Source: an uncultured Spirochaetales bacterium (GTDB lineage Bacteria; UBP6; UBA1177). From it: DNA of 64,000 nucleotides. The stretch lies in assembly GCA_902774115.1 (NCBI GenBank), contig CACYHH010000001.1, positions 62,001 to 126,000 of the forward strand, in the 5' to 3' direction. The notes under the pieces are model-generated. The model searched no databases. It had not been told where the DNA came from and worked only from the letters and a program-made list of their open reading frames with translations. A program made the translations under genes and the position numbers. The first letter of the stretch is position 1. Each line of letters starts with the position of its first letter. Of this stretch, positions 1 to 64,000 are shown piece after piece.

Positions 1-177
1 GAATGCGTAAATCGCCGTAAAAAGCGAGAAGATCGCCGCTGCAAAAAGGAAAACAGGGAGCGAAACAAGCTCTTCAGCCGATTTGAATGCAAAGAAAAGA
101 CCGATCATCGGAAATCCCAAAAGTATTGAAACTTCGGCGAAACGGGCCGATTTTATAAAGGCGGAAACGTGCTTCAT
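1..177 (-). CDS. Membrane protein, N-terminal fragment (possibly UbiA-like)
   Basis: This is the first 59 codons of a minus-strand gene that runs off the left edge of the window. It starts at an ATG at 175-177, preceded by a GGAGG ribosome site at 182-186. After a short basic amphipathic start the peptide has two hydrophobic stretches (about residues 16-31 and 40-58), so it is an integral membrane protein. The N-terminal layout resembles UbiA-type prenyltransferases, but the diagnostic Asp-rich motif would lie outside the window. The family assignment is therefore only a guess. It is divergent from the nucleotidase-like gene. Confidence 0.6.
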   Translation of the reverse strand, partial: MKHVSAFIKSARFAEVSILLGFPMIGLFFAFKSAEELVSLPVFLFAAAIFSLFTAIYAF

Positions 178-326
178 CAAACCTCCGAAAAGCATTTGCT
201 TATACTTCAAAAATAAAAATAGTAAAGAATGGTTTGTTCTCATTTTTCCGCGTAACGGACCGGCTGATTTTTGACTAAATTATTTCTTTGGTATATAAAA
301 CCTCCGTTTAATTTTTGGAGGTCTTT

Positions 327-1871
327 ATGAAAAGAAATTTTTTGGTTTTTCTCTTTGTCTGCGGTCTCAGTTTTTCGCTTTTTGCGGAGCCGAGACTCCT
401 GACGATCCTTTTTACAAACGATTCCCACGGCATGGCTTGGGCGTTTGACGCTCCCGACAGTCCGAAAACAGGCGGTCTTGCAGCACAGAAAACCCTCATC
501 GAGCAGATCAGAAACGAAGTCCAGCTGACAAACGGCGACGTTGTGGTGCTTAGCAGCGGAAACGTAACGATGGGTGATCCGAGAAGCAATGTCTGCGAAA
601 ACCTGCCGATGATAACAGGCATGAACCTTATCGGCTACGACGGAATGCTTATCGGAAGCCATGAATTCGACTTCGGAATGAAGACTTTCGAAAAAATGCA
701 GAAAGAGGCGAGATTCCCGTTCATGGCGGCCAACCTTTTCTACAAAAACAACAAACAGGTCGGAAAATCCTTCATCCAGAAAGAGATGATAAACGGCGTT
801 AAAGTCGCTTTCGTCGGCATCACGACTCCAGAAATCGAAAAAATCTCCAACGCCGGCGTTGAAGGGCTCGTAAAAGTTCAGGATCCGATCGAAGCAGCGA
901 AAAAAGCTGTCGAAGAACTCAAGAAAAACAACGATTTCGTAGTTGTTCTTTCAAACCTCGGCTACTCTGACAAAGATAAGGATGCGGACGGTTATCCGAG
1001 CGACAGAATGCTTGCTAAAGAAGTTCCGGGAATAGATCTTATCATCGGCGGACGTACGAAAATCCAGATGGATGAGCCTGTTTACGTCAACAATGTTCCG
1101 ATAATCCAGACGGAAGGACTCGGAAAGTGGGTCGGCAGATTCGATTTCTACTTCGAAGGCAAGGAGCTCGTTCAGAAAAATTTCAAACTTTACCCGATAA
1201 ACATCAAGGAAAAGATAGTTAAAAGCAACGGCAGCGTAACTTACGAAAACAGAGGCAAAGACCTCGTTGAGAACGAAGCTATGCTGAAAATGCTCAATGA
1301 TTTCAACTGCGAATTTTCGACTCAGGTTGTCGGCGAACTTTCCGACTCTTTCAACGGCGAAAGAAATTTCGTCCGCAATAATCCTTCGACTTTAGGCGTT
1401 TTCATTGCATCGGTCATGAAGGAAAGAGCAAATGTCGACATCGCTTTTGCAAACGGCGGAGCGATAAGACAGGGGCTCAACCGCGGCATAGTCAACGAAA
1501 TGGATATCTACAGCGTTTTCCCGTTCGAAGACACGATTGTTACGGGCTCTATCTCCGGTTCACAGCTTGAGGAAGTCATCAACCAGTCAATTAAAAACAA
1601 AGGACAGGGCGGTTTCCTTCACTTCTACGGTGTTGACTTCTCTGTTTCGGGCGGCAAAGCTTCGAACATTAAAGTCAACGGCGCTTCACTTGATGCAGGC
1701 AAAACCTACACATTTGCAGTCAATTCCTTTGTTGCAGGCGGCGGTGACGGCTTCGAAATGATGCCGAAACTCAAACTCAACGACACAAAAATTTCGGTTC
1801 CGGCAGCTGTAATCGAGTACATCAAACGCGAAAAATACATCGAACCCCCGAAAGTTTCAGCCGGGAAATAG
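327..1871 (+). CDS. 5'-nucleotidase/UshA-like secreted protein with degenerate metal site
   Basis: A 514-residue exported protein of the 5'-nucleotidase family: signal peptide (1-20), metallophosphatase domain (about 24-300) and C-terminal substrate-binding domain (about 330-500). The ATG at 327 is chosen because GGAGG sits at 317-321. The C-terminal domain looks intact (FANGGAIRQG and FVAGGGDGF). The catalytic domain is not: the first motif TNDSHG (D32, H34) is kept. The usual GD is SGN (N79), GNHE is GSHE (S111), the SHLG motif is SNLG (N210), and GGHTH is GGRTK (R243, K245). Five of seven expected metal ligands are thus replaced. I infer a periplasmic or secreted protein that may bind nucleotides without cleaving them. 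The family is certain; the loss of activity is inferred. Confidence 0.85.
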   Translation: MKRNFLVFLFVCGLSFSLFAEPRLLTILFTNDSHGMAWAFDAPDSPKTGGLAAQKTLIEQIRNEVQLTNGDVVVLSSGNVTMGDPRSNVCENLPMITGMNLIGYDGMLIGSHEFDFGMKTFEKMQKEARFPFMAANLFYKNNKQVGKSFIQKEMINGVKVAFVGITTPEIEKISNAGVEGLVKVQDPIEAAKKAVEELKKNNDFVVVLSNLGYSDKDKDADGYPSDRMLAKEVPGIDLIIGGRTKIQMDEPVYVNNVPIIQTEGLGKWVGRFDFYFEGKELVQKNFKLYPINIKEKIVKSNGSVTYENRGKDLVENEAMLKMLNDFNCEFSTQVVGELSDSFNGERNFVRNNPSTLGVFIASVMKERANVDIAFANGGAIRQGLNRGIVNEMDIYSVFPFEDTIVTGSISGSQLEEVINQSIKNKGQGGFLHFYGVDFSVSGGKASNIKVNGASLDAGKTYTFAVNSFVAGGGDGFEMMPKLKLNDTKISVPAAVIEYIKREKYIEPPKVSAGK

Positions 1872-1993
1872 CCCGTTCTCTGTTTTTTTCATCAATATTT
1901 ATTTTAATTTCAAAAAATATTGTTAAGATACTTCGCTTTTGCGCTTTTGTGCTTATATTGAATGAGCGTTGCTTTTTAATTTAGGAGAAATAT

Positions 1994-3823
1994 ATGAGAT
2001 TCAATTACAGAACACTGATTGTCTGGCTGTTTATCGCGGTTCTTGCTTTTGTTGCCATAAGTCTTTCGAGGATGACCGATTCTGCGCCGGTTGCCGAAAT
2101 AAACATGACCGAGTTCAGGCAGAAGGTTAAAAATCAGGAAATCAAAGAAGTTTTCATCGACGGAATCGAGTTCAGCGGCGTTCTTAACGACGGAAAGGAC
2201 ACGAAATTCACGGTGATCGGGCCGAGCGGAGAAAGAATGTCGGAATTCCTGGCTGAAAACAATGTTCCGGCGACCTACAAAAAGCCGGAAGACGATTCTC
2301 TTTGGAAAACTCTCCTTATTTCGTGGCTTCCGATGATAATTTTTGTTGCGATTTTCATCTTTTTCCTGCGTCAGATGAACGGCGGAAACAACAAGGCTTT
2401 CTCGTTCGGAAAAAGCAAGCACAGAATGATTTCGAAAGACCAGAATCAGATACGTTTCAAGGATGTCGCCGGTGTTGACGAGGCGAAAGAGGAACTTGAA
2501 GAAGTCGTTGATTTCCTCAAAAAACCGTCTGTTTACACCAAAATCGGCGCGAAAATCCCTCACGGCGTCCTTCTTGTCGGCCCTCCCGGAACCGGTAAAA
2601 CCCTGCTCGCAAAAGCAGTGGCCGGCGAAGCTGATGTTCCGTTTTTCATCATAAGCGGTTCCGATTTCGTCGAAATGTTTGTCGGTGTCGGTGCAAGCAG
2701 AGTCAGAGATTTGTTCGAAAACGCGAAGGCAAAGGCTCCCTGCATCATTTTCGTCGACGAGATCGATGCAGTAGGACGTCAGCGCGGCGCAGGTCTCGGC
2801 GGCGGAAACGACGAGAGAGAACAGACTTTGAACCAGCTTCTCGTCGAAATGGACGGCTTCGGCAGTGATCTCGGAATTATTGTAATCGCAGCGACTAACA
2901 GACCTGATGTCCTCGATCCGGCGCTGCTGCGTCCCGGCAGATTCGACAGGCAGGTTTACGTGCCGCTTCCAGACATAAAAGGGCGCGAACTCATTCTTAA
3001 AGTTCATGCCGAAAAGATAAAAACGGCTCCGGATATCGATTTCATCGACATCGCGAAAGGAACTCCGGGACTTTCGGGTGCCGATCTTGCGAACCTTCTC
3101 AACGAAGCGGCTCTCATTGCGGCGTCGAGATCTGAAAACGAAGTTACAATGGCTGATATCGAAGACGCGAAAGACAAGATTTTTATGGGAAAAGCGCGAA
3201 AAACGATGGTCCAGACTCCCGAAGAAAAGAAGGACACCGCTTATCACGAGGCGGGACATGTCGTTGTCGGGCTCTGTTCCGAATATGCAGATCCGGTTCA
3301 TAAAGTTTCGATCGTGCCGCGCGGAAGAGCTTTGGGGGTAACGCAGCAGCTCCCGGAAAAGGATAAATATTCATATCACAGAGCCGAACTTGTAGACAGG
3401 ATCAAAGTCCTCATGGGCGGCAGAGCGGCAGAAGAAGTTTTCATCGGCAGGATCACGACAGGCGCCGGGAACGATATCGAACGCGCGACGCAGATTGCCC
3501 GGAATATGGTCATGCAGTGGGGCATGGGCGACGATTTGGGACCAATCAGCTACGGCGAAAAGGAAGAACAGGTTTTCCTTGGCCGGGAGCTCGGAAAGAG
3601 GACGCAGGTTAGTGAAGCGACTTCGCAGAAAATCGATGAAGAGGTCCAGAAAATCATCGAAACTGCTTATGCCGATGCGAAAAATATCCTTGAAGCCCAC
3701 AGAGACGGCGTTGAAAGGCTGGTAAGCGCGCTTGTCGAGAAAGAGACGCTCGAAAGAGACGAGATAATGGAGGCTTTTGAGCCGAAACAGCATGAGGAGA
3801 GCGTAGAGGCTCAGGCGGAATAA
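1994..3823 (+). CDS. ftsH: ATP-dependent zinc metalloprotease FtsH
   Basis: Membrane-anchored AAA+ protease that degrades misfolded membrane proteins and short-lived regulators. Two membrane segments (about 7-25 and 106-125) flank a small periplasmic domain. The AAA+ domain follows, with Walker A GPPGTGKT at 196-203, Walker [10 protein letters not shown] and an arginine-finger region (RPGRFDRQV). The zinc protease motif HEAGH is at 418-422. The length of 609 residues is typical. AGGAGA lies just before the ATG. The lytic transglycosylase gene begins 6 nt after the stop and has no clear ribosome site of its own, so the two are probably translationally coupled. Confidence 0.97.
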
Positions 3824-3829
3824 TAATCC

Positions 3830-4432
3830 ATGCGTTTTTTAGTGCTTTTTCCGGCAATTTTTTCTTTTTTTCTGATTTTTGCGGACACGGTAAGAATATA
3901 TTATCTCTACGAACCGCTTTCAGACCGCTACACATTCACGAATCAGTGCGCTGATCTGCGCTCCTGCAAGCCTTTGTATGTGACGAAAGGCGAAGTAAAG
4001 CACAAAGCGGGTTACAAAATCAATCCCGGCAGGGAAAATCAGTTCGACGAGATCATAAAAAGCGCATCACAAAAGCACGGAGTCGATTTTTTCCTTATAA
4101 AAAGCGTGATAAAGGCGGAATCGCTTTTTGACACGAAAGCAGTCTCCAGCGCCGGAGCGAAAGGACTTATGCAGCTTATGCCGGACACGGCGGCTGAAGT
4201 AGGTGTGAAAAATGTTTTCGATGCCGAACAGAACATCATGGGCGGCACAAAATATCTGAAAAAAATGCTGAAAAAGTTCAAAAACAATGCCAAAAGCGCA
4301 GTTGCAGGATACAACGCCGGACCGGCTGCGGTCGTTTATTACGACGGAGTTCCGCCGTTTGACGAAACAATGAATTATGTCGAGAAAATACACGATTTTT
4401 ATAAAATTTATACGGGGAAGGAGCTATGGTGA
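3830..4432 (+). CDS. Lytic transglycosylase, SLT domain
   Basis: Secreted murein lytic transglycosylase of 200 residues. A signal peptide (about 1-18) is followed by a linker and a C-terminal SLT domain (about 70-195). The catalytic glutamate is E97 in the IKAES motif; the structural motifs AKGLMQLMP (about 110-118) and AGYNAGP (159-165) are present. It cleaves the MurNAc-GlcNAc bond to give 1,6-anhydro ends, acting in the periplasm. It sits 6 nt downstream of ftsH, and its stop overlaps the pgsA start by 7 nt, so the three genes form one transcription unit. Confidence 0.93.
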   Translation: MRFLVLFPAIFSFFLIFADTVRIYYLYEPLSDRYTFTNQCADLRSCKPLYVTKGEVKHKAGYKINPGRENQFDEIIKSASQKHGVDFFLIKSVIKAESLFDTKAVSSAGAKGLMQLMPDTAAEVGVKNVFDAEQNIMGGTKYLKKMLKKFKNNAKSAVAGYNAGPAAVVYYDGVPPFDETMNYVEKIHDFYKIYTGKELW

Positions 4433-5055
4433 AAAAAATTAAAGGCGGAGCTGGAAAACGTAAAATTATTGATAAGTTACGTAATTTCAAACAGGATGTC
4501 CTGACGATCCCGAATCTTCTCACTTCGATAAGGATAATCCTTGTTCCGGTAGTTCTTCTCTTTATCTGGCTGAATACTCCCGTAATGCGTCTCTGGTCGT
4601 GGATTTTTTACACGGTGGCGACAGTCACCGACTTTTTCGACGGCTATCTTGCGCGTAAATCAGGCACGGTTTCGGTTTCCGGCAAGCTCCTTGATCCGCT
4701 TGCGGACAAGTTCATCGTCAATCTCACGCTGGTTCTGCTCGTTTCGATGCAGGAAATCTCCGCATGGCCTGTCATCATAATTCTGGCGCGCGAGTTTTAT
4801 ATTTTCGGAATACGCTCGCTTGCAATGGAGCACGATTTAGTTATCGCAGCCGATATCTGGGGCAAAACAAAAACCATGCTCCAGATGTTCGCACTTCCTT
4901 TTTTCATGATAAACCAGAAAACTCTGCTTGCTCTTGTGAATATCGACTGGGATCCGAGCGGAGTCGGATATTTCCTCATCTGGTCATCGATAGTTTTCAG
5001 CCTTATCAGCGCGTTTACCTATACACGCGAAGTCAAAAGAAAAATTTTCGGGTGA
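4426..5055 (+). CDS. pgsA: CDP-diacylglycerol-glycerol-3-phosphate 3-phosphatidyltransferase
   Basis: Integral membrane enzyme that makes phosphatidylglycerol phosphate, the committed step to PG and cardiolipin. The CDP-alcohol phosphotransferase signature is complete: D72-G73, A76-R77, G86, D90 and D94 with the canonical spacing. Several hydrophobic segments follow. At 209 residues it is slightly longer than typical because of a basic N-terminal tail (residues 1-24). The ATG overlaps the end of the preceding transglycosylase gene. PgsA and phosphatidylserine synthase share this fold; the N-terminal TIPNLLTSIRI motif favours PgsA. Confidence 0.92.
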   Translation: MVKKIKGGAGKRKIIDKLRNFKQDVLTIPNLLTSIRIILVPVVLLFIWLNTPVMRLWSWIFYTVATVTDFFDGYLARKSGTVSVSGKLLDPLADKFIVNLTLVLLVSMQEISAWPVIIILAREFYIFGIRSLAMEHDLVIAADIWGKTKTMLQMFALPFFMINQKTLLALVNIDWDPSGVGYFLIWSSIVFSLISAFTYTREVKRKIFG

Positions 5056-5117
5056 ATCTTTTAACTGTTTGAATTTATTATGAAATAATCGCTCTGGTGC
5101 GGTTCGTGATTTTTCTT

Positions 5118-5348
5118 TTATACGGTTGTATTTCCGCTTTCTTCAAAATCAAAAAGATCTTTTAAAGGCAGCTCCAGAGCAAAAGATATTTTTTCGATGG
5201 CATCTATTGAAATATTGCGTTTTCCGCATTCTACCGTACTGATATATTCGCGCCCGAGACCCGATTTGAATGCAAGGTCGTTCTGCGTCATGCCCTGCTG
5301 CTTCCGAAGAAACAAAATACGTTTTCCAAGCTGTTCCCGCGCGTTCAT
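5118..5348 (-). CDS. XRE-family helix-turn-helix regulator
   Basis: Small DNA-binding protein of 76 residues with a single Cro/C1-type HTH (about 8-62), in the style of SinR or restriction-controller proteins (LRKQQGMTQNDLA, then GREYISTVECGKRN). The start at 5346-5348 is chosen because the open frame upstream codes for an implausible Cys/Phe-rich stretch over a CAA/CAG-rich sequence. No strong ribosome site is visible, so initiation may be weak or leaderless. It is divergent from a lipoprotein pair across about 210 bp that contain three iterated 21-bp sites, the likely operators. Autoregulation is inferred. Confidence 0.8.
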   Translation of the reverse strand: MNAREQLGKRILFLRKQQGMTQNDLAFKSGLGREYISTVECGKRNISIDAIEKISFALELPLKDLFDFEESGNTTV

Positions 5349-5410
5349 GGCTGTAATAAAAGCAAAAAAACAACAACAGCAGTAACAATAACCAAAAAAT
5401 TTTCTGCGTA

Positions 5411-5494
5411 TGTATCCGATAATGCACATTTTTTATGATTTTGTAGCTTTTAATACACTTTTTTCTTGATTTTTGTAGCCGTTAGTATACATTT
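5411..5494. promoter_or_regulatory. Three 21-bp direct repeats, probable operator array
   Basis: Three related sites start at 5411, 5442 and 5474, spaced 31 and 32 bp apart (about three helical turns). Each begins TGTA and ends in ACATTT or a close variant; copies 2 and 3 also have TGTA/TACA dyad symmetry. Adjacent copies agree at about 16 of 21 positions by eye. They lie between the XRE regulator and the lipoprotein operon, so binding by that regulator is the simplest reading. Confidence 0.55.
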
Positions 5495-5559
5495 GCGTGC
5501 AAAAAGGAAGAGAAATCGATTTTCTCATGTTTATTTAAATTTTTTTCAAGGAGGAAAAG

Positions 5560-6096
5560 ATGAAAAAAACAATGTATTCTTTAATGGCAGTTATTCTTTG
5601 CAGCATGATTCTTGCTTCATGTGCATCCAGCAGAAATTTTGCACCAATCACCAAGGCGACACTTCCGGCGGTTGAAAGATCAGACCGCACTGATGAGTAT
5701 CAAATTCTCAACACTGTTGAAGCCGAGGCAGTTGTTTCCATCACTCAAAATGGTAAAAAACGCTTGATCAAATCTGAAGGTCCGGATGCTTTCCTTAATG
5801 TTTGTATCCAAGACAAAAATGACCCGAACAAGTACAACTACAGTGTTGGAGATTCAAAAGGAACATTGCGTTTTGGAATTATAGAGAATTTCAATATGGG
5901 AGAAGCCGACAAATGCGATGCTGAATCCATGGCGCGTTATCTGGCAGCTTACAGACTTATCAACGAAGCTAAAACTGCCGGAGCTGACGGTATTCTTGCT
6001 CCGTCATTCCGTGGTGATACGGAAGAAATAAAAGATGGCGTTGTATATAAAATCAAACTTTCTGCTAAGCTGATAAAGCTCAACACTGCTAACTAA
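5560..6096 (+). CDS. Lipoprotein of unknown function
   Basis: A 178-residue exported lipoprotein with lipobox LASC (cysteine 21) and a strong AAGGAGG ribosome site about 8 nt before the ATG. The mature part is a small mixed domain (VEAEAVVSI..., then a helical segment AYRLINEAKTAGADGILAP). This resembles the general plan of small envelope-stress lipoproteins, but I do not recognise a named family. It is followed 10 nt later by another lipoprotein gene, and the two are probably cotranscribed from the iterated-site promoter region. Localisation is confident; function is unknown. Confidence 0.82.
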   Translation: MKKTMYSLMAVILCSMILASCASSRNFAPITKATLPAVERSDRTDEYQILNTVEAEAVVSITQNGKKRLIKSEGPDAFLNVCIQDKNDPNKYNYSVGDSKGTLRFGIIENFNMGEADKCDAESMARYLAAYRLINEAKTAGADGILAPSFRGDTEEIKDGVVYKIKLSAKLIKLNTAN

Positions 6097-6106
6097 CGAG
6101 GAAACT

Positions 6107-7063
6107 ATGAGAAAAATCAGCACAATATTTGTCATTTTTGCATTGATTTTTTCAGTAAGTTGCGGCAGCACATCACGGCGTAACGAACCTGCCCAGCCAA
6201 AAATGATCAGTCTCGAACTTGTAAAAGATGCACCGGCAAACAAATATGTCAATTTGGATTACGGTATCCGTCTTAACATAAAAGACGGTAGGGCAAACAA
6301 GAAAATGATCCAAATTTATGATGCGAGCTATTCGGCAGATTACCGCGTCGATCCGGAAGTAAAGGACTTTGTTGATGATAGCCTCCGTCAATATGCCCGC
6401 ACAATGGGTTTTGAACTTGAGGCAGATGTTTCCACGGATTATATGCTTGAGATAACAATCAAAGAATTCCGTGTCGACTATCTGAGCGGCAAAGGCTGGA
6501 CAGGAAGCGTAAATCTTGAGGTCGAAATTTATGATCATGACCGCAAAATCGTCTATCCTAGAACAAGTGCAAAAGGCAGATTCAGCAGTTCAAACGGTGC
6601 GCCAAACAACTTTTCAGCAGCATCCAGAGTTGTCAACGAAGCTTATGCAAATGCGCTTGAACAGATTGACTGGGACAGAGTAGCATTCTTCCTTCACCGC
6701 GCATCATCCCCGAAAAACGAGGCAAACAAGCAGGTTACAGGAGAGGGCAATACCGCACTTGAACACCTCACGATCCACTGGTCAATCCAGTCACGTCCTG
6801 CAGGAGCAGATTGTTACTGGCGTGTAAAATCGTCAACTCCTAATGTTAAGAATCAAAATGAAAGGTATCTTGCCCCGACTCCTTACGAGTCAACGGAAAC
6901 TTTTGATATCAAAGGTTTGACCTACAACAACGCAGGAAATGTTCAGGTCGAAGTAAGATGTTCGAAAGCCGGTTATATGGATCAAAAGAAGGTTTTTGAC
7001 ATGCTTTCGGTAATTGACGAAAAAGAGATTTCGACAATGTTCGTTCTTGTAAAGGATGAATAG
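6107..7063 (+). CDS. YajG-like lipoprotein
   Basis: A 318-residue lipoprotein with lipid attachment at C19 (FSVSC). The N-terminal half (about 40-200) has the pattern of YajG-type lipoproteins: a strand-rich start, VDDSLRQYARTMGFELEADVSTDYMLEITIKEF, broken here into its key parts VDDSLRQYA, GFELEAD and LEITIKEF. A later helix contains VVNEAYANALEQI. The C-terminal 100 residues form a second, probably beta-sandwich domain with paired cysteines (C268-type positions near DCYWRVKS and VEVRCSKAGY). It is the second gene of the lipoprotein pair divergent from the XRE regulator. The YajG assignment is by pattern only. Confidence 0.75.
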   Translation: MRKISTIFVIFALIFSVSCGSTSRRNEPAQPKMISLELVKDAPANKYVNLDYGIRLNIKDGRANKKMIQIYDASYSADYRVDPEVKDFVDDSLRQYARTMGFELEADVSTDYMLEITIKEFRVDYLSGKGWTGSVNLEVEIYDHDRKIVYPRTSAKGRFSSSNGAPNNFSAASRVVNEAYANALEQIDWDRVAFFLHRASSPKNEANKQVTGEGNTALEHLTIHWSIQSRPAGADCYWRVKSSTPNVKNQNERYLAPTPYESTETFDIKGLTYNNAGNVQVEVRCSKAGYMDQKKVFDMLSVIDEKEISTMFVLVKDE

Positions 7064-7095
7064 TTCCCCATCAAAGATTCGATAGCGAGCTGTTG

Positions 7096-7119
7096 CGCCC
7101 GCCTTTTCTAAGACGGGCG
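7096..7119. terminator. Hairpin, probable bidirectional terminator
   Basis: CGCCCG (7096-7101) pairs with CGGGCG (7114-7119). After one mismatch, CTT/AAG extends the stem, leaving a 4-nt loop. The downstream T-run is weak (ATATTTCATTT). It sits between the convergent YajG-like lipoprotein and rhomboid genes, where a terminator is expected. Confidence 0.5.
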
Positions 7120-7207
7120 TATATTTCATTTACTTCGCTAAAATTTACGATTAAAACAGGTCTTTTGATATCGAATTTTCAAGGATTCTGAATTTGTTGC
7201 AGGATTT

Positions 7208-8089
7208 CTAACTGACTGCTCTCATCCAGCAGCAGAAAATAACCGAGATAAACAGAATTGCAGCGATATTCTGTGCAGTTTTTCCGGGGATATTGCGCTT
7301 TGAAAAAACTGCTCCGAAGACTGTTCCGGCCGGAAGTCCTGCGACAAAGCCGAAAAGGTGGGCCAGTACATCGCTTTTTTCACTGCTCCCGAGCATTGCA
7401 AGAAGGCCTAATGCTGCTCCTAACGGGATCCAGCGGCCGAGTTTCTTTTCGCGGAAACTGTCAAAAAACTGCAAACCTGCCAGAACTCCGATAACGCCGA
7501 AAACAGAGGTCGAAGCGCCTATTGAGTTGTGTGCGCTGCCGTAGAAAAAAGCGTTCATGACATTTCCTGCAAAGCCTGTGAAAAGGGCGGAAAGAAGGGC
7601 AAAACCTGTTCCTGTCATGGTTGAAAGTGCCCAGAGGACTATTCCGCCGAAAAAAATGTTGGAAAAAAGGTGTTTGTAGTCGCCGTGAAGGGTGATGGCG
7701 GTGACCGCTCTGAAAAATTCGCCTTCGGTTATTGCCGCAGCGCTTGATCTGCCCGCTTTTATGAGTTCCATGTGGTCAAATTCGTAGATGAAAACATGAA
7801 ATGCCGCGAAAAGAATGAGAGTCGCGCAGAAAATCGGCCAGTTAACTTTCTGGAAACGTATATGGGCGAATTTATTGTGAATTTTTTCTATTCTTCCCGA
7901 TTTTTCATAATCTGAGATTTCGCTTTTCGCCTTTTCGTAATCGCTTAAATCAACTTCTATTTGCCACGAATTCCAGCGGAAGACGGCGTTGTTTGCTATG
8001 GAAAGAGAGTCTAAAAGAAGCGAATATTCACGTGCGGTTTTTTTGTCGGGAGCAGCTATGTATGCTGAATTGTTTTGAGTTTCTTCCAT
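7208..8089 (-). CDS. Rhomboid-family intramembrane serine protease
   Basis: A 293-residue protein: a soluble N-terminal domain (1-80) that resembles the small cytosolic domains of other rhomboids, then six or seven membrane segments. The catalytic dyad is visible: S193 in NSIGASTSVFG and H244 in SDVLAHLFGF. The supporting motif HGDYKHLFSN is at about 135-143. It cleaves membrane-spanning substrates within the bilayer. The usual GASG motif reads GAST here, a mild variation. It starts 6 nt after the FG-GAP lipoprotein stop with no ribosome site of its own, which implies translational coupling; a shared substrate relationship is only a possibility. Confidence 0.92.
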   Translation of the reverse strand: MEETQNNSAYIAAPDKKTAREYSLLLDSLSIANNAVFRWNSWQIEVDLSDYEKAKSEISDYEKSGRIEKIHNKFAHIRFQKVNWPIFCATLILFAAFHVFIYEFDHMELIKAGRSSAAAITEGEFFRAVTAITLHGDYKHLFSNIFFGGIVLWALSTMTGTGFALLSALFTGFAGNVMNAFFYGSAHNSIGASTSVFGVIGVLAGLQFFDSFREKKLGRWIPLGAALGLLAMLGSSEKSDVLAHLFGFVAGLPAGTVFGAVFSKRNIPGKTAQNIAAILFISVIFCCWMRAVS

Positions 8090-8095
8090 AAAGTG

Positions 8096-10120
8096 CTATT
8101 TGCCGAAGTATTCTTCGATTTTGTGGTGCCTGAGCCCTGTTTCCTGATTGATTTCAAGAACATAGTTGGCGAAAACTTTGTCGTATTTCGTAACGGAGTT
8201 TTCTTTGTCGGGCCAGCGGATCTCGATTTCTTCAACTTCGCAGATATCTCCGAGACCGATGATCTGGAGATGGTCGTTCTGGAAACCGTTGAGACCGTAT
8301 GCGCCCTGAACTTCGCGGACAAACTGCTTTCCGCCTGCCTTGACGATGATTTTTGCGCCGATCGCATCTCGGTTTGCTGTAGAACCCGAAATGTCGATGA
8401 TGATTTTGTTCGCATCCTGGCCTGTGTCGTTGCGGAGCACTTTGATCCACTGCTTTTCAGGTTTGCTCTTTGCATCAGTATCGCTTGAAGCCCAGCGCAT
8501 GAACGAGGTCCCGACGATAAGGTCGTAATCTCCGTCGCGGTCGATATCGACGAATGCGCCGCCGTGAGCGCGTGCTACCTGAGCTTCCGCCTCTTTTGCC
8601 GTATTGCTGAATTTGCCGTCAGCCTGCTGCTGGAAAAGCATCGATTTAGTGCCCGGATAATCTGAACTCAGAATATAGATGTCAAGTCTGCCGTCGTTGT
8701 CGAAATCGGCTGCAAAACCGCCGAGGTCGCCGTCATTCCAGGAGCCTGAGCGTTTTCTCGTAATACCGCTTTCCTCTTCCGAAAGGCGGCGCAGAGGCTT
8801 TTCTGCAAATCCGTCGTTTATTATAAGCTGCGATTTGTCGCTCGCCTGACCAATATGCCAGTGTGCAAGTTCGATCTGGAAAAGGTCGGTATCGCCGTCG
8901 CCGTCAAAGTCGCCGCAGAGAGTTCCCGCGCTGTTTCCGCCGAGTCTGTAGGGCTGATCGGAAAATCCGGGATCCCAGCCGCCAGTGCCGATTCCGTCGC
9001 AGCTGATCACAGCTCCTGTCGATATCGAGCAGTAATCGGTTTCTTTGTAGGCTTCATCTTCGCAGTAACATGCAAAAAACTGGTCGTCGGCATAGTTTTC
9101 GTTGTCGTCGTGTGCAAAGCCGGAACTTATCGAAAGGTCTTCAAAAGTGCCGTTGCCTTTGTTTCTGTAAAGCGCGTTGTAGGATCTGCCGTAGCTCGAA
9201 GTGAGAATGTCGGCAAAACCGTCGCCGTCGACATCGCATGCGCTGACGCCCCATGTCGGTTTGTTGAATTTGCCCGTGAGAGCGTTTTCCGCGTTGAATT
9301 TTTCGGTTTCGAGTCCGCTTGTTCCGTCAACGGCATCAGTGAATTTTCCGTTTCCGAGCCCTTTCATCAAAGTATCAGGTTCGCATGAAGTCAGACTTCC
9401 ATAGCTGTTGTACTGTCTTCCTATGAAAAGGTCGATCACGCCGTCGTGGTCGTAATCAAGAAATGCAGCACCGGCGATGGCTTCGAACATATCATCGTAA
9501 ACAAAATTCCCGCCTATATTTTTGAAAGTCCCGTCGCCGTTGTTCAGGTAGACGCGGGAGTAATCTTCCTGAAATGTATCGCTTGAAAGTGTGTCGCTGT
9601 CGACATAAACGACATTGAATGCATCCTGAAAACCGTCGTTGTTCATATCGGCAAAGATAACATAGGTCGAAGCTATGCCGTTTGTTCCGTCTTTGCCTGT
9701 GAAAAGACCGCTGGAAAAGGTGATGTCTTCGAAATTTTTACCTTTTACGTTTTTGAGAAGTTTGTAAATGTTCTGCGGTTCGTTCTGATCTTCGCGGTTT
9801 TTCGATGCAAGCGAAGCGTAGACATCGGGCCATTTGTCGCCGTCGATATCTGCAATTGTGATCTGTGTGCCGAGCGCATTGAGTTTCTGAATCCCCATTT
9901 CTTCCGAAATATCTGTGAATTTGAGCGCGTAAGGACCTGCTTTCGGAGTCAGGCATATCGGCTCAACGACTTCTTCATCGGGCAGGGAGTCGCTCTGATC
10001 TTCATCGTTTACAGCGTTTTCATCATTTGCGGCATCTTCATCGTTTTCGGTTTTCGATCCGCTTCCGCAGGCCGCAATGGAAAAAACAAGCAAAAACAGT
10101 AAAAAATAGATTTTTTTCAT
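8096..10120 (-). CDS. FG-GAP/VCBS-repeat lipoprotein with ASPIC/UnbV domain
   Basis: A 674-residue surface or periplasmic lipoprotein. Lipid attachment is at C18 (IAAC). Residues 20-55 are an acidic Asn/Asp/Glu linker. Then come repeated FG-GAP blades with Ca-binding loops (for example DIDGDKWPDV, DMNNDGFQDA, DYDHDGVIDL, DVDGDGFADI, DFDGDGDTDL, DIDRDGDYDL). The ASPIC/UnbV C-terminal domain (about 575-660) contains RDAIGAKI and VEEIEIRWPD. The blades would form a beta-propeller like integrin alpha subunits. Function is probably binding or adhesion. It heads a two-gene operon with the rhomboid protease. Confidence 0.9.
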   Translation of the reverse strand: MKKIYFLLFLLVFSIAACGSGSKTENDEDAANDENAVNDEDQSDSLPDEEVVEPICLTPKAGPYALKFTDISEEMGIQKLNALGTQITIADIDGDKWPDVYASLASKNREDQNEPQNIYKLLKNVKGKNFEDITFSSGLFTGKDGTNGIASTYVIFADMNNDGFQDAFNVVYVDSDTLSSDTFQEDYSRVYLNNGDGTFKNIGGNFVYDDMFEAIAGAAFLDYDHDGVIDLFIGRQYNSYGSLTSCEPDTLMKGLGNGKFTDAVDGTSGLETEKFNAENALTGKFNKPTWGVSACDVDGDGFADILTSSYGRSYNALYRNKGNGTFEDLSISSGFAHDDNENYADDQFFACYCEDEAYKETDYCSISTGAVISCDGIGTGGWDPGFSDQPYRLGGNSAGTLCGDFDGDGDTDLFQIELAHWHIGQASDKSQLIINDGFAEKPLRRLSEEESGITRKRSGSWNDGDLGGFAADFDNDGRLDIYILSSDYPGTKSMLFQQQADGKFSNTAKEAEAQVARAHGGAFVDIDRDGDYDLIVGTSFMRWASSDTDAKSKPEKQWIKVLRNDTGQDANKIIIDISGSTANRDAIGAKIIVKAGGKQFVREVQGAYGLNGFQNDHLQIIGLGDICEVEEIEIRWPDKENSVTKYDKVFANYVLEINQETGLRHHKIEEYFGK

Positions 10121-10292
10121 CGAAATCTCCTTTGTTGAACGGTCAAAAAAGCAAAGACCGGCAATTATAGCAGAAATTCAAATAAAATAAATATGCTTAC
10201 ATTATTAAAATATGTCTTAAGGGCTTGTTTTATTTTTTGCTTTCTGTAAAATACTATGTCTTTTGGTTAATTGATTTTTTTCGGAGGTCAAA

Positions 10293-12005
10293 ATGAAGAA
10301 AATCAGCGTGTTATTCATGATTTTATTTACAGTGTTTTTCTTTGCCGCATGCGGTGCTGATGAAGAAGAAACCGAAGTGACCGGTGACACCGGAAACGAA
10401 GGTGAAAGCGGCGGAAACGGCGGAAGTGAAACCGGTGACGGGGAAAACGGCGACAACGAACAGACCGATAGTGATGAAGAACCCGTCAATCAGGGCGGAA
10501 TTTATGTAACATGCACTCCGGGAGAAACTCGTCCGTGTTACGAAGGTCCGAGCGGAACGGACGGTGTCGGTGCCTGCAAAGCCGGTGTCGCGACTTGTGT
10601 CGAAGACGGAACCGACTGGAGCGAGTGCGTAGGTCAGGTCCTTCCGAGCCCTGAAATCTGCAGCAACGGAATTGACGAGAACTGTGACGGCGAGGATATG
10701 ACTCCTGAAAATGCTGTTGATTATGACGGTGACGGATACACATACTGCGACGGTGACTGCTGCGAAACAGGCTGGGAACCGAACTGCAGCGGAACCGATT
10801 CACCCGAGAGAATCAATCCGGGATCTTACGAAATGACTGAAAATTATCTTGATGACAACTGCAACGGTCAGGTCGATGAAGTCGAGCACTGCGATGCAGG
10901 ACTTTCACTCACAGTCGGCGATTATGCAGGCAACGCAGAAAAACTTGCAAAGGCTATGGGAGCATGTGCAGGACTCATTTCAGCGGAACTTTCACTTGCA
11001 GGCGAACCTGTTACAGAGCAGATCGACACAAACCCGAACGCTTGCAGCGGAGACCAGGGCTGCAGCTACAGTCCGACCGAAAGACAGAGCCGTGAAATGC
11101 CTTACTACGAAAGCGATTACCAGACTTTCGCCGTTACGAGTGTGTTCGGAACACAGATGGTTCCTGTAGACGGCAGCAATATGCTTGCAATTCTTTCAAC
11201 CGGTCCTTGGAACGACCCGACGCAGAATGCTCAGGTAGCGACTCTCGCAGCCGGTGATATGCAGACAGCAAGCAAAATTCCGGAAGACTGGATCAACGTT
11301 ATGCCTGGCTGTGAAATCCCGAAGGCTCCTTCGTGCGGCGGTCAGAATCCTCAGGACGGTCTTACCAACCAGTGCTCCGGCAAAGAGATCCCGTCTGTTC
11401 AGGATCCGATAATGCTCACTTTGAAGATGAAGGTTCCGTCAAACGCAAAGGCTTTTGAGTTCAATCTTTTCTTCATGTCGATCGAATATCCGAGCACGGT
11501 TTGCAGCGACAGCAACTACAACGATTTCTTTATCGCGCTCCTTGATTCGACTTACAACGAGAAAAACCCGAACGCTGAATACAGAAACCCCTACGACAAG
11601 AATCTGGCGAAAGACGAATTGGGCAACCCGGTCGGTGTCGACCTTGCTCCGGCAGGACTTTTCAAAGCCTGCAATCCGAACTGCGGCGGAGGAGGTATTA
11701 TCGGCGGCATGACGAACAGCATCAACAAATGGGGCTTCTGCACTGGCGACGAGCTTCTTAACGGAACAGGTTTCGGTACGGAAGGAAAATCAGGAATGGT
11801 TGCGTGCAACGACGGTCACGGCGGAACAGGCTGGCTCAGAGTTGCAGGAAACGTCGAGCCGAACGAGGAAATTACTTTGAGACTTGCTCTCTGGGAGCAG
11901 GGAACAGTCGGTTACGGTCCTGACCATTCATGGGATTCGACTGTCGTTCTTGACGGTTTCAAATGGCTTCCGAGACCCGGCAAACCCGGTGTTACACCCA
12001 AATAA
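10293..12005 (+). CDS. MopE-type Cys-rich lipoprotein with choice-of-anchor-like domain
   Basis: A 570-residue lipoprotein attached at C20 (FFAAC) with a Gly/Asp/Glu-rich linker (21-70). Two copies of the Cys-Asn-Asp-rich motif typical of myxobacterial MopE-like proteins follow: SNGIDENCDGED near residue 128 and NYLDDNCNGQVDE near 190. The remaining 350 residues contain paired cysteines and a pattern (YNDFFIALLDS ... STVVLDGFKW) like choice-of-anchor adhesion domains. The ATG has CGGAGG 7 nt upstream. A TTGTTT / TAAAAT promoter with a 16-bp spacer may lie at about 10,225-10,252. It is divergent from the FG-GAP lipoprotein. The precise role is unknown; surface binding is inferred. Confidence 0.8.
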   Translation: MKKISVLFMILFTVFFFAACGADEEETEVTGDTGNEGESGGNGGSETGDGENGDNEQTDSDEEPVNQGGIYVTCTPGETRPCYEGPSGTDGVGACKAGVATCVEDGTDWSECVGQVLPSPEICSNGIDENCDGEDMTPENAVDYDGDGYTYCDGDCCETGWEPNCSGTDSPERINPGSYEMTENYLDDNCNGQVDEVEHCDAGLSLTVGDYAGNAEKLAKAMGACAGLISAELSLAGEPVTEQIDTNPNACSGDQGCSYSPTERQSREMPYYESDYQTFAVTSVFGTQMVPVDGSNMLAILSTGPWNDPTQNAQVATLAAGDMQTASKIPEDWINVMPGCEIPKAPSCGGQNPQDGLTNQCSGKEIPSVQDPIMLTLKMKVPSNAKAFEFNLFFMSIEYPSTVCSDSNYNDFFIALLDSTYNEKNPNAEYRNPYDKNLAKDELGNPVGVDLAPAGLFKACNPNCGGGGIIGGMTNSINKWGFCTGDELLNGTGFGTEGKSGMVACNDGHGGTGWLRVAGNVEPNEEITLRLALWEQGTVGYGPDHSWDSTVVLDGFKWLPRPGKPGVTPK

Positions 12006-12049
12006 CAACTTAATCACCAACTTTTCTTAAAAAAATCAGAGGTTACTTC

Positions 12050-13231
12050 ATGTTATCGAAAATGTCGGTTCCTTGTCTGCACGATTCGCACAGTCACTTC
12101 ACGCTTTATGCCGGAATGTTCAAGTCGGTCTGCCTGAAAGATGTCAAAACCAAAGAAGAGGCTTTGAATCTTTTTAAAAAATTCGAAGACGGGAAACTCA
12201 ATTCGGCTTACGGCTGGAACAGCGGCTTCTATTCGTTTGAAAAGAGTGAGCTCAACAAGTTTCCGCCGCTCATAATTTCGAATCTGTCGCTTCACGGTTT
12301 CGTAATGAACGAAGGGGCGGAAAAGCTGCTTCGCCCTGATTTTACCGAGATAATCGACAACTATGAAAATCCCGGCTGGTGCGAGGAACACGTCACTGAA
12401 CTTCTCCTTTTCTTCGTGCAGATTTTGCCTTCGACCATAGAAACAATGCAGGAATTTGCCGGTTTTCTGCTCAAAGAATGCGGAGTTTATGAAATCGAGG
12501 ATATGCTGCTTCCGACGCAGGAAATATTCGAGACTATCGACAGTTCCGCGCTCAAAAACCGCGTTTCCTTCTGGGCGGACATAAATACTTTCCGCAAGCT
12601 GCCAGATCCGACAAAAAAGAGGATCAGAGGAATCAAACTTTTTACAGACGGTGCGAACGGCTCAGCTACAGCAGCTTTGAGCAGACCTTACCAAAACGGA
12701 AACAAAGGAGTTCTTACTCACTCTCTGCCGGAACTTGTTGAACTGCTTGAGGAAGCCGCTTCTACGGCAAACGGTGTTGCGATCCACGCTTTGGGAGACA
12801 TCGCGGCAAAACAGGTGGTCGATGCCGCGGAAATCGTGAGAAAACACGGAAGTTCCCAGTTTATAAGGCTTGAACATGTCCAGTTTATCGACTTGGAAAC
12901 GGCGAAAAGGGCGAAAAATCTTGGAATCGTCCTTTCGATGCAGCCCAATTTCACCGAAGATTCGCTTATTTACGCCGATAGATTGCCGGACGGATTTGCC
13001 GAAAAAAACAACCCTTTCAGAATGCTTATCGACAAAGCGGGTTTTGTTCCCGGAAAAGATATGTTTTTCGGTTCCGACGGAATGCCGCACGGCGTGAAAT
13101 TCGCGCTGCAGCAGTCATTACGACCGGTTTTTGAAGGGCAGAGACTCACTTTGAGCGAATTTGTCGCAGGATACTGTGTCGATGAGAAACTCGGAAGTTA
13201 CGAATTTGACCCGACTGAAATTTTCGGATGA
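12050..13231 (+). CDS. Amidohydrolase, YtcJ-like (amidohydro_3)
   Basis: A 393-residue metal-dependent hydrolase of the YtcJ branch. Visible ligands are HxH H14/H16 in DSHSH, the likely carboxylated lysine K196 in GIKLFTDGANG, H246 in AIHALGD, H276 in LEHVQF and D343 in FGSDGMPHG. It is shorter than typical YtcJ proteins (about 530) because the N-terminal beta-sandwich is nearly absent: the HxH motif starts at residue 14 instead of about 70. That may change folding or partner use. The substrate is unknown. The stop is 7 nt from the ispG start, so cotranscription is likely. Confidence 0.85.
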   Translation: MLSKMSVPCLHDSHSHFTLYAGMFKSVCLKDVKTKEEALNLFKKFEDGKLNSAYGWNSGFYSFEKSELNKFPPLIISNLSLHGFVMNEGAEKLLRPDFTEIIDNYENPGWCEEHVTELLLFFVQILPSTIETMQEFAGFLLKECGVYEIEDMLLPTQEIFETIDSSALKNRVSFWADINTFRKLPDPTKKRIRGIKLFTDGANGSATAALSRPYQNGNKGVLTHSLPELVELLEEAASTANGVAIHALGDIAAKQVVDAAEIVRKHGSSQFIRLEHVQFIDLETAKRAKNLGIVLSMQPNFTEDSLIYADRLPDGFAEKNNPFRMLIDKAGFVPGKDMFFGSDGMPHGVKFALQQSLRPVFEGQRLTLSEFVAGYCVDEKLGSYEFDPTEIFG

Positions 13232-13238
13232 GGTAAAA

Positions 13239-14309
13239 ATGAAAAAATCGAGAGTCATAACTTTGGGAAAAGTGAAAATCGGCGGCGGAAATCCGCCTGT
13301 GATCCAGACGATGATAACGACTCCTCTGACTCGTAAGGAAGCGGCTTTATCCGAGGCTGACCGTGCGCTTGACCTTGGCTGCAGCGTTGTCAGAACGGCG
13401 TTCAAGCACATCGACGAACTTGACGGACTTCAGTATTTAGTCGCAAATTTCAAAGGCGAAATCATTGCCGACATCCACTTCGACTACAAACTTGCCCTTG
13501 CCGCAATCGACGCAGGAGTGAGCGGAGTGCGCTTCAATCCGGGAAACGTCGGAGGGGCTGACAAAGTCGATGCAATAATCGAAGCGGCGAAAAAACGCCC
13601 TGAACTTGCCGTGAGAATCGGTGTCAACGGCGGCTCACTCGATAAAAACATCCTCAAAAAATACGGCGGAGTAACTTGGGAGGGGCTTGTCGAAAGCTCG
13701 CTTTTCTGGGCAGACTACCTTGAAAAAGAGCACAATTTCTTCAATTTCAAGATTTCGGCAAAGGCTTCAAATGTCATGGAAACGGTAGCGGCATGCCGCA
13801 GGATCCGCGAAAGCAGCGACGCTCCGCTTCATGTCGGGATTACCGAAGCGGGCGGCGGAAAACACGGAATAATCAAAGGAACTGCGGGAATCGCGATCCT
13901 TCTTAACGAAGGTCTTGTCGACACGTTCAGAGTAAGCCTCACGGCGCCGATCGAAGAGGAACTCAGGACTGCAAACATGATCCTGAAATCGCTCGGAATC
14001 TTAAAAACCGGCGGCGAAATCGTAAGCTGCCCGACATGCGGCAGGACTCACGGCAAAGTGATCGAATACTACAACCGCATCGAAGCGTGGTTCGACGAAG
14101 AGAAGTGGTGGATGAAACCGGCTCTCAAAGTAGCTGTCATGGGCTGCGAAGTAAACGGCCCGGGAGAAGCGCGTGAAGCCGATCTCGGTATCGCTTTGGG
14201 AAAAGACTGCGCCCTCTATTTCGAAAAAGGGGAGATCGTCAAAAAATTCGACGACCAGGATGAAGCTTTCGGGTTTTTGATTGAGAAAATCAAAAAACAT
14301 TGGGATTAA
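13239..14309 (+). CDS. ispG: (E)-4-hydroxy-3-methylbut-2-enyl-diphosphate synthase
   Basis: IspG (GcpE) catalyses the penultimate step of the MEP isoprenoid pathway, reducing the cyclic diphosphate MEcPP to HMBPP with a [4Fe-4S] cluster. The 356-residue protein has a TIM-barrel N-terminus (IADIHFDYKLAL, GVRFNPGNVGG) and the cluster ligands C264 and C267 (SCPTCGRTH) plus C303, and E310 (MGCEVNGPGEA). ATG at 13239 is preferred over an in-frame upstream start because a GAGG lies directly upstream. It is the short, bacterial-type form. It means the organism uses the MEP pathway. Confidence 0.96.
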   Translation: MKKSRVITLGKVKIGGGNPPVIQTMITTPLTRKEAALSEADRALDLGCSVVRTAFKHIDELDGLQYLVANFKGEIIADIHFDYKLALAAIDAGVSGVRFNPGNVGGADKVDAIIEAAKKRPELAVRIGVNGGSLDKNILKKYGGVTWEGLVESSLFWADYLEKEHNFFNFKISAKASNVMETVAACRRIRESSDAPLHVGITEAGGGKHGIIKGTAGIAILLNEGLVDTFRVSLTAPIEEELRTANMILKSLGILKTGGEIVSCPTCGRTHGKVIEYYNRIEAWFDEEKWWMKPALKVAVMGCEVNGPGEAREADLGIALGKDCALYFEKGEIVKKFDDQDEAFGFLIEKIKKHWD

Positions 14310-14349
14310 ATCGTAACGTCGTTTCGTCGTAACGCCGTCACGTCAGAAT

Positions 14350-14979
14350 TTAAATCTTCAAACTGATTGTCAGGCCGTGACCTATCGGCAAAATCGTGCT
14401 GAAAAGTTTTTTATGGGCGAAAACGGCTCGGTTGTAGTCGTGGGTGTAGTCGCCAAGCCCGCTGCGGACTGTTTCGGTGACTCTGAAAAGGGAGTCGTCT
14501 GCTGCGATTATTCCCCCTTTTTTGCAGAGTTTTACAGTCGATTCAAGAAGCATCGGATACAAATATTTTCCGCAGTCCTGAAAAATGAGATCAAATTTTT
14601 CCCCTTTTTCGAGAAGTTCCGCGACTTTTGCTTCAGCCTTGCCGTGATAAAGTTCGATTATGTCGCCGTAACCTGATTCTGCGATATTTTTTTCCGCTTC
14701 TGCGAAGATTCTGTCGTGACCTTCGACGGTAATTATCTTTCCGCCTGTTTTCCTGAGTGCGGAAGCCATCCAGATCGCCGAATATCCGTTGCTTGTGCCG
14801 AGTTCGAGAACCGATTTTATTTTCTTTGCCTGAATCAGAAAAACGAGAAACTTTCCGACTTCGAGCTCGATCATCGGCTGGATGTCGTTGCGGCTTCTGT
14901 TTGATTTTTCGAGTTCGTCGAGGAAAGCTGAGTCGTGTTTTATGAAATCCCTGAGATACTGCGCTGTTCTTGCGTCCAT
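14350..14979 (-). CDS. O-methyltransferase, caffeoyl-CoA (catechol) type
   Basis: A 209-residue class I SAM-dependent methyltransferase. The SAM motif LELGTSNGYSAIWMA is near residue 60, followed by IITVEGH (acidic loop), FDLIFQDCGK and IIAADDSLF, the pattern of the metal-dependent catechol O-methyltransferase family. The ATG at 14,977-14,979 follows AGGAG by 6 nt; a TTG two codons upstream overlaps that site and is rejected. The acceptor substrate is unknown. It is convergent with ispG across 40 bp that contain short CGTAACG-like repeats. Confidence 0.85.
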   Translation of the reverse strand: MDARTAQYLRDFIKHDSAFLDELEKSNRSRNDIQPMIELEVGKFLVFLIQAKKIKSVLELGTSNGYSAIWMASALRKTGGKIITVEGHDRIFAEAEKNIAESGYGDIIELYHGKAEAKVAELLEKGEKFDLIFQDCGKYLYPMLLESTVKLCKKGGIIAADDSLFRVTETVRSGLGDYTHDYNRAVFAHKKLFSTILPIGHGLTISLKI

Positions 14980-15035
14980 AGCCAACTCCTACAAATAATC
15001 CGCTGTTTTATAGGGCAGGCGGGCGCTTTTTGCAA

Positions 15036-15839
15036 TTAAAAGTTGGTGTTTATGAGTTTCACCATTTTCGCGGCGGCGTTGCTTTCGTCTGAAACCATAA
15101 GGTAGTTGTTGCCGGAATTCTGCCAGTAAATAAGTTCTTTTCCGTTGTCGCTGCGGTGACGCGCTTTGCAGATGTCGTCTTTTTTTACGAGGCAGTCGCT
15201 TTCAGAAAAAAGTTTCTCAAGCTGCTCGTTGCGCTTCGAAAGGAAAAGGGTTCCCCTGATATTGTCCTCGTTTGAGTCAAGTGTGATTTTTGCAGCCGGC
15301 CTGTCCGCGATGGAAGTGAATCTGCCGCTTATTTTCGGTCTTTTTGTAAATTCCGAGAAAGTTACGGTCTTGAATTCTTTCTTAAGTTCCTCCTGTGCCG
15401 CGGCGCTGTTGCCGAATTCATCCGGCAGAGCCTGATTGTGTGCCGAAATTATCTCGTTTATGATGATGCTGTTCTCTTTCTCAACTCCCGAAATCGAGAA
15501 AACGAAGGCGAAAACAAGACATGCGAATGATGCAAAAGAGAAGGCGAGAGTCACCGCGCGGTTTTGGAAAAGACCTTTAATAAAGTCGATAAGCGGACGA
15601 TTTTTCTTTGATTTCTGTTCTATCAGACTCAAAAAACCCTCTTTTTCGATCAGGGAAAGTTTTTCGTTTCCGGCAAAAACCTCGCTCGCCTTTTTTGTGA
15701 GAAGAATATCCTCGTATTTTTTGCGGCAAAGCGGGCAGCCTTTGATGTGAGCCGCCACTTCCGCGCTTTCAAGGTAGTCAAGTTCCTTGTCTGCGAACTG
15801 CTCGATAAAAAGTTCGTTGAAATCACACTTTTTAAGCAT
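15036..15839 (-). CDS. Anti-sigma factor with zf-HC2 domain
   Basis: A 267-residue membrane anti-sigma factor. The N-terminal zinc anti-sigma motif HxxxCxxC is present (HIKGCPLC, about 31-38). One membrane segment lies at about 98-120 (AVTLAFSFASFACLVFAF), then a periplasmic C-terminal domain of about 140 residues. It presumably sequesters the adjacent ECF sigma factor until the envelope signal is sensed. The start at 15,837-15,839 overlaps the sigma stop by 8 nt (ATGCTTAA), indicating translational coupling. The periplasmic domain is not recognised. Confidence 0.87.
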   Translation of the reverse strand: MLKKCDFNELFIEQFADKELDYLESAEVAAHIKGCPLCRKKYEDILLTKKASEVFAGNEKLSLIEKEGFLSLIEQKSKKNRPLIDFIKGLFQNRAVTLAFSFASFACLVFAFVFSISGVEKENSIIINEIISAHNQALPDEFGNSAAAQEELKKEFKTVTFSEFTKRPKISGRFTSIADRPAAKITLDSNEDNIRGTLFLSKRNEQLEKLFSESDCLVKKDDICKARHRSDNGKELIYWQNSGNNYLMVSDESNAAAKMVKLINTNF

Positions 15840-16383
15840 CTTTTCTATCCTTCTTTTCAACAATCTGTAATTCTTCCGCTTCTTTCCCGAGGGCTTTTTT
15901 CAGAAAGTTCCTGCCGCGGTGAAGCCTGCTCATCACTGTTCCGACGGGGATTTCGAGAGTCTTGGCAGTCTCCTCGTAAGAAAGTCCGTCGATGTGGATC
16001 ATAACGATGACTTCGCGGTATTCTTCCGGCATTTTTTCAAAAGCTTCGCGGATTTTTTCCCTCAAAATCGGGTCGCTCAGTTCATCGGGCGAAATTCCGG
16101 TATCGGGAAAATCGATGACCGCGCCATTTTCGTCGTCTTTGGCGAAGTCGGAGAAAGAAATCTCTCCCAAAATGGAATCACGCTTGATTTTGTTGATGAA
16201 ATTGTTCTTCAAAATCCTGAAAATCCACGATTTGAAATGCTCTTCCTCTTTGTAGAGATGCTTCTTCGAAAGGACAGTCACGATCGTGTCCTGCATGAGG
16301 TCGAGCGCCTTTTCGCGGTTTCCCGTGATGAAAAGCGCGTAGTTGAAAATCGTGTCTAAGTTCGTTTTAAGCAATTCTTCCAT
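15832..16383 (-). CDS. ECF-type RNA polymerase sigma factor (RpoE-like)
   Basis: A 183-residue sigma-70 family protein with region 2 (about 8-75, ALDLMQDTIVTVLS, FKSWIFRILKNNFINK) and region 4 (about 115-170, MPEEYREVIVMIHIDGLSYEETA and IPVGTVMSRLHRGR). The linker between them is acidic. It is the penultimate gene of the U32 operon and is coupled to its anti-sigma gene. It probably drives a stress regulon that could include this operon. Its ribosome site is weak. Confidence 0.93.
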   Translation of the reverse strand: MEELLKTNLDTIFNYALFITGNREKALDLMQDTIVTVLSKKHLYKEEEHFKSWIFRILKNNFINKIKRDSILGEISFSDFAKDDENGAVIDFPDTGISPDELSDPILREKIREAFEKMPEEYREVIVMIHIDGLSYEETAKTLEIPVGTVMSRLHRGRNFLKKALGKEAEELQIVEKKDRKDA

Positions 16384-16443
16384 TTCACACCAAAAATGAA
16401 CGCCGCGAAAGAAACATTTGAAAGATAAAAAATATTCCGGAAA

Positions 16444-17019
16444 TTATTGCCAGAGGAAAATTTCGGTCGAAAGAACGAGGTTGAAGTAGAAATGATTTCT
16501 TTCGACAAAGTATCTTCCGGCTGCCGGAGCAAGGTAGATGTTGACCGATTCATGAGGGGAAACGTATGCGCCGAGCCTGAGTTCAAGCGCGACTCTCGGG
16601 TCGGAAGTTTCGGTCGGGTCGGCGGTCACGATGGTCAAGATTTCGCCGCGGAAACCGGAAACTTTTATTCCGGCGGAAATTGTAGCACCTGCTTCACCGC
16701 CTAAAAATATGCGGTTGAATTTACGGTTCGTGAGGAAAATTCCGTCTATTTTCAGAAGTCCGGCGACATGTTCGCTGTCGAGCCACTGAAAGTCTATCCC
16801 GAATTTGAGTCCGGGATTCTGGAAACGGTTCACCATGAGACCGAAGTCGAGGTTCAGATACTTTATCAGCGGCGCGTTGTAGAGGAAATTCGACTCCTCA
16901 AGCGACACCATGACTGAAAGCGACGGCACTTTGTTGTCCGAAATCCTGTCGTTGAGAACTGCGTGAAGGTTCGCGGAAAAAAGGGCGATGAATATCAAAA
17001 CTAAAATCTTTTTACTCAT
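16444..17019 (-). CDS. Secreted beta-rich protein, possibly outer-membrane barrel
   Basis: A 191-residue protein with a clear signal peptide (1-20, ending ANLHA). The mature part is dominated by short alternating hydrophobic/polar strands (FGLMVNRF, LKFGIDFQW, NRIFLGGEAGATISAGIKV, VALELRLGAYV) and ends in an aromatic residue region (FLWQ), as outer-membrane barrels do. No enzyme motif is seen. Its start overlaps the DUF4911-like gene by 8 nt and it lies 60 nt upstream of the sigma factor gene, so it may be a target or sensor partner of that system. Function is unknown. Confidence 0.7.
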   Translation of the reverse strand: MSKKILVLIFIALFSANLHAVLNDRISDNKVPSLSVMVSLEESNFLYNAPLIKYLNLDFGLMVNRFQNPGLKFGIDFQWLDSEHVAGLLKIDGIFLTNRKFNRIFLGGEAGATISAGIKVSGFRGEILTIVTADPTETSDPRVALELRLGAYVSPHESVNIYLAPAAGRYFVERNHFYFNLVLSTEIFLWQ

Positions 17020-17200
17020 GGCTTTTCTTTATCTCTCTTAAAACAGATTCGATTACGCGGTCGAAATCAGCTGCGCTTTCCATCGTCGTGAAGCAGTCGA
17101 GCGTCAAAACCCCGTCTTTTTTCTCGATCGTCGAAATAAGCCCCAGATTTTCGTGGCTTTCGATCGTAAAATGAAAGTAGAAATTGTCTTTCGCATTCAT
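17012..17200 (-). CDS. DUF4911-like small protein
   Basis: A 62-residue soluble protein whose pattern (FHFTIESHENLGLISTIEKK, then VLTLDCFTTMES) resembles DUF4911 proteins, which are often found near U32 peptidases in delta-type bacteria. The start at 17,198-17,200 is the first ATG after the U32 stop; ATGs at 17,224 and 17,230 would overlap U32. Overlap of its stop with the next start (ATGAGTAA) supports coupling. Its role is unknown, perhaps an accessory to the U32 enzyme. Confidence 0.65.
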   Translation of the reverse strand: MNAKDNFYFHFTIESHENLGLISTIEKKDGVLTLDCFTTMESAADFDRVIESVLREIKKSHE

Positions 17201-17210
17201 TTTTATCACT

Positions 17211-18413
17211 CTATGCCACGCCATTTTCAACTCTCCTCAAAATAGAGTAGGGGATAAAGTCACCTTCAAGCAGGACGAATTTCGAGTGATTTGCTGCTTT
17301 CGCCTGTGTTCCGTCTGTGAAAGTGAGTATTTCCGGCAGTTTGTAAGTTCTTGTATGGCCGCTGGGTTCCAGTATTTCGACTGTTTCACCGCCTTCCATG
17401 TGGTTTCTGACTTCTGCAACACAGCAGCCGTTTTCTTTTTTTTCGGTGATATTTGCAACGAATTCGGCTTCGGAGTTCGAGCCGTCGCCGCCCAGCTGGT
17501 AGTCGTCGGGAGTAACGCCGCCTTTCATGAAACCGGTTGAATAGCCTCTGTTTTTGACACGGTTGAGAAGCGTTTCGATCTCTTCGTGCGGGATGTTTTC
17601 GCCGTCAAGAAGCCTTCTGTAAAGCGAAACGACAGAAGCGACATAGTGGATCGACTTCATTCTTCCTTCGATTTTGAAAGAATCCACGCCGATTTCCTTG
17701 AGCGGTGTGATGTAGTCGAAAAGGGCGAGTTCCTTCGGGTTGAAGATGTAAGTCCCGCGTCCGTCCTCGCCGACCGGCATATATTCGCCTTCGCGTTTTT
17801 CTTCGACGACTGCGTATTTCCAGCGGCAGGGATGTGTGCATTCGCCGCGGTTAGCCTTTCTTCCGGTGAGCCAGTCGCTTATCGCGCATCTTCCGGACAT
17901 GCTGAAACATACCGCACCGTGGACAAAAACTTCGATTTCAGCTTCTTTGTATTTGTTCTGCGTGATTTCCTTGATTTTTTCAAACGAAAGCTCTCGTGCA
18001 AGATTCACTCTTTTCGCACCGTAATCGTAGTATGCGTTCACTGTTTCCCAGGAAACGGTGTTTGCCTGCGTCGAAATGTGGAGAGGCACTTTGAGACCCG
18101 CTTTTTTGAGTGCCGTGATGACGCCGAAATCGCTTACGATGAACGCATCGGCTTTGCATTCCGCCAGCTGTCCTGCCGTTTCAACCAGGTCTTTGTATTC
18201 GCCGGAATATGGATAGATATTCAGAGTTATGTAGCCTTTTTTGCCGTTTTTATGAAGCCTTTCAAGGGCTTTTGCGGCATCGTCTAAAGTGAAATTTCCC
18301 GCGAAAGAGCGCAGAGAAAACCTGTCAACACCGAAATATATAGCATCCGCGCCGTAAATGTCTGCCCAGACGAGCTTTTCTGGATTTCCGGCGGGAGCAA
18401 GAAGTTCAGCCAT
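17211..18413 (-). CDS. Peptidase U32 family protein (TrhP/YegQ type)
   Basis: A 400-residue U32 protein. The family signature with C169 and C176 (EVFVHGAVCFSMSGRCAIS) and further cysteines C192 and C196 is complete, consistent with an iron-sulphur-associated enzyme. In E. coli, TrhP (YegQ) hydroxylates uridine 34 in tRNA together with partners, so a tRNA modification role is more likely than classical collagenase activity. The gene begins with AGAGGTG 8 nt before the ATG. It heads the operon U32 - DUF4911 - secreted protein - sigma - anti-sigma. Confidence 0.93.
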   Translation of the reverse strand: MAELLAPAGNPEKLVWADIYGADAIYFGVDRFSLRSFAGNFTLDDAAKALERLHKNGKKGYITLNIYPYSGEYKDLVETAGQLAECKADAFIVSDFGVITALKKAGLKVPLHISTQANTVSWETVNAYYDYGAKRVNLARELSFEKIKEITQNKYKEAEIEVFVHGAVCFSMSGRCAISDWLTGRKANRGECTHPCRWKYAVVEEKREGEYMPVGEDGRGTYIFNPKELALFDYITPLKEIGVDSFKIEGRMKSIHYVASVVSLYRRLLDGENIPHEEIETLLNRVKNRGYSTGFMKGGVTPDDYQLGGDGSNSEAEFVANITEKKENGCCVAEVRNHMEGGETVEILEPSGHTRTYKLPEILTFTDGTQAKAANHSKFVLLEGDFIPYSILRRVENGVA

Positions 18414-18438
18414 TAAACACCTCTAAAAAAACCGTTGA

Positions 18439-18467
18439 ATTAACTTGGTAAAAGCGCTTTGTGTCAA
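18439..18467 (-). promoter_or_regulatory. Probable sigma-70 promoter for the U32 operon
   Basis: On the minus strand a perfect TTGACA (-35, 18,462-18,467) and GTTAAT (-10, 18,439-18,444) are separated by 17 bp. The site lies 26 nt upstream of the U32 start. The -10 matches 4 of 6 consensus bases. The short distance to the gene and the adjacent radA stop limit other possibilities. Confidence 0.45.
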
Positions 18468-18472
18468 GTTTT

Positions 18473-19864
18473 CTACCTGTCAAAAATGTTTGTCGAAGCG
18501 ATATGCTCCCTGATTTCGTCAATGTGGGAGATCCTGACAATTTCGGTTTTGCCGGGATATTTTTTCTCTTTGTTGCTGCGCTCGACCGGGGCGAAAATTT
18601 TGCTTAAACCGAGTCTTGCCCCTTCTTTCAGCATGATGTCGAGCCCCGGAACTTCGCGCACTTCGCCGCCGAGACCGATCTCTCCTACAAACGCCCAGTC
18701 AACGGGGAGCGAAAGGTTTAAAACCGACGAGAAAAGCGAGGCTGCAAGAGGCAGATCGACGCAGGGAGTCTTGATTTTAAGACCGCCGACAACATTTACG
18801 AAAATATCGAAATTCGAGAAGTATATGTCGCATCTTTTTTCAAGAATAGCGCAGATCATGGCGAGTCTTCCGCTGTCGATCCCTGTTACGACGCGGCGCG
18901 GCTGCGGCAGATTCGAGTTCGTGACGAGCGACTGGACTTCGATTAGAAACGGGCGGGTCCCTTCGAGAACAAGCGCTCTCGCCGAGCCTGAGATCGAGCC
19001 GATGTTGTCGGACAGGAAAAACTGACTCGGGTTTTCGACTTCGGTGAGCCCGTTCGATGTCATCGTGAAGATCCCGATTTCGTCAGTTGCTCCGAAACGG
19101 TTTTTCGAGCAGCGCAGAACCCTGTATCCGAGCGATGGATCGCCTTCGAAAATAAGCACCGAGTCAACCATGTGTTCAAGCAGCATGGGACCTGCGATCT
19201 CGCCGTTTTTGGTGACGTGGCCGACTACGAAAACCGTGATGTTCTTTCTTTTTGCAGTCTCCAGAAGTCTGACGGCGCACTCTTTGATCTGGCTCACAGA
19301 ACCGGGGATCCCCAGGACTGACGGCGAATATACCGATTGGATCGAATCGCAGAAAAGGACATCGAAATCCTCTTCCTCAAGTTTTGCGCGGAGTTTGTCA
19401 AGGTTGCTTTCGTTGGAAAGAAAAAGGCTTCCGCAACCCTTTTTTCCGGCAAGCCTTTCAAAGCGGATCTTGACTTGCGAAACACTCTCTTCAGCCGAAA
19501 GATAGAGCACTTTGCACTGCTTCGAAAGTTCGAGCGCTGTCTGGAGCATGAGTGTCGATTTTCCGACTCCCGGGTGACCGCTGATAAGGTTGTAACTTCC
19601 TTTTACAACGCCGCCTCCCAGGATCCTGTCGAGCTCCTTGTATCCGGTTTTCACTCTTTCGTTGTCAACGCTTTTGACCTCGGAAATGTGGGTATATACC
19701 GCGTCGGGAGAAGTCGCGAAAAGCCTGTGGTTCTCTTCAGGAGCGACAGTTTCGTCCTTTTCAACCAAGGAATTCCACTCTCCGCATTCGGGGCATCTTC
19801 CCATCCATTTCGGAGTCGTGTATGAGCAGTTCGTGCAGACGAAAGAAGTTCTTTTCTTTACCAT
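18473..19864 (-). CDS. radA: DNA repair protein RadA/Sms
   Basis: A 463-residue RecA-like ATPase that helps process recombination intermediates. The N-terminal four-cysteine zinc motif is C10, C13, C24 and C27. Walker A GHPGVGKS is at 96-103, and the RadA-specific KNRFG motif at 254-258. The Lon-like C-terminal domain ends the protein. The ATG at 19,862-19,864 is chosen because GAGGT lies 6 nt upstream and the family starts here; longer open frame upstream is not homologous. Confidence 0.97.
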   Translation of the reverse strand: MVKKRTSFVCTNCSYTTPKWMGRCPECGEWNSLVEKDETVAPEENHRLFATSPDAVYTHISEVKSVDNERVKTGYKELDRILGGGVVKGSYNLISGHPGVGKSTLMLQTALELSKQCKVLYLSAEESVSQVKIRFERLAGKKGCGSLFLSNESNLDKLRAKLEEEDFDVLFCDSIQSVYSPSVLGIPGSVSQIKECAVRLLETAKRKNITVFVVGHVTKNGEIAGPMLLEHMVDSVLIFEGDPSLGYRVLRCSKNRFGATDEIGIFTMTSNGLTEVENPSQFFLSDNIGSISGSARALVLEGTRPFLIEVQSLVTNSNLPQPRRVVTGIDSGRLAMICAILEKRCDIYFSNFDIFVNVVGGLKIKTPCVDLPLAASLFSSVLNLSLPVDWAFVGEIGLGGEVREVPGLDIMLKEGARLGLSKIFAPVERSNKEKKYPGKTEIVRISHIDEIREHIASTNIFDR

Positions 19865-19985
19865 TTTGACCTCGTTTTTTAGTCTCAAAAAACGGCGGAG
19901 TATAGCAGAAAAAGAGTTCAAAACAAGAGTATAGTGGTAAACAAAAACTGGACGAGTTTGAAGTGTAAATAGGTTAACCTTTGTT

Positions 19986-20331
19986 ATGGGAGAGTTTACA
20001 ATTAAGAGATTAAGGATGCACGATTCAGCGTTTAAGACAAAAATGGCTTTTGAGGCAGCGAAAGGAGAAAAACGATAGCGGAAATAGCTGCTATTTACGG
20101 TGTGGTGTACAAGCAACTTGGGATAAAATGAGCAATGAGGAGTAACGCTCTAAGAGTGCGGCAACGGCAGAATAGCGGTGTACAGACAATGCGAGCTGCT
20201 CAGCAACCGAGATCGACCTGCTATACTACAAAAAGGTTCGTAATCCGGAGAAAGAAGAGTTTGACAATCGGGTTAATGGTTTGATTTCAGAGATATATTT
20301 GGGGAAGAATTTTTTGTCTGGAAATGCTTGA
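19986..20331 (+). pseudogene. IS3-family transposase relic (IS150 group)
   Basis: This otherwise empty 476-bp stretch between radA and the Hsp70 paralogue holds a decayed insertion sequence. Frame 1 (from 19,986) gives KRLRMHDSAFKTKMAFEAAKG and hits a stop at 20,076. Frame 2 continues TIAEIAAIYGV, as in OrfA. Later frames give YRQCELLSNR, RSTCYTTK and VRNPEKEEFDNRVNGLI, matching the start of IS150-type OrfB (motif RQCELLG...RSTYYYK). At least three frame changes and no DDE catalytic region remain, so it is dead. No clean terminal repeats were seen. Confidence 0.75.
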
Positions 20332-20340
20332 CTATTATAA

Positions 20341-22239
20341 TTAGAACAGACCGCCGTCAGGAGCGACTGTTTCGTCCGAATGGTCAATAAGATTTTTGTA
20401 GGTGTTTTTGAGGATGTCGAGCTTTGTTTCGATGTCCTGAAGTTTTTCGAGGTCGAGTTTTTCGCCTTTGATGTAGGTTTTCGTACCGGAGATGAGGGCT
20501 TCCATTTTTTCCATTTTGTCGTTGCCGATCTTTGAGTTTGCGAAGATCTGGTAAAGTTTCGGCTTCATCGTTTCAAGCTCGAAAAGGTAGTTTTCTATGC
20601 TCTGAACTATTTCTTCGACCATCGTTTTTTCGGCAAGATCAAGGTAGTAGTCGGAGTTTTCTTCAATCTTTTTCGCAAGTTCCTCTTTCGTCATGTTGCC
20701 CGTCGATGCAACGGTGATGCGCTGCGAAATACCGGTATCCATATCCATAGCCTGAACGGTGACGATTCCGTTGATGTCGATTTCATAAGTAACTCTGATC
20801 TTGACTTCGCCGCGTTTCGCCGGACGGAGACCGTCAAGTTCGAATTCGCCGAGGATTTCGTTTTCGGAAGCGACGAGCGAATCACCCTGAAGAAGCAGGA
20901 TCTTTGCCTTTTCCTGATTGTCGTGCGACGTTACGAAAATATCGTCAACGGATGTCGGAACTGTCGAATTTTTCTGGATCAAAGTATAGAACATATCCTT
21001 TCCTACGGCTATTCCGAGGTTGTGCGGGGTAACATCAAGCAGAAGCATTCCGTTGTCATCGCCGCCGGCTTCTTCTTCGAGCAGTTTTGCCTGAAGTGCC
21101 GCGCCGATAGCGACTGTTTCATCGGGATTTATGTTCTTGAGGATCTGTACAGAGGGACAGAACTCAGCCAGTTCTTTCTGCAGTAGAGGCATTCTCGTCT
21201 GACCGCCGATGAGGATTATGCCGGCAAGATCTCCGGGAGTGAGCTGAACTTCCTGCAAAGTTTTGTCGAAAGTGTTGATCGCTTTCTGAATGAACGGCAG
21301 AGCGAGTTCTTCGAGTTTTTCACGCGTTACTTCGGTCTTGTAGTGGATAAAGTTGCCGTTTACTTCTTTGAGATAGGGAATTTCGATCGTTACCGCTGTC
21401 TGGATAGTGAGGTTTTTCTTGGCGGTTTCTGCATAGTCGCGAAGACGCTGGATGACGAGCTGATCGTCGATGTCGGGCAGGTTGTATCTCGTTGAGAGAT
21501 CGTCAAGAAGGTAATCCAGAAGCGCGTTCGTGATGTCTTCGCCGCCGAGGAAAGTGTTGCCTGCTGTCGCGACGACGTTGAAAGTGTCCTGGGAAACTTC
21601 CATGAGCGTGATATCGAATGTTCCGCCGCCGAAATCGAAAACGGCGAGAAGTTTTTCTTCAGAGAAGTTTTTCGAAAAACCGTAAGCTAAAGCTGCCGCG
21701 GTCGGTTCGTTGATGATCCTCATAACTTCGATGCCGGCGATCGCAGCAGCATCTTTTGTCGCCTGACGCTGCTTGTTGTTGAAGTATGCCGGAACGGTGA
21801 TGACCGCTTTCGTGATCGTTTCGCCGGTATATTTTTCAGCGGTGCTGCGGAGTTCTGTCAGAATGTAGGAGGAAATCTCTTCAGTTGTAAAATTTTTGCC
21901 GAGAGCCGGAATGTATATTTCGAGACCGTTTCCCTGCTGTCCCGGAATGACTTTGTAGGGAAGCGTCGGCAGAATGTGGTTTATCGACGCGCTTTTGAAG
22001 TCGTGTCCGATGAGCCTTTTGATGCAGTAAACCGTGTTTTCCGCATTCGTCAGCATCTGCTGATGTGCCTGTGCGCCGACTATTTTGCCGATTTCACCGG
22101 TGAGATCGTTTTTTACGAAACTGACGATAGAAGGGATCGTCGCCTTGCCGCCGTCGTCCTTTACGACTTCGGGTTTTCCGTTTTTGATGACCGCGACGCA
22201 TGAATTTGTCGTGCCGAGATCGATTCCGATAACTGTCAT
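20341..22239 (-). CDS. Hsp70/DnaK-family chaperone (paralogue)
   Basis: A 632-residue Hsp70. The nucleotide-binding domain has GIDLGTTNSCVAV (4-16), FDFGGGTFDITL, and ILIGGQTRMP. The substrate-binding domain and helical lid follow, and the protein ends in DGGLF rather than a typical EEVD-like or GGMP-rich tail. No grpE, dnaJ or hrcA is nearby, so this is probably a paralogue rather than the main dnaK. It folds or protects client proteins using ATP. AGAGG lies upstream of the ATG. It is divergent from efp. Confidence 0.92.
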   Translation of the reverse strand: MTVIGIDLGTTNSCVAVIKNGKPEVVKDDGGKATIPSIVSFVKNDLTGEIGKIVGAQAHQQMLTNAENTVYCIKRLIGHDFKSASINHILPTLPYKVIPGQQGNGLEIYIPALGKNFTTEEISSYILTELRSTAEKYTGETITKAVITVPAYFNNKQRQATKDAAAIAGIEVMRIINEPTAAALAYGFSKNFSEEKLLAVFDFGGGTFDITLMEVSQDTFNVVATAGNTFLGGEDITNALLDYLLDDLSTRYNLPDIDDQLVIQRLRDYAETAKKNLTIQTAVTIEIPYLKEVNGNFIHYKTEVTREKLEELALPFIQKAINTFDKTLQEVQLTPGDLAGIILIGGQTRMPLLQKELAEFCPSVQILKNINPDETVAIGAALQAKLLEEEAGGDDNGMLLLDVTPHNLGIAVGKDMFYTLIQKNSTVPTSVDDIFVTSHDNQEKAKILLLQGDSLVASENEILGEFELDGLRPAKRGEVKIRVTYEIDINGIVTVQAMDMDTGISQRITVASTGNMTKEELAKKIEENSDYYLDLAEKTMVEEIVQSIENYLFELETMKPKLYQIFANSKIGNDKMEKMEALISGTKTYIKGEKLDLEKLQDIETKLDILKNTYKNLIDHSDETVAPDGGLF

Positions 22240-22370
22240 TTTTACCTCTTTAAAAATAACAACAACGGCGCTATGGTAATAAAAAACGCGTTAACATCAA
22301 TAATTTTTTTATTGTGCGGCTTTAAAAATCAAAACTCAGGCAAAGGCGATTTTGCAAAATGCTGTAAAAC

Positions 22371-22399
22371 TTGACAATAAAGTGCTGTCTGAGTAGGAT
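22371..22399 (+). promoter_or_regulatory. Probable sigma-70 promoter for efp
   Basis: TTGACA (22,371-22,376) and TAGGAT (22,394-22,399) are 17 bp apart. Transcription would start near 22,406 and leave a leader of about 48 nt. This is the best-looking housekeeping promoter in the divergent region. Confidence 0.6.
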
Positions 22400-22453
22400 T
22401 CCGCGGCTTTTTGTGGATGGTGTTCATCATTTTTTTATTTATAGGAGAAAGTT

Positions 22454-23017
22454 ATGTCTATTCAAACTTCAGAATTCAGAAGAGGCTTAAAGATCGAAAT
22501 GGAAGGAATTCCTTATCAGATCGTCGAAATGCAGCACATTCAGCAGAAAAGAAGAGCGGTCATCAAGACCAAACTCAGAAACGTTCTCAACGGTTCGATC
22601 GCTGAGTACACCTTCCTTTCCGGCGAGCGCGTCGACAGCCCGGATCTTGAAGAAAAGAACATGGAATACCTTTATCAGGACGGTGATCACTACATTTTCA
22701 TGGACAACGAATCCTTTGAGCAGCTTCCGATCGATGAGAAAGTTATCGAGGACGTTATCCCGTATATGCCTGAAAACACTCAGGTTACCGTTCAGTTTTA
22801 CAACGGTTCGCCGATTTCCGTCCAACTTCCGCAGTTCATCGATCTTGAAGTTACCGATACCGAACCCGGTTTCAAGGGCGACACCGTAACGACTTCATAC
22901 AAACCGGCGAAAGTATCGACAGGCGGTCAGGTCATGGTTCCGCTTTTCATTTCCAACGGTGACGTCATCAAAATAAGCACTGAAGAGTTCACATACATCG
23001 AAAGAGTGAAAAAATAA
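22454..23017 (+). CDS. efp: Elongation factor P with altered loop
   Basis: EF-P relieves ribosome stalling at polyproline stretches. The 187-residue protein has the three expected beta domains (KLRNVL, EKNMEYLYQDGDHYIFMDN, PGFKGDTV) and AGGAGA before the ATG. The exposed loop of domain 1, which in canonical EF-P reads PGKG or PGxG and carries the modified Lys/Arg residue, is QHIQQKRRAVIK here (residues 27-38): the PGKG core is absent and one residue is missing. It is either a divergent EF-P with a basic loop (K32, R33, R34) or a non-canonical paralogue. The rest of the protein is plainly EF-P. Confidence 0.94.
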   Translation: MSIQTSEFRRGLKIEMEGIPYQIVEMQHIQQKRRAVIKTKLRNVLNGSIAEYTFLSGERVDSPDLEEKNMEYLYQDGDHYIFMDNESFEQLPIDEKVIEDVIPYMPENTQVTVQFYNGSPISVQLPQFIDLEVTDTEPGFKGDTVTTSYKPAKVSTGGQVMVPLFISNGDVIKISTEEFTYIERVKK

Positions 23018-23037
23018 TTTAGTAAATAGGTGCAACA

Positions 23038-24690
23038 TTGGCTAATAACAACAGCAAATTCTTTCTCAAAGGCAAAAAGGCTGTTTCGGAAATAGAGCAG
23101 TTCGAGGAACTTATCAGGAAAAATCCTGAAGACGACAGAGCCTATGTCCGTTTGGCCGAGCTTTACGCCAGAGCCGGAAGAGAGACGAAAGCTATAGAAA
23201 CTTACGAAAAAGTTGCGGTCATTTTTGAAAAGAAGGGCTTCCTCAACAAGGCAAAGGCTGTTTTGAAACAGGCGCTCCTTCTCAGTCCGGAACACGGTAA
23301 AATCAACGTCCTGCTTGCCGATTACGACAAACAGAGCGGCTTGGTCAAAGATGCTGCGATGCGCTACAATACTGCGGTCAATTATTATGTAAAAGCCGGC
23401 AACAAAATGGCGGCGATAAACATTCTCCGCAAAATGCTCGAACTTTACCCCGGCAACGTCAATCTTTCCCTTAAACTTGCGAATATGCTTATTGCGGAAG
23501 AGATGAACCACGATGCCGAAAAGATTCTTGTTCCGCTTGCCGAATCGCTGAAAAACACAGACAAGGTCAACGAATATGTTTCGGTGCTTAAACTTCTCTA
23601 TACTGCGACGGGCAGCGATGCCGAGATCGGTAAGACGCTTGTAAACTTCTATCTCAAGAAGGGAAGTTATTCCAACGCACTGATCGTTCTTCAGAAACTT
23701 GTCGTCGACAATCCCGATACGATCGAATTCCTCGAAAAACTTGCTTTTGTTTTCGATAAACTTGGTGAAACGCACAAACTTATCGCAACCTACAAACAGA
23801 TTGCGGTCGTTCACTCGAATCACAAGAATTATGCCGAACGCGACGAGATGTACCGCAGGATTCTCGAACTTGATCCGAATGACAGGGAAGCGCTTTTCAT
23901 CCTCAACGAAAACGCAAAACTTCGTGACATAATTTCAGACAAAATCAAGGATTCAACAGGAGATCTGCGCCGCGAAGAAGGAAAGGACGATTTGGTCATC
24001 GACATCGATCCGAATGGCGGAAATGCCGAAAAACCGCACAAAGTTTCGGTTCGTTCGGCTGTAAAAGAAGCCCGCTCGTTCCTTTCTTACAAACTGTTCG
24101 ATAAGGCGATCGAGAAGATAAAATCGACTGAAGGCTGGGAAAGTTCCGACGATGCTTACGATGTTCTCATCGAGGCTAATATCGAGCAGGGCAAAGTCGA
24201 AGATGCCGGTGAGCTGCTTCTTGCTCTCATCGATCTCAAAGTTTCGGAAGGAAAAATCGGCGAAGCGCGCGATCTGATGTCGGATGCCGAAGATATGCTC
24301 GGAAGCGAAGACGTCAGAATAACTTCTCGCAAACAGCAGCTTGCCGAGCAGGAAAACGATTTCACCGATCCTGAAGCTGGTGTCGAAGGTGAAGTTTTCA
24401 GCGGTATTCCCAATCTCGAAGAAGCCGATGAAGAACAACCGGACGCTTCGGAAGAAGAGAAAATAAGCGGTGAAGCTGCTGAGGAAAAGCCGCAGAAATC
24501 CGAGGCCGAGGCTGTTTTCGATGAGTCGGCAGAGCCGCCGCAGGAAAGGCTTGACGAACTTGAATTCTACATCACTATCGAAGATTTCGTCAGTGCAACC
24601 CAGCTTCTTGAAGAGCTCGTCGAAGCGTATCCGAAATCAATTTTCCTGAAAGAGATCAAGGCTGCTATTCCTGAAAAAAAAGGAGAGTAA
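23038..24690 (+). CDS. TPR-repeat protein
   Basis: A 550-residue cytoplasmic protein made of tetratricopeptide repeats over about 20-300 (for example YVRLAELYARAGRETKAIETYEKVA and NKAKAVLKQALLLSPEH in segments), with an acidic low-complexity C-terminus (about 440-520) and one more TPR at the very end. It begins with TTG, with AGGTG five nt upstream; no ATG fits. It starts a run with a secreted protein, an MXAN_5187-like membrane protein, a zinc-ribbon membrane protein and rsmD. Such TPR proteins usually scaffold complexes; the partner is unknown. Confidence 0.85.
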   Translation: MANNNSKFFLKGKKAVSEIEQFEELIRKNPEDDRAYVRLAELYARAGRETKAIETYEKVAVIFEKKGFLNKAKAVLKQALLLSPEHGKINVLLADYDKQSGLVKDAAMRYNTAVNYYVKAGNKMAAINILRKMLELYPGNVNLSLKLANMLIAEEMNHDAEKILVPLAESLKNTDKVNEYVSVLKLLYTATGSDAEIGKTLVNFYLKKGSYSNALIVLQKLVVDNPDTIEFLEKLAFVFDKLGETHKLIATYKQIAVVHSNHKNYAERDEMYRRILELDPNDREALFILNENAKLRDIISDKIKDSTGDLRREEGKDDLVIDIDPNGGNAEKPHKVSVRSAVKEARSFLSYKLFDKAIEKIKSTEGWESSDDAYDVLIEANIEQGKVEDAGELLLALIDLKVSEGKIGEARDLMSDAEDMLGSEDVRITSRKQQLAEQENDFTDPEAGVEGEVFSGIPNLEEADEEQPDASEEEKISGEAAEEKPQKSEAEAVFDESAEPPQERLDELEFYITIEDFVSATQLLEELVEAYPKSIFLKEIKAAIPEKKGE

Positions 24691-24691
24691 G

Positions 24692-25399
24692 GTGAAAAGA
24701 TTTTTTGCATTGTTTTTTATATGTTCGTTTTTCTTTCTGATTCCTTTTTCCGTTTCGGCGACGATGATAAAGCTCACGATAAATTACAATCGCGGTGAGG
24801 AGAAAGGTGAGCAGTACAGAGTCGATATCCGTGACGGTTATTGGAATTTTCCGGTGCTGAATGTTCCGAAAGGCAAGGAAAAAGAACAATATTCGGTAGT
24901 TATCGAAGGATATAAACCGGCTGCCGAAGCAAAAAAGGAAAAACTGGAGCTTTCAGGCGCGGAATTCAGCCGCAGAAAGATCCTTTTCCCGAAAAACGGT
25001 ATCCTGACCATTGAAAACAAAGAAAATCAGCCGAGAAAAATCACGATAGCTCAGGAAGGCGCGGAACCTGTTTCGATCGAGATCCAGCCTCAGTCTTCCG
25101 TAGAGCATCTGTTTAACGAGTCCGGCGACTTCACGATCACCGACGAATCGTTTCCGTGGAACACCTCAACGGTCAAGGTTCTCGAAAGCACATACGTCTG
25201 GAGAGTGAAGGAAGGCAGCAACAACAGAGACATTCCCGATATAGCTCCGGGAAGCTATTCATTGAAGATTTATTACGGTATCAATTCGATCTATACTGAA
25301 GATTTTATGGTCGTTCAGAACGCAGCCCAGAGTTTTATTTACAAAATAGACAAGGGCAGAGTTGTAAATCTCAATACTTTTTCAACATCGATGGATTAA
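24692..25399 (+). CDS. Secreted protein of unknown function
   Basis: A 235-residue exported protein with a strong signal peptide (1-23, ending SVSA), starting at GTG right after the TPR gene stop (AGGAG overlaps that stop). The mature protein is predicted all-beta, with two similar halves: one has NGILTIENKENQPRKITI and a Gly-rich finish, the other SYSLKIYYGINSIYTED, resembling cupredoxin- or Ig-like sandwich folds but without metal ligands. No family is recognised. It is probably cotranscribed with the neighbours. Confidence 0.75.
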   Translation: MKRFFALFFICSFFFLIPFSVSATMIKLTINYNRGEEKGEQYRVDIRDGYWNFPVLNVPKGKEKEQYSVVIEGYKPAAEAKKEKLELSGAEFSRRKILFPKNGILTIENKENQPRKITIAQEGAEPVSIEIQPQSSVEHLFNESGDFTITDESFPWNTSTVKVLESTYVWRVKEGSNNRDIPDIAPGSYSLKIYYGINSIYTEDFMVVQNAAQSFIYKIDKGRVVNLNTFSTSMD

Positions 25400-25416
25400 A
25401 TTGAAGGAGACTATAT

Positions 25417-26937
25417 ATGACGAATTTAGGTTTGAAATTAAAGGTTTTTTTCCTGATGGCAGTTGTTATCACGGCTCTTTCCGCAGCCAATTTTCTTCTT
25501 TTCAAAGATTTTTTGGTAAAAATCGATGTTCAGGACGGAGCGAAAAACATCGCCAAACTGGTCGAGTCCGAGCTTAAAAGCAAAAATTACTCGCTGATCG
25601 GCAATTCTTTCGAAATAGCGAGACAGCTTAAAATCGAAAAAGGTAAAGTCACTTCGAAAATAACTTCCGAAAAAGATTATGCGATAGTCGGAAGCAACGG
25701 TGCTGTTATTGACGGCAACTTCAATGCCATGAGTTCTTTCGCAGGCATTCCGGCAGTAGAAAGAGCTTTGAAAGACGGTGCGGCTTCTGACGGCATGTTC
25801 TCCAACGGCAGCGATATTTACCTCATCGGCGCTGTTCCGGTTTCTGCTGACGGAAACAAAATTTTTGCAGCAATAACTTTTGAAAAGTTCGGTGACGAGC
25901 TTCTTTCAGTTTTTCCGATGCCGGCAAGAGCTTTCAAAGGTTCAAATCCGATAGCCGAAAAAGGCGGCGACAGATGGGGCGCGGTTGAAAATTCATACGG
26001 CAAGGCTGCTCTCGATGCAGATACGGCATCGCTTATTACAAGCGGCGGTCAGAAAGAACTTAACGGCTGGACGAGAATTTCGGCTTTTGCAATGCCTTAT
26101 GACCTTGCCGGCGGCGACAAAATCACGATCGTTACGATGACTTCTCTTATTCCCGGCTGGGAAAGCTATGACAACGTTCTTTATATGACTGTTGTTTATG
26201 CTGTTATCGCGATACTTGTCGCACTTTTTTTCACATTCATAGTTACTCACGAAATCGACAAGATACTCAAGAACCTCGCATCCGATATTTCAAGGATGAG
26301 AGTCGGTGAAAAGCTTGTTCTCAAGAGATATTCAAACGGTGCCGATATCGTTGTTTCGGCTATGAACAAGCTCATCCAGAAGTATCTTGAACTCAATGAA
26401 GATGTCGGCGGAATCACTTCTTCTCCTCTCGTAAGAGCCGAAAAAAGCAAAGCCGATGATTTTGAAGATGCTGTTCCGGATCCGTTCGGTACCGGATCAG
26501 TTGAAGAAATTAAGCCTGAAAAGGTTGCAAAACAGGCAGCAGTTCACACCGAAATGCCGAAGAAAGACGTTGCGACAAATCAGCATACGCCGGTACATGA
26601 AGCAAAACCTGAAATGCCTAAAACTGAACATACTATGCCGGCTCAGGTCGAGGACGACTATGATGACGACGATGACAACGAAAAAACTCAGATTGCACCG
26701 TCTCTCGGTTCCGCAGCGCAGAATTCCGGCAATCCGTTCGATGCTCTTTGGGAAGATTACTGCAGAATAAAACGCAAACACGGCGAATCTGTAAGCGACA
26801 AGGAAAAAACTGCGTTTATAGGCAAAGTCAGAACGAACAAGGCTTCGATCATGGCTAAATACAAATGTTCCGACGTTCAGTTCTCAGTTGAAGATAAAGA
26901 CGGTAAACCTGTAATCAAGGCAAAACCTGTAAATTAG
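25417..26937 (+). CDS. MXAN_5187-like membrane sensor protein
   Basis: A 506-residue inner-membrane protein. A first membrane segment (about 8-28) and a second (about 255-277) bracket a periplasmic PAS/Cache-like domain (DVQDGAKNIAKLV, KDYAIVGSNGAVI, AIPAVERAL). HAMP-like residues follow (HEIDKILKNLASDISRMRVGE), then a low-complexity acidic linker. The last 65 residues (FDALWEDYCRIKRKHGES ... CSDVQFSVEDKDGKPVIKA in segments) match the C-terminal domain of the Myxococcus MXAN_5187 type. No kinase or methyl-accepting domain is seen. This domain is the best single taxonomic marker of the window. Confidence 0.82.
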   Translation: MTNLGLKLKVFFLMAVVITALSAANFLLFKDFLVKIDVQDGAKNIAKLVESELKSKNYSLIGNSFEIARQLKIEKGKVTSKITSEKDYAIVGSNGAVIDGNFNAMSSFAGIPAVERALKDGAASDGMFSNGSDIYLIGAVPVSADGNKIFAAITFEKFGDELLSVFPMPARAFKGSNPIAEKGGDRWGAVENSYGKAALDADTASLITSGGQKELNGWTRISAFAMPYDLAGGDKITIVTMTSLIPGWESYDNVLYMTVVYAVIAILVALFFTFIVTHEIDKILKNLASDISRMRVGEKLVLKRYSNGADIVVSAMNKLIQKYLELNEDVGGITSSPLVRAEKSKADDFEDAVPDPFGTGSVEEIKPEKVAKQAAVHTEMPKKDVATNQHTPVHEAKPEMPKTEHTMPAQVEDDYDDDDDNEKTQIAPSLGSAAQNSGNPFDALWEDYCRIKRKHGESVSDKEKTAFIGKVRTNKASIMAKYKCSDVQFSVEDKDGKPVIKAKPVN

Positions 26938-26944
26938 GTGTTTT

Positions 26945-27310
26945 ATGAAGTTTGTTTGCAACAACTGCGGATTTACAGCCGATATTCCTGAAAAGATGTC
27001 AGCTTGTCCGATGTGCGGAAGTTCAAATGTTTCTTCCGCGGCTGAAATATCGAAATTTTCGGCCGATGCGGAAGAAAACGAGGATGAAAACGCAAAAGCG
27101 CAGAATTTCAAGGCGACGGCAGGACCTACCCAGCGCGTAACGCTGACTGAAGGTTTGAACGGCGAAAAATCGTCAGGGAAGCCCGCTGAAAGATCCGAAA
27201 AAAAGACGCGCGAAATTCATCGTGGAAGCAAACTTCCGCTTGTTATTGTGCTGTTGCTCTGCATCGCTGCAGGAGCGGCTGCTGCGGCATATTTCTTCTT
27301 CCTCAGATAA
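26945..27310 (+). CDS. Zinc-ribbon protein with C-terminal membrane anchor
   Basis: A 121-residue protein. N-terminal zinc ribbon (CNNCGF at 5-10 and CPMCGS at 21-26, rubredoxin-like spacing) is followed by an acidic/hydrophilic region and a single membrane segment at the C-terminus (about 97-118, rich in Ala, Leu and Val). The N-terminus faces the cytoplasm. It starts 7 nt after the MXAN_5187-like gene; a small accessory to that protein is plausible. The function is unknown. Confidence 0.8.
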   Translation: MKFVCNNCGFTADIPEKMSACPMCGSSNVSSAAEISKFSADAEENEDENAKAQNFKATAGPTQRVTLTEGLNGEKSSGKPAERSEKKTREIHRGSKLPLVIVLLLCIAAGAAAAAYFFFLR

Positions 27311-27311
27311 T

Positions 27312-27863
27312 ATGAATCTCAGGGTTTCTTCCGGCGTTTTAAGAGGACGTTACATCAAAGTTCCTGACACAGGTCTCAGACCTACCGAAGAGAAGGTCAG
27401 AAGCGCTTTTTTCAACACTCTTTTTTCGATGATAGAGTTTGAAAACAGGAATTTTCTCGATATTTTTTCAGGAAGCGGAATTTTTGCGTTTGAAGCGATA
27501 AGCCGCGGATTTTCCAAATCTTTTTCGATAGAGGCTAATTCTAAGGCTGCTTCCTGCATAAGGAAAAGCGCTGAAGAACTCGGCGTCAAAAATCTGGTGA
27601 ACGTAATAAACGGCGAGGCTTTTTCTATGAATTTTGCTTCCTTAAACGAAAAATTCAACACGATTTTTCTTGATCCGCCATATATTCTTGGAGATAAGAT
27701 GCCTGATTTGTTGGATAAAATCGTTGACTCAGGTATCGTAGGCGAAGTCTGCGTAATAGTTGTCGAAGGAAACTCCGAAACGCCGTGGCAAAAGAGCGGC
27801 TGGAGCTCAAAAACCAAAAAATTCGGCGGAACATATCTTTCGGTTTTCTACAACTGGGAATAG
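27312..27863 (+). CDS. rsmD: 16S rRNA (guanine966-N2)-methyltransferase
   Basis: RsmD of 183 residues. N-terminal RGRYIKVPDTGLRPTEEKVRSA in parts is diagnostic; SAM motif LDIFSGSGIFAFEA (49-62); catalytic DPPY at 121-124. It methylates N2 of G966 in 16S rRNA. ATG at 27,312 overlaps the vicinity of the zinc-ribbon stop (TAATATG), so it is the last gene of that operon. An upstream in-frame start inside the neighbour is rejected because the family begins at this Met. Confidence 0.93.
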   Translation: MNLRVSSGVLRGRYIKVPDTGLRPTEEKVRSAFFNTLFSMIEFENRNFLDIFSGSGIFAFEAISRGFSKSFSIEANSKAASCIRKSAEELGVKNLVNVINGEAFSMNFASLNEKFNTIFLDPPYILGDKMPDLLDKIVDSGIVGEVCVIVVEGNSETPWQKSGWSSKTKKFGGTYLSVFYNWE

Positions 27864-27885
27864 TCTGAAAATCAGTTTTAGCAGA

Positions 27886-28944
27886 TTAAATCTCTATATC
27901 TTTCTGGTTTTTCTTTCTTTTTGATCTTCTCGTTTCAAGTATTTTTAGGGAAGCCGCCTTTTTCTGCTTGAGTTCTTCCGATTCTTCAAGCTGCTTATGC
28001 CACATTTCAAGTGTTTCAGCCGGCAGCGTTCCGTTTTCAACAGCCTCTTTCACTGCACATCCGGGCTCGGTTTTGTGGCGGCAGTCGGCAAAACGGCACT
28101 GCTGCGAAAGTTCGAGGATCATTTCAAAACCTGAAGAATCCTCTTCCTGCCAGTTTTGTATTTCTCTCATTCCGGGAGTGTCGATAACCATGCCGCCCGA
28201 AGCGAGAAGTATAAGTTCCCGCGCCGAAGTCGTGTGTCTCCCTTTGCGGACTGCGTTGCTTATTTCGCCGGTAACGCGTATATTCGAGCCGGAAAGAGTG
28301 TTTATCAGAGTTGATTTGCCGACTCCGGACGAGCCGATAAAAACTGCCGAAGTGCATGGCTTTACGAATGATTTCAGAAGTTTTTCCGTCGATTCGTCAA
28401 ACGAGGAAATTGCAAAAATTTCTTTATCGGGAGCAACTTTCTTTACTTCTTCAAGAAGTTCTCTGCTATTGTTGCAAACGTCTGATTTCGTAAGTAAAAT
28501 CACAGACTTGATCTTTGATGAGGCTGCAACTGAAATATATCTCTGAAGACGTTTCAGATTGAAATTTTCATCCAGTGACATGACGATGAAAACGATGTCG
28601 ATATTTGAGCTTAAAACCTGTTCGTCAATGACGTTTCCGCTGCACCTTCTCGAAATGCAGTTCTTTCGCGGAAGTATAGAGCAGATGTATGATTTGTCGC
28701 GCCGCAGCGAGATCATGACCCAGTCGCCGACAGCCGGGAGATCTGACTTCAGAACGGAATTGTATCTGATTGAGCCGCTTGTTTTTGCCGAAAAGAACCC
28801 TTTTTCGCAGACGACATCGTAAAAATGGCGGTTGTGCCCGATAACTCTCGCTGGAATGAAACCGCTGCCGGATTCTTTGAGTGCCAGCTCTTTGAAGTAA
28901 CTGTCAAAACCCCATTTTTCAAGATCAGTCTTAAATTCTTCCAA
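27886..28944 (-). CDS. rsgA: Ribosome small-subunit GTPase RsgA
   Basis: RsgA (YjeQ) is a circularly permuted GTPase that checks 30S subunit maturation. An N-terminal OB fold (about 30-105) precedes the permuted GTPase: LTKSDV (G4), GSSGVGKST (G1, residues 211-219), TSARELILL (G2 region) and DTPGMRE (G3). The C-terminal zinc domain has C290-type spacing: CRFADCRHKTEPGC. Translation starts at TTG (28,942-28,944) with AGGAG 7 nt upstream. The start of an ATG in another frame is not homologous. Confidence 0.94.
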   Translation of the reverse strand: MEEFKTDLEKWGFDSYFKELALKESGSGFIPARVIGHNRHFYDVVCEKGFFSAKTSGSIRYNSVLKSDLPAVGDWVMISLRRDKSYICSILPRKNCISRRCSGNVIDEQVLSSNIDIVFIVMSLDENFNLKRLQRYISVAASSKIKSVILLTKSDVCNNSRELLEEVKKVAPDKEIFAISSFDESTEKLLKSFVKPCTSAVFIGSSGVGKSTLINTLSGSNIRVTGEISNAVRKGRHTTSARELILLASGGMVIDTPGMREIQNWQEEDSSGFEMILELSQQCRFADCRHKTEPGCAVKEAVENGTLPAETLEMWHKQLEESEELKQKKAASLKILETRRSKRKKNQKDIEI

Positions 28945-28953
28945 GCGCAGCTC

Positions 28954-29751
28954 CTATTCGCAGACAAAAGCCGGGTTTATAAACTGATTGTTTTTCGTAA
29001 TGAAAAGAAGGACTTTTTCATTAATTACCGGGTTTCCTGCGGCAGAGGAAAATAGTTTTTTGCCGGATTCGACATTCTCGTTTTTTTTCACGTTAAGCGA
29101 TTTGACGTAAGCGAAATTGAGAAGATAGCCGTTGTGTTCCGCGGTCAGCATATATCCCTCTTTTTTCATCGGATCGACACCTTTTACCGTAGTCGGAAAC
29201 GGGAGAGATGCAGCCTGTTCCGGCGTGATGAAAACTCCTCTGGCGTTGTTCCAGCCGCTTTTTTTCGCGCATTTGTAGTACTTTTTCAGCTCCGGAATTA
29301 CGGTTTTGACTTTTATCGAAGCGATTTCCGTTTCCACACCTTTTTCGAGCATCGCCGCTTTTTCATCAAGGATCTTTTTTCTTTCGATGCTTTCGCTCAG
29401 AAGTTTTTCATATCCGTCAAGTTCAAGTTTTGTCTTATGCAGTTCATCTGCGAGATAAGCTATTGAAATATCATAGAATTTTATACATTCGGAGTCGAAG
29501 CTCAGGCAGTTTTCCTTCATTATACGCGACGATTTTTCGAGAAAAACGAGTTTTTTGTATTTAAGCAGCGCATCTGACGCCAGCTTCTGTGCCACTTCAA
29601 GTTCCTGATCGTTCACTTTCATGGCGAAGACGACTTCAGCCTTCTCTTTTTCCATGCGTTCGCGGATTATCTTGTTTTTTAGAGTGTTCCCGAAGACCAA
29701 TGCCTGCGGAAAAATAAATAAGATGATAAAAATACTAAAGAATTTCTTCAT
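28954..29751 (-). CDS. Secreted coiled-coil protein with degenerate LytM-like domain
   Basis: A 265-residue exported protein: signal peptide (1-20), long coiled coil (about 25-150) and a C-terminal beta-rich domain (about 190-265) of the sort GYLLNFAYVKSLNVKKNENVESGK in segments, ending PAFVCE. The pattern fits the LytM/M23 fold as in EnvC or NlpD, but none of the zinc-binding histidines is present. It is therefore probably an activator of an amidase rather than an enzyme. The ATG at 29,751 is in the end of the upstream lipoprotein gene, overlapping it by 17 nt. The fold call is tentative. Confidence 0.6.
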   Translation of the reverse strand: MKKFFSIFIILFIFPQALVFGNTLKNKIIRERMEKEKAEVVFAMKVNDQELEVAQKLASDALLKYKKLVFLEKSSRIMKENCLSFDSECIKFYDISIAYLADELHKTKLELDGYEKLLSESIERKKILDEKAAMLEKGVETEIASIKVKTVIPELKKYYKCAKKSGWNNARGVFITPEQAASLPFPTTVKGVDPMKKEGYMLTAEHNGYLLNFAYVKSLNVKKNENVESGKKLFSSAAGNPVINEKVLLFITKNNQFINPAFVCE

Positions 29752-30931
29752 AGACAAAAATGAGGTCGCCCATGTATTTTATGTTGTGGAAATCGCCGGA
29801 ATAGGGCGGGGTCCACGATGAAAAATCGCCTTTCTGCGCCTTTTTGGTGTTGGTATGGCGGTTGATTCTGTGGAAGAAAACTTTCCACTTGTCGCCGTCT
29901 TTCGGCGGTTCGCTGACAATCGATTTCCACGGTATTGCGATTTCCGCAGTCCAGTTGTGGTCTTTGTCGGCCGGTTCGTTTAGCGTTCCGTTCAGCGATA
30001 CTCCGTAAACAATGCCGGAATCCCATGAATCGTCTCTGTTTTTGCGTCTGCCGCCGCTGAATTTCGAGTCGAATTTGACTCCTGCCGCCGAAACCTGGAT
30101 TTCATAGTAAGGAGTTGCTGTGCCAGTCGGATCGATGAATATTTCGACTACATCGTCGTGGTCGTAAAGCGGATCATCGTTGTTTTTAAGTTCGGCATAG
30201 ATATCGTTGTCGTTTGCAATGAAGCCGATGTAGAGGTATTTGTGATCCATAACCGCCATAACCGTCGTTTTGACCGGGCTGAGTTCGCTTCCGTCTGAAA
30301 GCCAGAATTTGTCGTCTTTTGACGAATTGAGCCAGTAGCTTTCGTCAAGAAGTCCGTCGATTTTCGTCTGCGAGCGAGAATTCCCGGCAATGACATAAAC
30401 TTCCATCTGCTTCTTGAGAATGTTCGGTTTCGTGATTTTTATACTGCCGATCTCCGCTCTGTTTTTGCCGTCGTTGAACTTGTCTTCCGGCACAAGACGG
30501 TCTTTATCCTTGAAGAATCCGCCGCGGATGAACATAGTTTCTGTGTCGAAAGTGAGCGGCAGTTTGTCGATGGTCGTTACGTCTTTTATGATCTTGCCGA
30601 GAGCGAGTTCTTTGACTTTGCCGTCAAGAAATTCGTGATCGGCGGTGAAACGCTCTTCGCCGTCTTCGCTTTCAAAGTGGAAGAAAAGCTGGTAGCCATC
30701 CGGGATCTGCTCTTTGAAGCGCCAGAAAGAGACAAGTTTGAAAGGTTCTCCGTGCCTCGGTTTGCGCGGCTCAGTGTAGTAGCCAAGCATTTCGATTTTT
30801 CCGTCATCCAGCTTTATTCCGGTTTTTACGGCTGTTTTTGACATCTCTTCTTCAGAAACGATCCCTTCGTGTGTTTTTGAACAAGCCGCAAAAGCCAAAA
30901 AAACGACCAGAACTGCGAGCAGTTTTTTCAT
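29735..30931 (-). CDS. Lipoprotein with CBM9-like domain
   Basis: A 398-residue lipoprotein (lipobox LAFAAC, Cys 17). Residues about 50-185 are a beta-sandwich of unknown type (FKLVSFWRFKEQIPDGYQLFFHF in parts). Residues 195-398 are a carbohydrate-binding-like CBM9 domain (IDGLLDESYW ... DVVEIFIDPTGT ... WTAEIAIPWKSI ... FFHRINR). Such domains bind glycan ends or act as non-catalytic partners. GGAGGGG precedes the ATG at 30,931. The stop overlaps the next gene by 17 nt. It probably faces the periplasm or cell surface. Confidence 0.85.
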   Translation of the reverse strand: MKKLLAVLVVFLAFAACSKTHEGIVSEEEMSKTAVKTGIKLDDGKIEMLGYYTEPRKPRHGEPFKLVSFWRFKEQIPDGYQLFFHFESEDGEERFTADHEFLDGKVKELALGKIIKDVTTIDKLPLTFDTETMFIRGGFFKDKDRLVPEDKFNDGKNRAEIGSIKITKPNILKKQMEVYVIAGNSRSQTKIDGLLDESYWLNSSKDDKFWLSDGSELSPVKTTVMAVMDHKYLYIGFIANDNDIYAELKNNDDPLYDHDDVVEIFIDPTGTATPYYEIQVSAAGVKFDSKFSGGRRKNRDDSWDSGIVYGVSLNGTLNEPADKDHNWTAEIAIPWKSIVSEPPKDGDKWKVFFHRINRHTNTKKAQKGDFSSWTPPYSGDFHNIKYMGDLIFVYEEIL

Positions 30932-31121
30932 TTTCCCCTCCAACATTACAAAAAAAGCGCGGAATTTTAGCACGGTTTTTGAAAAATGGTAGAAAAGATG
31001 AGAGTTTTGTCTGCATAAAGTTGTAATATTTGATTTTGTTTTAAAGTTGAAAAATAATTGTTGAAATTAAAAAAATGTGTAATAATTTTGTGGTCTTTAT
31101 GATTAAGGTATGGAGGTCAAG

Positions 31122-32159
31122 ATGAAAAAACTTGCTGTTTTTATTGGCTTTTTTGCTATTATGATGTTTGTCGGCTGCGGCAAGTCGGAGAAGAGTGATT
31201 CAGACGGTGATAATATCAGAAACGATTCGGATAGCACGGAAACTTCAGACTCTGATTCGGAAGAACCGGATAGCGGCGATCCGCACTCCGACGGCGACAC
31301 GGGCGATTCACAGCCTGACGGCGACACGGGCGATTCACAGCCTGACGGCGACACAGGTGATCCACAGCCTGACGGCGACACAGGTGATCCACAGCCTGAC
31401 GGCGACACGGGTGATCCACAGGCTGACGGTGACACCGGCGATTCACAGCCTGACGATGAATATGATCCTGATGCGGTTCCTGTCGAGGGCGAACCCTTTG
31501 TTTTCGGAAAATACGAGCAGGACGGCAAAACAGGCAACGGCAGTGAGTATATCCGCTGGAGGGTTCTCAGAGTAACCGGAAACAAGGCTTTGCTGATCAG
31601 CGAAAAGGGGTTGGATGTGCGTTCTTATGATGACGAGCAGCAGGAACACTATGTTACGAACTGGGAGAACAGTAAAATCAGGACTTGGCTGAACGAGACC
31701 TTCTACGATGCCGCTTTCGGTCCGGCGGAAAAGGCAAAAATCCAGGAAACACCGCTGTCGGATGTCGATACTACCGATAAAATTTTCATCTTAAGTGAAT
31801 TTGAAGCCAAGGCGTATTTCGATGGAGGGTGTGACAGGATTGCCTATCCGACAGAATTTGCATCGGGAAGCGGAGTTTATGAATGTACAGATGAGGCGTG
31901 CGGCAGCGGGTGTAACGGAGCCAGCTACGGTGCTGCCTCATGGATGCTGCGTGACGAATACATAACTTGCATCAGGGTTGTAAACCACCACGGTGACATC
32001 ATCAACAACGCATACTACTATCTATTCCACATCCGTCCTGTATTTTGGATAAAATTCGCTCCGGACGATGCCGAGGAACCGGATGAAACGCCTGTTGCCG
32101 ACGAAGATTCAGACGAAATTCCAGATACTGATGATGATGCGGATGAAATGTTTGTATGA
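31122..32159 (+). CDS. DUF6273 lipoprotein with nonapeptide repeats
   Basis: A 345-residue lipoprotein (lipobox MFVGC, Cys 16). An acidic linker (20-55) leads to six perfect or near-perfect copies of a nine-residue unit, DGDTGDSQP or DGDTGDPQP (about 57-110). A DUF6273-type domain (about 125-310, FGKYEQDGKTG, WRVLRV, ALLISE, SKIRTWLN, FILSEFEAKAYF, RPVFWI) is followed by an acidic tail. The ATG at 31,122 follows GGAGG; an ATG four codons upstream contains that site. Its stop overlaps the kinase start by 4 nt. The lectin-like DUF6273 fold suggests ligand binding. Confidence 0.85.
   Translation: MKKLAVFIGFFAIMMFVGCGKSEKSDSDGDNIRNDSDSTETSDSDSEEPDSGDPHSDGDTGDSQPDGDTGDSQPDGDTGDPQPDGDTGDPQPDGDTGDPQADGDTGDSQPDDEYDPDAVPVEGEPFVFGKYEQDGKTGNGSEYIRWRVLRVTGNKALLISEKGLDVRSYDDEQQEHYVTNWENSKIRTWLNETFYDAAFGPAEKAKIQETPLSDVDTTDKIFILSEFEAKAYFDGGCDRIAYPTEFASGSGVYECTDEACGSGCNGASYGAASWMLRDEYITCIRVVNHHGDIINNAYYYLFHIRPVFWIKFAPDDAEEPDETPVADEDSDEIPDTDDDADEMFV
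31290..31451 (+). repeat. Six tandem 27-bp units
   Basis: Six copies of a 27-bp unit lie head-to-tail at 31,290-31,451 and encode the nine-residue repeats of the DUF6273 lipoprotein. Copies differ mainly at third positions and in TCA/CCA choice. Phase with the reading frame shows that the array is coding and can change length by slippage without a frameshift. It is not CRISPR: no spacers. Confidence 0.9.
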
Positions 32160-35100
32160 AACATGTTTCTCTGAAAAACGATGTGACGAAAACGGTTTCG
32201 CTTGACGCCATTTCGCCTGATTTCATTCATGATTGCAAAGAACAGACAGGCTGGAAATACGATGTGAAGGAAGAGATCGGGCGCGGCGGGATCGGTAAAG
32301 TCATGGTCGCTTTCGACCGCACTGTTGGGCGCGAGATCGCTTTGAAAGAACTCATCAGCAGCGTGGATGACGGCAGGATCCCGTCTGTCGACAAGATGAG
32401 AAGTGACGAGGCGCGCTTTTTGAGAGAGGCTTGCGTAACCGGGCAGCTTGAACATCCCGGAATCGTTCCTGTTTATGAAATCGGGCGCAAACCTGATGAA
32501 AACCGCTATTACACGATGCGTCTTGTACGCGGAGTGACGCTTTCCCAGGCGATAAAGGATGCCGGAACTCTCGAAAAAAGGCTGAGACTTCTGCCTCATT
32601 TCCGCGATATCTGCAACGCCATAGCATATTCGCACAGCCGCGGAGTGATCCACCGCGACATAAAGCCCGAAAACATCATGATCGGGGAATTCGGTGAAAC
32701 GGTAGTTCTCGACTGGGGTCTGGCGAAAGTAAAGGGTGAGGATGATGCAGCCGCCGGCGAACTCCGCGAAGAACTGAATCTTCTTAAAGTCGAAAACATC
32801 GGAATGACAGTCAGAGGAAAGGCGATAGGAACTCCGGCATATATGTCTCCGGAGCAGGCGAGGGGCGATATTTCCGCGATAGACGAGCGCAGCGACATAT
32901 ATTCTCTGGGAGCGGTGCTTTACGAGATTCTGACAGGCGAGCCCCCTTTTAACGGAAAGAATGTTCAGGAAACTTTGGAAAACGTCAAATCGGCTCTTCC
33001 GGTCGAAATCACGGTTTACGAACCTGCATCCCCTCCCGATCTTTGCGCCGTTGTTGAAAAGACGCTTACAAAAGACCCGTCTGCGCGCTATCAGTCGGCA
33101 CTTGAAGTTGCAAAAGAAATCGAAAATTTCATGTCAGGCGGCAAAATCGCGGCGTACGAATACAGTTCCTGGGAAATGTTCAGGCGTTTCGTTTCCAAGA
33201 ACAAGTCTCTTTCGGTGCTTGCCGCAGTGCTGCTTGCGGTCTTGATTTTTGCTTCAGCCGCTGTCTTCGTGGCTTACCGCGATTCTGTAGGCAATGAAAG
33301 AGCCGCCCATTTGAATCTTTCGCTCGGATACCTTGAGTACGCAGAAAAACTTCTTAAAGAGGGAATGTATTCCGATTCAGAGATTTTTGCCGCGGCGTCG
33401 CTTTACAATTCTCCTTTCAATCCGAAAAGTCCCTGGAGTTATTCAGACTCATATCTTACTGAGAATATTGAAGAAAGCCGTGAGCACATGCTTGAAATAC
33501 AGTCTTTGCTCTATCTTTCGAGAGTTTACGGAAACAACGCTTTTAAAGGCAATTTTGCAAGTGTCGATTTTGATGCGCGCAGTGTCGCGGTTTCACCCGA
33601 TGCCTCTCTTTTTGCAGTTTCCGGCAAGAGAAAGGAAGTCAAGGTTTATTCTGCCGATGGAACTGAAAAATTCACTCTGAACGGTCACAAGGACGAAGTG
33701 AGTGCTGTAGATTTTTCTTCAGACGGCAAGTTCATCGCAACCGGAAGCCGCGATAACAACCTCATTCTTTGGAACGCTTCAAACGGCGCGCAGATAAAGT
33801 CGCTGCCGACTCTGGCAGGTGAAATCTACGCTATTTCGTTTTCGCCAGGAAACAAATTCATCGCTTTCGGCGGTACTGAAAAAACGCTCTGGGTGGTAAA
33901 AACCGACGATCTCACCCTCTCTTCCGCAGGCAGATTCGAGCTCGAAAACACTGTCCGCAGCATAGACTGGTCTCCCGACGGAAAAAGGATTCTTGTTTCG
34001 GACAGTTCAGGAAAAATCTGCATCGTAAGGAGAAGCGGCATCGAAAAAGTTTTCGATTTTCACACTGAACCGACAGTTTCGGTGCGTTTTCTGAATGACG
34101 GAATCCACTTCGTGTCGGCAAGCTACGATAAAAAATTCGCTCTATGGAGCATTCTTTTTGATAAGCCGCTCAATGTTTTCGAGCACTGGGACGCCTTTTT
34201 CTCGCTTGATGTCTCAAATGACGGAACGCTTGCGGCAGCTGCAACGCGGGATGGTTCGATAAAACTGATAAATCTCGTCACAAGGCAGATCGACGACCTT
34301 AGCGATCATGTCGGATCAGTTTATTCGGTCGCTTTTCTTCCGATGGGAAATTCGCTCGTTTCGGTCGGAGAGGATCGCTTCATAAAGCGGTGGCGTACCG
34401 ATTTTACAAAGGAAATGCAGCGTCTGCGCGGCCATACGACCTATATCCCGTCGCTGGCATATTCCAATGATGACCGGTTTTTCGCTTCTTCAAGCTGGGA
34501 CAACACGATAAAACTGTGGAATATTCCGACAGAATCGGTGATTTCCTCTTTCGGAATCGAAGGAACTGTTTCCTACAGTCTGGCGTTTTCTCCCGATGGT
34601 CAGTTCCTCGCTTCGGGCGATTCCGACGGAGCTCTGCGCTTCTGGAATCCGCTCACCGGCAAGATGATTTTTTCCTATCCGCTCCACACAGATCAGATAA
34701 CGGCGATAAACTTTTTCAACAGAGGAAAAAATATAATTTCTTCGGGCAAAGACAGAAAAGTTAAGATTTTCGACCTCTCTGAAAGGCGTGTCGTAAAAGT
34801 TCTTGAGCACGAAAATCCGGTAAATACCGTGGCTGTATCGGCTGACGGAACGCTTGCGGCAAGTGCAGGCAGAAACGGCGAAATAAACTTCTGGAGCCTT
34901 CCTGAAGGGAGACTTCTTTTCGGAACCAAAGGGGGAAACGGGAAAACGGTTCTTTCTCTTGCGATTTCGCCCGACAATGCGGTCGTTATTTCCGCCGATG
35001 AGGACGGAGTTATCAACAAATGGGATGTGAAATCGAAGAAAATAACCGGAACTTTCAAGGAAAATTCTGGCTCAGTCAATGCTGTCGCATTTTCGGAAGA

Positions 35101-35368
35101 CGGAAAGATGTTCATTTCAGCGGGAAAGGAAGTTATCATCAGGAGCACAGCCGGTTCGCAGAAAATAATGCAGTTTGATCTTCAGTATACTGCTTACAGC
35201 GTTGCATTCGAGCGCAGCGGTGAATATTTCGTCGTAAGCGATGGTGCGGTCATCAAACGCTATCCTGTCATTTTCGAAATGTGGAAGCTCGATCCTGCAA
35301 AACTTCTTGAAGAGACGCAGAAAGAGGCCGGCAAAAGACTTGAAGGTTTCAAACTTATCCCGTTTTAA
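32156..35368 (+). CDS. Membrane Ser/Thr protein kinase with WD40 domain
   Basis: A 1070-residue eukaryote-like kinase. The kinase domain (about 36-325) has G-loop IGRGGIGKV, Lys64 (ALKEL), HRD H166-R167-D168 in HRDIKPEN, and DWG (D186) instead of DFG, the usual bacterial variant. A single membrane segment (352-373) separates it from an extracytoplasmic part with a short helical region, then about 13 WD40-like repeats (470-1045; for example SPDGKFIATGSRDNNLILWN-type units in pieces). The start overlaps the DUF6273 lipoprotein stop by 4 nt (ATGA), implying coupled translation; the lipoprotein may be a ligand or partner of the propeller. Confidence 0.92.
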   Translation: MKHVSLKNDVTKTVSLDAISPDFIHDCKEQTGWKYDVKEEIGRGGIGKVMVAFDRTVGREIALKELISSVDDGRIPSVDKMRSDEARFLREACVTGQLEHPGIVPVYEIGRKPDENRYYTMRLVRGVTLSQAIKDAGTLEKRLRLLPHFRDICNAIAYSHSRGVIHRDIKPENIMIGEFGETVVLDWGLAKVKGEDDAAAGELREELNLLKVENIGMTVRGKAIGTPAYMSPEQARGDISAIDERSDIYSLGAVLYEILTGEPPFNGKNVQETLENVKSALPVEITVYEPASPPDLCAVVEKTLTKDPSARYQSALEVAKEIENFMSGGKIAAYEYSSWEMFRRFVSKNKSLSVLAAVLLAVLIFASAAVFVAYRDSVGNERAAHLNLSLGYLEYAEKLLKEGMYSDSEIFAAASLYNSPFNPKSPWSYSDSYLTENIEESREHMLEIQSLLYLSRVYGNNAFKGNFASVDFDARSVAVSPDASLFAVSGKRKEVKVYSADGTEKFTLNGHKDEVSAVDFSSDGKFIATGSRDNNLILWNASNGAQIKSLPTLAGEIYAISFSPGNKFIAFGGTEKTLWVVKTDDLTLSSAGRFELENTVRSIDWSPDGKRILVSDSSGKICIVRRSGIEKVFDFHTEPTVSVRFLNDGIHFVSASYDKKFALWSILFDKPLNVFEHWDAFFSLDVSNDGTLAAAATRDGSIKLINLVTRQIDDLSDHVGSVYSVAFLPMGNSLVSVGEDRFIKRWRTDFTKEMQRLRGHTTYIPSLAYSNDDRFFASSSWDNTIKLWNIPTESVISSFGIEGTVSYSLAFSPDGQFLASGDSDGALRFWNPLTGKMIFSYPLHTDQITAINFFNRGKNIISSGKDRKVKIFDLSERRVVKVLEHENPVNTVAVSADGTLAASAGRNGEINFWSLPEGRLLFGTKGGNGKTVLSLAISPDNAVVISADEDGVINKWDVKSKKITGTFKENSGSVNAVAFSEDGKMFISAGKEVIIRSTAGSQKIMQFDLQYTAYSVAFERSGEYFVVSDGAVIKRYPVIFEMWKLDPAKLLEETQKEAGKRLEGFKLIPF

Positions 35369-35377
35369 GGAGGAAAA

Positions 35378-35851
35378 ATGTCGGAAATAAAGAGATTGGG
35401 AGAACTTCTCAAAGAGAAAAATATCAAAATAAGCGGCGCAGAATCCTGCACCGGCGGCATGGTCGCGGCTGAAATCACTTCTGTCGACGGCATTTCGGCA
35501 GTTTTTAACGAAAGTTTCGTTACCTATTCAAATGATTCAAAACACCGGAATTTAGGTGTTTCGCTTGAAACTCTTGAGAAATTCGGAGCTGTCAGCGAGG
35601 AGTGCGCTATAGAGATGGCTGAAGGTGCCGCCGCAAGAAGCGGTGCCGACATTGCGTTTTCAGTCACCGGAATCGCAGGGCCCACCGGAGGAACAAAGGA
35701 AAAACCTGTCGGAACAGTCTGCTTCGGTCTCTTTTTCAAGGGAAAAACCGTTTCGCAAACGGCTCATTTCGACGGAGACAGGGAGAACGTCAGAAGAGCT
35801 TCCGTCGATTTTGTGATAAAGATGATGCTTGCCGCGGTTGAATCGGCATAA
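35378..35851 (+). CDS. pncC: Nicotinamide-nucleotide amidohydrolase, CinA C-terminal type
   Basis: A 157-residue stand-alone CinA C-terminal domain, which deamidates NMN to nicotinate mononucleotide in the pyridine-nucleotide salvage cycle. Diagnostic features are SGAESCTGGM (19-28), SFVTYSND, and GIAGPTGGTKEKPVGTV (97-113). AAGGAGG is 5 nt upstream of the ATG. It follows the kinase by 9 nt and may share its transcript, but there is no known functional link. Confidence 0.93.
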   Translation: MSEIKRLGELLKEKNIKISGAESCTGGMVAAEITSVDGISAVFNESFVTYSNDSKHRNLGVSLETLEKFGAVSEECAIEMAEGAAARSGADIAFSVTGIAGPTGGTKEKPVGTVCFGLFFKGKTVSQTAHFDGDRENVRRASVDFVIKMMLAAVESA

Positions 35852-35908
35852 TTTGCCAAACCGCTTTTTTCAAGTAACATCGGCGGTCTTTTTTAGGAGG
35901 TTATTCAG

Positions 35909-38056
35909 ATGAAAAAAAACGTATTGTTTTTTGTGGCACTTGTTCTTGTCGCCGCAGTTGTTGCGACTCTTGTCTTTTACAACGAAACAAATTATTCGGC
36001 GTCTGATACGGTTGTTCCCGAAAGCAATCTTAAAACAGTTATAGTCGGTATTCCGAAATCCGATTCTTCCGATCTGAAAGAAATCACCGACACTTTTTCA
36101 GTCGATGAAGAAAAGGTCGCGCTGCGTGCCTACTGGAATCCCGTAACACAAGGTTATACTGCCGAATATATCTGGATAAATCCTGAAGGAAAGGCCGCAT
36201 ACACCAAAGTTATGGAGATGAAGCCCGAGTGGAAACGTTCTCTTGTTTACTACAGGGGAGCGAAGCCGATGGCAGCCGGAAACTGGCGTCTGGATATAAG
36301 AGTCGGCGGCAAACTTTACGGAAGAACGGCTTTTACGGTCGTAAGAGAACGCTCGAAAGTGCCTCTTGTCGCACAGATCGAGGCTTTCAACAGCGAAAAG
36401 ATAACTCTTGAAGAGGCTCAGCTTTTAGCTGACAGAATCCGCTGCTATGCCGACAAGAAATGTACTGCTGAAGAAGCTCTCGCAGCAGTTAATGCAGATT
36501 TGGGAAACAAAAAAACAGGGCTTGCGGTTTCTGTTTTCAGAAACGCGGTTGTGACCGATATGGTGATCTCTTCTTCTGCGACGATTTCTGCCGCGATGAA
36601 GGAACTTACCGAAAAAATCAAGCCTGATGATTCGGCTCCGGCATCGGTTGAGCTTTCGGTTCTTCATTCGCAGATGGAACTTAAGAATCCGTCAGAACAC
36701 CTTCTCAACGCAAAAAAGAGAGCAGGAATGGGTTTCACTTTGTCGAAAGACGGCAAAAGCGCTGCAATGCTTCCTGTTTTTATCGTCAGAAATCAGATCG
36801 AAGACGGAGTGGGGGTAGTGCGCCAGCTTGCGGTCGATGCAGGTCTTGCCGAACACGAATGGAAAAACGCGAAAATCTCCGTTTTCATGACGCAGGATTT
36901 CGTTCTCAGCGAAAAAATGGAAAAGGCTAAGGAACTCGCCTTCACGAGAAGCCGCGTCTATGTCGAAGATGTCACGAGACAGGATCTGATAAATGCAGTC
37001 AACAACGCGTGGGGCTGGTATCTCAGAAACCAGATAACTGAAGGCGAGGAAGCAGGAAGATACATGTACACCTTCTTTCCGTCAAAGGATCTTGAACCTG
37101 CCGAAGACTGGGGACTCAGAAATCTCAACGCGATTTTTGTTCTTGCCGAGATCGCGAAAGATCAGAAAGATCCTGTGAAGATAGCAAGCGTCAAAAGGGC
37201 GATCGACACTTTTGCAAGATTTTTGAAAGAAGGGCATGGCGGAAAATGGCTCGACTGGCCTTATCAGCGCAAAGTCCACAGCATCGCAGGAACGGCTTTT
37301 CTTATGGCAGCTATGGCTGAACTCGAAGTCCCCGGCTATGAAGATACGATGAAGAAAATGGTTGACGCGATAATCTCACTGCAGCAGCCCGACGGAAAAC
37401 TTCTTACCGATTTTACAGGCAAATACAGGGATGTAGACCAGAATTACTATCCCGGCGAAACGCTTCTCATGCTCATGCGTTACTACAAAAAAACAGGGTA
37501 CAAACCGGCTCTTGACGCAGTCGAAAAGGCATATCCTTTCTATCAGGCATTCTGGAACAAGAAGGAAAACCAGCAGGGACCGTTCGTTCCGTGGCAGGTG
37601 CGTGCTTATCAGGAAGCGTGGAGCGCGACTAAAGACAAAAGGTATGCTGATTTCGTTTTCCAGCTTACGGACTGGATGCTCAAGAAGTATAAACCGCTCG
37701 GAAGTGATGCTGAACCCGGCAGACAAGGCGCTCTCAGCACGCAGTTCGCGGGAACAGGCGTATATTCGGAAGGTATTTCTGCGGCTGTCAGACTTGCACG
37801 CGAAATCGGCGACAAAGAGCGCTATGAAAAGTATTCCAAGGCTCTTCGCGGCATGATGGGATATGTTTTGGGACTTCAGTTCAAAGACGAAGACACCTAC
37901 TGGGTAAAACGTCCCGACAAAGTCAGAGGCGCTCTCAGCATGAGACCTGACAACGAAGAACTCCGCATAGATTCTACATATCACGCGATTTCAGGCGTTC
38001 ACTACACATCAAAACTTTTCACAGACGAAGAGTGGAAAGCGATCGAATGGAAATAG
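35909..38056 (+). CDS. AMMECR1-like plus six-hairpin glycosidase-like protein
   Basis: A 715-residue membrane-anchored or exported protein (hydrophobic segment 5-24). Residues 40-150 are a beta domain. Residues about 160-335 show the C-terminal pattern of AMMECR1 domains: VELSVLHSQMEL, LLPVFIVRNQ and LAVDAGLAEHEWKNAKISVF. The catalytic-looking LRGCIG motif of that family is absent. Residues 350-715 form an (alpha/alpha)6 six-hairpin domain (GLRNLNAIFVLAEIAK, GTAFLMAAMAELE, QQPDGKLLTDF, YPGETLLMLMRYYK, GTGVYSEGISAAVRLA), as in D-glucuronyl C5-epimerases and several glycosidases. Catalytic residues cannot be set without an alignment. The fold of the C-terminal half is confident; the AMMECR1 part is by pattern. 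Confidence 0.68.
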   Translation: MKKNVLFFVALVLVAAVVATLVFYNETNYSASDTVVPESNLKTVIVGIPKSDSSDLKEITDTFSVDEEKVALRAYWNPVTQGYTAEYIWINPEGKAAYTKVMEMKPEWKRSLVYYRGAKPMAAGNWRLDIRVGGKLYGRTAFTVVRERSKVPLVAQIEAFNSEKITLEEAQLLADRIRCYADKKCTAEEALAAVNADLGNKKTGLAVSVFRNAVVTDMVISSSATISAAMKELTEKIKPDDSAPASVELSVLHSQMELKNPSEHLLNAKKRAGMGFTLSKDGKSAAMLPVFIVRNQIEDGVGVVRQLAVDAGLAEHEWKNAKISVFMTQDFVLSEKMEKAKELAFTRSRVYVEDVTRQDLINAVNNAWGWYLRNQITEGEEAGRYMYTFFPSKDLEPAEDWGLRNLNAIFVLAEIAKDQKDPVKIASVKRAIDTFARFLKEGHGGKWLDWPYQRKVHSIAGTAFLMAAMAELEVPGYEDTMKKMVDAIISLQQPDGKLLTDFTGKYRDVDQNYYPGETLLMLMRYYKKTGYKPALDAVEKAYPFYQAFWNKKENQQGPFVPWQVRAYQEAWSATKDKRYADFVFQLTDWMLKKYKPLGSDAEPGRQGALSTQFAGTGVYSEGISAAVRLAREIGDKERYEKYSKALRGMMGYVLGLQFKDEDTYWVKRPDKVRGALSMRPDNEELRIDSTYHAISGVHYTSKLFTDEEWKAIEWK

Positions 38057-38070
38057 ACCGGAAATCAATT

Positions 38071-38730
38071 ATGCAGCCGAAAATCCTTTTTGAAGACAAT
38101 CACCTTCTTGTCGTAGTCAAGCCGCAGGGAATTCCGGTTCAGAAAGCTGAATCATCGAATGACGATTTTCAGAGCATTCTCAAGGATTATCTCAAAAAGA
38201 AGTACATGAAACCCGGAAACGTTTTTTTAGGCATAGTCCACAGGCTCGATCAGCCGGTAGGCGGTGTCATGGTCTTTGCCAAAACTTCAAAAGCGGCATC
38301 ACGCCTGAGCGAACAGATCCGTCAGAACATCTGGAAAAAGTGCTATCTGGCGGTAGTTGACGGCGTCCCCGATCAGAAAAGCGGCATTCTGGAGGATTAT
38401 CTAGTGAAAAACGAGGCAACGAACGAGGTTTACGTCTCGAAAAAAGAGAACCCTAAAGCAAAATTTGCCCGCCTTTCCTACGAAACTCTTGAAACTTCAG
38501 GAAACCGTTCGCTTTTAAAAATCACGCTTGAAACGGGACGGGCTCATCAGATCCGCGTCCAGCTCTCATCCCGCGGATTTCCGATAGTAAACGACCACAA
38601 ATACAATAAAAATGCGAAACTCGGCTCAAATATCGCACTCTGGGCATATTCACTTGAAATCGAACACCCCGTCACGAAGGAAAAACTCGTTTTTTCGGAA
38701 GAAATGCCTGAAAATATGGGGTTGCGGTAA
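38071..38730 (+). CDS. RluA-family rRNA pseudouridine synthase
   Basis: A 219-residue pseudouridine synthase. The RluA signature HRLDQPVGGVMVFAKT (63-78, catalytic Asp in HRLD) and the C-terminal LLKITLETGRAHQIRVQL (about 149-166) are present; there is no S4 domain. It is smaller than RluD and closest to the single-domain RluA-type proteins. Start ATG at 38,071 is preferred, with CGGAA upstream. An in-frame ATG at 38,047 overlaps the previous stop by 10 nt and is an alternative. The target uridine cannot be read from the sequence. Confidence 0.88.
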   Translation: MQPKILFEDNHLLVVVKPQGIPVQKAESSNDDFQSILKDYLKKKYMKPGNVFLGIVHRLDQPVGGVMVFAKTSKAASRLSEQIRQNIWKKCYLAVVDGVPDQKSGILEDYLVKNEATNEVYVSKKENPKAKFARLSYETLETSGNRSLLKITLETGRAHQIRVQLSSRGFPIVNDHKYNKNAKLGSNIALWAYSLEIEHPVTKEKLVFSEEMPENMGLR

Positions 38731-38734
38731 GGAT

Positions 38735-39037
38735 TCATCTGCCATTTTGTTCCTTGCATTTCTTTATCGCTTCATCAAGTTCCATTTTGAATTGCATCCA
38801 TTTTTCTCTATCACAGTCATCGCCCCATGAATTTTCGTATTTAGCGAAGTCATCGAAATCTTGTTCCATACGCTCAAGTGTTATAAGCGACAAATCCTTC
38901 ATGATTGATTTCACATAATCGCAAAAAGTGCCGACAATATAGGTTCTTCGCCCCATGGCATATCTCATGGCACAATTCAACATTAACTCTAAATTGTCGC
39001 TAAGTTCTATGGTTTTGTTAATAATTTCTGTTTTCAT
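38735..39037 (-). CDS. Hypothetical small acidic protein
   Basis: A 100-residue protein convergent with the pseudouridine synthase (4 bp apart). It has an all-helical pattern (ELSDNLELMLNCAMRYAM, TFCDYVKSIMKDLSLIT) and a WGDDCDREKW motif. No family is recognised. The ATG at 39,037 follows GGAG by 6 nt; an ATG four codons upstream lies within that site. Local composition is more AT-rich than the housekeeping genes. It marks the left edge of an accessory region. Confidence 0.65.
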   Translation of the reverse strand: MKTEIINKTIELSDNLELMLNCAMRYAMGRRTYIVGTFCDYVKSIMKDLSLITLERMEQDFDDFAKYENSWGDDCDREKWMQFKMELDEAIKKCKEQNGR

Positions 39038-39145
39038 TGTGATCTCCAAATATAAAATTAGTAAAATAACAAAATTATTGTAGAATAATTATTTTGAAAA
39101 ATCAAATTATTTTTTATATTATTGTGAAAATTTCTCTAATAAAAA

Positions 39146-39174
39146 TTGACAAATCACGTCTATAGATATATTTT
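39146..39174 (+). promoter_or_regulatory. Probable sigma-70 promoter of the AlbA_2-HTH gene
   Basis: TTGACA (39,146-39,151) and TATTTT (39,169-39,174) are 17 bp apart, in a very AT-rich 200-bp gap between the divergent hypothetical gene and the AlbA_2-HTH gene. The predicted transcript would begin about 57 nt before the ATG at 39,238. Confidence 0.5.
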
Positions 39175-39237
39175 TTGTTCAACGTTACGCCATAACGGCG
39201 GTTTGTTGATGGAGAGTTTGCCTGATGAAAAGAATCT

Positions 39238-40581
39238 ATGAATTTTGCAGAAACTGAAAAAACAGAATTAAAACAAAAACTGACGGATGCTTTTCCGAAA
39301 GAAATCGTAGCTTTTTTGAACACGGACGGAGGAACAATCTATATCGGAGTGAATGACGACGGAAGTGTCTGCGGTGTAACGAATCTCGATGAAATCCTTA
39401 AAAAAATAGCTGACATTTTGGGGGATCAGATTCTACCAGACCCGCGTTCTTATGTAGAACTCGGAACAAAATTTGTTGAGCAGAAACACATTATTGAAAT
39501 AAAAGTTCAGAAAGGTGAAGGACTTTATTACATTAAAAAATACGGCAGGAGTTCGCAGGGATGCTTTATCCGTGTCGGTTCAACAACTCGTTCGATGTCT
39601 GAAGAGCAGATCAATATCGTTCACAACAAATATTTGGATTCAAAAGTCAGAATAACGGAAATTCCTGGCAGAATAAAAAATCCGACTTTTCAGTATTTGA
39701 AGCTGTTGCTTACGGAAAAAGGATTCACCATAAACGAAGCAACTTTTGCGGAGAATTTTCATCTGCTCACAAAAGACGGTGAATACAATAGAATGGCTGA
39801 ACTTTTGTCTGATAAAAATGATGTTTCGATTAAAATCGTCAGATTTAAAGGAAAAAGCAAAGCTGACGGTATCGCGCTCCGTAACGAATACGGTGAAAAA
39901 TGCCTTGTGGTTGCGATGAAACAGGCATTTGATTACTGTGCCGATGTAATCAACGAGACGCACATCAGCTTTACAAAAGGTGTTCGCAACGACCAGCCGC
40001 TTTTTGACAGGAACTCTTTCCGCGAAGTGTGGTTCAATGCCTGTCTCCACAACAACTGGGCGGACGGAACGCCTCAGGCGGTCTATATTTACTCAGACAG
40101 AATGGAGATAATTTCAACAGGAGGGATTCCTTTAAATCTCTCAAAAGAGGATTTTTTCAGAGGTGTTTCCAAGCCTGTGAACGAGGAACTGGCACAAATT
40201 TTTATCCGCCTTGATTTGATGGAGCAGACAGGCTCAGGAATTCCGCTTGTAATAGAGCATTACGGCAAAAATGTCTTCGAGTTTCTGGATTTCTTTTTGC
40301 GCGTAACGATTCCGTTCGCGTTTGAGATTGAAAATGAAGACTTCCCAAAGACTTCCCAAAGACTTCCTAAAGAAATTCCTGAAGTGGCACAAAAAACATT
40401 TGAGGCAATATGTTCTGATCCGTACGCAACCCTTGCAGAACTCAGTTTGAAAGTCGGACTTTCCGATCGTTCTATAAAAACACATATCGCACTACTCAAA
40501 GAAGGTAAAATTATAAGACGTATCGGCGGAAAGACTCATGGTCACTGGGAAATAATTTTTCAAGACGAGGATTCAAAATAA
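39238..40581 (+). CDS. AlbA_2-domain putative DNA-binding protein (RecG-like ATPase family)
   Basis: A 447-residue protein of the AlbA_2 (Schlafen-like) / ATP-dependent DNA helicase RecG-related family. The N-terminal AlbA_2 domain (about 1-120) contains ELKQKLTDAFPKEIVAFLNT and GTIYIGVNDDG. A middle ATPase-like domain (HNNWADGTPQAVYIYSDRMEIIS in parts, IPLVIEHYGKNVFEF) follows, then a winged HTH (about 385-440, LAELSLKVGLSDRSIKTHI). Proteins of this type act as transcriptional regulators or phage-related factors. It ends one base before the YgjP-like gene. No good ribosome site is seen. Confidence 0.85.
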   Translation: MNFAETEKTELKQKLTDAFPKEIVAFLNTDGGTIYIGVNDDGSVCGVTNLDEILKKIADILGDQILPDPRSYVELGTKFVEQKHIIEIKVQKGEGLYYIKKYGRSSQGCFIRVGSTTRSMSEEQINIVHNKYLDSKVRITEIPGRIKNPTFQYLKLLLTEKGFTINEATFAENFHLLTKDGEYNRMAELLSDKNDVSIKIVRFKGKSKADGIALRNEYGEKCLVVAMKQAFDYCADVINETHISFTKGVRNDQPLFDRNSFREVWFNACLHNNWADGTPQAVYIYSDRMEIISTGGIPLNLSKEDFFRGVSKPVNEELAQIFIRLDLMEQTGSGIPLVIEHYGKNVFEFLDFFLRVTIPFAFEIENEDFPKTSQRLPKEIPEVAQKTFEAICSDPYATLAELSLKVGLSDRSIKTHIALLKEGKIIRRIGGKTHGHWEIIFQDEDSK

Positions 40582-41301
40582 ATGCAGCACCAGCTTGAAA
40601 TAAACGGCAGGATCCTGGAATACACTCTTGAGCGGAAAAAGGTGAAAAACCTGAATCTGAGGATAAGGCGGGACGGAAGCGTCTATGTTTCGGCAAACAA
40701 GTCTGTTCCGCTGGATTACATCGAGAATTTTTTGAGGTCGAAATCGGACTTTATTTCCAAGGCGGTCGAGCATTATTCCGAAGTTGTTTCCCGGAAAGAA
40801 TCGCCGAAAAAATATGTCGACGGGGAATCGTTCCGCGTTCTTGGCCATGATCTGAGGCTGAAAGTGATCCGCGGGGCGAGGAACGAGGTCAAAAACGACG
40901 GTGTTTTCATAACTTTGCGGGTAAAAGATCCTTTTGATACGGGTATGAAAGAACGTGTTTTCCGCAAGTGGCTGGCAGCTGTCTGCCGTGAAACTGTGAC
41001 AAAATTATGTGAAGCGGTCTATCCGAAATTCAAGAAATACGGTATAGATTTTCCGGAAATAAAATTCAGAAATATGGTTTCACGCTGGGGAAGCTGCACG
41101 CCGAGAAGAAAAACTCTTACTTTCAGTTACGCTCTCGCCACGGTTCCGGTTTCGTGCATCGAATATGTCGTCATGCACGAATTCACCCATTTTCTGCATC
41201 TGAACCATTCGCCTGATTTTTACCGTCAGCTTGCGGTTTTTATGCCTGACTGGAGAGAGCGGAAAAAACTTCTTGAAAAAAAGTGTGTGAAAATCACTTG
41301 A
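40582..41301 (+). CDS. YgjP/SprT-like metallopeptidase
   Basis: A 239-residue protein of the YgjP-like family (DUF45). The zinc-binding HExxH is H199-E200-H203 (HEFTH) with H209 as third ligand, and the family motif RWGSCTPRR is at about 168-176. The ATG follows the preceding stop directly (TAAATG), so it is translationally coupled to the AlbA_2-HTH gene. It may cleave or process proteins within the cell; the substrate is unknown. Confidence 0.88.
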   Translation: MQHQLEINGRILEYTLERKKVKNLNLRIRRDGSVYVSANKSVPLDYIENFLRSKSDFISKAVEHYSEVVSRKESPKKYVDGESFRVLGHDLRLKVIRGARNEVKNDGVFITLRVKDPFDTGMKERVFRKWLAAVCRETVTKLCEAVYPKFKKYGIDFPEIKFRNMVSRWGSCTPRRKTLTFSYALATVPVSCIEYVVMHEFTHFLHLNHSPDFYRQLAVFMPDWRERKKLLEKKCVKIT

Positions 41302-41325
41302 TTTTTTGGAAAAATACAGCATACT
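41298..41325 (+). promoter_or_regulatory. Possible promoter of the DUF4143 ATPase
   Basis: TTGATT (41,298-41,303) and CATACT (41,320-41,325) are 16 bp apart. The predicted start would fall inside the adjacent 42-bp palindrome, so the palindrome would be at the 5' end of the mRNA and also overlap the initiation region. Confidence 0.4.
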
Positions 41326-41326
41326 G

Positions 41327-41368
41327 TTTTCGATGAAAAAGGGAGTGCATTCCTGTTTTCATCGAAAA
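41327..41368. repeat. 42-bp near-perfect palindrome
   Basis: Two 21-bp arms abut without a spacer at 41,347/41,348. The outer 13 bp (TTTTCGATGAAAA and its complement) match perfectly, and inner positions differ at three places. It sits directly downstream of the putative -10 and 9 bp upstream of the GGTGGAGGT ribosome site of the DUF4143 ATPase. It may be an operator or an mRNA hairpin. Confidence 0.7.
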
Positions 41369-41388
41369 TTCATGCGGTGGAGGTGTTT

Positions 41389-42645
41389 ATGTATAAAAAG
41401 CGCACTGTTGAGCAAACGATTTTGGAAATTGGCGACTCTTTTCCGTGCATTGTTGTTTACGGTCCGCGACAGGTAGGAAAATCTACGACTCTCGACTATA
41501 TTTTCCCCGAAAGCATGAACAGAGTTACTCTTGATGATCTTGCCGACCGGAATCTCGCACGTGAAAATCCTAAACTATTTTTAGAAATGAATCCCTGGCC
41601 TGTAATTATAGATGAAATTCAAAAAGTTCCGGAACTTCTTGATGAGATAAAAATCAAAATTGACGATCAGAGGAGGATCTGGCTCAAAAACGGTGAAGAA
41701 CGGCAGCTGATGTATATTCTCACCGGATCAAACCGCTTTGAACTGCAGGAAGGAATTTCCGAGTCTTTGGCAGGGCGTTGCGGAGTTATAGAAATGTCGT
41801 CGTTTTCACAAATGGAAAAACTGGGAGTCCCTTCAGAACCTTTTACTCCTAAAATTGATGAACTTGTTGCCCGCGCTCAAAAAACAACGGTTCGGTATCG
41901 GACAAGAAGTCAGATTTTTGAAGATATTTTTAACGGCGGAATGCCGGATATTTGCACCGGGGTTTCAAAAAGAGAGGCGTATTTCAAATCCTACGTTAAC
42001 ACTTATATCGAAAAAGATGTGCGTAAACTCATTTCCGCTTCAAACGAAACTCAGTTCAGAAATTTTATTTCCATTGTGGCTCTGCGCACGGCACAGGAAG
42101 TGCATTATGACGAGATTGCCTGTGCTGTCGGAATTGATGTCAAAACATGCAAACGATGGCTTTCGATCCTTGAAACTTCCGGAATAATTTATTTTCTGCA
42201 GCCGTATATGGCAAAAGTTTCAAACCGGATCATAAAAGCTCCCAAGCTTTATTTTACCGATACCGGATTATGCGCTTTCCTTTGCAAATGGCCGGATGCA
42301 AAAATGCTTGAAAATTGTGCTATGAGCGGGGCGTTTTTTGAAACCTTCGTTGTAAGTGAAATATTAAAGAATTTATTTGCATTCAATAAAAATCCGAGGG
42401 ACTATCTTTATTACTACCGCGATATCGACCAGAAAGAAATCGATCTGCTCTATGTGGATGAAACAGGAATTTATCCGATTGAAATAAAAAAAGGAGTCTC
42501 TCCGAAAAATCCCGACAAAAATTTCAAAGTCCTGCAAAAGTACAAAAAAGAAGTAAATCGTGGGCTTGTGATTGACTGCTGTGACAAAATAAGGGCTTTG
42601 AATGAAAATTCATTCTGTTTCCCGGCTTATTTACTTGGAATATAA
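41389..42645 (+). CDS. DUF4143 AAA+ ATPase
   Basis: A 418-residue protein of the ATPase / DUF4143 family. Walker A GPRQVGKS is at 25-32, Walker B PVIIDEIQK at about 75, and the C-terminal DUF4143 nuclease-like domain (about 215-410, YIEKDVRKLISASN ... LYFTDTGLCAFL ... EIDLLYVDETGIYPIEIKKG). The last segment, D..EIK, has the look of a PD-(D/E)xK core. Such genes are mobile and common in genomic islands; they are not classed as a known defence system. It overlaps the phosphatase gene tail by 19 nt (convergent). Confidence 0.9.
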   Translation: MYKKRTVEQTILEIGDSFPCIVVYGPRQVGKSTTLDYIFPESMNRVTLDDLADRNLARENPKLFLEMNPWPVIIDEIQKVPELLDEIKIKIDDQRRIWLKNGEERQLMYILTGSNRFELQEGISESLAGRCGVIEMSSFSQMEKLGVPSEPFTPKIDELVARAQKTTVRYRTRSQIFEDIFNGGMPDICTGVSKREAYFKSYVNTYIEKDVRKLISASNETQFRNFISIVALRTAQEVHYDEIACAVGIDVKTCKRWLSILETSGIIYFLQPYMAKVSNRIIKAPKLYFTDTGLCAFLCKWPDAKMLENCAMSGAFFETFVVSEILKNLFAFNKNPRDYLYYYRDIDQKEIDLLYVDETGIYPIEIKKGVSPKNPDKNFKVLQKYKKEVNRGLVIDCCDKIRALNENSFCFPAYLLGI

Positions 42646-43091
42646 TTCAGGCTTTTGAGCAGTGCGTTGCACCCTTTTGTGACATCGTTCCATGTTGCGT
42701 CGAAATCGCCTGTATACCACGGATCGGCGACATCACGGTCAAGTCCTGCGTAGTTGAGAAGAAGTTTGATTTTATCTTCTGGATCGCCTCCGCAGATGCG
42801 TGTCATGTTGCGGATGTTCGCACTGTCCATACCGATCAGAAGGTCAAATTTCGCATAATCGTCTGCGTTCATCTGACGCGCCGTTTTTCCTGCGCATGCA
42901 ATACCGTGTTCTGCGAGTTTCCTTTTTGCGGGAGGATAGACGGGATTTCCGATCTCTTCGGTGCTTGTCGCGGCCGATTCTATCCCGAATTTATTGGACA
43001 ATCCGTCATCTTCGACGAGTTTTTTCATCACAAATTCAGCCATCGGGCTGCGGCAGATATTGCCGTGACAGACAAAAAGTATTTTGATCAT
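42627..43091 (-). CDS. Low-molecular-weight protein tyrosine phosphatase
   Basis: A 154-residue phosphatase. The signature CxxxxxR is C8-R14 (CHGNICR), followed by SPMAE. The acid/base aspartate lies in the DPWYTGDF segment near residue 126. Start at 43,091 follows GAGAGGAATC. It dephosphorylates phosphotyrosine or arsenate-type substrates in other bacteria. The gene is separated from the AbiE toxin gene by 14 nt and may be read through from it. Confidence 0.93.
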   Translation of the reverse strand: MIKILFVCHGNICRSPMAEFVMKKLVEDDGLSNKFGIESAATSTEEIGNPVYPPAKRKLAEHGIACAGKTARQMNADDYAKFDLLIGMDSANIRNMTRICGGDPEDKIKLLLNYAGLDRDVADPWYTGDFDATWNDVTKGCNALLKSLNYIPSK

Positions 43092-43105
43092 GATTCCTCT
43101 CGATA

Positions 43106-43912
43106 TCAATTTAAATTCTTTAAGCATTCCTGTATCTTATCAAATGCGGCTGATGCTTTTATTCCCAGCCAGTTGTCTTTGCCGCTGTTTTCAACCGATT
43201 TCATAAATTCCCTGTCAGAAAAAATTTTTTCTATTCGGCGTCTTACATCATTCATGTCGTTTTCGAACATTTCAGGATTATCCAGAATAAATGTGTGTAA
43301 ACATTGAAGTAGCCTGTTATGCTCTACATAATCTGACAAATAGCAGAGATCAAACAAGTCCTTGACTCTTCCTGAAAATGTTCCGAATTTCACGAGAGCC
43401 CGTAGTTTTTCTGTAAATATCTGTTCTTTTGAATTCATCAGCAAAGTTACCCCTTCATTATCGTGACATACATCAAAACAGTACTCATCCTGCTTGATTT
43501 GTAGATTCTTGTGAACCCCTAAATCCATTTTACTTTTGAAAGAGTTGCCGTTGTTATCTTTGATTAGCACCCAAATGCGTTTGCCACGGTACTCTTGTTG
43601 TGATAATTCTTCTATATCTCCTGAAATTTGGAAGGTTATTCCTTCGATGCAGTTCAGCTTGCTGATAAAATTTCTTATCGCTTCTTTATCTATCGGATAT
43701 TTTATAAAATCGAAGTCTATGTCTCTCGTAGCACGCCTTACATTCCCTGTAATACTTCGCATAACTATGCCGCCTTTTATAGTGACATTGTTATTCATTG
43801 TGCTTTCTGAAATTGCCTTTAGTACAATGTCCTGACAGACTCTCGCTTCCGCCAGTAATTCGCTGTATCCTTCCTCTACATAGAGAGACGCTGCTTTTTC
43901 AAGATTTATCAT
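43106..43912 (-). CDS. abiEii: AbiEii-type nucleotidyltransferase toxin
   Basis: A 268-residue toxin of the AbiE type IV toxin-antitoxin family. Nucleotidyltransferase motifs are visible: K46-G47-G48 (IKGGIVMR), G56 and R60, and the catalytic pair D64/D66 (RDIDFDF). AbiEii toxins are GTP-dependent nucleotidyltransferases that halt growth on phage attack. Its ATG overlaps the AbiEi stop by 1 nt (TAATG). Orientation antitoxin-toxin and tight coupling are typical. Confidence 0.9.
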   Translation of the reverse strand: MINLEKAASLYVEEGYSELLAEARVCQDIVLKAISESTMNNNVTIKGGIVMRSITGNVRRATRDIDFDFIKYPIDKEAIRNFISKLNCIEGITFQISGDIEELSQQEYRGKRIWVLIKDNNGNSFKSKMDLGVHKNLQIKQDEYCFDVCHDNEGVTLLMNSKEQIFTEKLRALVKFGTFSGRVKDLFDLCYLSDYVEHNRLLQCLHTFILDNPEMFENDMNDVRRRIEKIFSDREFMKSVENSGKDNWLGIKASAAFDKIQECLKNLN

Positions 43913-44454
43913 TAATACACCTCGGTTCTTAACGTCTTGATTATTTTATCTTTTTTCGGCATGACTTCTGCATAATCCCGTATTTTTTCCGTGTTTAATT
44001 GCGGGAGGATTCTCCGGTAATTTCCAACAATTTCTTTGTAATAATTAAACGACAGTTTGCTCTTGTATCGCATCAGTTCGATAAGCATTCTTTCACGATC
44101 AAAAATAGGAAGCGTATAACCTTTGTAGTCAATTGTCACGGCACCGATTTTCAACAGTTTTTCGGGTATAAATATTTGTTTTACGCGCGGATCCGTTATC
44201 GGGGCAGCTTCTCTCTTTGTTGCCAGAGTGCATAAATCCGGCACTTCATCCGTTAAGTCATATAAATAAAATGCCGAATCCATTGTTATGATTGTCTTGG
44301 GATACTTGAAAGATAGTAATGCCAATTCCGGTACATATTCATTTTCTGAGTAGATTCCTTTATCTATTCGGAAAAGTTTTCCTTCTTTTACTGTCTGACC
44401 GATGAAGTAATCTGAGCCATATTCTCTTAAACATTCGGCTCTTGTTTTTATCAT
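43912..44454 (-). CDS. abiEi: AbiEi-type antitoxin, transcriptional regulator
   Basis: A 180-residue antitoxin. The N-terminal winged HTH-like part (about 1-45, KEGKLFRIDKGIYSE) and C-terminal AbiEi domain (LALLSFKYPKTIITMDSAFYLYDLT in segments, GYTLPIFDRERMLIEL) match the family. AbiEi normally binds inverted repeats upstream and represses the operon. Such a repeat is present 23 bp from the ATG, overlapping a strong promoter. It neutralises AbiEii without stable binding (type IV). Confidence 0.88.
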   Translation of the reverse strand: MIKTRAECLREYGSDYFIGQTVKEGKLFRIDKGIYSENEYVPELALLSFKYPKTIITMDSAFYLYDLTDEVPDLCTLATKREAAPITDPRVKQIFIPEKLLKIGAVTIDYKGYTLPIFDRERMLIELMRYKSKLSFNYYKEIVGNYRRILPQLNTEKIRDYAEVMPKKDKIIKTLRTEVY

Positions 44455-44476
44455 ATTATTACCTCGTTTTTATATG

Positions 44477-44509
44477 AACCTATACATTTTATCGTATTTT
44501 GCATAGGTT
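44477..44509. promoter_or_regulatory. AbiE operator: 9-bp inverted repeat
   Basis: AACCTATAC at 44,477-44,485 and its near-complement GCATAGGTT at 44,501-44,509 (8 of 9 pairs) flank a 15-bp core. The pair spans the -10 hexamer and spacer of the abiE promoter, which fits an AbiEi autorepression site. Confidence 0.6.
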
Positions 44510-44515
44510 TGTCAA
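44486..44515 (-). promoter_or_regulatory. Sigma-70 promoter of the abiE operon
   Basis: On the minus strand a perfect TTGACA (44,510-44,515) and TAAAAT (44,486-44,491) are 18 bp apart, among the strongest promoters in the window. Both hexamers are touched by the inverted repeat, so repression by AbiEi would be steric. Confidence 0.7.
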
Positions 44516-44519
44516 ACTT

Positions 44520-45704
44520 TTAATGTAATTTATCCAAGCCTACTACAAGGCACGCATTCGCGCCGCCGAAAGCGAACGAGTTCGAAAGACAAATTTTTGT
44601 TTGATATAAGTTGTTGTTTTCATTAACGAAATTGAGTTTTGGCATTTCGTCGTCGAAAACTCCGTCCCAGATCTGCGGGGGAAGGGCATTGTTTGTGACC
44701 GCAGCAAAGCAGATCGCGAGTTCAAGTGCGCCCGCAGCTCCCAAAGTGTGGCCGGTAATCGGTTTTGTGGTGGAGCAGTGGACTTTGTAAGCTCCGAAAA
44801 CGGCGTCAACTGCCTTTGCTTCCATAGAATCGTTGAACTTTGTTCCGGTGCCGTGAAGGTTGACGTAATCGACTTCTTCCGGCTTTATATTTGCGCTTGA
44901 AAGTGCTTTTTCCATCGCTTTTTTTGCTCCAACGCCGCTCGGATCGGGGGAAGTCATGTGGTGTGCGTCGCAGGATTCGCCGTAACCGAGAAGGCAGATT
45001 TCCGGCACTGATTTGTCAAGCGGTTCTTTCGAAAGGACAAAGAATGCCGCACCGTCGCCTAAAGTTATTCCGCTTCTATTTTTGCTGAAAGGGTTCGTGA
45101 TGCTGCCTGATATCGCTTCCAAAGAGGCAAAACCGTCCAAAGTTGTGTCTGATGCTATGTCGATCCCGCCGGCGACAGCCGCGTCGCACGATCCCGATCT
45201 TATGAGTTCTGCCGCTTTTATTATCGCTCCTGCGCTTGAGGAGCACGCTGTCGAAAAGGTGCATGCAGGGCCGGTCAAACCGTATTTTTCGGCGATGAAT
45301 GTCGAAACGTAGTCAGCACCCTGCATCTCGATCGAATAATCTTCAGGAAAAGTGCCGTTTTCAAAGTATTTCCTGTGTCCCGCGATTGAAAGTTCAGTTC
45401 CGTTGTCACACGATCCGACACAAACCGCGATCCTTTTTTCTCCGTATTTTTCCTTTGCTTTTTCGATGATATTTTCGATTTGTCTGAGCGCAGCTTCTTC
45501 GATCCTGATTATTTTCATATCGAATCTGCCGGTAGACGGCGCGAGCGTTTTTTCATCGATTCTTGCCGCGAAAAATGTGCTTCCGGAGAATGTTTCATAG
45601 CGTTTTATCCCGCTCTGGTCGCCGTTTAGAAGTGATTTCCAGAGTTCTTCGGCGTTTTTTCCGGCTGCCGAAAAAACAGCCGGTCTGGACAAGTATATTT
45701 TCAT
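44520..45704 (-). CDS. Beta-ketoacyl-ACP synthase, APE-type (ApeO/ApeR-like)
   Basis: A 394-residue ketosynthase that condenses acyl-ACP chains. Cys154 (STACSSS), His284 (NLHGTGT) and His319 (ITGHTLGAAG) form the catalytic triad; the FGGANA motif is at the C-terminus. It is the last gene of a minus-strand operon in the order of aryl-polyene clusters. In those, several ketosynthases, a ketoreductase and further dehydratases follow, but here the AbiE genes follow instead. The start overlaps the exporter stop by 4 nt. Confidence 0.92.
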   Translation of the reverse strand: MKIYLSRPAVFSAAGKNAEELWKSLLNGDQSGIKRYETFSGSTFFAARIDEKTLAPSTGRFDMKIIRIEEAALRQIENIIEKAKEKYGEKRIAVCVGSCDNGTELSIAGHRKYFENGTFPEDYSIEMQGADYVSTFIAEKYGLTGPACTFSTACSSSAGAIIKAAELIRSGSCDAAVAGGIDIASDTTLDGFASLEAISGSITNPFSKNRSGITLGDGAAFFVLSKEPLDKSVPEICLLGYGESCDAHHMTSPDPSGVGAKKAMEKALSSANIKPEEVDYVNLHGTGTKFNDSMEAKAVDAVFGAYKVHCSTTKPITGHTLGAAGALELAICFAAVTNNALPPQIWDGVFDDEMPKLNFVNENNNLYQTKICLSNSFAFGGANACLVVGLDKLH

Positions 45705-48064
45705 TTTTTATCTCCCGAAGTGTAGAAAAGTGCGGCTAAGTAAGCGGCGCAGAGCCCTGTAAATATTGAGAAACCTATCAAGTGAACCGGCTGGAAGGAA
45801 CTCAGTGCGAGCGCGCCGAATGAAACTATTGTTGTGAAAAACGAAAGGAAAATGGCGAAAGGTTCGAGCCTTTTTTCAACAGGGTCTTTGGTCTTTTCGT
45901 TTTCCTGAGTGTAAATTATGTAGTCGAGCCCGAGTCCGAAAACCAGAATTATGCCGGTGACCGAGAAAAATTCGGGTCTGGTGTTCGTCGCGGCGAAAAC
46001 AGCCGATGTCGCAAGAATGACGATGAAGGGGATCGAGATGATTTTGAGCGACTGCCGCGTGTTGTAGAAGAATCTGAGGACGATGAACATGAGTATATAT
46101 GCGGCTAAGAAGAATTCGAGGACGATGGTCGTCACTTTGTCGAGGTCTGAATTTATGTCTTCGACTTTGTGGACGAAATAGACACCTTCGTTTCCTTCCG
46201 TAAAAGTCCTGAAAACTTCGGTTTTAGCCATAAAGTTGGGGATAACTATTGAATAATATTTGTCTTTAACTTTTCCGAGCCAGTAAGATGAAAGAGCTTC
46301 TTTAATTGAAGAAGGGAAGTCGTCTGAGGTGACTGAAAGGAGCGTTTTTTCTGCCTCTCTGAATGTGTTTTTGAAATTTTCGGCTTCGTTTCCGTCAAAT
46401 TCCAGCGTTTCAAACTGTTTTTCGGTAAAAGGAAGGAGCTTTTCGACTGCCGCGCGCGATTTTTTCTGCTTTTCAACTGACGGGATGAATACGGATGTTG
46501 ACATCACGCCGTCGCTGTTTTTATCAATGGTTTTAAGTCTTTCGCGCAGATCTTCTTCTTTTCTGAGGACTTCGTTTTCGTCACTGCCGCTTACGATGAA
46601 CCAGCTGACCGGAGCATAAGATATGACGGAGTAAGCCTCTTTTTCGTTTTCAAGAAGCTCGCCCTCTTCTTTGTAGAGTTTTTTGAGGTCGTTCTCTATC
46701 CCGAAATTCTCTCTAAAAGCGAAAAGCAGGATGAGGGAAAGTGCAACCATTGCGCATATTGCCGCCTTTCCATTGATCTTTTTGGCAAGTGCGAAGCCTT
46801 TTTCAAAAAGTCCGACTCCTCTGACGACTCTGTTTTCAGGAAGCGGAACATACGGGAATACCGCGGTCGTCGTGAGAAATGAGCTTACGAGCCCTGTCAC
46901 CGAGAAAAGCGACATCTGCTTGAGAAGGTTGAACGGCGCGAAAATGAGGGCTAAAAAGCAGACTGATGACGAGATTATCGCCATCGTAAGTCCCGGCAGG
47001 AGCTTTGATCTGATCTCTCCGCCCGATTTAAGATTTGTGTTTCCTGAAGCGTGGACGAAGTAGTGAAGGCTGTAGTCGATTGACGAACCTATCAGCGAAG
47101 TTCCGAAAACAAGCGTGACCAAGTGTACTTTCCCGAAGACTGCGAAAGTAAGTGCCGCAGCCGAAAAAAGCGAAAAGAATATCGAAATCAGCGAGAGTAT
47201 TATCGGAGTTGCCGAACGGAAGACCAGAGTCAGCATCAGAATTACGATAATCATTGAAATTATTGAGATTATTTTGATCTCTTCGGAAGCTGAATTTGAG
47301 CTTTTGTGGCTGTGGAAAGTGCCGCCGGAAACTACGCAGCGCGTCCCTGTTTCGGCCTTTATTCTGCCGCATATATCGTAAATTTCGGTTATTCCGTTGT
47401 CCATTGAAGCAAGAGCCGCTCCTTTTGGTGAAAGTTCCGTTTTTATCATGACATACCAGAGTCCGTTCTTTTCTGCCGCAAGAACGCCGTCCTTCGGCCT
47501 TAAAGCGGTGCCTGAATGTTCTAAAACTTCCAAATATTTCTGCAGGTTATGTTCCGCAAGCATGAAGGGGTCGCTGTCTATGTTGTCGAGCGGAAGCATC
47601 GTGAAGGGGCTGTATATTCTGGAGACCGCTTCCTGCGCAAAGTCTTCTGCGCCTCCGTTTTCTATCGCCTTTATCGTCTCGTCATCAAGCAGATCAAAGC
47701 GGTATTTGTAGAAAAAATCACCTATCTCTTTTATGTCAACGGTGTCTGTGTTGAGCATGACCGAAACGAAGCAGGGGCTTCCGTTCAGTTTTTCGTATAT
47801 CCTTTCGGCTCCAGCTTTCGCCTTTTCGAAATCTTTGTCGGCGCTGAGGACAATAGCTACTTTGCTGAGTTTCTGCATCAGCGTTTCATTCGCTTTTTTC
47901 AGCGATTCCTCTTCGAATGGTTTCGGCATCATGTTGAAAAGATCGGAATCCAGAGAGAATTTCCCGTTTTCGTAAGAGTAAGAAATTACTAATAAAACCG
48001 CGATTCCGATGTGGAAGATGAGCCAGGAGAGGAGGAATTTACGGTTAGTCTTTTTTGAATTCAT
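45701..48064 (-). CDS. MMPL/RND-family exporter (ApeM-like)
   Basis: A 787-residue RND-type transporter: membrane segment 1 (about 14-30), a large periplasmic domain, a block of five to six segments (about 260-410, with GSSIDYSLHYF), a second periplasmic domain, and another membrane block (about 640-785, with GLGLDYIIYTQE). The paired Asp-Tyr motifs are the proton-relay sites of this family. In APE clusters it exports the lipid-like product. Start overlaps the LolA-like gene end by 20 nt. Confidence 0.9.
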   Translation of the reverse strand: MNSKKTNRKFLLSWLIFHIGIAVLLVISYSYENGKFSLDSDLFNMMPKPFEEESLKKANETLMQKLSKVAIVLSADKDFEKAKAGAERIYEKLNGSPCFVSVMLNTDTVDIKEIGDFFYKYRFDLLDDETIKAIENGGAEDFAQEAVSRIYSPFTMLPLDNIDSDPFMLAEHNLQKYLEVLEHSGTALRPKDGVLAAEKNGLWYVMIKTELSPKGAALASMDNGITEIYDICGRIKAETGTRCVVSGGTFHSHKSSNSASEEIKIISIISMIIVILMLTLVFRSATPIILSLISIFFSLFSAAALTFAVFGKVHLVTLVFGTSLIGSSIDYSLHYFVHASGNTNLKSGGEIRSKLLPGLTMAIISSSVCFLALIFAPFNLLKQMSLFSVTGLVSSFLTTTAVFPYVPLPENRVVRGVGLFEKGFALAKKINGKAAICAMVALSLILLFAFRENFGIENDLKKLYKEEGELLENEKEAYSVISYAPVSWFIVSGSDENEVLRKEEDLRERLKTIDKNSDGVMSTSVFIPSVEKQKKSRAAVEKLLPFTEKQFETLEFDGNEAENFKNTFREAEKTLLSVTSDDFPSSIKEALSSYWLGKVKDKYYSIVIPNFMAKTEVFRTFTEGNEGVYFVHKVEDINSDLDKVTTIVLEFFLAAYILMFIVLRFFYNTRQSLKIISIPFIVILATSAVFAATNTRPEFFSVTGIILVFGLGLDYIIYTQENEKTKDPVEKRLEPFAIFLSFFTTIVSFGALALSSFQPVHLIGFSIFTGLCAAYLAALFYTSGDKK

Positions 48065-48680
48065 CCAATTCCTCTTGCGTAAGTTTTTCGGGGTGTTTCT
48101 GGTGTTCGAAAATGTAGCTCATGCTGCCGCCGTCGGCAAAGTATATCTCAGCCATGAATATCGAGACCGAGCCTTTGACGAAAGTTCCTTTCATATTCAT
48201 CGAACTGATCGCGTAGGAGATTGTCTTGTCTTTCGGAACGAGCAGGGCTTCCCATTTTTCAGCTCCGTTCGCCTTGAAACTGACTTTGAAATTCTTGTTT
48301 ATTTCCGCTGAGTTACCTGCGAAAAGGGAAGAGACGATGTCGTTGACTTTAAGAAAAGTATCGCTGTTGAGCATACTTTTCACAGTCTTTTTCCCCTTCG
48401 CGTCAGTCGTTATCATGTAGGCGTCGATGATCGCAACTTTCGACGGCACCGGCTTCAGCGTTTTCCAGACGACCCCGTCACGAGTGAGGATGAAAGTCCC
48501 CGAAGATTTCAGGCTTTTTTTGAGGGCCGTCGTCTTTATCTGGGTAAATTCGCCCGTTGTGTTCTTGTATGCCGCGAGGTGTTTGCAGACCGTCTCGAAT
48601 GTGAGCTCTTCTGCCGGGAAGAGAGGGTAAACAACGAAGATTACTGCTAAAAAAGTCAATATTTTTGCATATTTTCTCAT
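48045..48680 (-). CDS. LolA-like outer-membrane lipoprotein carrier (ApeL-like)
   Basis: A 211-residue secreted protein (signal 1-22, ending PLFPAE) with the incomplete barrel pattern of LolA: FTQIKTTALKKSLKSSGTFIL in parts, GVVWKTLKPVPSKVAII, and later AEIYFADGGSMSYIF. It would ferry a hydrophobic molecule across the periplasm, paired with the MMPL exporter. Start ATG at 48,680 has GGAGGT 7 nt upstream. It is the first gene after the defence-island insertion and thus now lies behind a foreign upstream region. Confidence 0.88.
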   Translation of the reverse strand: MRKYAKILTFLAVIFVVYPLFPAEELTFETVCKHLAAYKNTTGEFTQIKTTALKKSLKSSGTFILTRDGVVWKTLKPVPSKVAIIDAYMITTDAKGKKTVKSMLNSDTFLKVNDIVSSLFAGNSAEINKNFKVSFKANGAEKWEALLVPKDKTISYAISSMNMKGTFVKGSVSIFMAEIYFADGGSMSYIFEHQKHPEKLTQEELDEFKKD

Positions 48681-48810
48681 AAAAACCTCCAAAATCTGCC
48701 TTTTGGGATACCGGAACACTCTTTAAAAAAACCGTGGAAATATATAGAACCTCGCATATTTTGCAAAATTTCCTGCTGCAGCGGCGGAATGAGCAGGAGG
48801 CATCGGGTTT

Positions 48811-49171
48811 TTATGATTTAGCGTCGTATTCCCTGCTTTTTTCTTCAAGCAGATTAAAATCGCAGCAGAATTTCGCGATTTTGCCGGTTGTTTTCCGTAT
48901 AGATGCCGTTAAGTGCTTTTTCAGACTTTTCGCAGTTTTCAAAAATTAGAAAACGGTCGATATCGACATTTTTCCATGATTTGTGTTTTTCCTTAGCGGA
49001 AGAAAGCGGAATCACATATTCATTTCCTTTGTCTTCAACAAGAATTCCAAGATAAGGTTTTGTTTCATAACCGACAGGCTGCCAGTATACTTCCTTGCAG
49101 AAATCGTGAAGATATTTCAAATATTTCTGATCTATAGAAATGAATTTCAGATTATTTTTCAGAGAGAACAC
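48811..49171 (-). pseudogene. Type III toxin (ToxN/AbiQ family), frameshifted
   Basis: The gene starts at GTG (49,169-49,171) with GAGG 6 nt upstream. Its first 77 codons match ToxN/AbiQ endoribonucleases: FISIDQKYLKYL, KPYLGILVEDKGNEY, IPLSSAKEKHKSWKN. That frame ends at 48,854. From about 48,945 a shifted frame carries the conserved C-terminus: FLKTAKSLKKHL, then KIAKFCCDFNLLEEKSREYD, ending at 48,811. About 45-50 middle residues expected in the family are missing. So the toxin is inactivated by a deletion and frameshift. The family match is by recognition of the motif order; a homology search is needed to confirm it. Confidence 0.75.
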
Positions 49172-49181
49172 AGTTTTCCTC

Positions 49182-49210
49182 AAAAAAAAATAGGCTGCCC
49201 GAAAGCAGCC
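49182..49210 (-). terminator. Rho-independent terminator ahead of the type III toxin
   Basis: GGCTGC (49,205-49,210 as the complement) pairs with GCAGCC around a 6-nt loop, followed on the minus strand by TATTTTTTTTTT (U-tract, 49,182-49,192). It lies between the putative antitoxin RNA and the GTG start, where type III loci keep a leaky terminator that sets the RNA:toxin ratio. Confidence 0.8.
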
Positions 49211-49264
49211 CTCGTTAATCTTCATCTCTTTGCGGAAATCCGCAGGTTAATGGAGACCTTCCGA
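49205..49264 (-). ncRNA. Putative type III antitoxin RNA remnant
   Basis: From the predicted start (about 49,264) to the terminator, the transcript would be about 60 nt. It has two hairpins: TGCGG/CCGCA at 49,231-49,244 and the terminator stem. Each is preceded by ATTAAC (complement of GTTAAT at 49,246-49,251 and 49,214-49,219), 32 nt apart. This resembles one repeat unit and part of another of a type III antitoxin array, shorter than described examples. Sequence similarity between units is limited to the ATTAAC-hairpin plan. Confidence 0.45.
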
Positions 49265-49270
49265 CCAAGA

Positions 49271-49298
49271 AGTATAGAGATGAAAATAAAAATGTCAA
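49271..49298 (-). promoter_or_regulatory. Sigma-70 promoter of the type III locus
   Basis: Minus strand TTGACA (49,293-49,298) and TATACT (49,271-49,276), 16 bp apart. It would drive the short hairpin RNA and, past the terminator, the toxin relic. It is intact even though the toxin is broken. Confidence 0.6.
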
Positions 49299-49338
49299 GA
49301 TAAAATGAAAAATTTTTCTAATTTATTTTTTATTTTTC

Positions 49339-49692
49339 TTAAATGTGTTTGCTTGGGTGGCTTTGTATTTCGCTTCCTTTATGTTGGATATGCGGAGGTT
49401 TTAAGATATGCCGTTTAATGATTTTCGAGCTTCTTTGAGATAAATCTGCCAATTCCTGAGTCGTGATATCCGGATTTTTAGTAATCAGTTCCTCGGTCCA
49501 TCTGTCGAGATCTTCATCGTGAGGGAGATCAACATAATATTTATCCCAACTCTTTCCTGTAGACCGCTCATTTAAAATCGCCAGATTGGAACGAGGGATT
49601 ATGTACATCTGGCAAATCTTGTTGCTGATGGAAACATACTGAGTTCCTTTCGGATCTCCGTCAATCAGATACGTTGTTATTGTCTTGCCCAT
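49339..49692 (-). CDS. Chimeric ORF: GIY-YIG protein start fused to HTH tail
   Basis: A 117-residue open frame. Residues 1-43 match the N-terminus of a small family of GIY-YIG nuclease-type island proteins (TYLIDGDPKGTQYVSISNK, MYIIPRSNL). Residues 60-105 match the C-terminal winged HTH of AAA_4/AlbA_2-type proteins (WTEELITKNPDITTQELADL, IIKRHIL). The nuclease domain and ATPase body are both missing. It looks like a deletion fusion of two island genes. Whether it is expressed is unknown; no convincing ribosome site was found. Confidence 0.5.
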   Translation of the reverse strand: MGKTITTYLIDGDPKGTQYVSISNKICQMYIIPRSNLAILNERSTGKSWDKYYVDLPHDEDLDRWTEELITKNPDITTQELADLSQRSSKIIKRHILKPPHIQHKGSEIQSHPSKHI

Positions 49693-49713
49693 GATTACAC
49701 CATATTTTCCACA

Positions 49714-51714
49714 TTATTTTTTAATGTTTTTTTCTTTTCTCAAATTCTCCAATCCGACAACAAAAACTCTGTTTGCTAACCACAAGTCATCTTCTATCTT
49801 CAACAACAAAATGGCAAGCAAACGAAGAAACGTGAGGTATGCGATAGAGTGTTCATTTTCATCGTTTACGGGAGATGTACTTCCGTGGGAATAGTGATTT
49901 CTGTAAGCCGGACCATTAGTGAAAGTTCTATTATCAAGATAATAACTAAAATAATCACGTTCAGGTTTGCTCAACAAGTAATCATCTTTAACTAACCATC
50001 CCTTTTCAAACATTTCATCAAGAATTTTTCGTTCTGTTTCATTATAGTGCCAATAAGAGCATACGCCGTATTCCCATAAAGATTTCAAAACATTTATGGC
50101 AGAGGGATTAACAATATAAAGATGCCCATCGGGATTAACATCAATGAACCCGTGTTTTATAAGAAAATCCAAGTGAGGTTTCTGAAAATCTTCATAATTT
50201 GAATAAAGAACATTATTTTCTTTTTCAAGTAATTCTACCAAAGAACTGTAGTTTTTGTCTTCAAATGGCTTAACATAGTATAGCAACGAATTGAAGGAAC
50301 CAAACAAGTCCCGAAGTACAGTTAAAATCTCATTATTGTTTTCCGCGATTTCATAATATTTAGAAGACAGTAAACTTTTTACATCTTCGATTTTTAATGG
50401 TTTTGAGAACCTTATCAAATCAGTATCGATTTCATCTGTTTCAATAAATATATTGTATTGTTTAGCAATGGAATCTAATTCCGGACATAATACGCGACAT
50501 TTGTTTAATGAAAAATCATTTATATTCGGGAAGTTTATCGGTAGGCTCGGATAACAGTATGCTTCTTTAAGATAGTGCTCATAAAACTGTTTCAGTTCTA
50601 ATTCAAAAGAACTGTCAATCTTTTTTAGAACTTCCTCGTAAGCGCATAACTGATGTATAGCCAAGTTATTTCTATTCATGAAATCTGTGTATGATGGATA
50701 AGAATGCTGTCCTTTATCTATCAAGAAAAGTTCTATAGGATTCGTTTCGGTTATCTTGTTAATCAAATCTAGCAGGAAGTGTTCATTCAGCCATCCGAAA
50801 AGTGAAATACAATTACCGACACGGTTTCTATTATCACAATTTCTAACATAGGGAATGCTATAGGTGTAAATTAGGTTTCCGTCTTTATCAAATTTAAAAT
50901 CTGCGGGTTTAATTTCTTCTTTATCTATAAATTGTACACCCTCAAGCCAATGGGTTGTTGCTGCTTTCGGATTGTTCACTAATTCATCGTTGAGTTTTTT
51001 TGCTAATCTCTCTGCAAGAAGTCTTGTTTTAGGCGAAAGCACTATCTCTTTCTTGTCATCTTTGATTTGGATAATCAATCGCACATAATTCAAATTTGGT
51101 TCTTCGCTTTGCAAGTAATTTATGAGTATTTGCTCTTTATCATCTAAAGTAAGGTTTGATGGAAGAAATAATTCTTTTTTCTCATTCATTTCCTGTTTAA
51201 CTTCATACTTATCAAGAATGATATGAGCACTGCTTGCGTCGCTTAGAAGTATTTCACGAATAACATTCTTAAACTTTTCTACTATTCCTTTGCACTCTAA
51301 AATATCGCGAACACAACCAATATTTTCTTTCAATATTTCATGCAAAATTTCTGGTTCAATCAATTTATGTAAACTATAGCTATCTATTATTTCCCAAAAA
51401 GTTTTTTTGTATGGCCAGTCTAATAGTTCGAATTCACTCTTTATCATTTTAGGATTAAGACTGTTAAAGAACTTGGTTATTATATTGCTATATCCGCTCA
51501 CAGAGTCTTTTCGCGCATTATATTCTTTATCTGTCCATTCCTTCAATCTGCAACCATCTTCAATCATCCGTTTGATATGCCAAAGTTCAATAATTCCTGA
51601 CAAATCTGAAGGAATATCACCTTCAACCACTTGATGAATTCGCCTTTCTGCCATTTCCAAATAATGTGCCAAAGATAAATCATGTTTTGAAAAATAACAA
51701 ACCTTATCCAACAT
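49714..51714 (-). CDS. Restriction-island protein of unknown function, HEPN-like C-terminus
   Basis: A 666-residue protein immediately after the specificity gene (gap 40 nt), so likely expressed with it. The N-terminal 350 residues are helical and not recognised. The C-terminal part (about 590-650) contains R605-N606-H607-Y608-S609-H610-G611, the RxxxxH pattern of HEPN ribonucleases, next to helices EHSIAYLTFLRLLAILLLKI. In defence systems such domains often cut RNA when activated. It has no known domain in its middle section that I can name. Function is unproven; the association with the modification genes is seen directly. Confidence 0.65.
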   Translation of the reverse strand: MLDKVCYFSKHDLSLAHYLEMAERRIHQVVEGDIPSDLSGIIELWHIKRMIEDGCRLKEWTDKEYNARKDSVSGYSNIITKFFNSLNPKMIKSEFELLDWPYKKTFWEIIDSYSLHKLIEPEILHEILKENIGCVRDILECKGIVEKFKNVIREILLSDASSAHIILDKYEVKQEMNEKKELFLPSNLTLDDKEQILINYLQSEEPNLNYVRLIIQIKDDKKEIVLSPKTRLLAERLAKKLNDELVNNPKAATTHWLEGVQFIDKEEIKPADFKFDKDGNLIYTYSIPYVRNCDNRNRVGNCISLFGWLNEHFLLDLINKITETNPIELFLIDKGQHSYPSYTDFMNRNNLAIHQLCAYEEVLKKIDSSFELELKQFYEHYLKEAYCYPSLPINFPNINDFSLNKCRVLCPELDSIAKQYNIFIETDEIDTDLIRFSKPLKIEDVKSLLSSKYYEIAENNNEILTVLRDLFGSFNSLLYYVKPFEDKNYSSLVELLEKENNVLYSNYEDFQKPHLDFLIKHGFIDVNPDGHLYIVNPSAINVLKSLWEYGVCSYWHYNETERKILDEMFEKGWLVKDDYLLSKPERDYFSYYLDNRTFTNGPAYRNHYSHGSTSPVNDENEHSIAYLTFLRLLAILLLKIEDDLWLANRVFVVGLENLRKEKNIKK

Positions 51715-51754
51715 TGATTTATCTATACTCCATAATGCTTTTCAAGCCTTTCCT

Positions 51755-53155
51755 TTAATATTCCCCTATAATTATTTTTTCAATCTGTTTTTTAGCTTCT
51801 TCCAACAAAGCGTCTCCTTCTTTTTGAAGTTGTTTCGCATTAGAACGAATTCTTTGGATTTGGTTGATAATATAAGCTTGTTTATCCATATCAGGAATAG
51901 GTAACATAATGGATGCTATCTCATCTAGATTGATATTGGCTCTAGCTACAGGACGTTTTAATCGATCCAAATTGAGTTGCCCAATCGGTGATTTCAAAAC
52001 CTCTTTTACATATTCAGGGTTAAGTCCATCTTTCAATCGTACTAATGCAATTGCTTGATTAATATTGGCTTCCTTGTCTGAAAGGTATATGCCGACTTGT
52101 CCAATAGTGGCTCCAACTATAGCAATCATAATATCATTTTTAACGACTTTTGAAGATTTCATTTTAGTATTATGAATTTCTTTTGTAATATAAAGCAGAT
52201 TGTTAAAATCTATATTCCCGGCAATATCAATATCTCCGCTACGAATAAATGCTACACCTTGTTCAGAGGAAGTATAATCGTTTCCTCCAGATTTTGGAGT
52301 TATACCACTAGTGATTAGTGATGAGATTTCTTTTAATGATTTCATTATATATTTTGATTGTTTTAGTGTTGCAAATGCTTGCTCAAAATATGGCTGGTGG
52401 TAGTGAGTATCAAAACGGTTGCCAAGAAGGGATTGCAAGTTAAGTTTGTAACTGGTTCGCGTTTCATGTTTTTCAGGTAAATAAATACCTAATTCCGTTA
52501 ATATTAAAGAATCTATCCCATCTAATAATTGCTTCGCTTCTTGAATTTTGTTCGATCTCGCATGTTGTGCTTTTAAATAAATATCGACAATTTCTTGTTG
52601 AACTTCAACAGGTGGAACTGGAATAGGAAGATTGCTGTATTCTTCGGCATTAATATTTGGCTGTCCTGTTATTCTCTGAGTAACTTTTACCCAATCAGAA
52701 AACAGTGATAATTTTGTGAAGATAAAAACGTAATCTGGAGATATTTGGCTAGCATCTACAACAAATCTAATTAAATAACCAGCATAGAAACAAGGTTCCT
52801 TAACGCGATCTGTTTTATGGATATATGATTTTCCGACAGTGTTTCCGCTTCGAGCAATTAGAATGTCGTTGTTGTTTAGAATATATTTATTTTCAACTTT
52901 TTTGGCTGTAACTCCAATGTTATTATCCAAAGATCCGTTTACATCAATATCAGTAATTCTAATATATCTTGGACTTTCATTATTTTCACGCGGAATTCCA
53001 GCTTCTCCTGCTCCGTATTGCGGTTTACCTGTTAAGAAACGACTTAAAGGATAGGAAGGATATTTAAAGTTTGCGAGTCTATGGTGATACAAAACGAATG
53101 AGTTATCGTATCTGCCGCCAATTATTTCTTTAATATGTATTTTTTCTACAATCAT
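51755..53155 (-). CDS. hsdS: Type I-like specificity subunit HsdS
   Basis: A 466-residue target-recognition subunit with two TRD halves, each with the usual internal motifs (YIRITDIDVNG, NNNDILIARSGNT / VAFIRSGDIDIAG, VVKNDIMIAIVGAT) and the paired conserved helices (VEVQQEIVDIYLKAQHARSNK and the second copy DKQAYIINQIQRIRSNAKQLQKE in parts). It sets the DNA sequence recognised by the methyltransferase-nuclease upstream. The specificity cannot be predicted. It starts 1 nt after the upstream gene stop region, so the pair is coupled. Confidence 0.93.
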   Translation of the reverse strand: MIVEKIHIKEIIGGRYDNSFVLYHHRLANFKYPSYPLSRFLTGKPQYGAGEAGIPRENNESPRYIRITDIDVNGSLDNNIGVTAKKVENKYILNNNDILIARSGNTVGKSYIHKTDRVKEPCFYAGYLIRFVVDASQISPDYVFIFTKLSLFSDWVKVTQRITGQPNINAEEYSNLPIPVPPVEVQQEIVDIYLKAQHARSNKIQEAKQLLDGIDSLILTELGIYLPEKHETRTSYKLNLQSLLGNRFDTHYHQPYFEQAFATLKQSKYIMKSLKEISSLITSGITPKSGGNDYTSSEQGVAFIRSGDIDIAGNIDFNNLLYITKEIHNTKMKSSKVVKNDIMIAIVGATIGQVGIYLSDKEANINQAIALVRLKDGLNPEYVKEVLKSPIGQLNLDRLKRPVARANINLDEIASIMLPIPDMDKQAYIINQIQRIRSNAKQLQKEGDALLEEAKKQIEKIIIGEY

Positions 53156-53156
53156 A

Positions 53157-55166
53157 TTAGTTGTTTTGAGCTATAAATTCATGAATTTGTTGTGCTACTT
53201 CGGGTAATTCGTTTCCTGAAATACTTTTCCCTGTAGCATCATATCCGATATTCTCAACTTCAAACATAAGAACTTCATAATCTTTGGAATATTCGAAGAC
53301 TTCTTTTTTGTATAATTCCAACATCCGTTCTGCTCTTTGATCTTTATCTAATCCTTTTTCCTCACGAACTTTTGCTTTTATATCGGTCAAAGTTTTTTCA
53401 AATTTCTGAGTTAATTCTTTCGGGTGTTTTTTCAGGAACAAAACAGAGGATTTTACCCCAGCCTTGACATGTGCGAAAGTGTGTTGCGGTAACGATACAA
53501 CAGCCAATATTCTAAAATGCTCAATCAGCCAATCTCGTACATACTGACTGGTGGAGTTGGTTAAAATGCCGTCAGGAATTACAATTGCCAGATAGCCGTT
53601 TTCTTCATTGAGATATCTATAGCATCGTTCCAAAAAAAGTACTTCTGTGTTTTGTGAAGTGCGCCATTTATTTTTGTTGTTATCATCTGCAATACGGTCT
53701 TTAATTTCAGTTATACCCAAGTTCTTTTCAAATAATTCATATTCCTTATAATATCCGACTTCATCAGCTTTAACAGAAGAACCAAAAGGCGGATTTGTCA
53801 TTATTAAGTCAAAAGTGCCGTCTTGAAAACAGAGATTGCGGTTTTCTATTTCAATGCTGTAATTGTTTTTCAAGCCGTCATTTGTCACAATATTTGTATG
53901 TCCGTCATCGTGAATAATCATATTCATTTTGGCAACACGGGAAATTTGCTCATTAATCTCAATGCCATAAAGATGCTTTTCTGCAAATTCATGCCAATAG
54001 TTTTTCCATGTTGCGCTGCCGATTTCATTTTTTCCATAAATGTCATCGGCTTCATCTCTGACATACTTCAATGCTTGAAGAAGGAATCCGCCGCTGCCAC
54101 AAGAAGTGTCAAGAACTTTCCAATTCCTGTCAATGCCTATTGCCTTAACCATAAATTCAACTATTGGTTTCGGGGTAAAGAATTGTCCGAAATCACCGCG
54201 AAAGAAATCGCCCATAAAGCTCTGAAAAGCAACCCCTTTGGCATCAAGATTAGTTTTGGATAGATTTATGTCCTGCAAATATTGAACAACCGTATAGATT
54301 TTATGCTTATCAAGTTTTATATCATCCTTGAAAACTTCAGAGTCCTTTTTTCTGCCTTGTTCATACAGTTCTCGAACTCGTTTTTCGAGTTCTACTTTAG
54401 CTTTCTTGTTATCTTCATCGTCAGCATAGTTTATAATCTGGAAATCAAAAGGTTCACCTTTGCTTTTTGGGTTATTTTCACGCCAACGCTCATCCCAAAT
54501 TTTACAAAAAATAAGTTTGTCCAATTCGTCAAATGCTGTGGTTGGAGCTAATGCGCCGCCACCCCATAAAGCATCGTGTGCAGATTTGAATTTTTTAACC
54601 AATTCTGATTGAGTTCCTTCGGTTGGCTCTAATCCTCCTTTTGTGTATTTAAACCGGTTTACATTTCCGTCACGTTTTGGAATGTCGCTAATGGCTTTTC
54701 TTGCAACTGGTGCAGCACTTGTGATTTCAAAATATTCATCCTTGATGCCTGAAGTTACCCAAACATATCTCGCTGCTTTTGCGTGAGCATAGCTAAATGC
54801 TTGATCTACTGCGACTTGGAACTGACGTTCGTTGATTTGATCTTCCTTGCATTCAACAACAATCAGAATTTTGCTATGAGAACCATTATAAACCAAAATA
54901 TCGGCTTCTTTAGTGTCTGAACCAATCTGAACAGATTCATTTATTGAAATATTTTCAGGAGGGTATTCGTAATCATAAACTAATTTCAAAAAAGCTGCGG
55001 ACTGAACAAATTCTTCAGGATTCTGCAATCGTCTTTTGGTCTTGTTGTAACAATTGTATTGAATTACTGAACAATCATCATTAATGGTAATTATCTTGTC
55101 TTTGATTGCTCTTTTGTAAAGTTCCTTTGAAAGGAGTTCTTGTATTTCTTCCCGTGATTTAGGCAT
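53157..55166 (-). CDS. Fused PD-(D/E)xK nuclease and N6-adenine methyltransferase
   Basis: A 669-residue restriction-modification polypeptide. Residues about 60-130 have an HsdR_N-type nuclease core: D89 (KEADILVY) and E105-K107 (VVECKE). Residues 310-600 are a gamma-class N6-adenine methyltransferase: TSCGSGG (354-360) and NPPF (458-461). There is no helicase/translocase domain and no separate hsdR gene nearby. The arrangement fits BcgI-like or type I-related systems where R and M share a chain and S is separate. Length and motifs support this. Confidence 0.9.
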   Translation of the reverse strand: MPKSREEIQELLSKELYKRAIKDKIITINDDCSVIQYNCYNKTKRRLQNPEEFVQSAAFLKLVYDYEYPPENISINESVQIGSDTKEADILVYNGSHSKILIVVECKEDQINERQFQVAVDQAFSYAHAKAARYVWVTSGIKDEYFEITSAAPVARKAISDIPKRDGNVNRFKYTKGGLEPTEGTQSELVKKFKSAHDALWGGGALAPTTAFDELDKLIFCKIWDERWRENNPKSKGEPFDFQIINYADDEDNKKAKVELEKRVRELYEQGRKKDSEVFKDDIKLDKHKIYTVVQYLQDINLSKTNLDAKGVAFQSFMGDFFRGDFGQFFTPKPIVEFMVKAIGIDRNWKVLDTSCGSGGFLLQALKYVRDEADDIYGKNEIGSATWKNYWHEFAEKHLYGIEINEQISRVAKMNMIIHDDGHTNIVTNDGLKNNYSIEIENRNLCFQDGTFDLIMTNPPFGSSVKADEVGYYKEYELFEKNLGITEIKDRIADDNNKNKWRTSQNTEVLFLERCYRYLNEENGYLAIVIPDGILTNSTSQYVRDWLIEHFRILAVVSLPQHTFAHVKAGVKSSVLFLKKHPKELTQKFEKTLTDIKAKVREEKGLDKDQRAERMLELYKKEVFEYSKDYEVLMFEVENIGYDATGKSISGNELPEVAQQIHEFIAQNN

Positions 55167-55286
55167 TTGTTAATATCTCGCAAAGTGTTGTTGTTTATAA
55201 TTTAAAAATGAACCGTTAATTCTCTGAAATTCGATTTTTATTTCCATTTTTACCCCATAGACCGCAATCCCCAAATAAAGCCTGAA

Positions 55287-55314
55287 ATTATATTGTTTTT
55301 TGTGAGGAAATCAA
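55287..55314 (-). promoter_or_regulatory. Sigma-70 promoter of the restriction-modification operon
   Basis: Minus strand TTGATT (55,309-55,314) and a perfect TATAAT (55,287-55,292), 16 bp apart, about 115 nt upstream of the nuclease-methyltransferase start. An imperfect inverted repeat (CCTGA/TCAGG ends, 55,315-55,349) lies directly upstream and could bind a regulator or act as a transcription end for the upstream NYN gene. Confidence 0.55.
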
Positions 55315-55375
55315 CCTGATTGCGACTTCTTTTGAAGTTTAAATTCAGGTGCTTTTGTGTGAATGGCTCAGGTAA

Positions 55376-55990
55376 CTAAAAATCTTTCAGCAGATTTTCA
55401 ACACAAACATCGGCATTTAGTTTCAAATCATCTTTTACATGATGTCCCAAAGTGAAGAGATGAACAAAAATGCCGTTGCGGCGAGCAGTTTTTATTGCCG
55501 GAACAAAATCGCTGTCGCCTGTGACGAGAAGTATCTGCTTGGAGATATTGTTGTAGCTTATCCATGCGATATCGAGACCGATTTTGATATCAACACCTTT
55601 CTGTGCCAAGTCAAGATCAAAACTTTCATCGCTGTAAGATGTTTCGTCATAACATTTCTTTTTCAATTTCCAGCCTGAAAAAGAAAGCTGTCCTTCTCTG
55701 AATGCAAAAAAATCCAAGCCTCGGATTTCATTGATTAAATTCAGACTTTCCTTGTATTGAGGTGTTTTTGACAAATCAAGAGCTTTCTTTGAAACAGGGT
55801 AGGATGTTTTTGCATCGCACGGCTTGCAGTCATAAAAATAGACTCGATAGGCATTAGTGCCACAACAGCCTGATTTTTCTATGATTTTGCCGACAAAATC
55901 TTTGATTTTCAAAGCCGAAATATTTTCTTTGAAAGCCGCATGATACTTCTTTCTCAAAAAACCGCCGTCAATCATTACTGCTGTTTCCAT
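55376..55990 (-). CDS. NYN-domain protein (LabA/DUF88 type)
   Basis: A 204-residue PIN-like protein. Acidic residues of the NYN active site are D8 (VMIDGGF), D134 and D140 (KGVDIKIGLDI) and D159/D161 (TGDSDFVPAI). Such proteins are metal-dependent RNases. It is the island gene nearest to the thioesterase gene, and a TTGACT / TATGAA promoter pair (56,098-56,103 and 56,076-56,081, 16 bp apart) may drive it. Association with the restriction locus is by position only. Confidence 0.87.
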   Translation of the reverse strand: METAVMIDGGFLRKKYHAAFKENISALKIKDFVGKIIEKSGCCGTNAYRVYFYDCKPCDAKTSYPVSKKALDLSKTPQYKESLNLINEIRGLDFFAFREGQLSFSGWKLKKKCYDETSYSDESFDLDLAQKGVDIKIGLDIAWISYNNISKQILLVTGDSDFVPAIKTARRNGIFVHLFTLGHHVKDDLKLNADVCVENLLKDF

Positions 55991-56264
55991 TTTGTGCCCC
56001 TGAAAATAAAAATAGACCTACTCGAGGGACACAAAGTGTTTGATATAAACCCTCTTTTCGGTCATTATTGCCTCTTTCATACTCACTAAAAATATCAAGT
56101 CAAGTTTTTTCTAAATTTATTTTTATCTGTTTTGTTTCTAACAGGTGTAATAATTTTCTTTAAAAGAACATGATAAACAGATTCTTCTTTACATTTTGTT
56201 GTGTTTAAAGTCAAATTTTTTATTTGTTGAATTAAATAATTCTGTGGATTGTGTTAGAGATAAA

Positions 56265-56693
56265 TTATTTTGCGTTTTTAATCATCTCATTGACTCTGTT
56301 CACGAAAACTTCGGGGCAGACGAATTCGGATTCCATTTTCGAGATGTTGAAAGCCATCTGTGTGCTTTCGGCTCTTGTGGTCAACTCTCCTTTTTCATTG
56401 AAGATTTCGTATCTGATTTTGATTCTGTTCTCGTATTCGAGAAGGCTTGAGACGATTTTCGCGCACTCTCCGAAGTAGAGCGGTCTCACATATTTGACTT
56501 TGATGTCGGTGACGGGGAAGGCGTAGCCCGATTTTACCATTTCTGTGTAGTTGTAGCCGATTTTGTCAAGCAGTGCGCAGCGTCCAATCTCCATGTATTT
56601 CACGTAGTTGCCGTGCCAGACGACATTCATCGGGTCGAGGTCGAAAAAGGCGACTTTGAATTCAGTTGTTTCCAAGCAATAAATTTTATCCAT
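56265..56693 (-). CDS. 4HBT-type thioesterase (ApeK-like)
   Basis: A 142-residue hotdog thioesterase: FFDLDPMNVVWHGNYVKY (16-33), with D20 in the catalytic position of the family. It releases acyl chains from ACP or CoA. GGAGGTG precedes the ATG at 56,693, which overlaps the acyltransferase end by 8 nt. In APE clusters it is ApeK and is normally followed by the LolA-like gene, but here about 7.6 kb of other DNA intervenes. Confidence 0.9.
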   Translation of the reverse strand: MDKIYCLETTEFKVAFFDLDPMNVVWHGNYVKYMEIGRCALLDKIGYNYTEMVKSGYAFPVTDIKVKYVRPLYFGECAKIVSSLLEYENRIKIRYEIFNEKGELTTRAESTQMAFNISKMESEFVCPEVFVNRVNEMIKNAK

Positions 56694-57660
56694 TTTCACC
56701 TCCGTTTTTTTGCCAGAAATCAAAGAAATTATACCACTGGTTAGGGTATTTTATGCAGTATTTTTCAAGAGTTATGACATATTCGCCGCAGAGTTTCTCA
56801 ATTCTTTTTTTGGTTTCGGCTCTGCCGCAGTTGAAATCAGTTTTCGCTTTCTCGACAAACATATTGTTCCTGGGGAAGAGTGCCGCGCTTTTTGTGCGAA
56901 GGCCGAAAACGAAATATACCGGAGCTTTGAGAAGCGAGGCGATAAGGAATACTCCGTAGGGAAATTCGGCTGTTTTTCCTAAAAAATCGTGCTCTATGAA
57001 GCGTTTTCCGCTGTGTGCCGAGGTTCTGTCGCCCGTGATCACGACAAGTCCGCCGTTTTCGACTTCGTTCTGAAGCGCGAAAATCGTTTCAGGGCCTATC
57101 GAATCTGGGTCGATGACGTTTGTAACGACTTCAGGGTTTATCTCTTTCAAAGTGTTGTTGAACTGACTCGTCACTTTCATCGACATGATCGTCGTGACGC
57201 TGATTTTTTTGGAAACTCCGGTCTCGCAGAAACTTGAGAGGCTCCGCATGAGCTCGATGTTTCCGAGGTGTGAGCCGATGAGATATGCTCCTTTGCCGCT
57301 TTCAAGAAGCGAAATCAGCTCCTGAAGATCGTCATCGTGCTTGATGAGGTTTTTGTATCTGGTTTTTCCGAGCCACCCCTCCATTTTTTCGACTACTGAA
57401 AGGGCGAATGATAAGATCGTGAGGTAGGAATTTACCTTTTCCGGAGTTTCGCCGTTTGTGTAAAGCTGCATCTGTTTTTGAAAGTTTTCAACATGTTTGC
57501 GAGCACTTTTTGCGCAGAGAAAAAAGAAAAAACTTACAGGAATTACGATAAGATGAACTAAAAACGCGGGTAGAAACTTTATCAGAAGCAGCGTGAATTT
57601 AAGCGGTCTGCTGGTGGAAACAACTTCCTGACTGTCACTCCAGTGCCCGTTTCCGCTCAT
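56686..57660 (-). CDS. LpxL-like acyltransferase (ApeJ C-terminal-like)
   Basis: A 324-residue membrane-associated acyltransferase of the LPLAT/HtrB family. N-terminus MSGNGHWSDSQE and a hydrophobic segment (about 21-47) precede the catalytic H131xxxxE136 motif (IGSHLGNIE). Middle motifs (GDRTSAHS, FPYGVFLIASLLKAPVYF) agree. In known APE clusters this domain is fused to a glycosyltransferase; here they are two genes with a 4-nt overlap (ATGA). It would transfer an acyl chain to the product's lipid anchor. Confidence 0.9.
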   Translation of the reverse strand: MSGNGHWSDSQEVVSTSRPLKFTLLLIKFLPAFLVHLIVIPVSFFFFLCAKSARKHVENFQKQMQLYTNGETPEKVNSYLTILSFALSVVEKMEGWLGKTRYKNLIKHDDDLQELISLLESGKGAYLIGSHLGNIELMRSLSSFCETGVSKKISVTTIMSMKVTSQFNNTLKEINPEVVTNVIDPDSIGPETIFALQNEVENGGLVVITGDRTSAHSGKRFIEHDFLGKTAEFPYGVFLIASLLKAPVYFVFGLRTKSAALFPRNNMFVEKAKTDFNCGRAETKKRIEKLCGEYVITLEKYCIKYPNQWYNFFDFWQKNGGENG

Positions 57661-58406
57661 TTTTTTCTCGTAAGTGAATGGTAAATGATAATCGGAAAAC
57701 GTGGTATCATTCCGAGGTAAAGGCGTGTATAAGTCTCTGAAATTCCTGCGTTATCCCAAAACAGACGGAAGTTCGAAATTCCGTCAGACGGGTATGAAAT
57801 TTTAACTGGTTCCGAAATTATCGGCACGTTCGCCCAGAAAAGGCGCACCAGAATTTCGATGTCAAAACCCATTCTTTTGTTGATGTAAAGCGTGCGTTTC
57901 AATGTTCTCACAAAAGGGGCGACCGGATAAATGCGGAAACCGACCATCGCATCTTTTATCGAGCGCGAAAGAGTGACGATGTGGATCCACATATTTGCAA
58001 ATTCACGTCCTTTTACGCGGCTTTTCGGGGCATTTTCATCGTATTCGGGGCAGCCGCAGATGACAGAATCGGGATTTTCGCGCGAAAGTTCGAGAAAGCG
58101 CGGGATCTTAGAAGTGTCGTGCTGACCGTCGGAATCAAGCTGGAAAACGTGGGTAAGCCCCATTTCGTAAGCTTTCAGAACTCCGGATGATACTGCCGCT
58201 CCTTTGCCGCCGTTTTTCTCGCGGACTACTAAAACCGCGTTTCTGCAACCATTAACTGCTTCTTTTATAAGTCTTTGATTTTCCTCATCGTTTCCGTCAT
58301 CGACTGCGATTATCGGAAAGTCGTATTTTTCAAGTTCCGTCAAAACGCCTTTCAAGGCCGCTCCGTGCCTGAAAACCGGGATGACAAAGCCTAATTTTTG
58401 TTCCAT
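57657..58406 (-). CDS. Family 2 glycosyltransferase (ApeJ N-terminal-like)
   Basis: A 249-residue GT2: GFVIPVFRHG (6-15), VDDGND (35-40) and the DxD-type QLDSDGQHD (89-97, D91/D93), then typical acceptor-loop motifs. It is close to polyprenyl- or lipid-linked dolichol-phosphate-type GTs. It overlaps the dehydratase stop by 1 nt (TAATG) and the acyltransferase start by 4 nt. The sugar donor is unknown; glycosylation of a lipid-linked product is inferred from the cluster. Confidence 0.9.
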   Translation of the reverse strand: MEQKLGFVIPVFRHGAALKGVLTELEKYDFPIIAVDDGNDEENQRLIKEAVNGCRNAVLVVREKNGGKGAAVSSGVLKAYEMGLTHVFQLDSDGQHDTSKIPRFLELSRENPDSVICGCPEYDENAPKSRVKGREFANMWIHIVTLSRSIKDAMVGFRIYPVAPFVRTLKRTLYINKRMGFDIEILVRLFWANVPIISEPVKISYPSDGISNFRLFWDNAGISETYTRLYLGMIPRFPIIIYHSLTRKK

Positions 58407-58774
58407 TATGCCTCGTGAACTTCAAAAGTTCCGGTCGAATAGACCATTTTCTGCAGTGTAAAGTCTGAAATAGTGTATGTGAGTGCGGGTTTTGCTCTGT
58501 CGTATTTCATTTCGAGAAGCGCAACTGTACCCGGAAGGATCGGGGATGAGAATTTTATCCGCCTGATGTTGGGGACAAAGCGTTTTGTGCCGAAGTAAAT
58601 TCCGGCGAGTCTTGTCACGATTTCAAACTGCGCTACAGCCGGAAGAAGCTTGAACTCAGGGAAGTGACCATCAAAGAAATCGGATTCTTCCTTAATATTG
58701 AGTTTTAAGATAACATGCTGGTTTTCTTTAAGAATTTCCTCTTCAATAACTATGCCGTGAAGATTTTTTTCCAT
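58406..58774 (-). CDS. Hotdog 3-hydroxyacyl-ACP dehydratase-like (ApeI-like)
   Basis: A 122-residue FabA/FabZ-type hotdog protein. The catalytic His is H37 in FFDGHFPEFKLLPAVAQFE (33-51). It is short and closest to ApeI-type dehydratases that act on beta-hydroxyacyl-ACP. Start overlaps the ligase stop by 1 nt. It would introduce a double bond in a growing chain. Without the reductase and other dehydratases, the full polyene cycle is not visible in this window. Confidence 0.88.
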   Translation of the reverse strand: MEKNLHGIVIEEEILKENQHVILKLNIKEESDFFDGHFPEFKLLPAVAQFEIVTRLAGIYFGTKRFVPNIRRIKFSSPILPGTVALLEMKYDRAKPALTYTISDFTLQKMVYSTGTFEVHEA

Positions 58775-60768
58775 TATTTCACCTCAAACAAAGCCGCGAT
58801 TTCTTCTTTATGCTTTTTCCCCTGGATGTCGGCCGGAAGTTTGTCTAAAAAACGCCATTTTTTGGGAATCACCGTGTTCTCGAAGTAATGCATCAGAAAA
58901 TCGTGGAAATATCTGTTTATTTCATATTTTTCCTTGCCGGAAAACTCTGCTTTTCCTTTTTCGTTGAGCACAAGAGCTGCCGCGAGATACTGCCTGATGT
59001 CGTTTGAAAGGGCTATCACTTTTACATCTTCGACAAGTCCGCTTTCCAGAAGTCTGTTCTCGACTTCGGTAAGAGATATGCGTTTTTCCTCGATTTTGAC
59101 GATCGAATCGCTGCGCCCTTTAAGCAGAAATTTTCCGTTTTCAAGCATTTCGGCCATGTCAGCCGTTGCAAAACCTGCCGGATCCTTGATGTAAGGCGAG
59201 ATTATGCGGAGGCATCCGTCATCACCGAGCCAGATTTTCGCGTTGTCAAATGGAGTCCAGGTGAGCCCGTCTTTATCCTGCATTCTGTATGCAATGCCCG
59301 AAGTTTCGGTGCTGCCGTAGACTTCAAGCGGGTATATCCCGAAAACTTTGTTTGTTTTCACTGCAAGTTCGGGGCTCACCGCGCCGCCGCTTGTGAAAAG
59401 CCACGGATCACGCATATCGAGTTTTTCAACGATCTCGACTGTCCGCTTTAAAAATGCCGGAGTTGCCACAATCAAATATTTTTCATCAGTAAGTTGTTCA
59501 AATTCTTCAGGAAATTCTATTCTTTTGCGTCTGAACGGCGTGCCGGTTGCAAACGGAAGCGAAAAACCGAAAAGAAATCCGAAAATGTGGTGCTGGCTTA
59601 CAGTCGAAACGAATTTTCTTGCCTGAATTTTGTCGAGCCACTTCGAAATTATGAAGGCGTTGTCCTCTTCGAATTCCTTCATTCTCTGCGGAACGGCCTT
59701 CGGTTTTCCGGTCGAACCCGAAGTGAAGAGGAAAATGCGCGTCGTTTCGCCGTTTATTTCGGGAGTTTTTTCAATTTCTTCTTTTGAGGGTTCTTCTGAT
59801 TTTTCAATAATTTCAGGAATATAAAGTGAATTCCGAACTTCGGCGTCAGTTAAAAGTTCCATCCCGGGAAGAAGCGCTTCGGCAAGGAAATTTTCAGAAA
59901 TGTTCTGGGTCAGATGGACCGCTTTCTGACACTGGAGAAGTGCTGTGAAAGTTACGCCGAAATACCAGAAGTCTCCGCAGTGGAGAATGTATGAATCAGT
60001 TTTGCGGCTTTCAATGAAATGCCTCATTTTTGCCGTGTCACCAAGAAAATCGCCCCATGTTTTGAACGATTTGTCAGACCATTTTCCGTCGTAGCAGACG
60101 ACTGCGTCTTTGGGTCTGGATGAGGCTTTGAATTTTGTCAAAGGAAAAACTTTTACCATTTTTTTATCCACGAATTTTCTAACAATAAATTCGGCAGCAA
60201 ACAAAACGCCCATTAAGATATACGATATTCCGCCGTTGTAAAGAGACCAGATTTTATCGGCGTTTTCAGGTGTTGTTCCGAAAATTCTGCCGGCGAAAAC
60301 GGTAAGGGCTGCGGCAGAACCGTTTAAAATGAAGAATATGCACCAGACAACCGTCACTTTTCTGCAATAATTTTCAACTTTTTTTTCGTGAAACGAACCT
60401 TTTATCGACTTGTCGGCGAGAGTTGCAAAACGGAAAATAATGTTCGGGCCAAAAATTAGAGTTGAACCGAAAAATATCAGTAAAATCAAATTGATAGCAG
60501 GCGAATAGAGCTTAAGGAAAATCGTCTGGTTCGTAAAAAAGCAGAGCAGGCCTGCTGCAAGAAAGAGGAGGGAAGTCGCAAGAGGTTTCCAATCTAAATT
60601 TTTTTTACTTTTTTTTGCCGAAAAACTCAGGAAAAGTGCCGCTGCAAGTGCCATCACGCAGAGCGAAAGGACTTTTACCGGCAGTTTCAGCATGACGAGC
60701 ATGATGAAAACGATAACAGGATATAAAATTAAGACGATGTTCAGAAATATTTTGAGAGCTTTTTTCAT
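58774..60768 (-). CDS. COG4648 membrane protein fused to AMP-dependent acyl ligase (ApeG-ApeH-like)
   Basis: A 664-residue fusion. Residues 1-205 contain four to five membrane segments of the COG4648 type (GSTLIFGPNIIFRFATLAD at about 101-119). Residues 215-664 form an AMP-binding adenylation domain, motif A3 FTSGSTGKPKAV at 348-359 and a C-terminal Lys in QGKKHKEE (near 650). In other APE clusters these are two genes. The ligase would load acyl or aryl acids onto ACP. ATG at 60,768 is 11 nt after the upstream ACP stop. Confidence 0.87.
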   Translation of the reverse strand: MKKALKIFLNIVLILYPVIVFIMLVMLKLPVKVLSLCVMALAAALFLSFSAKKSKKNLDWKPLATSLLFLAAGLLCFFTNQTIFLKLYSPAINLILLIFFGSTLIFGPNIIFRFATLADKSIKGSFHEKKVENYCRKVTVVWCIFFILNGSAAALTVFAGRIFGTTPENADKIWSLYNGGISYILMGVLFAAEFIVRKFVDKKMVKVFPLTKFKASSRPKDAVVCYDGKWSDKSFKTWGDFLGDTAKMRHFIESRKTDSYILHCGDFWYFGVTFTALLQCQKAVHLTQNISENFLAEALLPGMELLTDAEVRNSLYIPEIIEKSEEPSKEEIEKTPEINGETTRIFLFTSGSTGKPKAVPQRMKEFEEDNAFIISKWLDKIQARKFVSTVSQHHIFGFLFGFSLPFATGTPFRRKRIEFPEEFEQLTDEKYLIVATPAFLKRTVEIVEKLDMRDPWLFTSGGAVSPELAVKTNKVFGIYPLEVYGSTETSGIAYRMQDKDGLTWTPFDNAKIWLGDDGCLRIISPYIKDPAGFATADMAEMLENGKFLLKGRSDSIVKIEEKRISLTEVENRLLESGLVEDVKVIALSNDIRQYLAAALVLNEKGKAEFSGKEKYEINRYFHDFLMHYFENTVIPKKWRFLDKLPADIQGKKHKEEIAALFEVK

Positions 60769-60778
60769 AAAGGTCAGA

Positions 60779-61087
60779 TTAGTTTTCCGCCTTGTCTGAA
60801 GGATCTTTTGTCTCAGGAGCTGCTGCGGGAGCTTCGTCGGAAAGATACGGAGCAAGTGCTTCAACGACGTCTCTGACTGTGCGGACAGTCCTTAAAATCG
60901 AAGGATCGATGTTGCCTTTTCCGGCAGGGATGTACTCTTTCATTTTTACGAAAAGGTCGATCGCGTCAATCGAATCGAGGTTGAGGTCTTCTCTCAAAAG
61001 AGCGTCCATTGTGACGGTTTCTTCTTCGAGTTCGAATTCAGAGACGAGGATTTTTTTAAGTTCTTTGAAGATTTCTTCCTGTATCAT
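60779..61087 (-). CDS. Acyl carrier protein (ApeF-like)
   Basis: A 102-residue ACP. The phosphopantetheine serine is S39 in LNLDSIDAIDL (35-45). It has an Ala/Pro-rich C-terminal tail of about 25 residues, longer than normal ACPs. Its start overlaps the neighbouring ACP stop region by a 3-nt gap. Two adjacent ACPs are typical of APE clusters. Confidence 0.93.
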   Translation of the reverse strand: MIQEEIFKELKKILVSEFELEEETVTMDALLREDLNLDSIDAIDLFVKMKEYIPAGKGNIDPSILRTVRTVRDVVEALAPYLSDEAPAAAPETKDPSDKAEN

Positions 61088-61090
61088 GAG

Positions 61091-61363
61091 TTACTCCTTG
61101 TTTTGTGTTTCTCTTGATGATGCAATATATTCCGCCAATGCGTTTACAGATGCGAAATGCTTACGGTTTTCAGCATTATCGGATGAAAATTTGATTCCGA
61201 ATTTCTTTTTGAGCGCGACTCCTAGTTCGAGTGCGTCGATCGAATCAAGACCAAGTCCTTCGCCGAAAAGAGGTTCGGAATCGACGATGTTTTCAGGCTT
61301 GACGTCTTCAAGCTCCAAAGAGGAAATAATTACTTTTTTTATTTCTTGTTTAAGCTCTTCCAT
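61091..61363 (-). CDS. Acyl carrier protein (ApeE-like)
   Basis: A 90-residue ACP; S41 in GLGLDSIDALELGVAL (36-51) is the phosphopantetheine site. It is the first gene of the operon, with GAGGG before the ATG at 61,363. An in-frame upstream ATG falls before this site and is rejected. The 90-bp gap to obg on the right contains no other gene. Confidence 0.93.
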   Translation of the reverse strand: MEELKQEIKKVIISSLELEDVKPENIVDSEPLFGEGLGLDSIDALELGVALKKKFGIKFSSDNAENRKHFASVNALAEYIASSRETQNKE

Positions 61364-61455
61364 AAATCCCTCACTGTTTAAAACAACCACACGGAACAAT
61401 CCGCCAGAAAAAGCGGGTTATATTAAGGAAAAAAGGCATTTTTGCAAATTTATTT

Positions 61456-62481
61456 CTATTTGTTTTCTTCTTTTTCGCGGTTTCTGTATTCGATAACTTT
61501 CTGACCGACGAAATCCATGAGTTCCTTTACGCCGTTTTTTGTGATGCCGCTTATTTCGAAGTAGGGCATATCCTTAACGAATTCGCGGAGTTCGTCTCTC
61601 AGTTTTTCTTCTTCTTCACCGTAAGAATCGATTTTGTTGAGGACGATTATCTGATCTCTTTTTGCCAGTTCCGGATCGAAAAGTTCAAGCTCGCGGTTAA
61701 TTGTTTTTATGTCGTCGACCGGTGATTTTCTTGCCGGATTTATTTCGACAAGATGGATGAGAAAACGCGATCTTTCGACGTGACGCAGAAATCTGTGGCC
61801 GAGTCCGGCGCCGGTGTGGGCTCCTTCGATAAGTCCGGGAATGTCAGCTACGACAAACGGAATGAAGTCCTTTCCTTCGACCATTCCGAGGTTGGGAACG
61901 AGAGTCGTGAAAGGATATTCCGCGATTTTGGGACGCGCGTTGCTGATAACGCTGATGAGAGTCGATTTCCCGACTGACGGGAATCCGATTATTCCGACAT
62001 CTGCCATGAGTTTGAGTTCGAGACGGACTTTTCTGCGCTCGCCGGGAAGACCTTCCTGAGCGTAGTGAGGCGCTTTGTTGACGCTCGTTTTGAATTTCGC
62101 GTTTCCTCTGCCGCCGATTCCGCCGTGCGCGACGATGACTTTCTGCCTGTGCTTCGTTATGTCGGCAATAAGTTCCGATGTTTCGTGGTCGAAGACGAAA
62201 GTTCCGAGCGGGATTTTGACAATCGTGCTTTCGCCGCCGCGGCCGTACATGTTGGAACCCATTCCTTTCTGGCCGTTTTCCGCTTTGATTGTGCGCTGGT
62301 AGCGGATGTCGTAAAGCGTTATGACGTTTTCGTCACCTTCAAAAACGACGTCTCCGCCTTTGCCGCCGTCGCCTCCGTCCGGTCCTCCGAGCGGAATGAA
62401 AGGTTCACGCCTGAAACTTACGGCTCCGGCACCGCCGTTGCCTGCGATAATATCGACTATTGCCTGATCGACGAATTTCAT
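61456..62481 (-). CDS. obg: GTPase Obg/CgtA
   Basis: A 341-residue Obg: glycine-rich N-terminal OBG fold (VDIIAGNGGAGAVSFRRE, GGDGGKGGDVV), then the GTPase with GFPSVGKSTL (G1, about 165-174) and NKID (G4). It is short because the C-terminal OCT domain is absent, as in many bacteria. Obg acts in 50S assembly and stress control. It is 70 bp after rpmA, with a strong terminator between them. Confidence 0.96.
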   Translation of the reverse strand: MKFVDQAIVDIIAGNGGAGAVSFRREPFIPLGGPDGGDGGKGGDVVFEGDENVITLYDIRYQRTIKAENGQKGMGSNMYGRGGESTIVKIPLGTFVFDHETSELIADITKHRQKVIVAHGGIGGRGNAKFKTSVNKAPHYAQEGLPGERRKVRLELKLMADVGIIGFPSVGKSTLISVISNARPKIAEYPFTTLVPNLGMVEGKDFIPFVVADIPGLIEGAHTGAGLGHRFLRHVERSRFLIHLVEINPARKSPVDDIKTINRELELFDPELAKRDQIIVLNKIDSYGEEEEKLRDELREFVKDMPYFEISGITKNGVKELMDFVGQKVIEYRNREKEENK

Positions 62482-62501
62482 AACGACTCCGTGTTTGGAA
62501 T

Positions 62502-62527
62502 AAAAAAAAACTCCCGTTGCCGGGAGT
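62502..62527 (-). terminator. Rho-independent terminator between rpmA and obg
   Basis: ACTCCCG (62,510-62,516) and CGGGAGT (62,521-62,527) form a perfect 7-bp stem with a TTGC loop. On the minus strand it is followed by nine T residues (62,502-62,510). It lies between rpmA and obg, so rplU-rpmA can end before obg. Confidence 0.85.
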
Positions 62528-62551
62528 CTGAAAATTTTAACGAAACGAAAA

Positions 62552-62818
62552 TTATGCTTCGGTGACTACGGAAACTCTTCTTCTTGCTCTGCCGTTTTTG
62601 TAGAATGTTTCATACTTGACGACACCTTCGGTAAGAGCGTAAATCGTGTAATCAGTTCCGAGACCTACGTTCTCGCCCGGAATCCATCTTGTTCCGACCT
62701 GACGGACGATGATGTTGCCCGGAATAACCGGCTCGCCGCCGAACTTTTTGATGCCGCGTCTCTGACCTGCACTGTCACGACCGTTTCTTGCACTTCCGCC
62801 GCTTTTCTTATGAGCCAT
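62552..62818 (-). CDS. rpmA: 50S ribosomal protein bL27
   Basis: An 88-residue bL27: [20 protein letters not shown] matches the family N-terminus, then [21 protein letters not shown] in parts. It lies in the ribosome P-site region. The second gene of the conserved rplU-rpmA-obg cluster, 14 nt after rplU. GGAGGGT is upstream of the ATG. Confidence 0.98.
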
Positions 62819-62832
62819 AATAACCCTCCGAA

Positions 62833-63144
62833 TTACTTGACAATTTCAAGAACTTTGAGCTGAGTGAAGCTCTGTCTGAAACCGTTTTTAACTTTGCTGG
62901 TTTTTCTTCTTCTTTTCTTGAAAACGATAACTTTTTTGCCTTTATAGTTTTTTACAACTTCAAGTTTTACAGTTACATCGCTAAGATAAGGTTTGCCGAC
63001 CATAACATTTTCACCGTCTGCAAAAAGAAGAACGTTTTTGTTCTCGACAAGTTCGCCTTCTTTCTTGTCCAGATTATAAACAGACACTTTTTCTCCGGGG
63101 ACCGCTTTAAGCTGGTTGCCGCCGAAATCGATCATTGCGTACAT
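62833..63144 (-). CDS. rplU: 50S ribosomal protein bL21
   Basis: A 103-residue bL21. [20 protein letters not shown] in parts and [20 protein letters not shown] in parts are typical. ATG at 63,144 follows GGAGGATTTG; nine extra codons upstream are not homologous. The promoter must lie in the 215-bp region before it, shared with the divergent lipoprotein gene. Confidence 0.98.
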
Positions 63145-63296
63145 CAAATCCTCCAATAAAAGAGCACACAAAAAAATAACGCGGGGATTTTACGCAAACT
63201 TGAATTGGTGTCAAGATTTTTTTGTATTTTTGAGCATTAAAACGAAAAGCACCGGTTTTTTTGTTAAAGACCGGCTATTTTTTAAGTATGAAAATA

Positions 63297-63324
63297 TTGA
63301 TAATACCTGCATTCTGAATAAACT
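63297..63324 (+). promoter_or_regulatory. Possible promoter of the right-end lipoprotein
   Basis: TTGATA (63,297-63,302) and TAAACT (63,319-63,324), 16 bp apart, about 36 nt from the ATG at 63,360. Both hexamers have mismatches. An imperfect CCGGT/ACCGG inverted repeat sits at 63,253-63,275. Confidence 0.4.
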
Positions 63325-63359
63325 AAGAGTCCGAGTTTTTTTGGATTATTGGGGGAAAA

Positions 63360-64000
63360 ATGAAAAAAACAGCTTTTTTTGCAGTTATGCTGGTTATTGT
63401 TTTTGCTTTTGTCGCATGCGGCGGCGGAAAAAAATCAAAACCAGAGGTCGATGAAGATCCGGTCGAAACCGAAGATTCAGATGCCGATGACGGAGAATCG
63501 GTTGTTACCGACGGTGACGATGATTCAGACGAAAACGGAAACGACGAGGATTCCTACGTCAATGACGGTGATTCGGATACGGTTCCGGACAACGATAAAC
63601 CGGATAATGACAATACCGACCCGTGCAATCCGAATCCGTGTACTGAGCCGAATAAAACTGTCTGCACTGCAACTGGTACTTCTTACACTTGTTCGTGCGA
63701 CAGACTGACCTGCGAAATAAACGGCGCATGCATTGCCGACGGCGAGAGAAATCCGGCAAATTCGTGCGAAGAGTGCAACCGCGACTATTCGAAAACCGGC
63801 TGGTCGCTTGTTGCCGACGGAAGAGACTGCGAGGCCAAAGCCGGGCTTATGGGCAGCGGTACATGCCGAAACGGCGTATGCGGCGGTTTCGGAACATGCG
63901 ACAACAGAGCTTACGGACTCAAAGCCGGTGCTCCGTGCAACAAGGATGTCGAGTGCGAAACCGGTTACTGCTACACGTGGTACGACAATTCCGGAGATGG
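63360..64000 (+). CDS. Cys-rich acidic-linker lipoprotein, 3' truncated by window
   Basis: The first 213 codons of a lipoprotein: hydrophobic signal (1-19), lipobox AFVAC (C20), a Gly-Lys start, a long Asp/Glu/Asn linker (28-88), then a Cys-rich region with short spacings (PCNPNPC, CTATGTSYTCSCD, CEECNRDY, CRNGVCGGFGTCD) like EGF- or disintegrin-type modules. It belongs to the same architectural class as the lipoproteins at 8,096-10,120, 10,293-12,005 and 31,122-32,159. The gene continues past the right edge. GGGGG is 5 nt before the ATG. Confidence 0.85.
   Translation, partial: MKKTAFFAVMLVIVFAFVACGGGKKSKPEVDEDPVETEDSDADDGESVVTDGDDDSDENGNDEDSYVNDGDSDTVPDNDKPDNDNTDPCNPNPCTEPNKTVCTATGTSYTCSCDRLTCEINGACIADGERNPANSCEECNRDYSKTGWSLVADGRDCEAKAGLMGSGTCRNGVCGGFGTCDNRAYGLKAGAPCNKDVECETGYCYTWYDNSGD

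Follow-up and report, generated by a model that had tools for sequence, protein, structure and literature searches.

What does a 42-bp palindrome do in front of a gene for a predicted ATPase-nuclease? The palindrome lies in a window of 64,000 nucleotides (the whole stretch of DNA analysed), after the stop codon of a YgjP metallopeptidase gene (41301) and before the ribosome site GGAGG and ATG of a DUF4143 open reading frame (Table 1). A preliminary description had set a site for a dimeric repressor, a cruciform and an RNA hairpin side by side, with the guess that the ATPase itself may bind. In the reading that we favour, at a probability of roughly 0.7, the palindrome would be an operator at which the DUF4143 protein itself binds, likely repressing transcription of its own gene.

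Table 1. Features of the DUF4143 locus, with positions counted in the window
Feature	Position	Strand	Basis or remark
Putative -35, TTGATT	41298-41303	+	Conserved in orthologues; under the threshold of the consensus scan
Putative -10, CATACT	41320-41325	+	16-bp spacer; under the threshold of the consensus scan
42-bp palindrome, proposed operator	41327-41368	.	Dyad between 41347 and 41348
Left half-site, CGATGAA	41331-41337	+	Half-site table, register; position 1 is 16.5 bp from the dyad
Right half-site, CGATGAA	41358-41364	-	Half-site table, register
Ribosome site, GGAGG	41379-41383	+	Sequence
DUF4143 protein, 418 aa	41389-42645	+	AAA_14 ATPase, winged helix, PD-(D/E)XK-like C-terminal domain; PADLOC PDC-S01
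Stretch with E318, D352, E365, K367	42340-42489	+	Proposed PD-(D/E)XK active site; invariant residues, Can2/Card1 fold
Codons of I346 and D347	42424-42429	+	In the tip loop of hairpin 340-345/350-357; linked by covariation to half-site positions 4 and 1

The palindrome is real as first described: two 21-bp arms (41327-41347 and 41348-41368) meet without a spacer and match at 18 of 21 pairs (86%). No other gapless 21+21 repeat with at least 18 matches occurs in the window, and none arose in 100 dinucleotide-preserving shuffles of it. As RNA, the 42 nt are predicted to fold at -18.8 kcal/mol (z -5.3, or -4.6 with flanks). The half-site alone is uninformative, because a search of the whole window returned 14 matches with 13.2 expected by chance. 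A dyad-symmetric motif of the family (see below), trained without the window gene and its three orthologues, gave the palindrome a score of 31.3, the runner-up place in the 64 kb reaching 10.7.

The placement between a -10 and a ribosome site held in part. The ribosome site does follow the palindrome, but the promoter is weak: TTGATT and CATACT agree with the consensus at 8 of 12 positions by hand count, and a consensus scan at a threshold of 9/12 returned no promoter before the gene. The TTGA and CAT of this putative promoter are kept in orthologues, and TACTGT (41322-41327) offers an alternative putative -10 with an 18-bp spacer. Placed in this way the promoter is weakly supported; in the window and its orthologues the palindrome would directly follow a weak predicted -10 and hence be largely transcribed. 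Since the hairpin lies 26 nt past the YgjP stop, it could also be taken for the intrinsic terminator of that upstream gene. No T run follows the stem, however, a terminator scan called nothing at the palindrome, where the combination of a GC-rich stem and a T run is absent, and across the family the site keeps a fixed position relative to the promoter of the gene that follows, all of which makes a terminator extremely improbable.

An absence of copies elsewhere had been named as a finding that would speak against the palindrome, and copies exist at two levels. The palindrome is strongly conserved before the orthologous gene in four same-genus genomes (G001, G005, G009 and G011; in G005 the contig ends within the DUF4143 gene), and in the wider family the majority of related DUF4143 genes are preceded by sites that have diverged but keep this geometry. 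A covariance model of the palindrome was searched in 31 genomes, with at most 150 candidates scored per genome. The window genome (G000) yielded one site at E<0.01, detected on both strands; weak copies there may escape, because 150 of 1379 candidates were scored. In G005 (locus L082, C21:1-4000), a transporter-like gene separates YgjP from the DUF4143 unit, and an apparent second YgjP 3' end precedes the unit, as if it had been moved by recombination.

The same search found two further strong copies at other loci of relatives. One (G009:C60, L081 2065-2155) retains the palindrome, ribosome site and ATG and then runs into a YbaK-like gene; the other (G002:C68, L083 3640-3771) consists of the palindrome and roughly 14 initial codons of a DUF4143 gene, now before another gene. 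Together with the patchy occurrence of the DUF4143 gene in the genus, these copies could point to a mobile or dispersed repeat (REP/MITE-like), or to the end of a mobile unit carrying the gene. Yet remnants of a DUF4143 start follow both copies, G000 holds a single strong copy among the candidates scored, and the motif is rare downstream of DUF4143 genes (see below). We read both copies as relic operators of lost DUF4143 genes, and the palindrome therefore belongs to DUF4143 genes, living or dead. The many gene-independent copies of a dispersed repeat were not found among the candidates scored, the extra copies having proved to be relics, and a mobile repeat is very improbable. The YbaK-like gene itself (L363-L373, L378) stands in differing gene contexts across many genomes of the genus, often directly after the stop of another gene.

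Beyond the genus, we compared 143 DUF4143 upstream regions, drawn from relatives, viral contigs and named genomes, with 279 control ORFs from the same loci; 10 of 153 genes had been dropped for short upstream DNA or as duplicates. An inverted repeat with a best score of at least 9 was present in 80 of the 143 upstreams and in 32 of the 279 controls (p 3e-21). The sequences of these repeats differ while their register is common. Among 77 sites chosen for pairing, with base conservation no selection criterion, 53 are odd-spaced, show 83-98% pairing at offsets 10-16 from the dyad and have a half-site near CGGCTAA. When arm spacing was varied as a control, enrichment was confined to upstream DNA and to inner gaps no longer than about 25 bp, most of them odd. 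As an operator finder this simple test was rejected and a motif model adopted in its place, because it picked some terminators instead (for example at locus L209).

The resulting dyad-symmetric motif, cross-validated by locus at a score of at least 14, marks 96 of 144 DUF4143 genes and 8 of 257 control upstreams, against 3.7% of DUF4143 gene downstreams and 0.7% of shuffles. When controls were re-scanned with the final motif, 9 of 257 reached 14, six of these being a DUF4143 operator viewed from a divergently transcribed neighbour. The consensus half-site of the family is approximately CGNNTAA, 16 bp from the dyad. Genes whose products are at least 38% identical to the window protein, from many phyla, carry the motif in 89 of 96 cases, those below 38% in 7 of 48. 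On this comparison, the palindrome in the window is one instance of a control site that precedes most genes of one large DUF4143 branch. Of the options first raised, a site for a symmetric DNA-binding protein is thus well supported by the family-wide two-fold motif, whereas a cruciform as the recognised object fails to account for base-specific half-sites. A distant DUF4143 gene of the window genome (L361, G000:C4:25436-27136) has no palindrome; about four direct repeats (AATTTGTATTGATG and variants) precede its start.

The geometry of predicted promoters across the family indicates how such a site might act. In the best promoter-like pair, 52 of the 96 genes have the start of the predicted -10 exactly 12 bp to the left of the dyad; another 11, a group that includes close relatives of the window gene, have it exactly 28 bp to the right. 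Outside the motif, TTGA occurs at dyad-35 in 29 of 96 genes, compared with a mean of 0.45 at other offsets. In the larger group the dyad is close to the predicted start, so that only half of the palindrome would be transcribed; in the smaller group the right arm contains the predicted -35, and transcription is predicted to start downstream of the palindrome. The sites are thus two-fold symmetric and constant in position on the predicted promoters, as expected of an autoregulatory operator. Since the core promoter is covered by the site, repression is the likeliest sign of regulation; in the smaller group the site could also activate from about -41.

These positions bear directly on whether the palindrome works instead as an RNA hairpin in the 5' leader, controlling translation or mRNA stability. 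The strong predicted fold, a predicted start that precedes the palindrome in the window class, and an excess of G.T over A.C mismatches in the selected sites (69:43, p 0.018) would all suit a hairpin. It is nevertheless disfavoured, because 11 of the 96 sites overlap the predicted -35, upstream of the predicted start, and a half-transcribed palindrome, as predicted for the 52 genes, argues the same way. Moreover, an RNA alifold of seven near copies contained no compensatory pair change, G.T and A.C stand at 3:4 at the specificity offsets 13-16, and part of the overall G.T excess may be due to the -10 constraint on the left half-site. Covariation with a hairpin of the nuclease domain (see below) would also be unexpected for an RNA element, and we consider this explanation quite improbable.

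Which protein reads the site was approached through covariation between half-sites and DUF4143 residues. A sliding-window analysis first indicated residues 36-56 and 291-316, and was superseded by an analysis column by column, in which operators were permuted as a control. In 96 protein/operator pairs, four columns (347, 50, 255 and 346) follow operator similarity over and above overall identity (r 0.34 to 0.44), while the largest column value with permuted operators is 0.26; 255 is the only winged-helix column with a covariation signal. By column and base, 347 pairs with half-site position 1, both 50 and 255 with position 2, and 346 with position 4. In the right half, C at position 4 accompanies 43 of 50 K346 genes, 6 of 6 with R346 and 0 of 14 with I346, and A at position 1 is found in 9 of 9 genes with N347.

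Residues 346 and 347 were the only ones put to both a hold-out and a tree test, and both passed. Removing 22 genes at least 90% identical to the training set and one self-duplicate reduced 106 independent genes to 83, of which 30 have the motif and 53 lack it. In this set K/R346 goes with C4 in 97% (n=17) versus 69% otherwise (n=13; p 0.011). For N347 and A1 the figures are 88% (n=8) and, without N347, 18% (n=22; p 0.0006). Both p values come from permutations that ignore kinship; the rule for I/V/L/T346 reached p 0.07 with n=2 only. In a tree from which the six columns 344-349 had been left out, residue 346 changes 15 times, and 10 of these changes share branch and direction with one at position 4 (the null gave a mean of 0.8 and a maximum of 6; p 0.0025), placing 346 first of 265 columns; N347 and A1 change jointly in 6 of 8 cases. 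Residue 50 gave p 0.02 in this test and residue 255 failed it (p 0.49). Exceptions occur on both sides: C is lacking from both halves in 10 of 73 K/R346 tips, and it is present in 12 of the 53 others. The window gene (I346, CGATGAA) and its relatives L055-L057 (K346, CGACCAA) form a natural matched pair. Commonly, Lys or Arg contacts the G opposite C, Asp contacts C and Asn contacts A, and the pattern at 346 and 347 would fit these habits.

Because the half-site changes in step with residues 346 and 347, these data suggest that the DUF4143 protein reads its own operator, and with the hold-out and the tree they favour the initial guess about the ATPase. The main competitor is an operator for some other regulator, either a host protein or a co-travelling repressor, for which there is precedent in the dedicated separate repressors of defence loci described in the available excerpts on RptR (PMC12255303) and CapK/CapS (PMC13373217). 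Against it, the half-sites follow DUF4143 residues in both tests, and an identical half-site class is present in loci of very different hosts. A single host regulator is inadequate, because two DUF4143 genes of one genome, the window gene and L242, have different palindromes. Another regulator is accordingly unlikely.

The proposed reader matches the Pfam families DUF4143 (E 3e-41) and AAA_14 (E 8e-23), both above gathering scores, and the PADLOC model PDC-S01 (E 1.7e-91). An AlphaFold2 model built from 99 sequences is confident (pLDDT 94.7, pTM 0.93). Residues 1-300 of the model form an AAA-type ATPase followed by a winged helix, as in the archaeal ATPases 2qen and 2fna (Z 15.4 and 14.4) and, at Z 12-15 over the whole set, RPP1 and CED-4; they resemble a STAND ATPase of NLR/CED-4 type in shared fold only. 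Residues 276-418, folded alone (pLDDT 86.4), resemble Can2/Card1 and other PD-(D/E)XK nucleases (Z 8.4, rmsd 4.2 over 137 aligned residues; Foldseek E 1e-3). E318, D352, E365 and K367 are invariant in the 99 aligned proteins, and we take them to be the PD-(D/E)XK motif. The modelled protein thus combines the fold of such a nuclease with conserved putative catalytic residues, and residues 346-349 form the loop between strands 340-345 and 350-357, adjoining the proposed catalytic Asp. Nearby, an AbiEi/AbiEii-type pair (PADLOC; 43106-44454, minus strand) and an SLFN_AlbA_2 gene (39238-40581) share the neighbourhood with the DUF4143 gene, in what looks like a small defence cluster.

Taken together, a two-fold assembly of the DUF4143 protein would bind both half-sites, about 33 bp apart, with the hairpin ahead of the catalytic Asp reading positions 4 and 1. 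Lying on the promoter's start region, the operator would let the gene repress its own transcription, keeping a potentially harmful ATPase-nuclease scarce until a trigger releases it, and would travel with its gene. The support is sequence-based: the site is two-fold symmetric, recurs across the family at a fixed position and covaries with the protein, and no second strong copy turned up in G000 among the 150 of 1379 candidates scored. From these we infer binding and its stoichiometry, repression, a trigger, and whatever part the nuclease activity may have. To bind its own promoter with its nuclease active site intact, the protein would require a safeguard, and our guess is an autoinhibited or ATP-gated state. 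A bolder version, possible but doubtful, is that the nuclease domain of a STAND-type ATPase reads a single cognate palindrome on its own promoter through the hairpin next to the active site, the palindrome being both operator and resting dock. The nuclease would then be parked on the palindrome, repressing itself, until infection-driven changes in nucleotides or DNA release it, with expression rising at once.

Comparison with known systems places this proposal. PDC-S01 is reported to rank fourth in abundance among the defence candidates of prokaryotes and to be as yet unvalidated, and its ATPase plus PD-(D/E)XK make-up, given in the excerpts of PMC12988326, agrees with the model match and predicted fold of the window protein; rumen genomes are reported to carry it more often than any other single defence locus (PMC13356809). 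The available portions of these two papers describe no operator, autoregulation or DNA target for PDC-S01, and the accessible parts of the DUF4143 and PDC-S01 literature contain no mention of a DUF4143 operator. With the RptR and CapK/CapS loci, as far as those excerpts go, the window gene shares a symmetric site over the promoter of a defence-type gene; there the repressor is separate, whereas here the proposed reader is the effector itself, with the signal in its nuclease domain. What appears unusual about this proposed auto-operator is precisely that its reader would be the effector's own nuclease domain.

BrxR, CapH and the C proteins of restriction-modification systems provide further autoregulated operators with a separate repressor. 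Self-regulating restriction-modification methyltransferases and toxin-antitoxin modules likewise place a gene product on an inverted repeat of its own promoter. In those, a separate HTH or antitoxin domain reads the DNA, unlike the DUF4143 proteins, in which the best covariation is at a hairpin beside the putative nuclease active site. The CRISPR-associated PD-(D/E)XK nucleases Can2 and Card1 share the fold of residues 276-418; their partner is a CARF domain for cyclic oligoadenylate, that of the window protein a STAND-like ATPase. With 2qen and 2fna (SSO1545) the window protein has the ATPase and winged helix in common, an alignment that spans model residues 1-300 only (chains of 350-352 residues), without the nuclease part.

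We conclude that the DUF4143 palindrome is a real and general feature, best read as an auto-operator. If the resting-dock version were true, residues 346 and 347 would constitute a simple recognition code, allowing several copies per genome without cross-talk. The predicted DNA target and the residue-to-base rule make PDC-S01 directly assayable, and the proposed operator can serve as an annotation marker for the starts of DUF4143 genes and for the relics of lost copies.

Follow-up and report, generated by a model that had tools for sequence, protein, structure and literature searches.

BsaXI is a Type IIB restriction-modification (RM) enzyme in which one fused RM chain pairs with a specificity (S) subunit encoded separately, the assembly being (RM)2S (PMC11997821). 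HEPN RNases carry Rx4-6H, in which the arginine is followed by a polar residue, and no fewer than 16 HEPN clades have been connected with RM systems, the model case being PrrC-PrrI (PMC3710099). A locus in an uncultured Spirochaetales bacterium, within a 64,000-nucleotide stretch of DNA that was analysed as a whole (the window), contains three open reading frames on the minus strand. The RM chain gene (53157-55166) encodes 669 amino acids, the S (HsdS-like) gene (51755-53155) encodes 466, and the third gene, PDC-S56 (49714-51714), encodes 666 and has an RNHYSH motif at about 49885-49902. The genes follow one another in that order, spaced by 1 and 40 nt. The G + C content of the three-gene stretch is about 0.32-0.37 versus about 0.45 in the flanks, as expected of genes in an acquired island. 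A preliminary description gave coordinates, gaps and motif that are all confirmed by a check of open reading frames and residues, and it proposed a new defence operon. The RM and S layout, however, is that of the known Type IIB enzymes BcgI and BsaXI, and the third gene is the catalogued candidate PDC-S56. The locus is not a new three-gene system; it is a shuffled defence island. It probably represents two independent defence modules that neighbour each other in a single island, acquired horizontally and partly decayed.

The RM chain carries an N-terminal PD-(D/E)xK nuclease domain (HSDR_N_2, residues 50-163, E=5e-16) and an N6-adenine methyltransferase domain (N6_Mtase, residues 314-625, E=4e-37), and no helicase domain was found in it by the Pfam scan. 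The reading of this gene as a nuclease-methylase fusion that has no translocase is thus upheld, as is that of a separate S subunit: Pfam Methylase_S matches the second protein in two stretches (E=6e-18), which represent two target-recognition domains, and PADLOC assigns it to Specificity_I. The RM chain matches PADLOC PDLC03030 with 1184 bits, and its nearest solved structure is RM.BsaXI (8w0p; E=3e-37). All four catalytic residues of BsaXI (E73, D90, E105 and K107) are kept in the RM chain, as E77, D89, E105 and K107, and the methylase part retains DTSCGSGG and NPPF as intact motifs. Since a single nuclease-methylase chain with no translocase and a separate S subunit matches the BsaXI design, the arrangement belongs to a known class, and the predicted products of the first two genes match a Type IIB-like (RM)+S enzyme. 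The likeness to BcgI and BsaXI comprises the fusion of a nuclease to an N6-adenine methylase, the separate S, the lack of a helicase and the conserved E/D/E/K residues. The chain differs in length, with 669 amino acids here and 916 in BsaXI; cleavage on both sides of a bipartite site, as expected of Type IIB, is putative here.

By homology and the conserved catalytic residues, the S subunit would recognise a bipartite site, and the RM chains would methylate that site on host DNA and cut unmodified DNA near it without translocation. RM+S pairs that lack PDC-S56 exist among remoter relatives of the RM chain (27-38% identity): L068 belongs to the window's own genome, L069 and L071 to sister species, and L065 to a genome from another phylum. 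No match to the RM chain was found in plasmids at E 1e-100, and the related-locus search and the phage collection contained no viral homologue of it. The RM chain also resembles MAD2 (298 bits) and the S subunit resembles MAD5 (81 bits). Membership in MADS, the methylation-associated defence system, is rejected, as both scores are far under the curated cut-offs of 720 and 400 bits, respectively; no further MADS gene was recognised among the six proteins scanned. A gene encoding an NYN-domain RNase-like protein (55376-55990) shares the minus strand with the RM gene and begins its intergenic distance 209 nt upstream of it. It is considered to lie outside the conserved unit because it is absent in front of the RM gene in the sister species locus L004.

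The third protein had been described as unassigned. It indeed matches no Pfam or NCBIfam family, but PADLOC lists it as PDC-S56 (PDLC05039), and the match is full-length (E=1.8e-164, 547 bits, residues 2-649 of 666 and profile positions 5-643 of 649). PDC-S56 is already catalogued there as an uncharacterised candidate family. The 'S' in the PADLOC name denotes a single-gene candidate, and the location behind an RM pair here is unusual for the family. No paper naming PDC-S56 was found in the literature searched, and no significant sequence relative was detected in the PDB.

An alignment of 22 PDC-S56 homologues from the window's genus, Bacteroidota, Pseudoalteromonas, Enterococcus plasmids and IMG/VR contigs places the RNHYSH motif at residues 605-610 of the window protein, with R605, N606, Y608 and H610 identical in 22/22. 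About 21 columns are invariant over the 666 residues. When 20 invariant columns were placed at random, four fell within some stretch of six residues in 0.4% of simulations; the motif is more than chance. E585, upstream of the motif, is also invariant, and no lysine or arginine follows four residues later as in Ex3[KR], a HEPN feature that is common, not universal. The four invariant motif residues, together with the Rx4-6H spacing and the polar asparagine, make a HEPN-type RNase active site likely in the C-terminal part of PDC-S56. The earlier term HEPN-like is appropriate as regards the Rx4H motif, which is invariant across the family, and the HEPN fold is a prediction from the motif only. 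PrrC-PrrI and C6orf70/DUF4209 are similar in having Rx4H with an asparagine after the arginine near the C terminus, and RM genes nearby. PDC-S56 differs from PrrC and RloC in that no ABC ATPase domain was found by Pfam or NCBIfam, and from the RM-linked HEPN RNases in having no significant profile match and a history separate from that of the RM pair.

It may also be that PDC-S56 is not a HEPN RNase, that RNxYxH has a structural or a nucleic-acid- or ligand-binding role and that the protein acts by another effector mechanism. The profile and fold searches are consistent with this alternative. None of the HEPN profiles gave a significant match, and DUF4209/C6orf70 was the only one to appear, below significance, with E=0.057 in one of seven full-length members and 0.16 for the C-terminal part of the L037 protein; a single-sequence hhalign comparison gave a probability of 0.8%. 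AlphaFold models, which rest on shallow alignments of 4-6 sequences, have a pLDDT of 69 and a pTM of 0.52 for the whole protein and a pLDDT of 69 and a pTM of 0.56 for residues 480-666. Foldseek searches with these modest-confidence models, full-length or C-terminal, found no significant fold match and no HEPN match; with alignments so shallow, this does not refute a HEPN fold. The C-terminal model weakly resembles winged-helix regulators. On the other side, the motif with a polar asparagine after the arginine is typical of HEPN (PMC3710099) and invariant in the 22 homologues, and it lies in the sole region giving the non-significant DUF4209 hit. A non-HEPN function is considered rather unlikely.

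With the HEPN-type reading, PDC-S56 would be a candidate anti-phage protein that works on its own. The N-terminal part, large and helical, would sense infection or keep the protein inactive, and RNA of the host or the phage would be cut by the C-terminal RNxYxH domain as a HEPN-type RNase, probably leading to abortive infection. Domain content, conserved residues, the boundary between the modules and their separate histories are shown by the sequence; we infer the activity, the trigger, the target and the independence of action. PDC-S56 thereby gains a testable mechanism, that of an RNxYxH RNase.

Comparison with the sister species locus L004 (the same contig as G009:C40) shows how the island has been rearranged. 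The order there is RM, S, a 614-amino-acid protein (L004:7148-8992), PDC-S56 and GIY-YIG/DUF4357; PDC-S56 carries a frameshift in this MAG, and the GIY-YIG/DUF4357 protein is complete. The N-terminal part of the 614-amino-acid protein is DGQHR-like (TIGR03187, E=4e-7, under cut-off), and the C-terminal part has a weak match to TIR/nucleoside-deoxyribosyltransferase-like sequences; the protein is possibly an unlisted defence effector. In the window, positions 51723-51758 (minus strand) display the last ~11 codons and stop of this DGQHR/TIR-like gene, as seen by comparison with L004 8950-8992: the window sequence reads LKERLEKHYGV-stop and the L004 gene ends LVKRLEKHYGV-stop. As the same 3′ end is kept between hsdS and PDC-S56, the 614-amino-acid gene has been deleted from the window, and the 40-nt gap is, on this sequence evidence, the deletion scar of a lost gene. 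A tight spacing therefore need not signify an operon of cooperating parts.

Two genes on the minus strand downstream of PDC-S56 are truncated. A GIY-YIG/DUF4357 gene (49339-49692; PADLOC PDC-S14, residues 2-45) has its first 43 codons (49564-49692) homologous to the 275-amino-acid L004 gene; the nucleotide alignment stops at 49564, and beyond this point the frame runs on into unrelated sequence, which matches HTH weakly. Further downstream, a ToxN/AbiQ-type toxin gene (48854-49225) matches Pfam ToxN positions 1-71 of 159 (E=9e-18), and a ToxI-like tandem repeat array was not found beside it. The scar between S and PDC-S56, the truncated GIY-YIG, the truncated ToxN with no repeat array beside it and the frameshifted PDC-S56 of the sister MAG could all point to a locus that is mostly non-functional debris with inactive RM or PDC-S56 genes. 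All three window open reading frames are nevertheless full length with intact catalytic motifs, and it is very unlikely that the locus as a whole is debris.

The two modules also have separate histories, with the boundary behind hsdS. In a fourfold-site comparison of two genomes, the window and the sister species, divergence is 61% for RM, 56% for S and 18-20% for PDC-S56 (Fisher p=4e-20 for RM/S versus PDC-S56), and 0/17 fourfold-degenerate sites differ at the GIY-YIG start. This unequal divergence indicates that RM/S and PDC-S56 have different histories, whichever half was replaced. GIY-YIG/DUF4357 has the appearance of a mobile cassette: it is found directly behind hsdS at L071:5896-6723 (sister species G006) and behind PDC-S56 at L004:11009-11836, and it has a weak RAMA match. 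The L071 gene is 91% identical to that of L004 and is behind a different RM-S pair; cassettes thus seem to be exchanged at the site that follows hsdS. The locus shows swapping and deletion of defence modules at this position.

PDC-S56 is sparsely distributed. In a survey of 386 genomes, comprising the window's phylum and a wide sample of other bacteria, it was found only in two members of the genus. It was found in 5/395 Bacteroidota genomes (two of the five by short weak matches) and in 4/220, 8/217 and 5/201 genomes of three Bacteroidota families. A search of genome contigs with the window protein alone as query gave one relative, and a distant DNA search of E. coli genomes gave no match. 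No viral homologue was present in the related-locus search or the phage collection; a degenerate motif scan detected three PDC-S56 genes in IMG/VR contigs. This uncharacterised candidate is thus found in several bacterial phyla, in prophage-like contigs and on plasmids.

The neighbourhoods of 24 PDC-S56 loci were inspected, a limited sample rather than a census. In one Bacteroidota genome (L031), 6 nt separate PDC-S56 from the gene of a Type ISP RM enzyme in front of it; in another (L102), it is 80 nt before a Z1-helicase/methylase pair, with TmtA nearby. Other neighbours are Gabija genes (L029), Avs4 (L097), TmtA (L101) and a UvrD-like helicase (L099), and in two Enterococcus plasmids (L009 and L010) PDC-S56 is beside serine recombinases. 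Two prophage-like contigs (L035 and L037) and a Pseudoalteromonas replicon (L008) display no recognised defence neighbour, and an adjacent RM gene is missing at most loci. With such varied or absent defence neighbours among the loci inspected, PDC-S56 is a promiscuous resident of defence islands. Among these 24 loci, the order RM-S-PDC-S56 is confined to two species, both in the window's genus; the expectation that the three genes travel together holds for these two species, and none of the PDC-S56 loci inspected outside the genus had this RM pair. An obligate trio is ruled out by the RM+S pairs that occur alone, the varied PDC-S56 contexts and the unequal divergence.

A coupling of the PrrC type, in line with the two-layer defence of the preliminary description, has also been considered: the RM-S complex would keep a HEPN-type PDC-S56 in check, and a phage that disables the restriction enzyme would thereby free RNA cutting as a second layer of defence. 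Consistent with this are the tight same-strand arrangement in two species, the position of PDC-S56 directly behind the Type ISP enzyme in L031 and the known linkage of HEPN clades to RM systems. The combination was not found outside the genus, however; RM/S and PDC-S56 diverge differently, which is not the joint inheritance of RNase and RM; another gene is present between S and PDC-S56 in the sister species; most PDC-S56 loci are without an adjacent RM gene; and no ABC ATPase domain like that of PrrC and RloC was found. The proximity persists in two species, yet nothing found requires the coupling, which is judged unlikely. As the arrangement is kept in two species and RM neighbours are present in L031 and L102, some functional link between PDC-S56 and RM may still exist alongside the favoured two-module organisation. 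A broader speculation, to which we give only a slim chance, is that the slot behind hsdS of Type IIB-like enzymes in this genus takes exchangeable effectors (DGQHR/TIR-like, PDC-S56 and GIY-YIG/DUF4357), including a new HEPN-type RNase family, that become active once the restriction complex has been bypassed or inhibited, as in a plug-in PrrC-PrrI.

Two additional associations were observed around PDC-S56. Genes of the Schlafen/AlbA_2 ATPase type are beside or near it in three Bacteroidota loci (L093, L094 and L101), at distances of 54 nt in L094 and 144 nt in L093, and represent a possible recurrent partner. In one IMG/VR contig (L036:2240-4157), a DndB-like gene and an unassigned gene of 315 amino acids are present downstream of PDC-S56, which echoes the DGQHR neighbour in L004.
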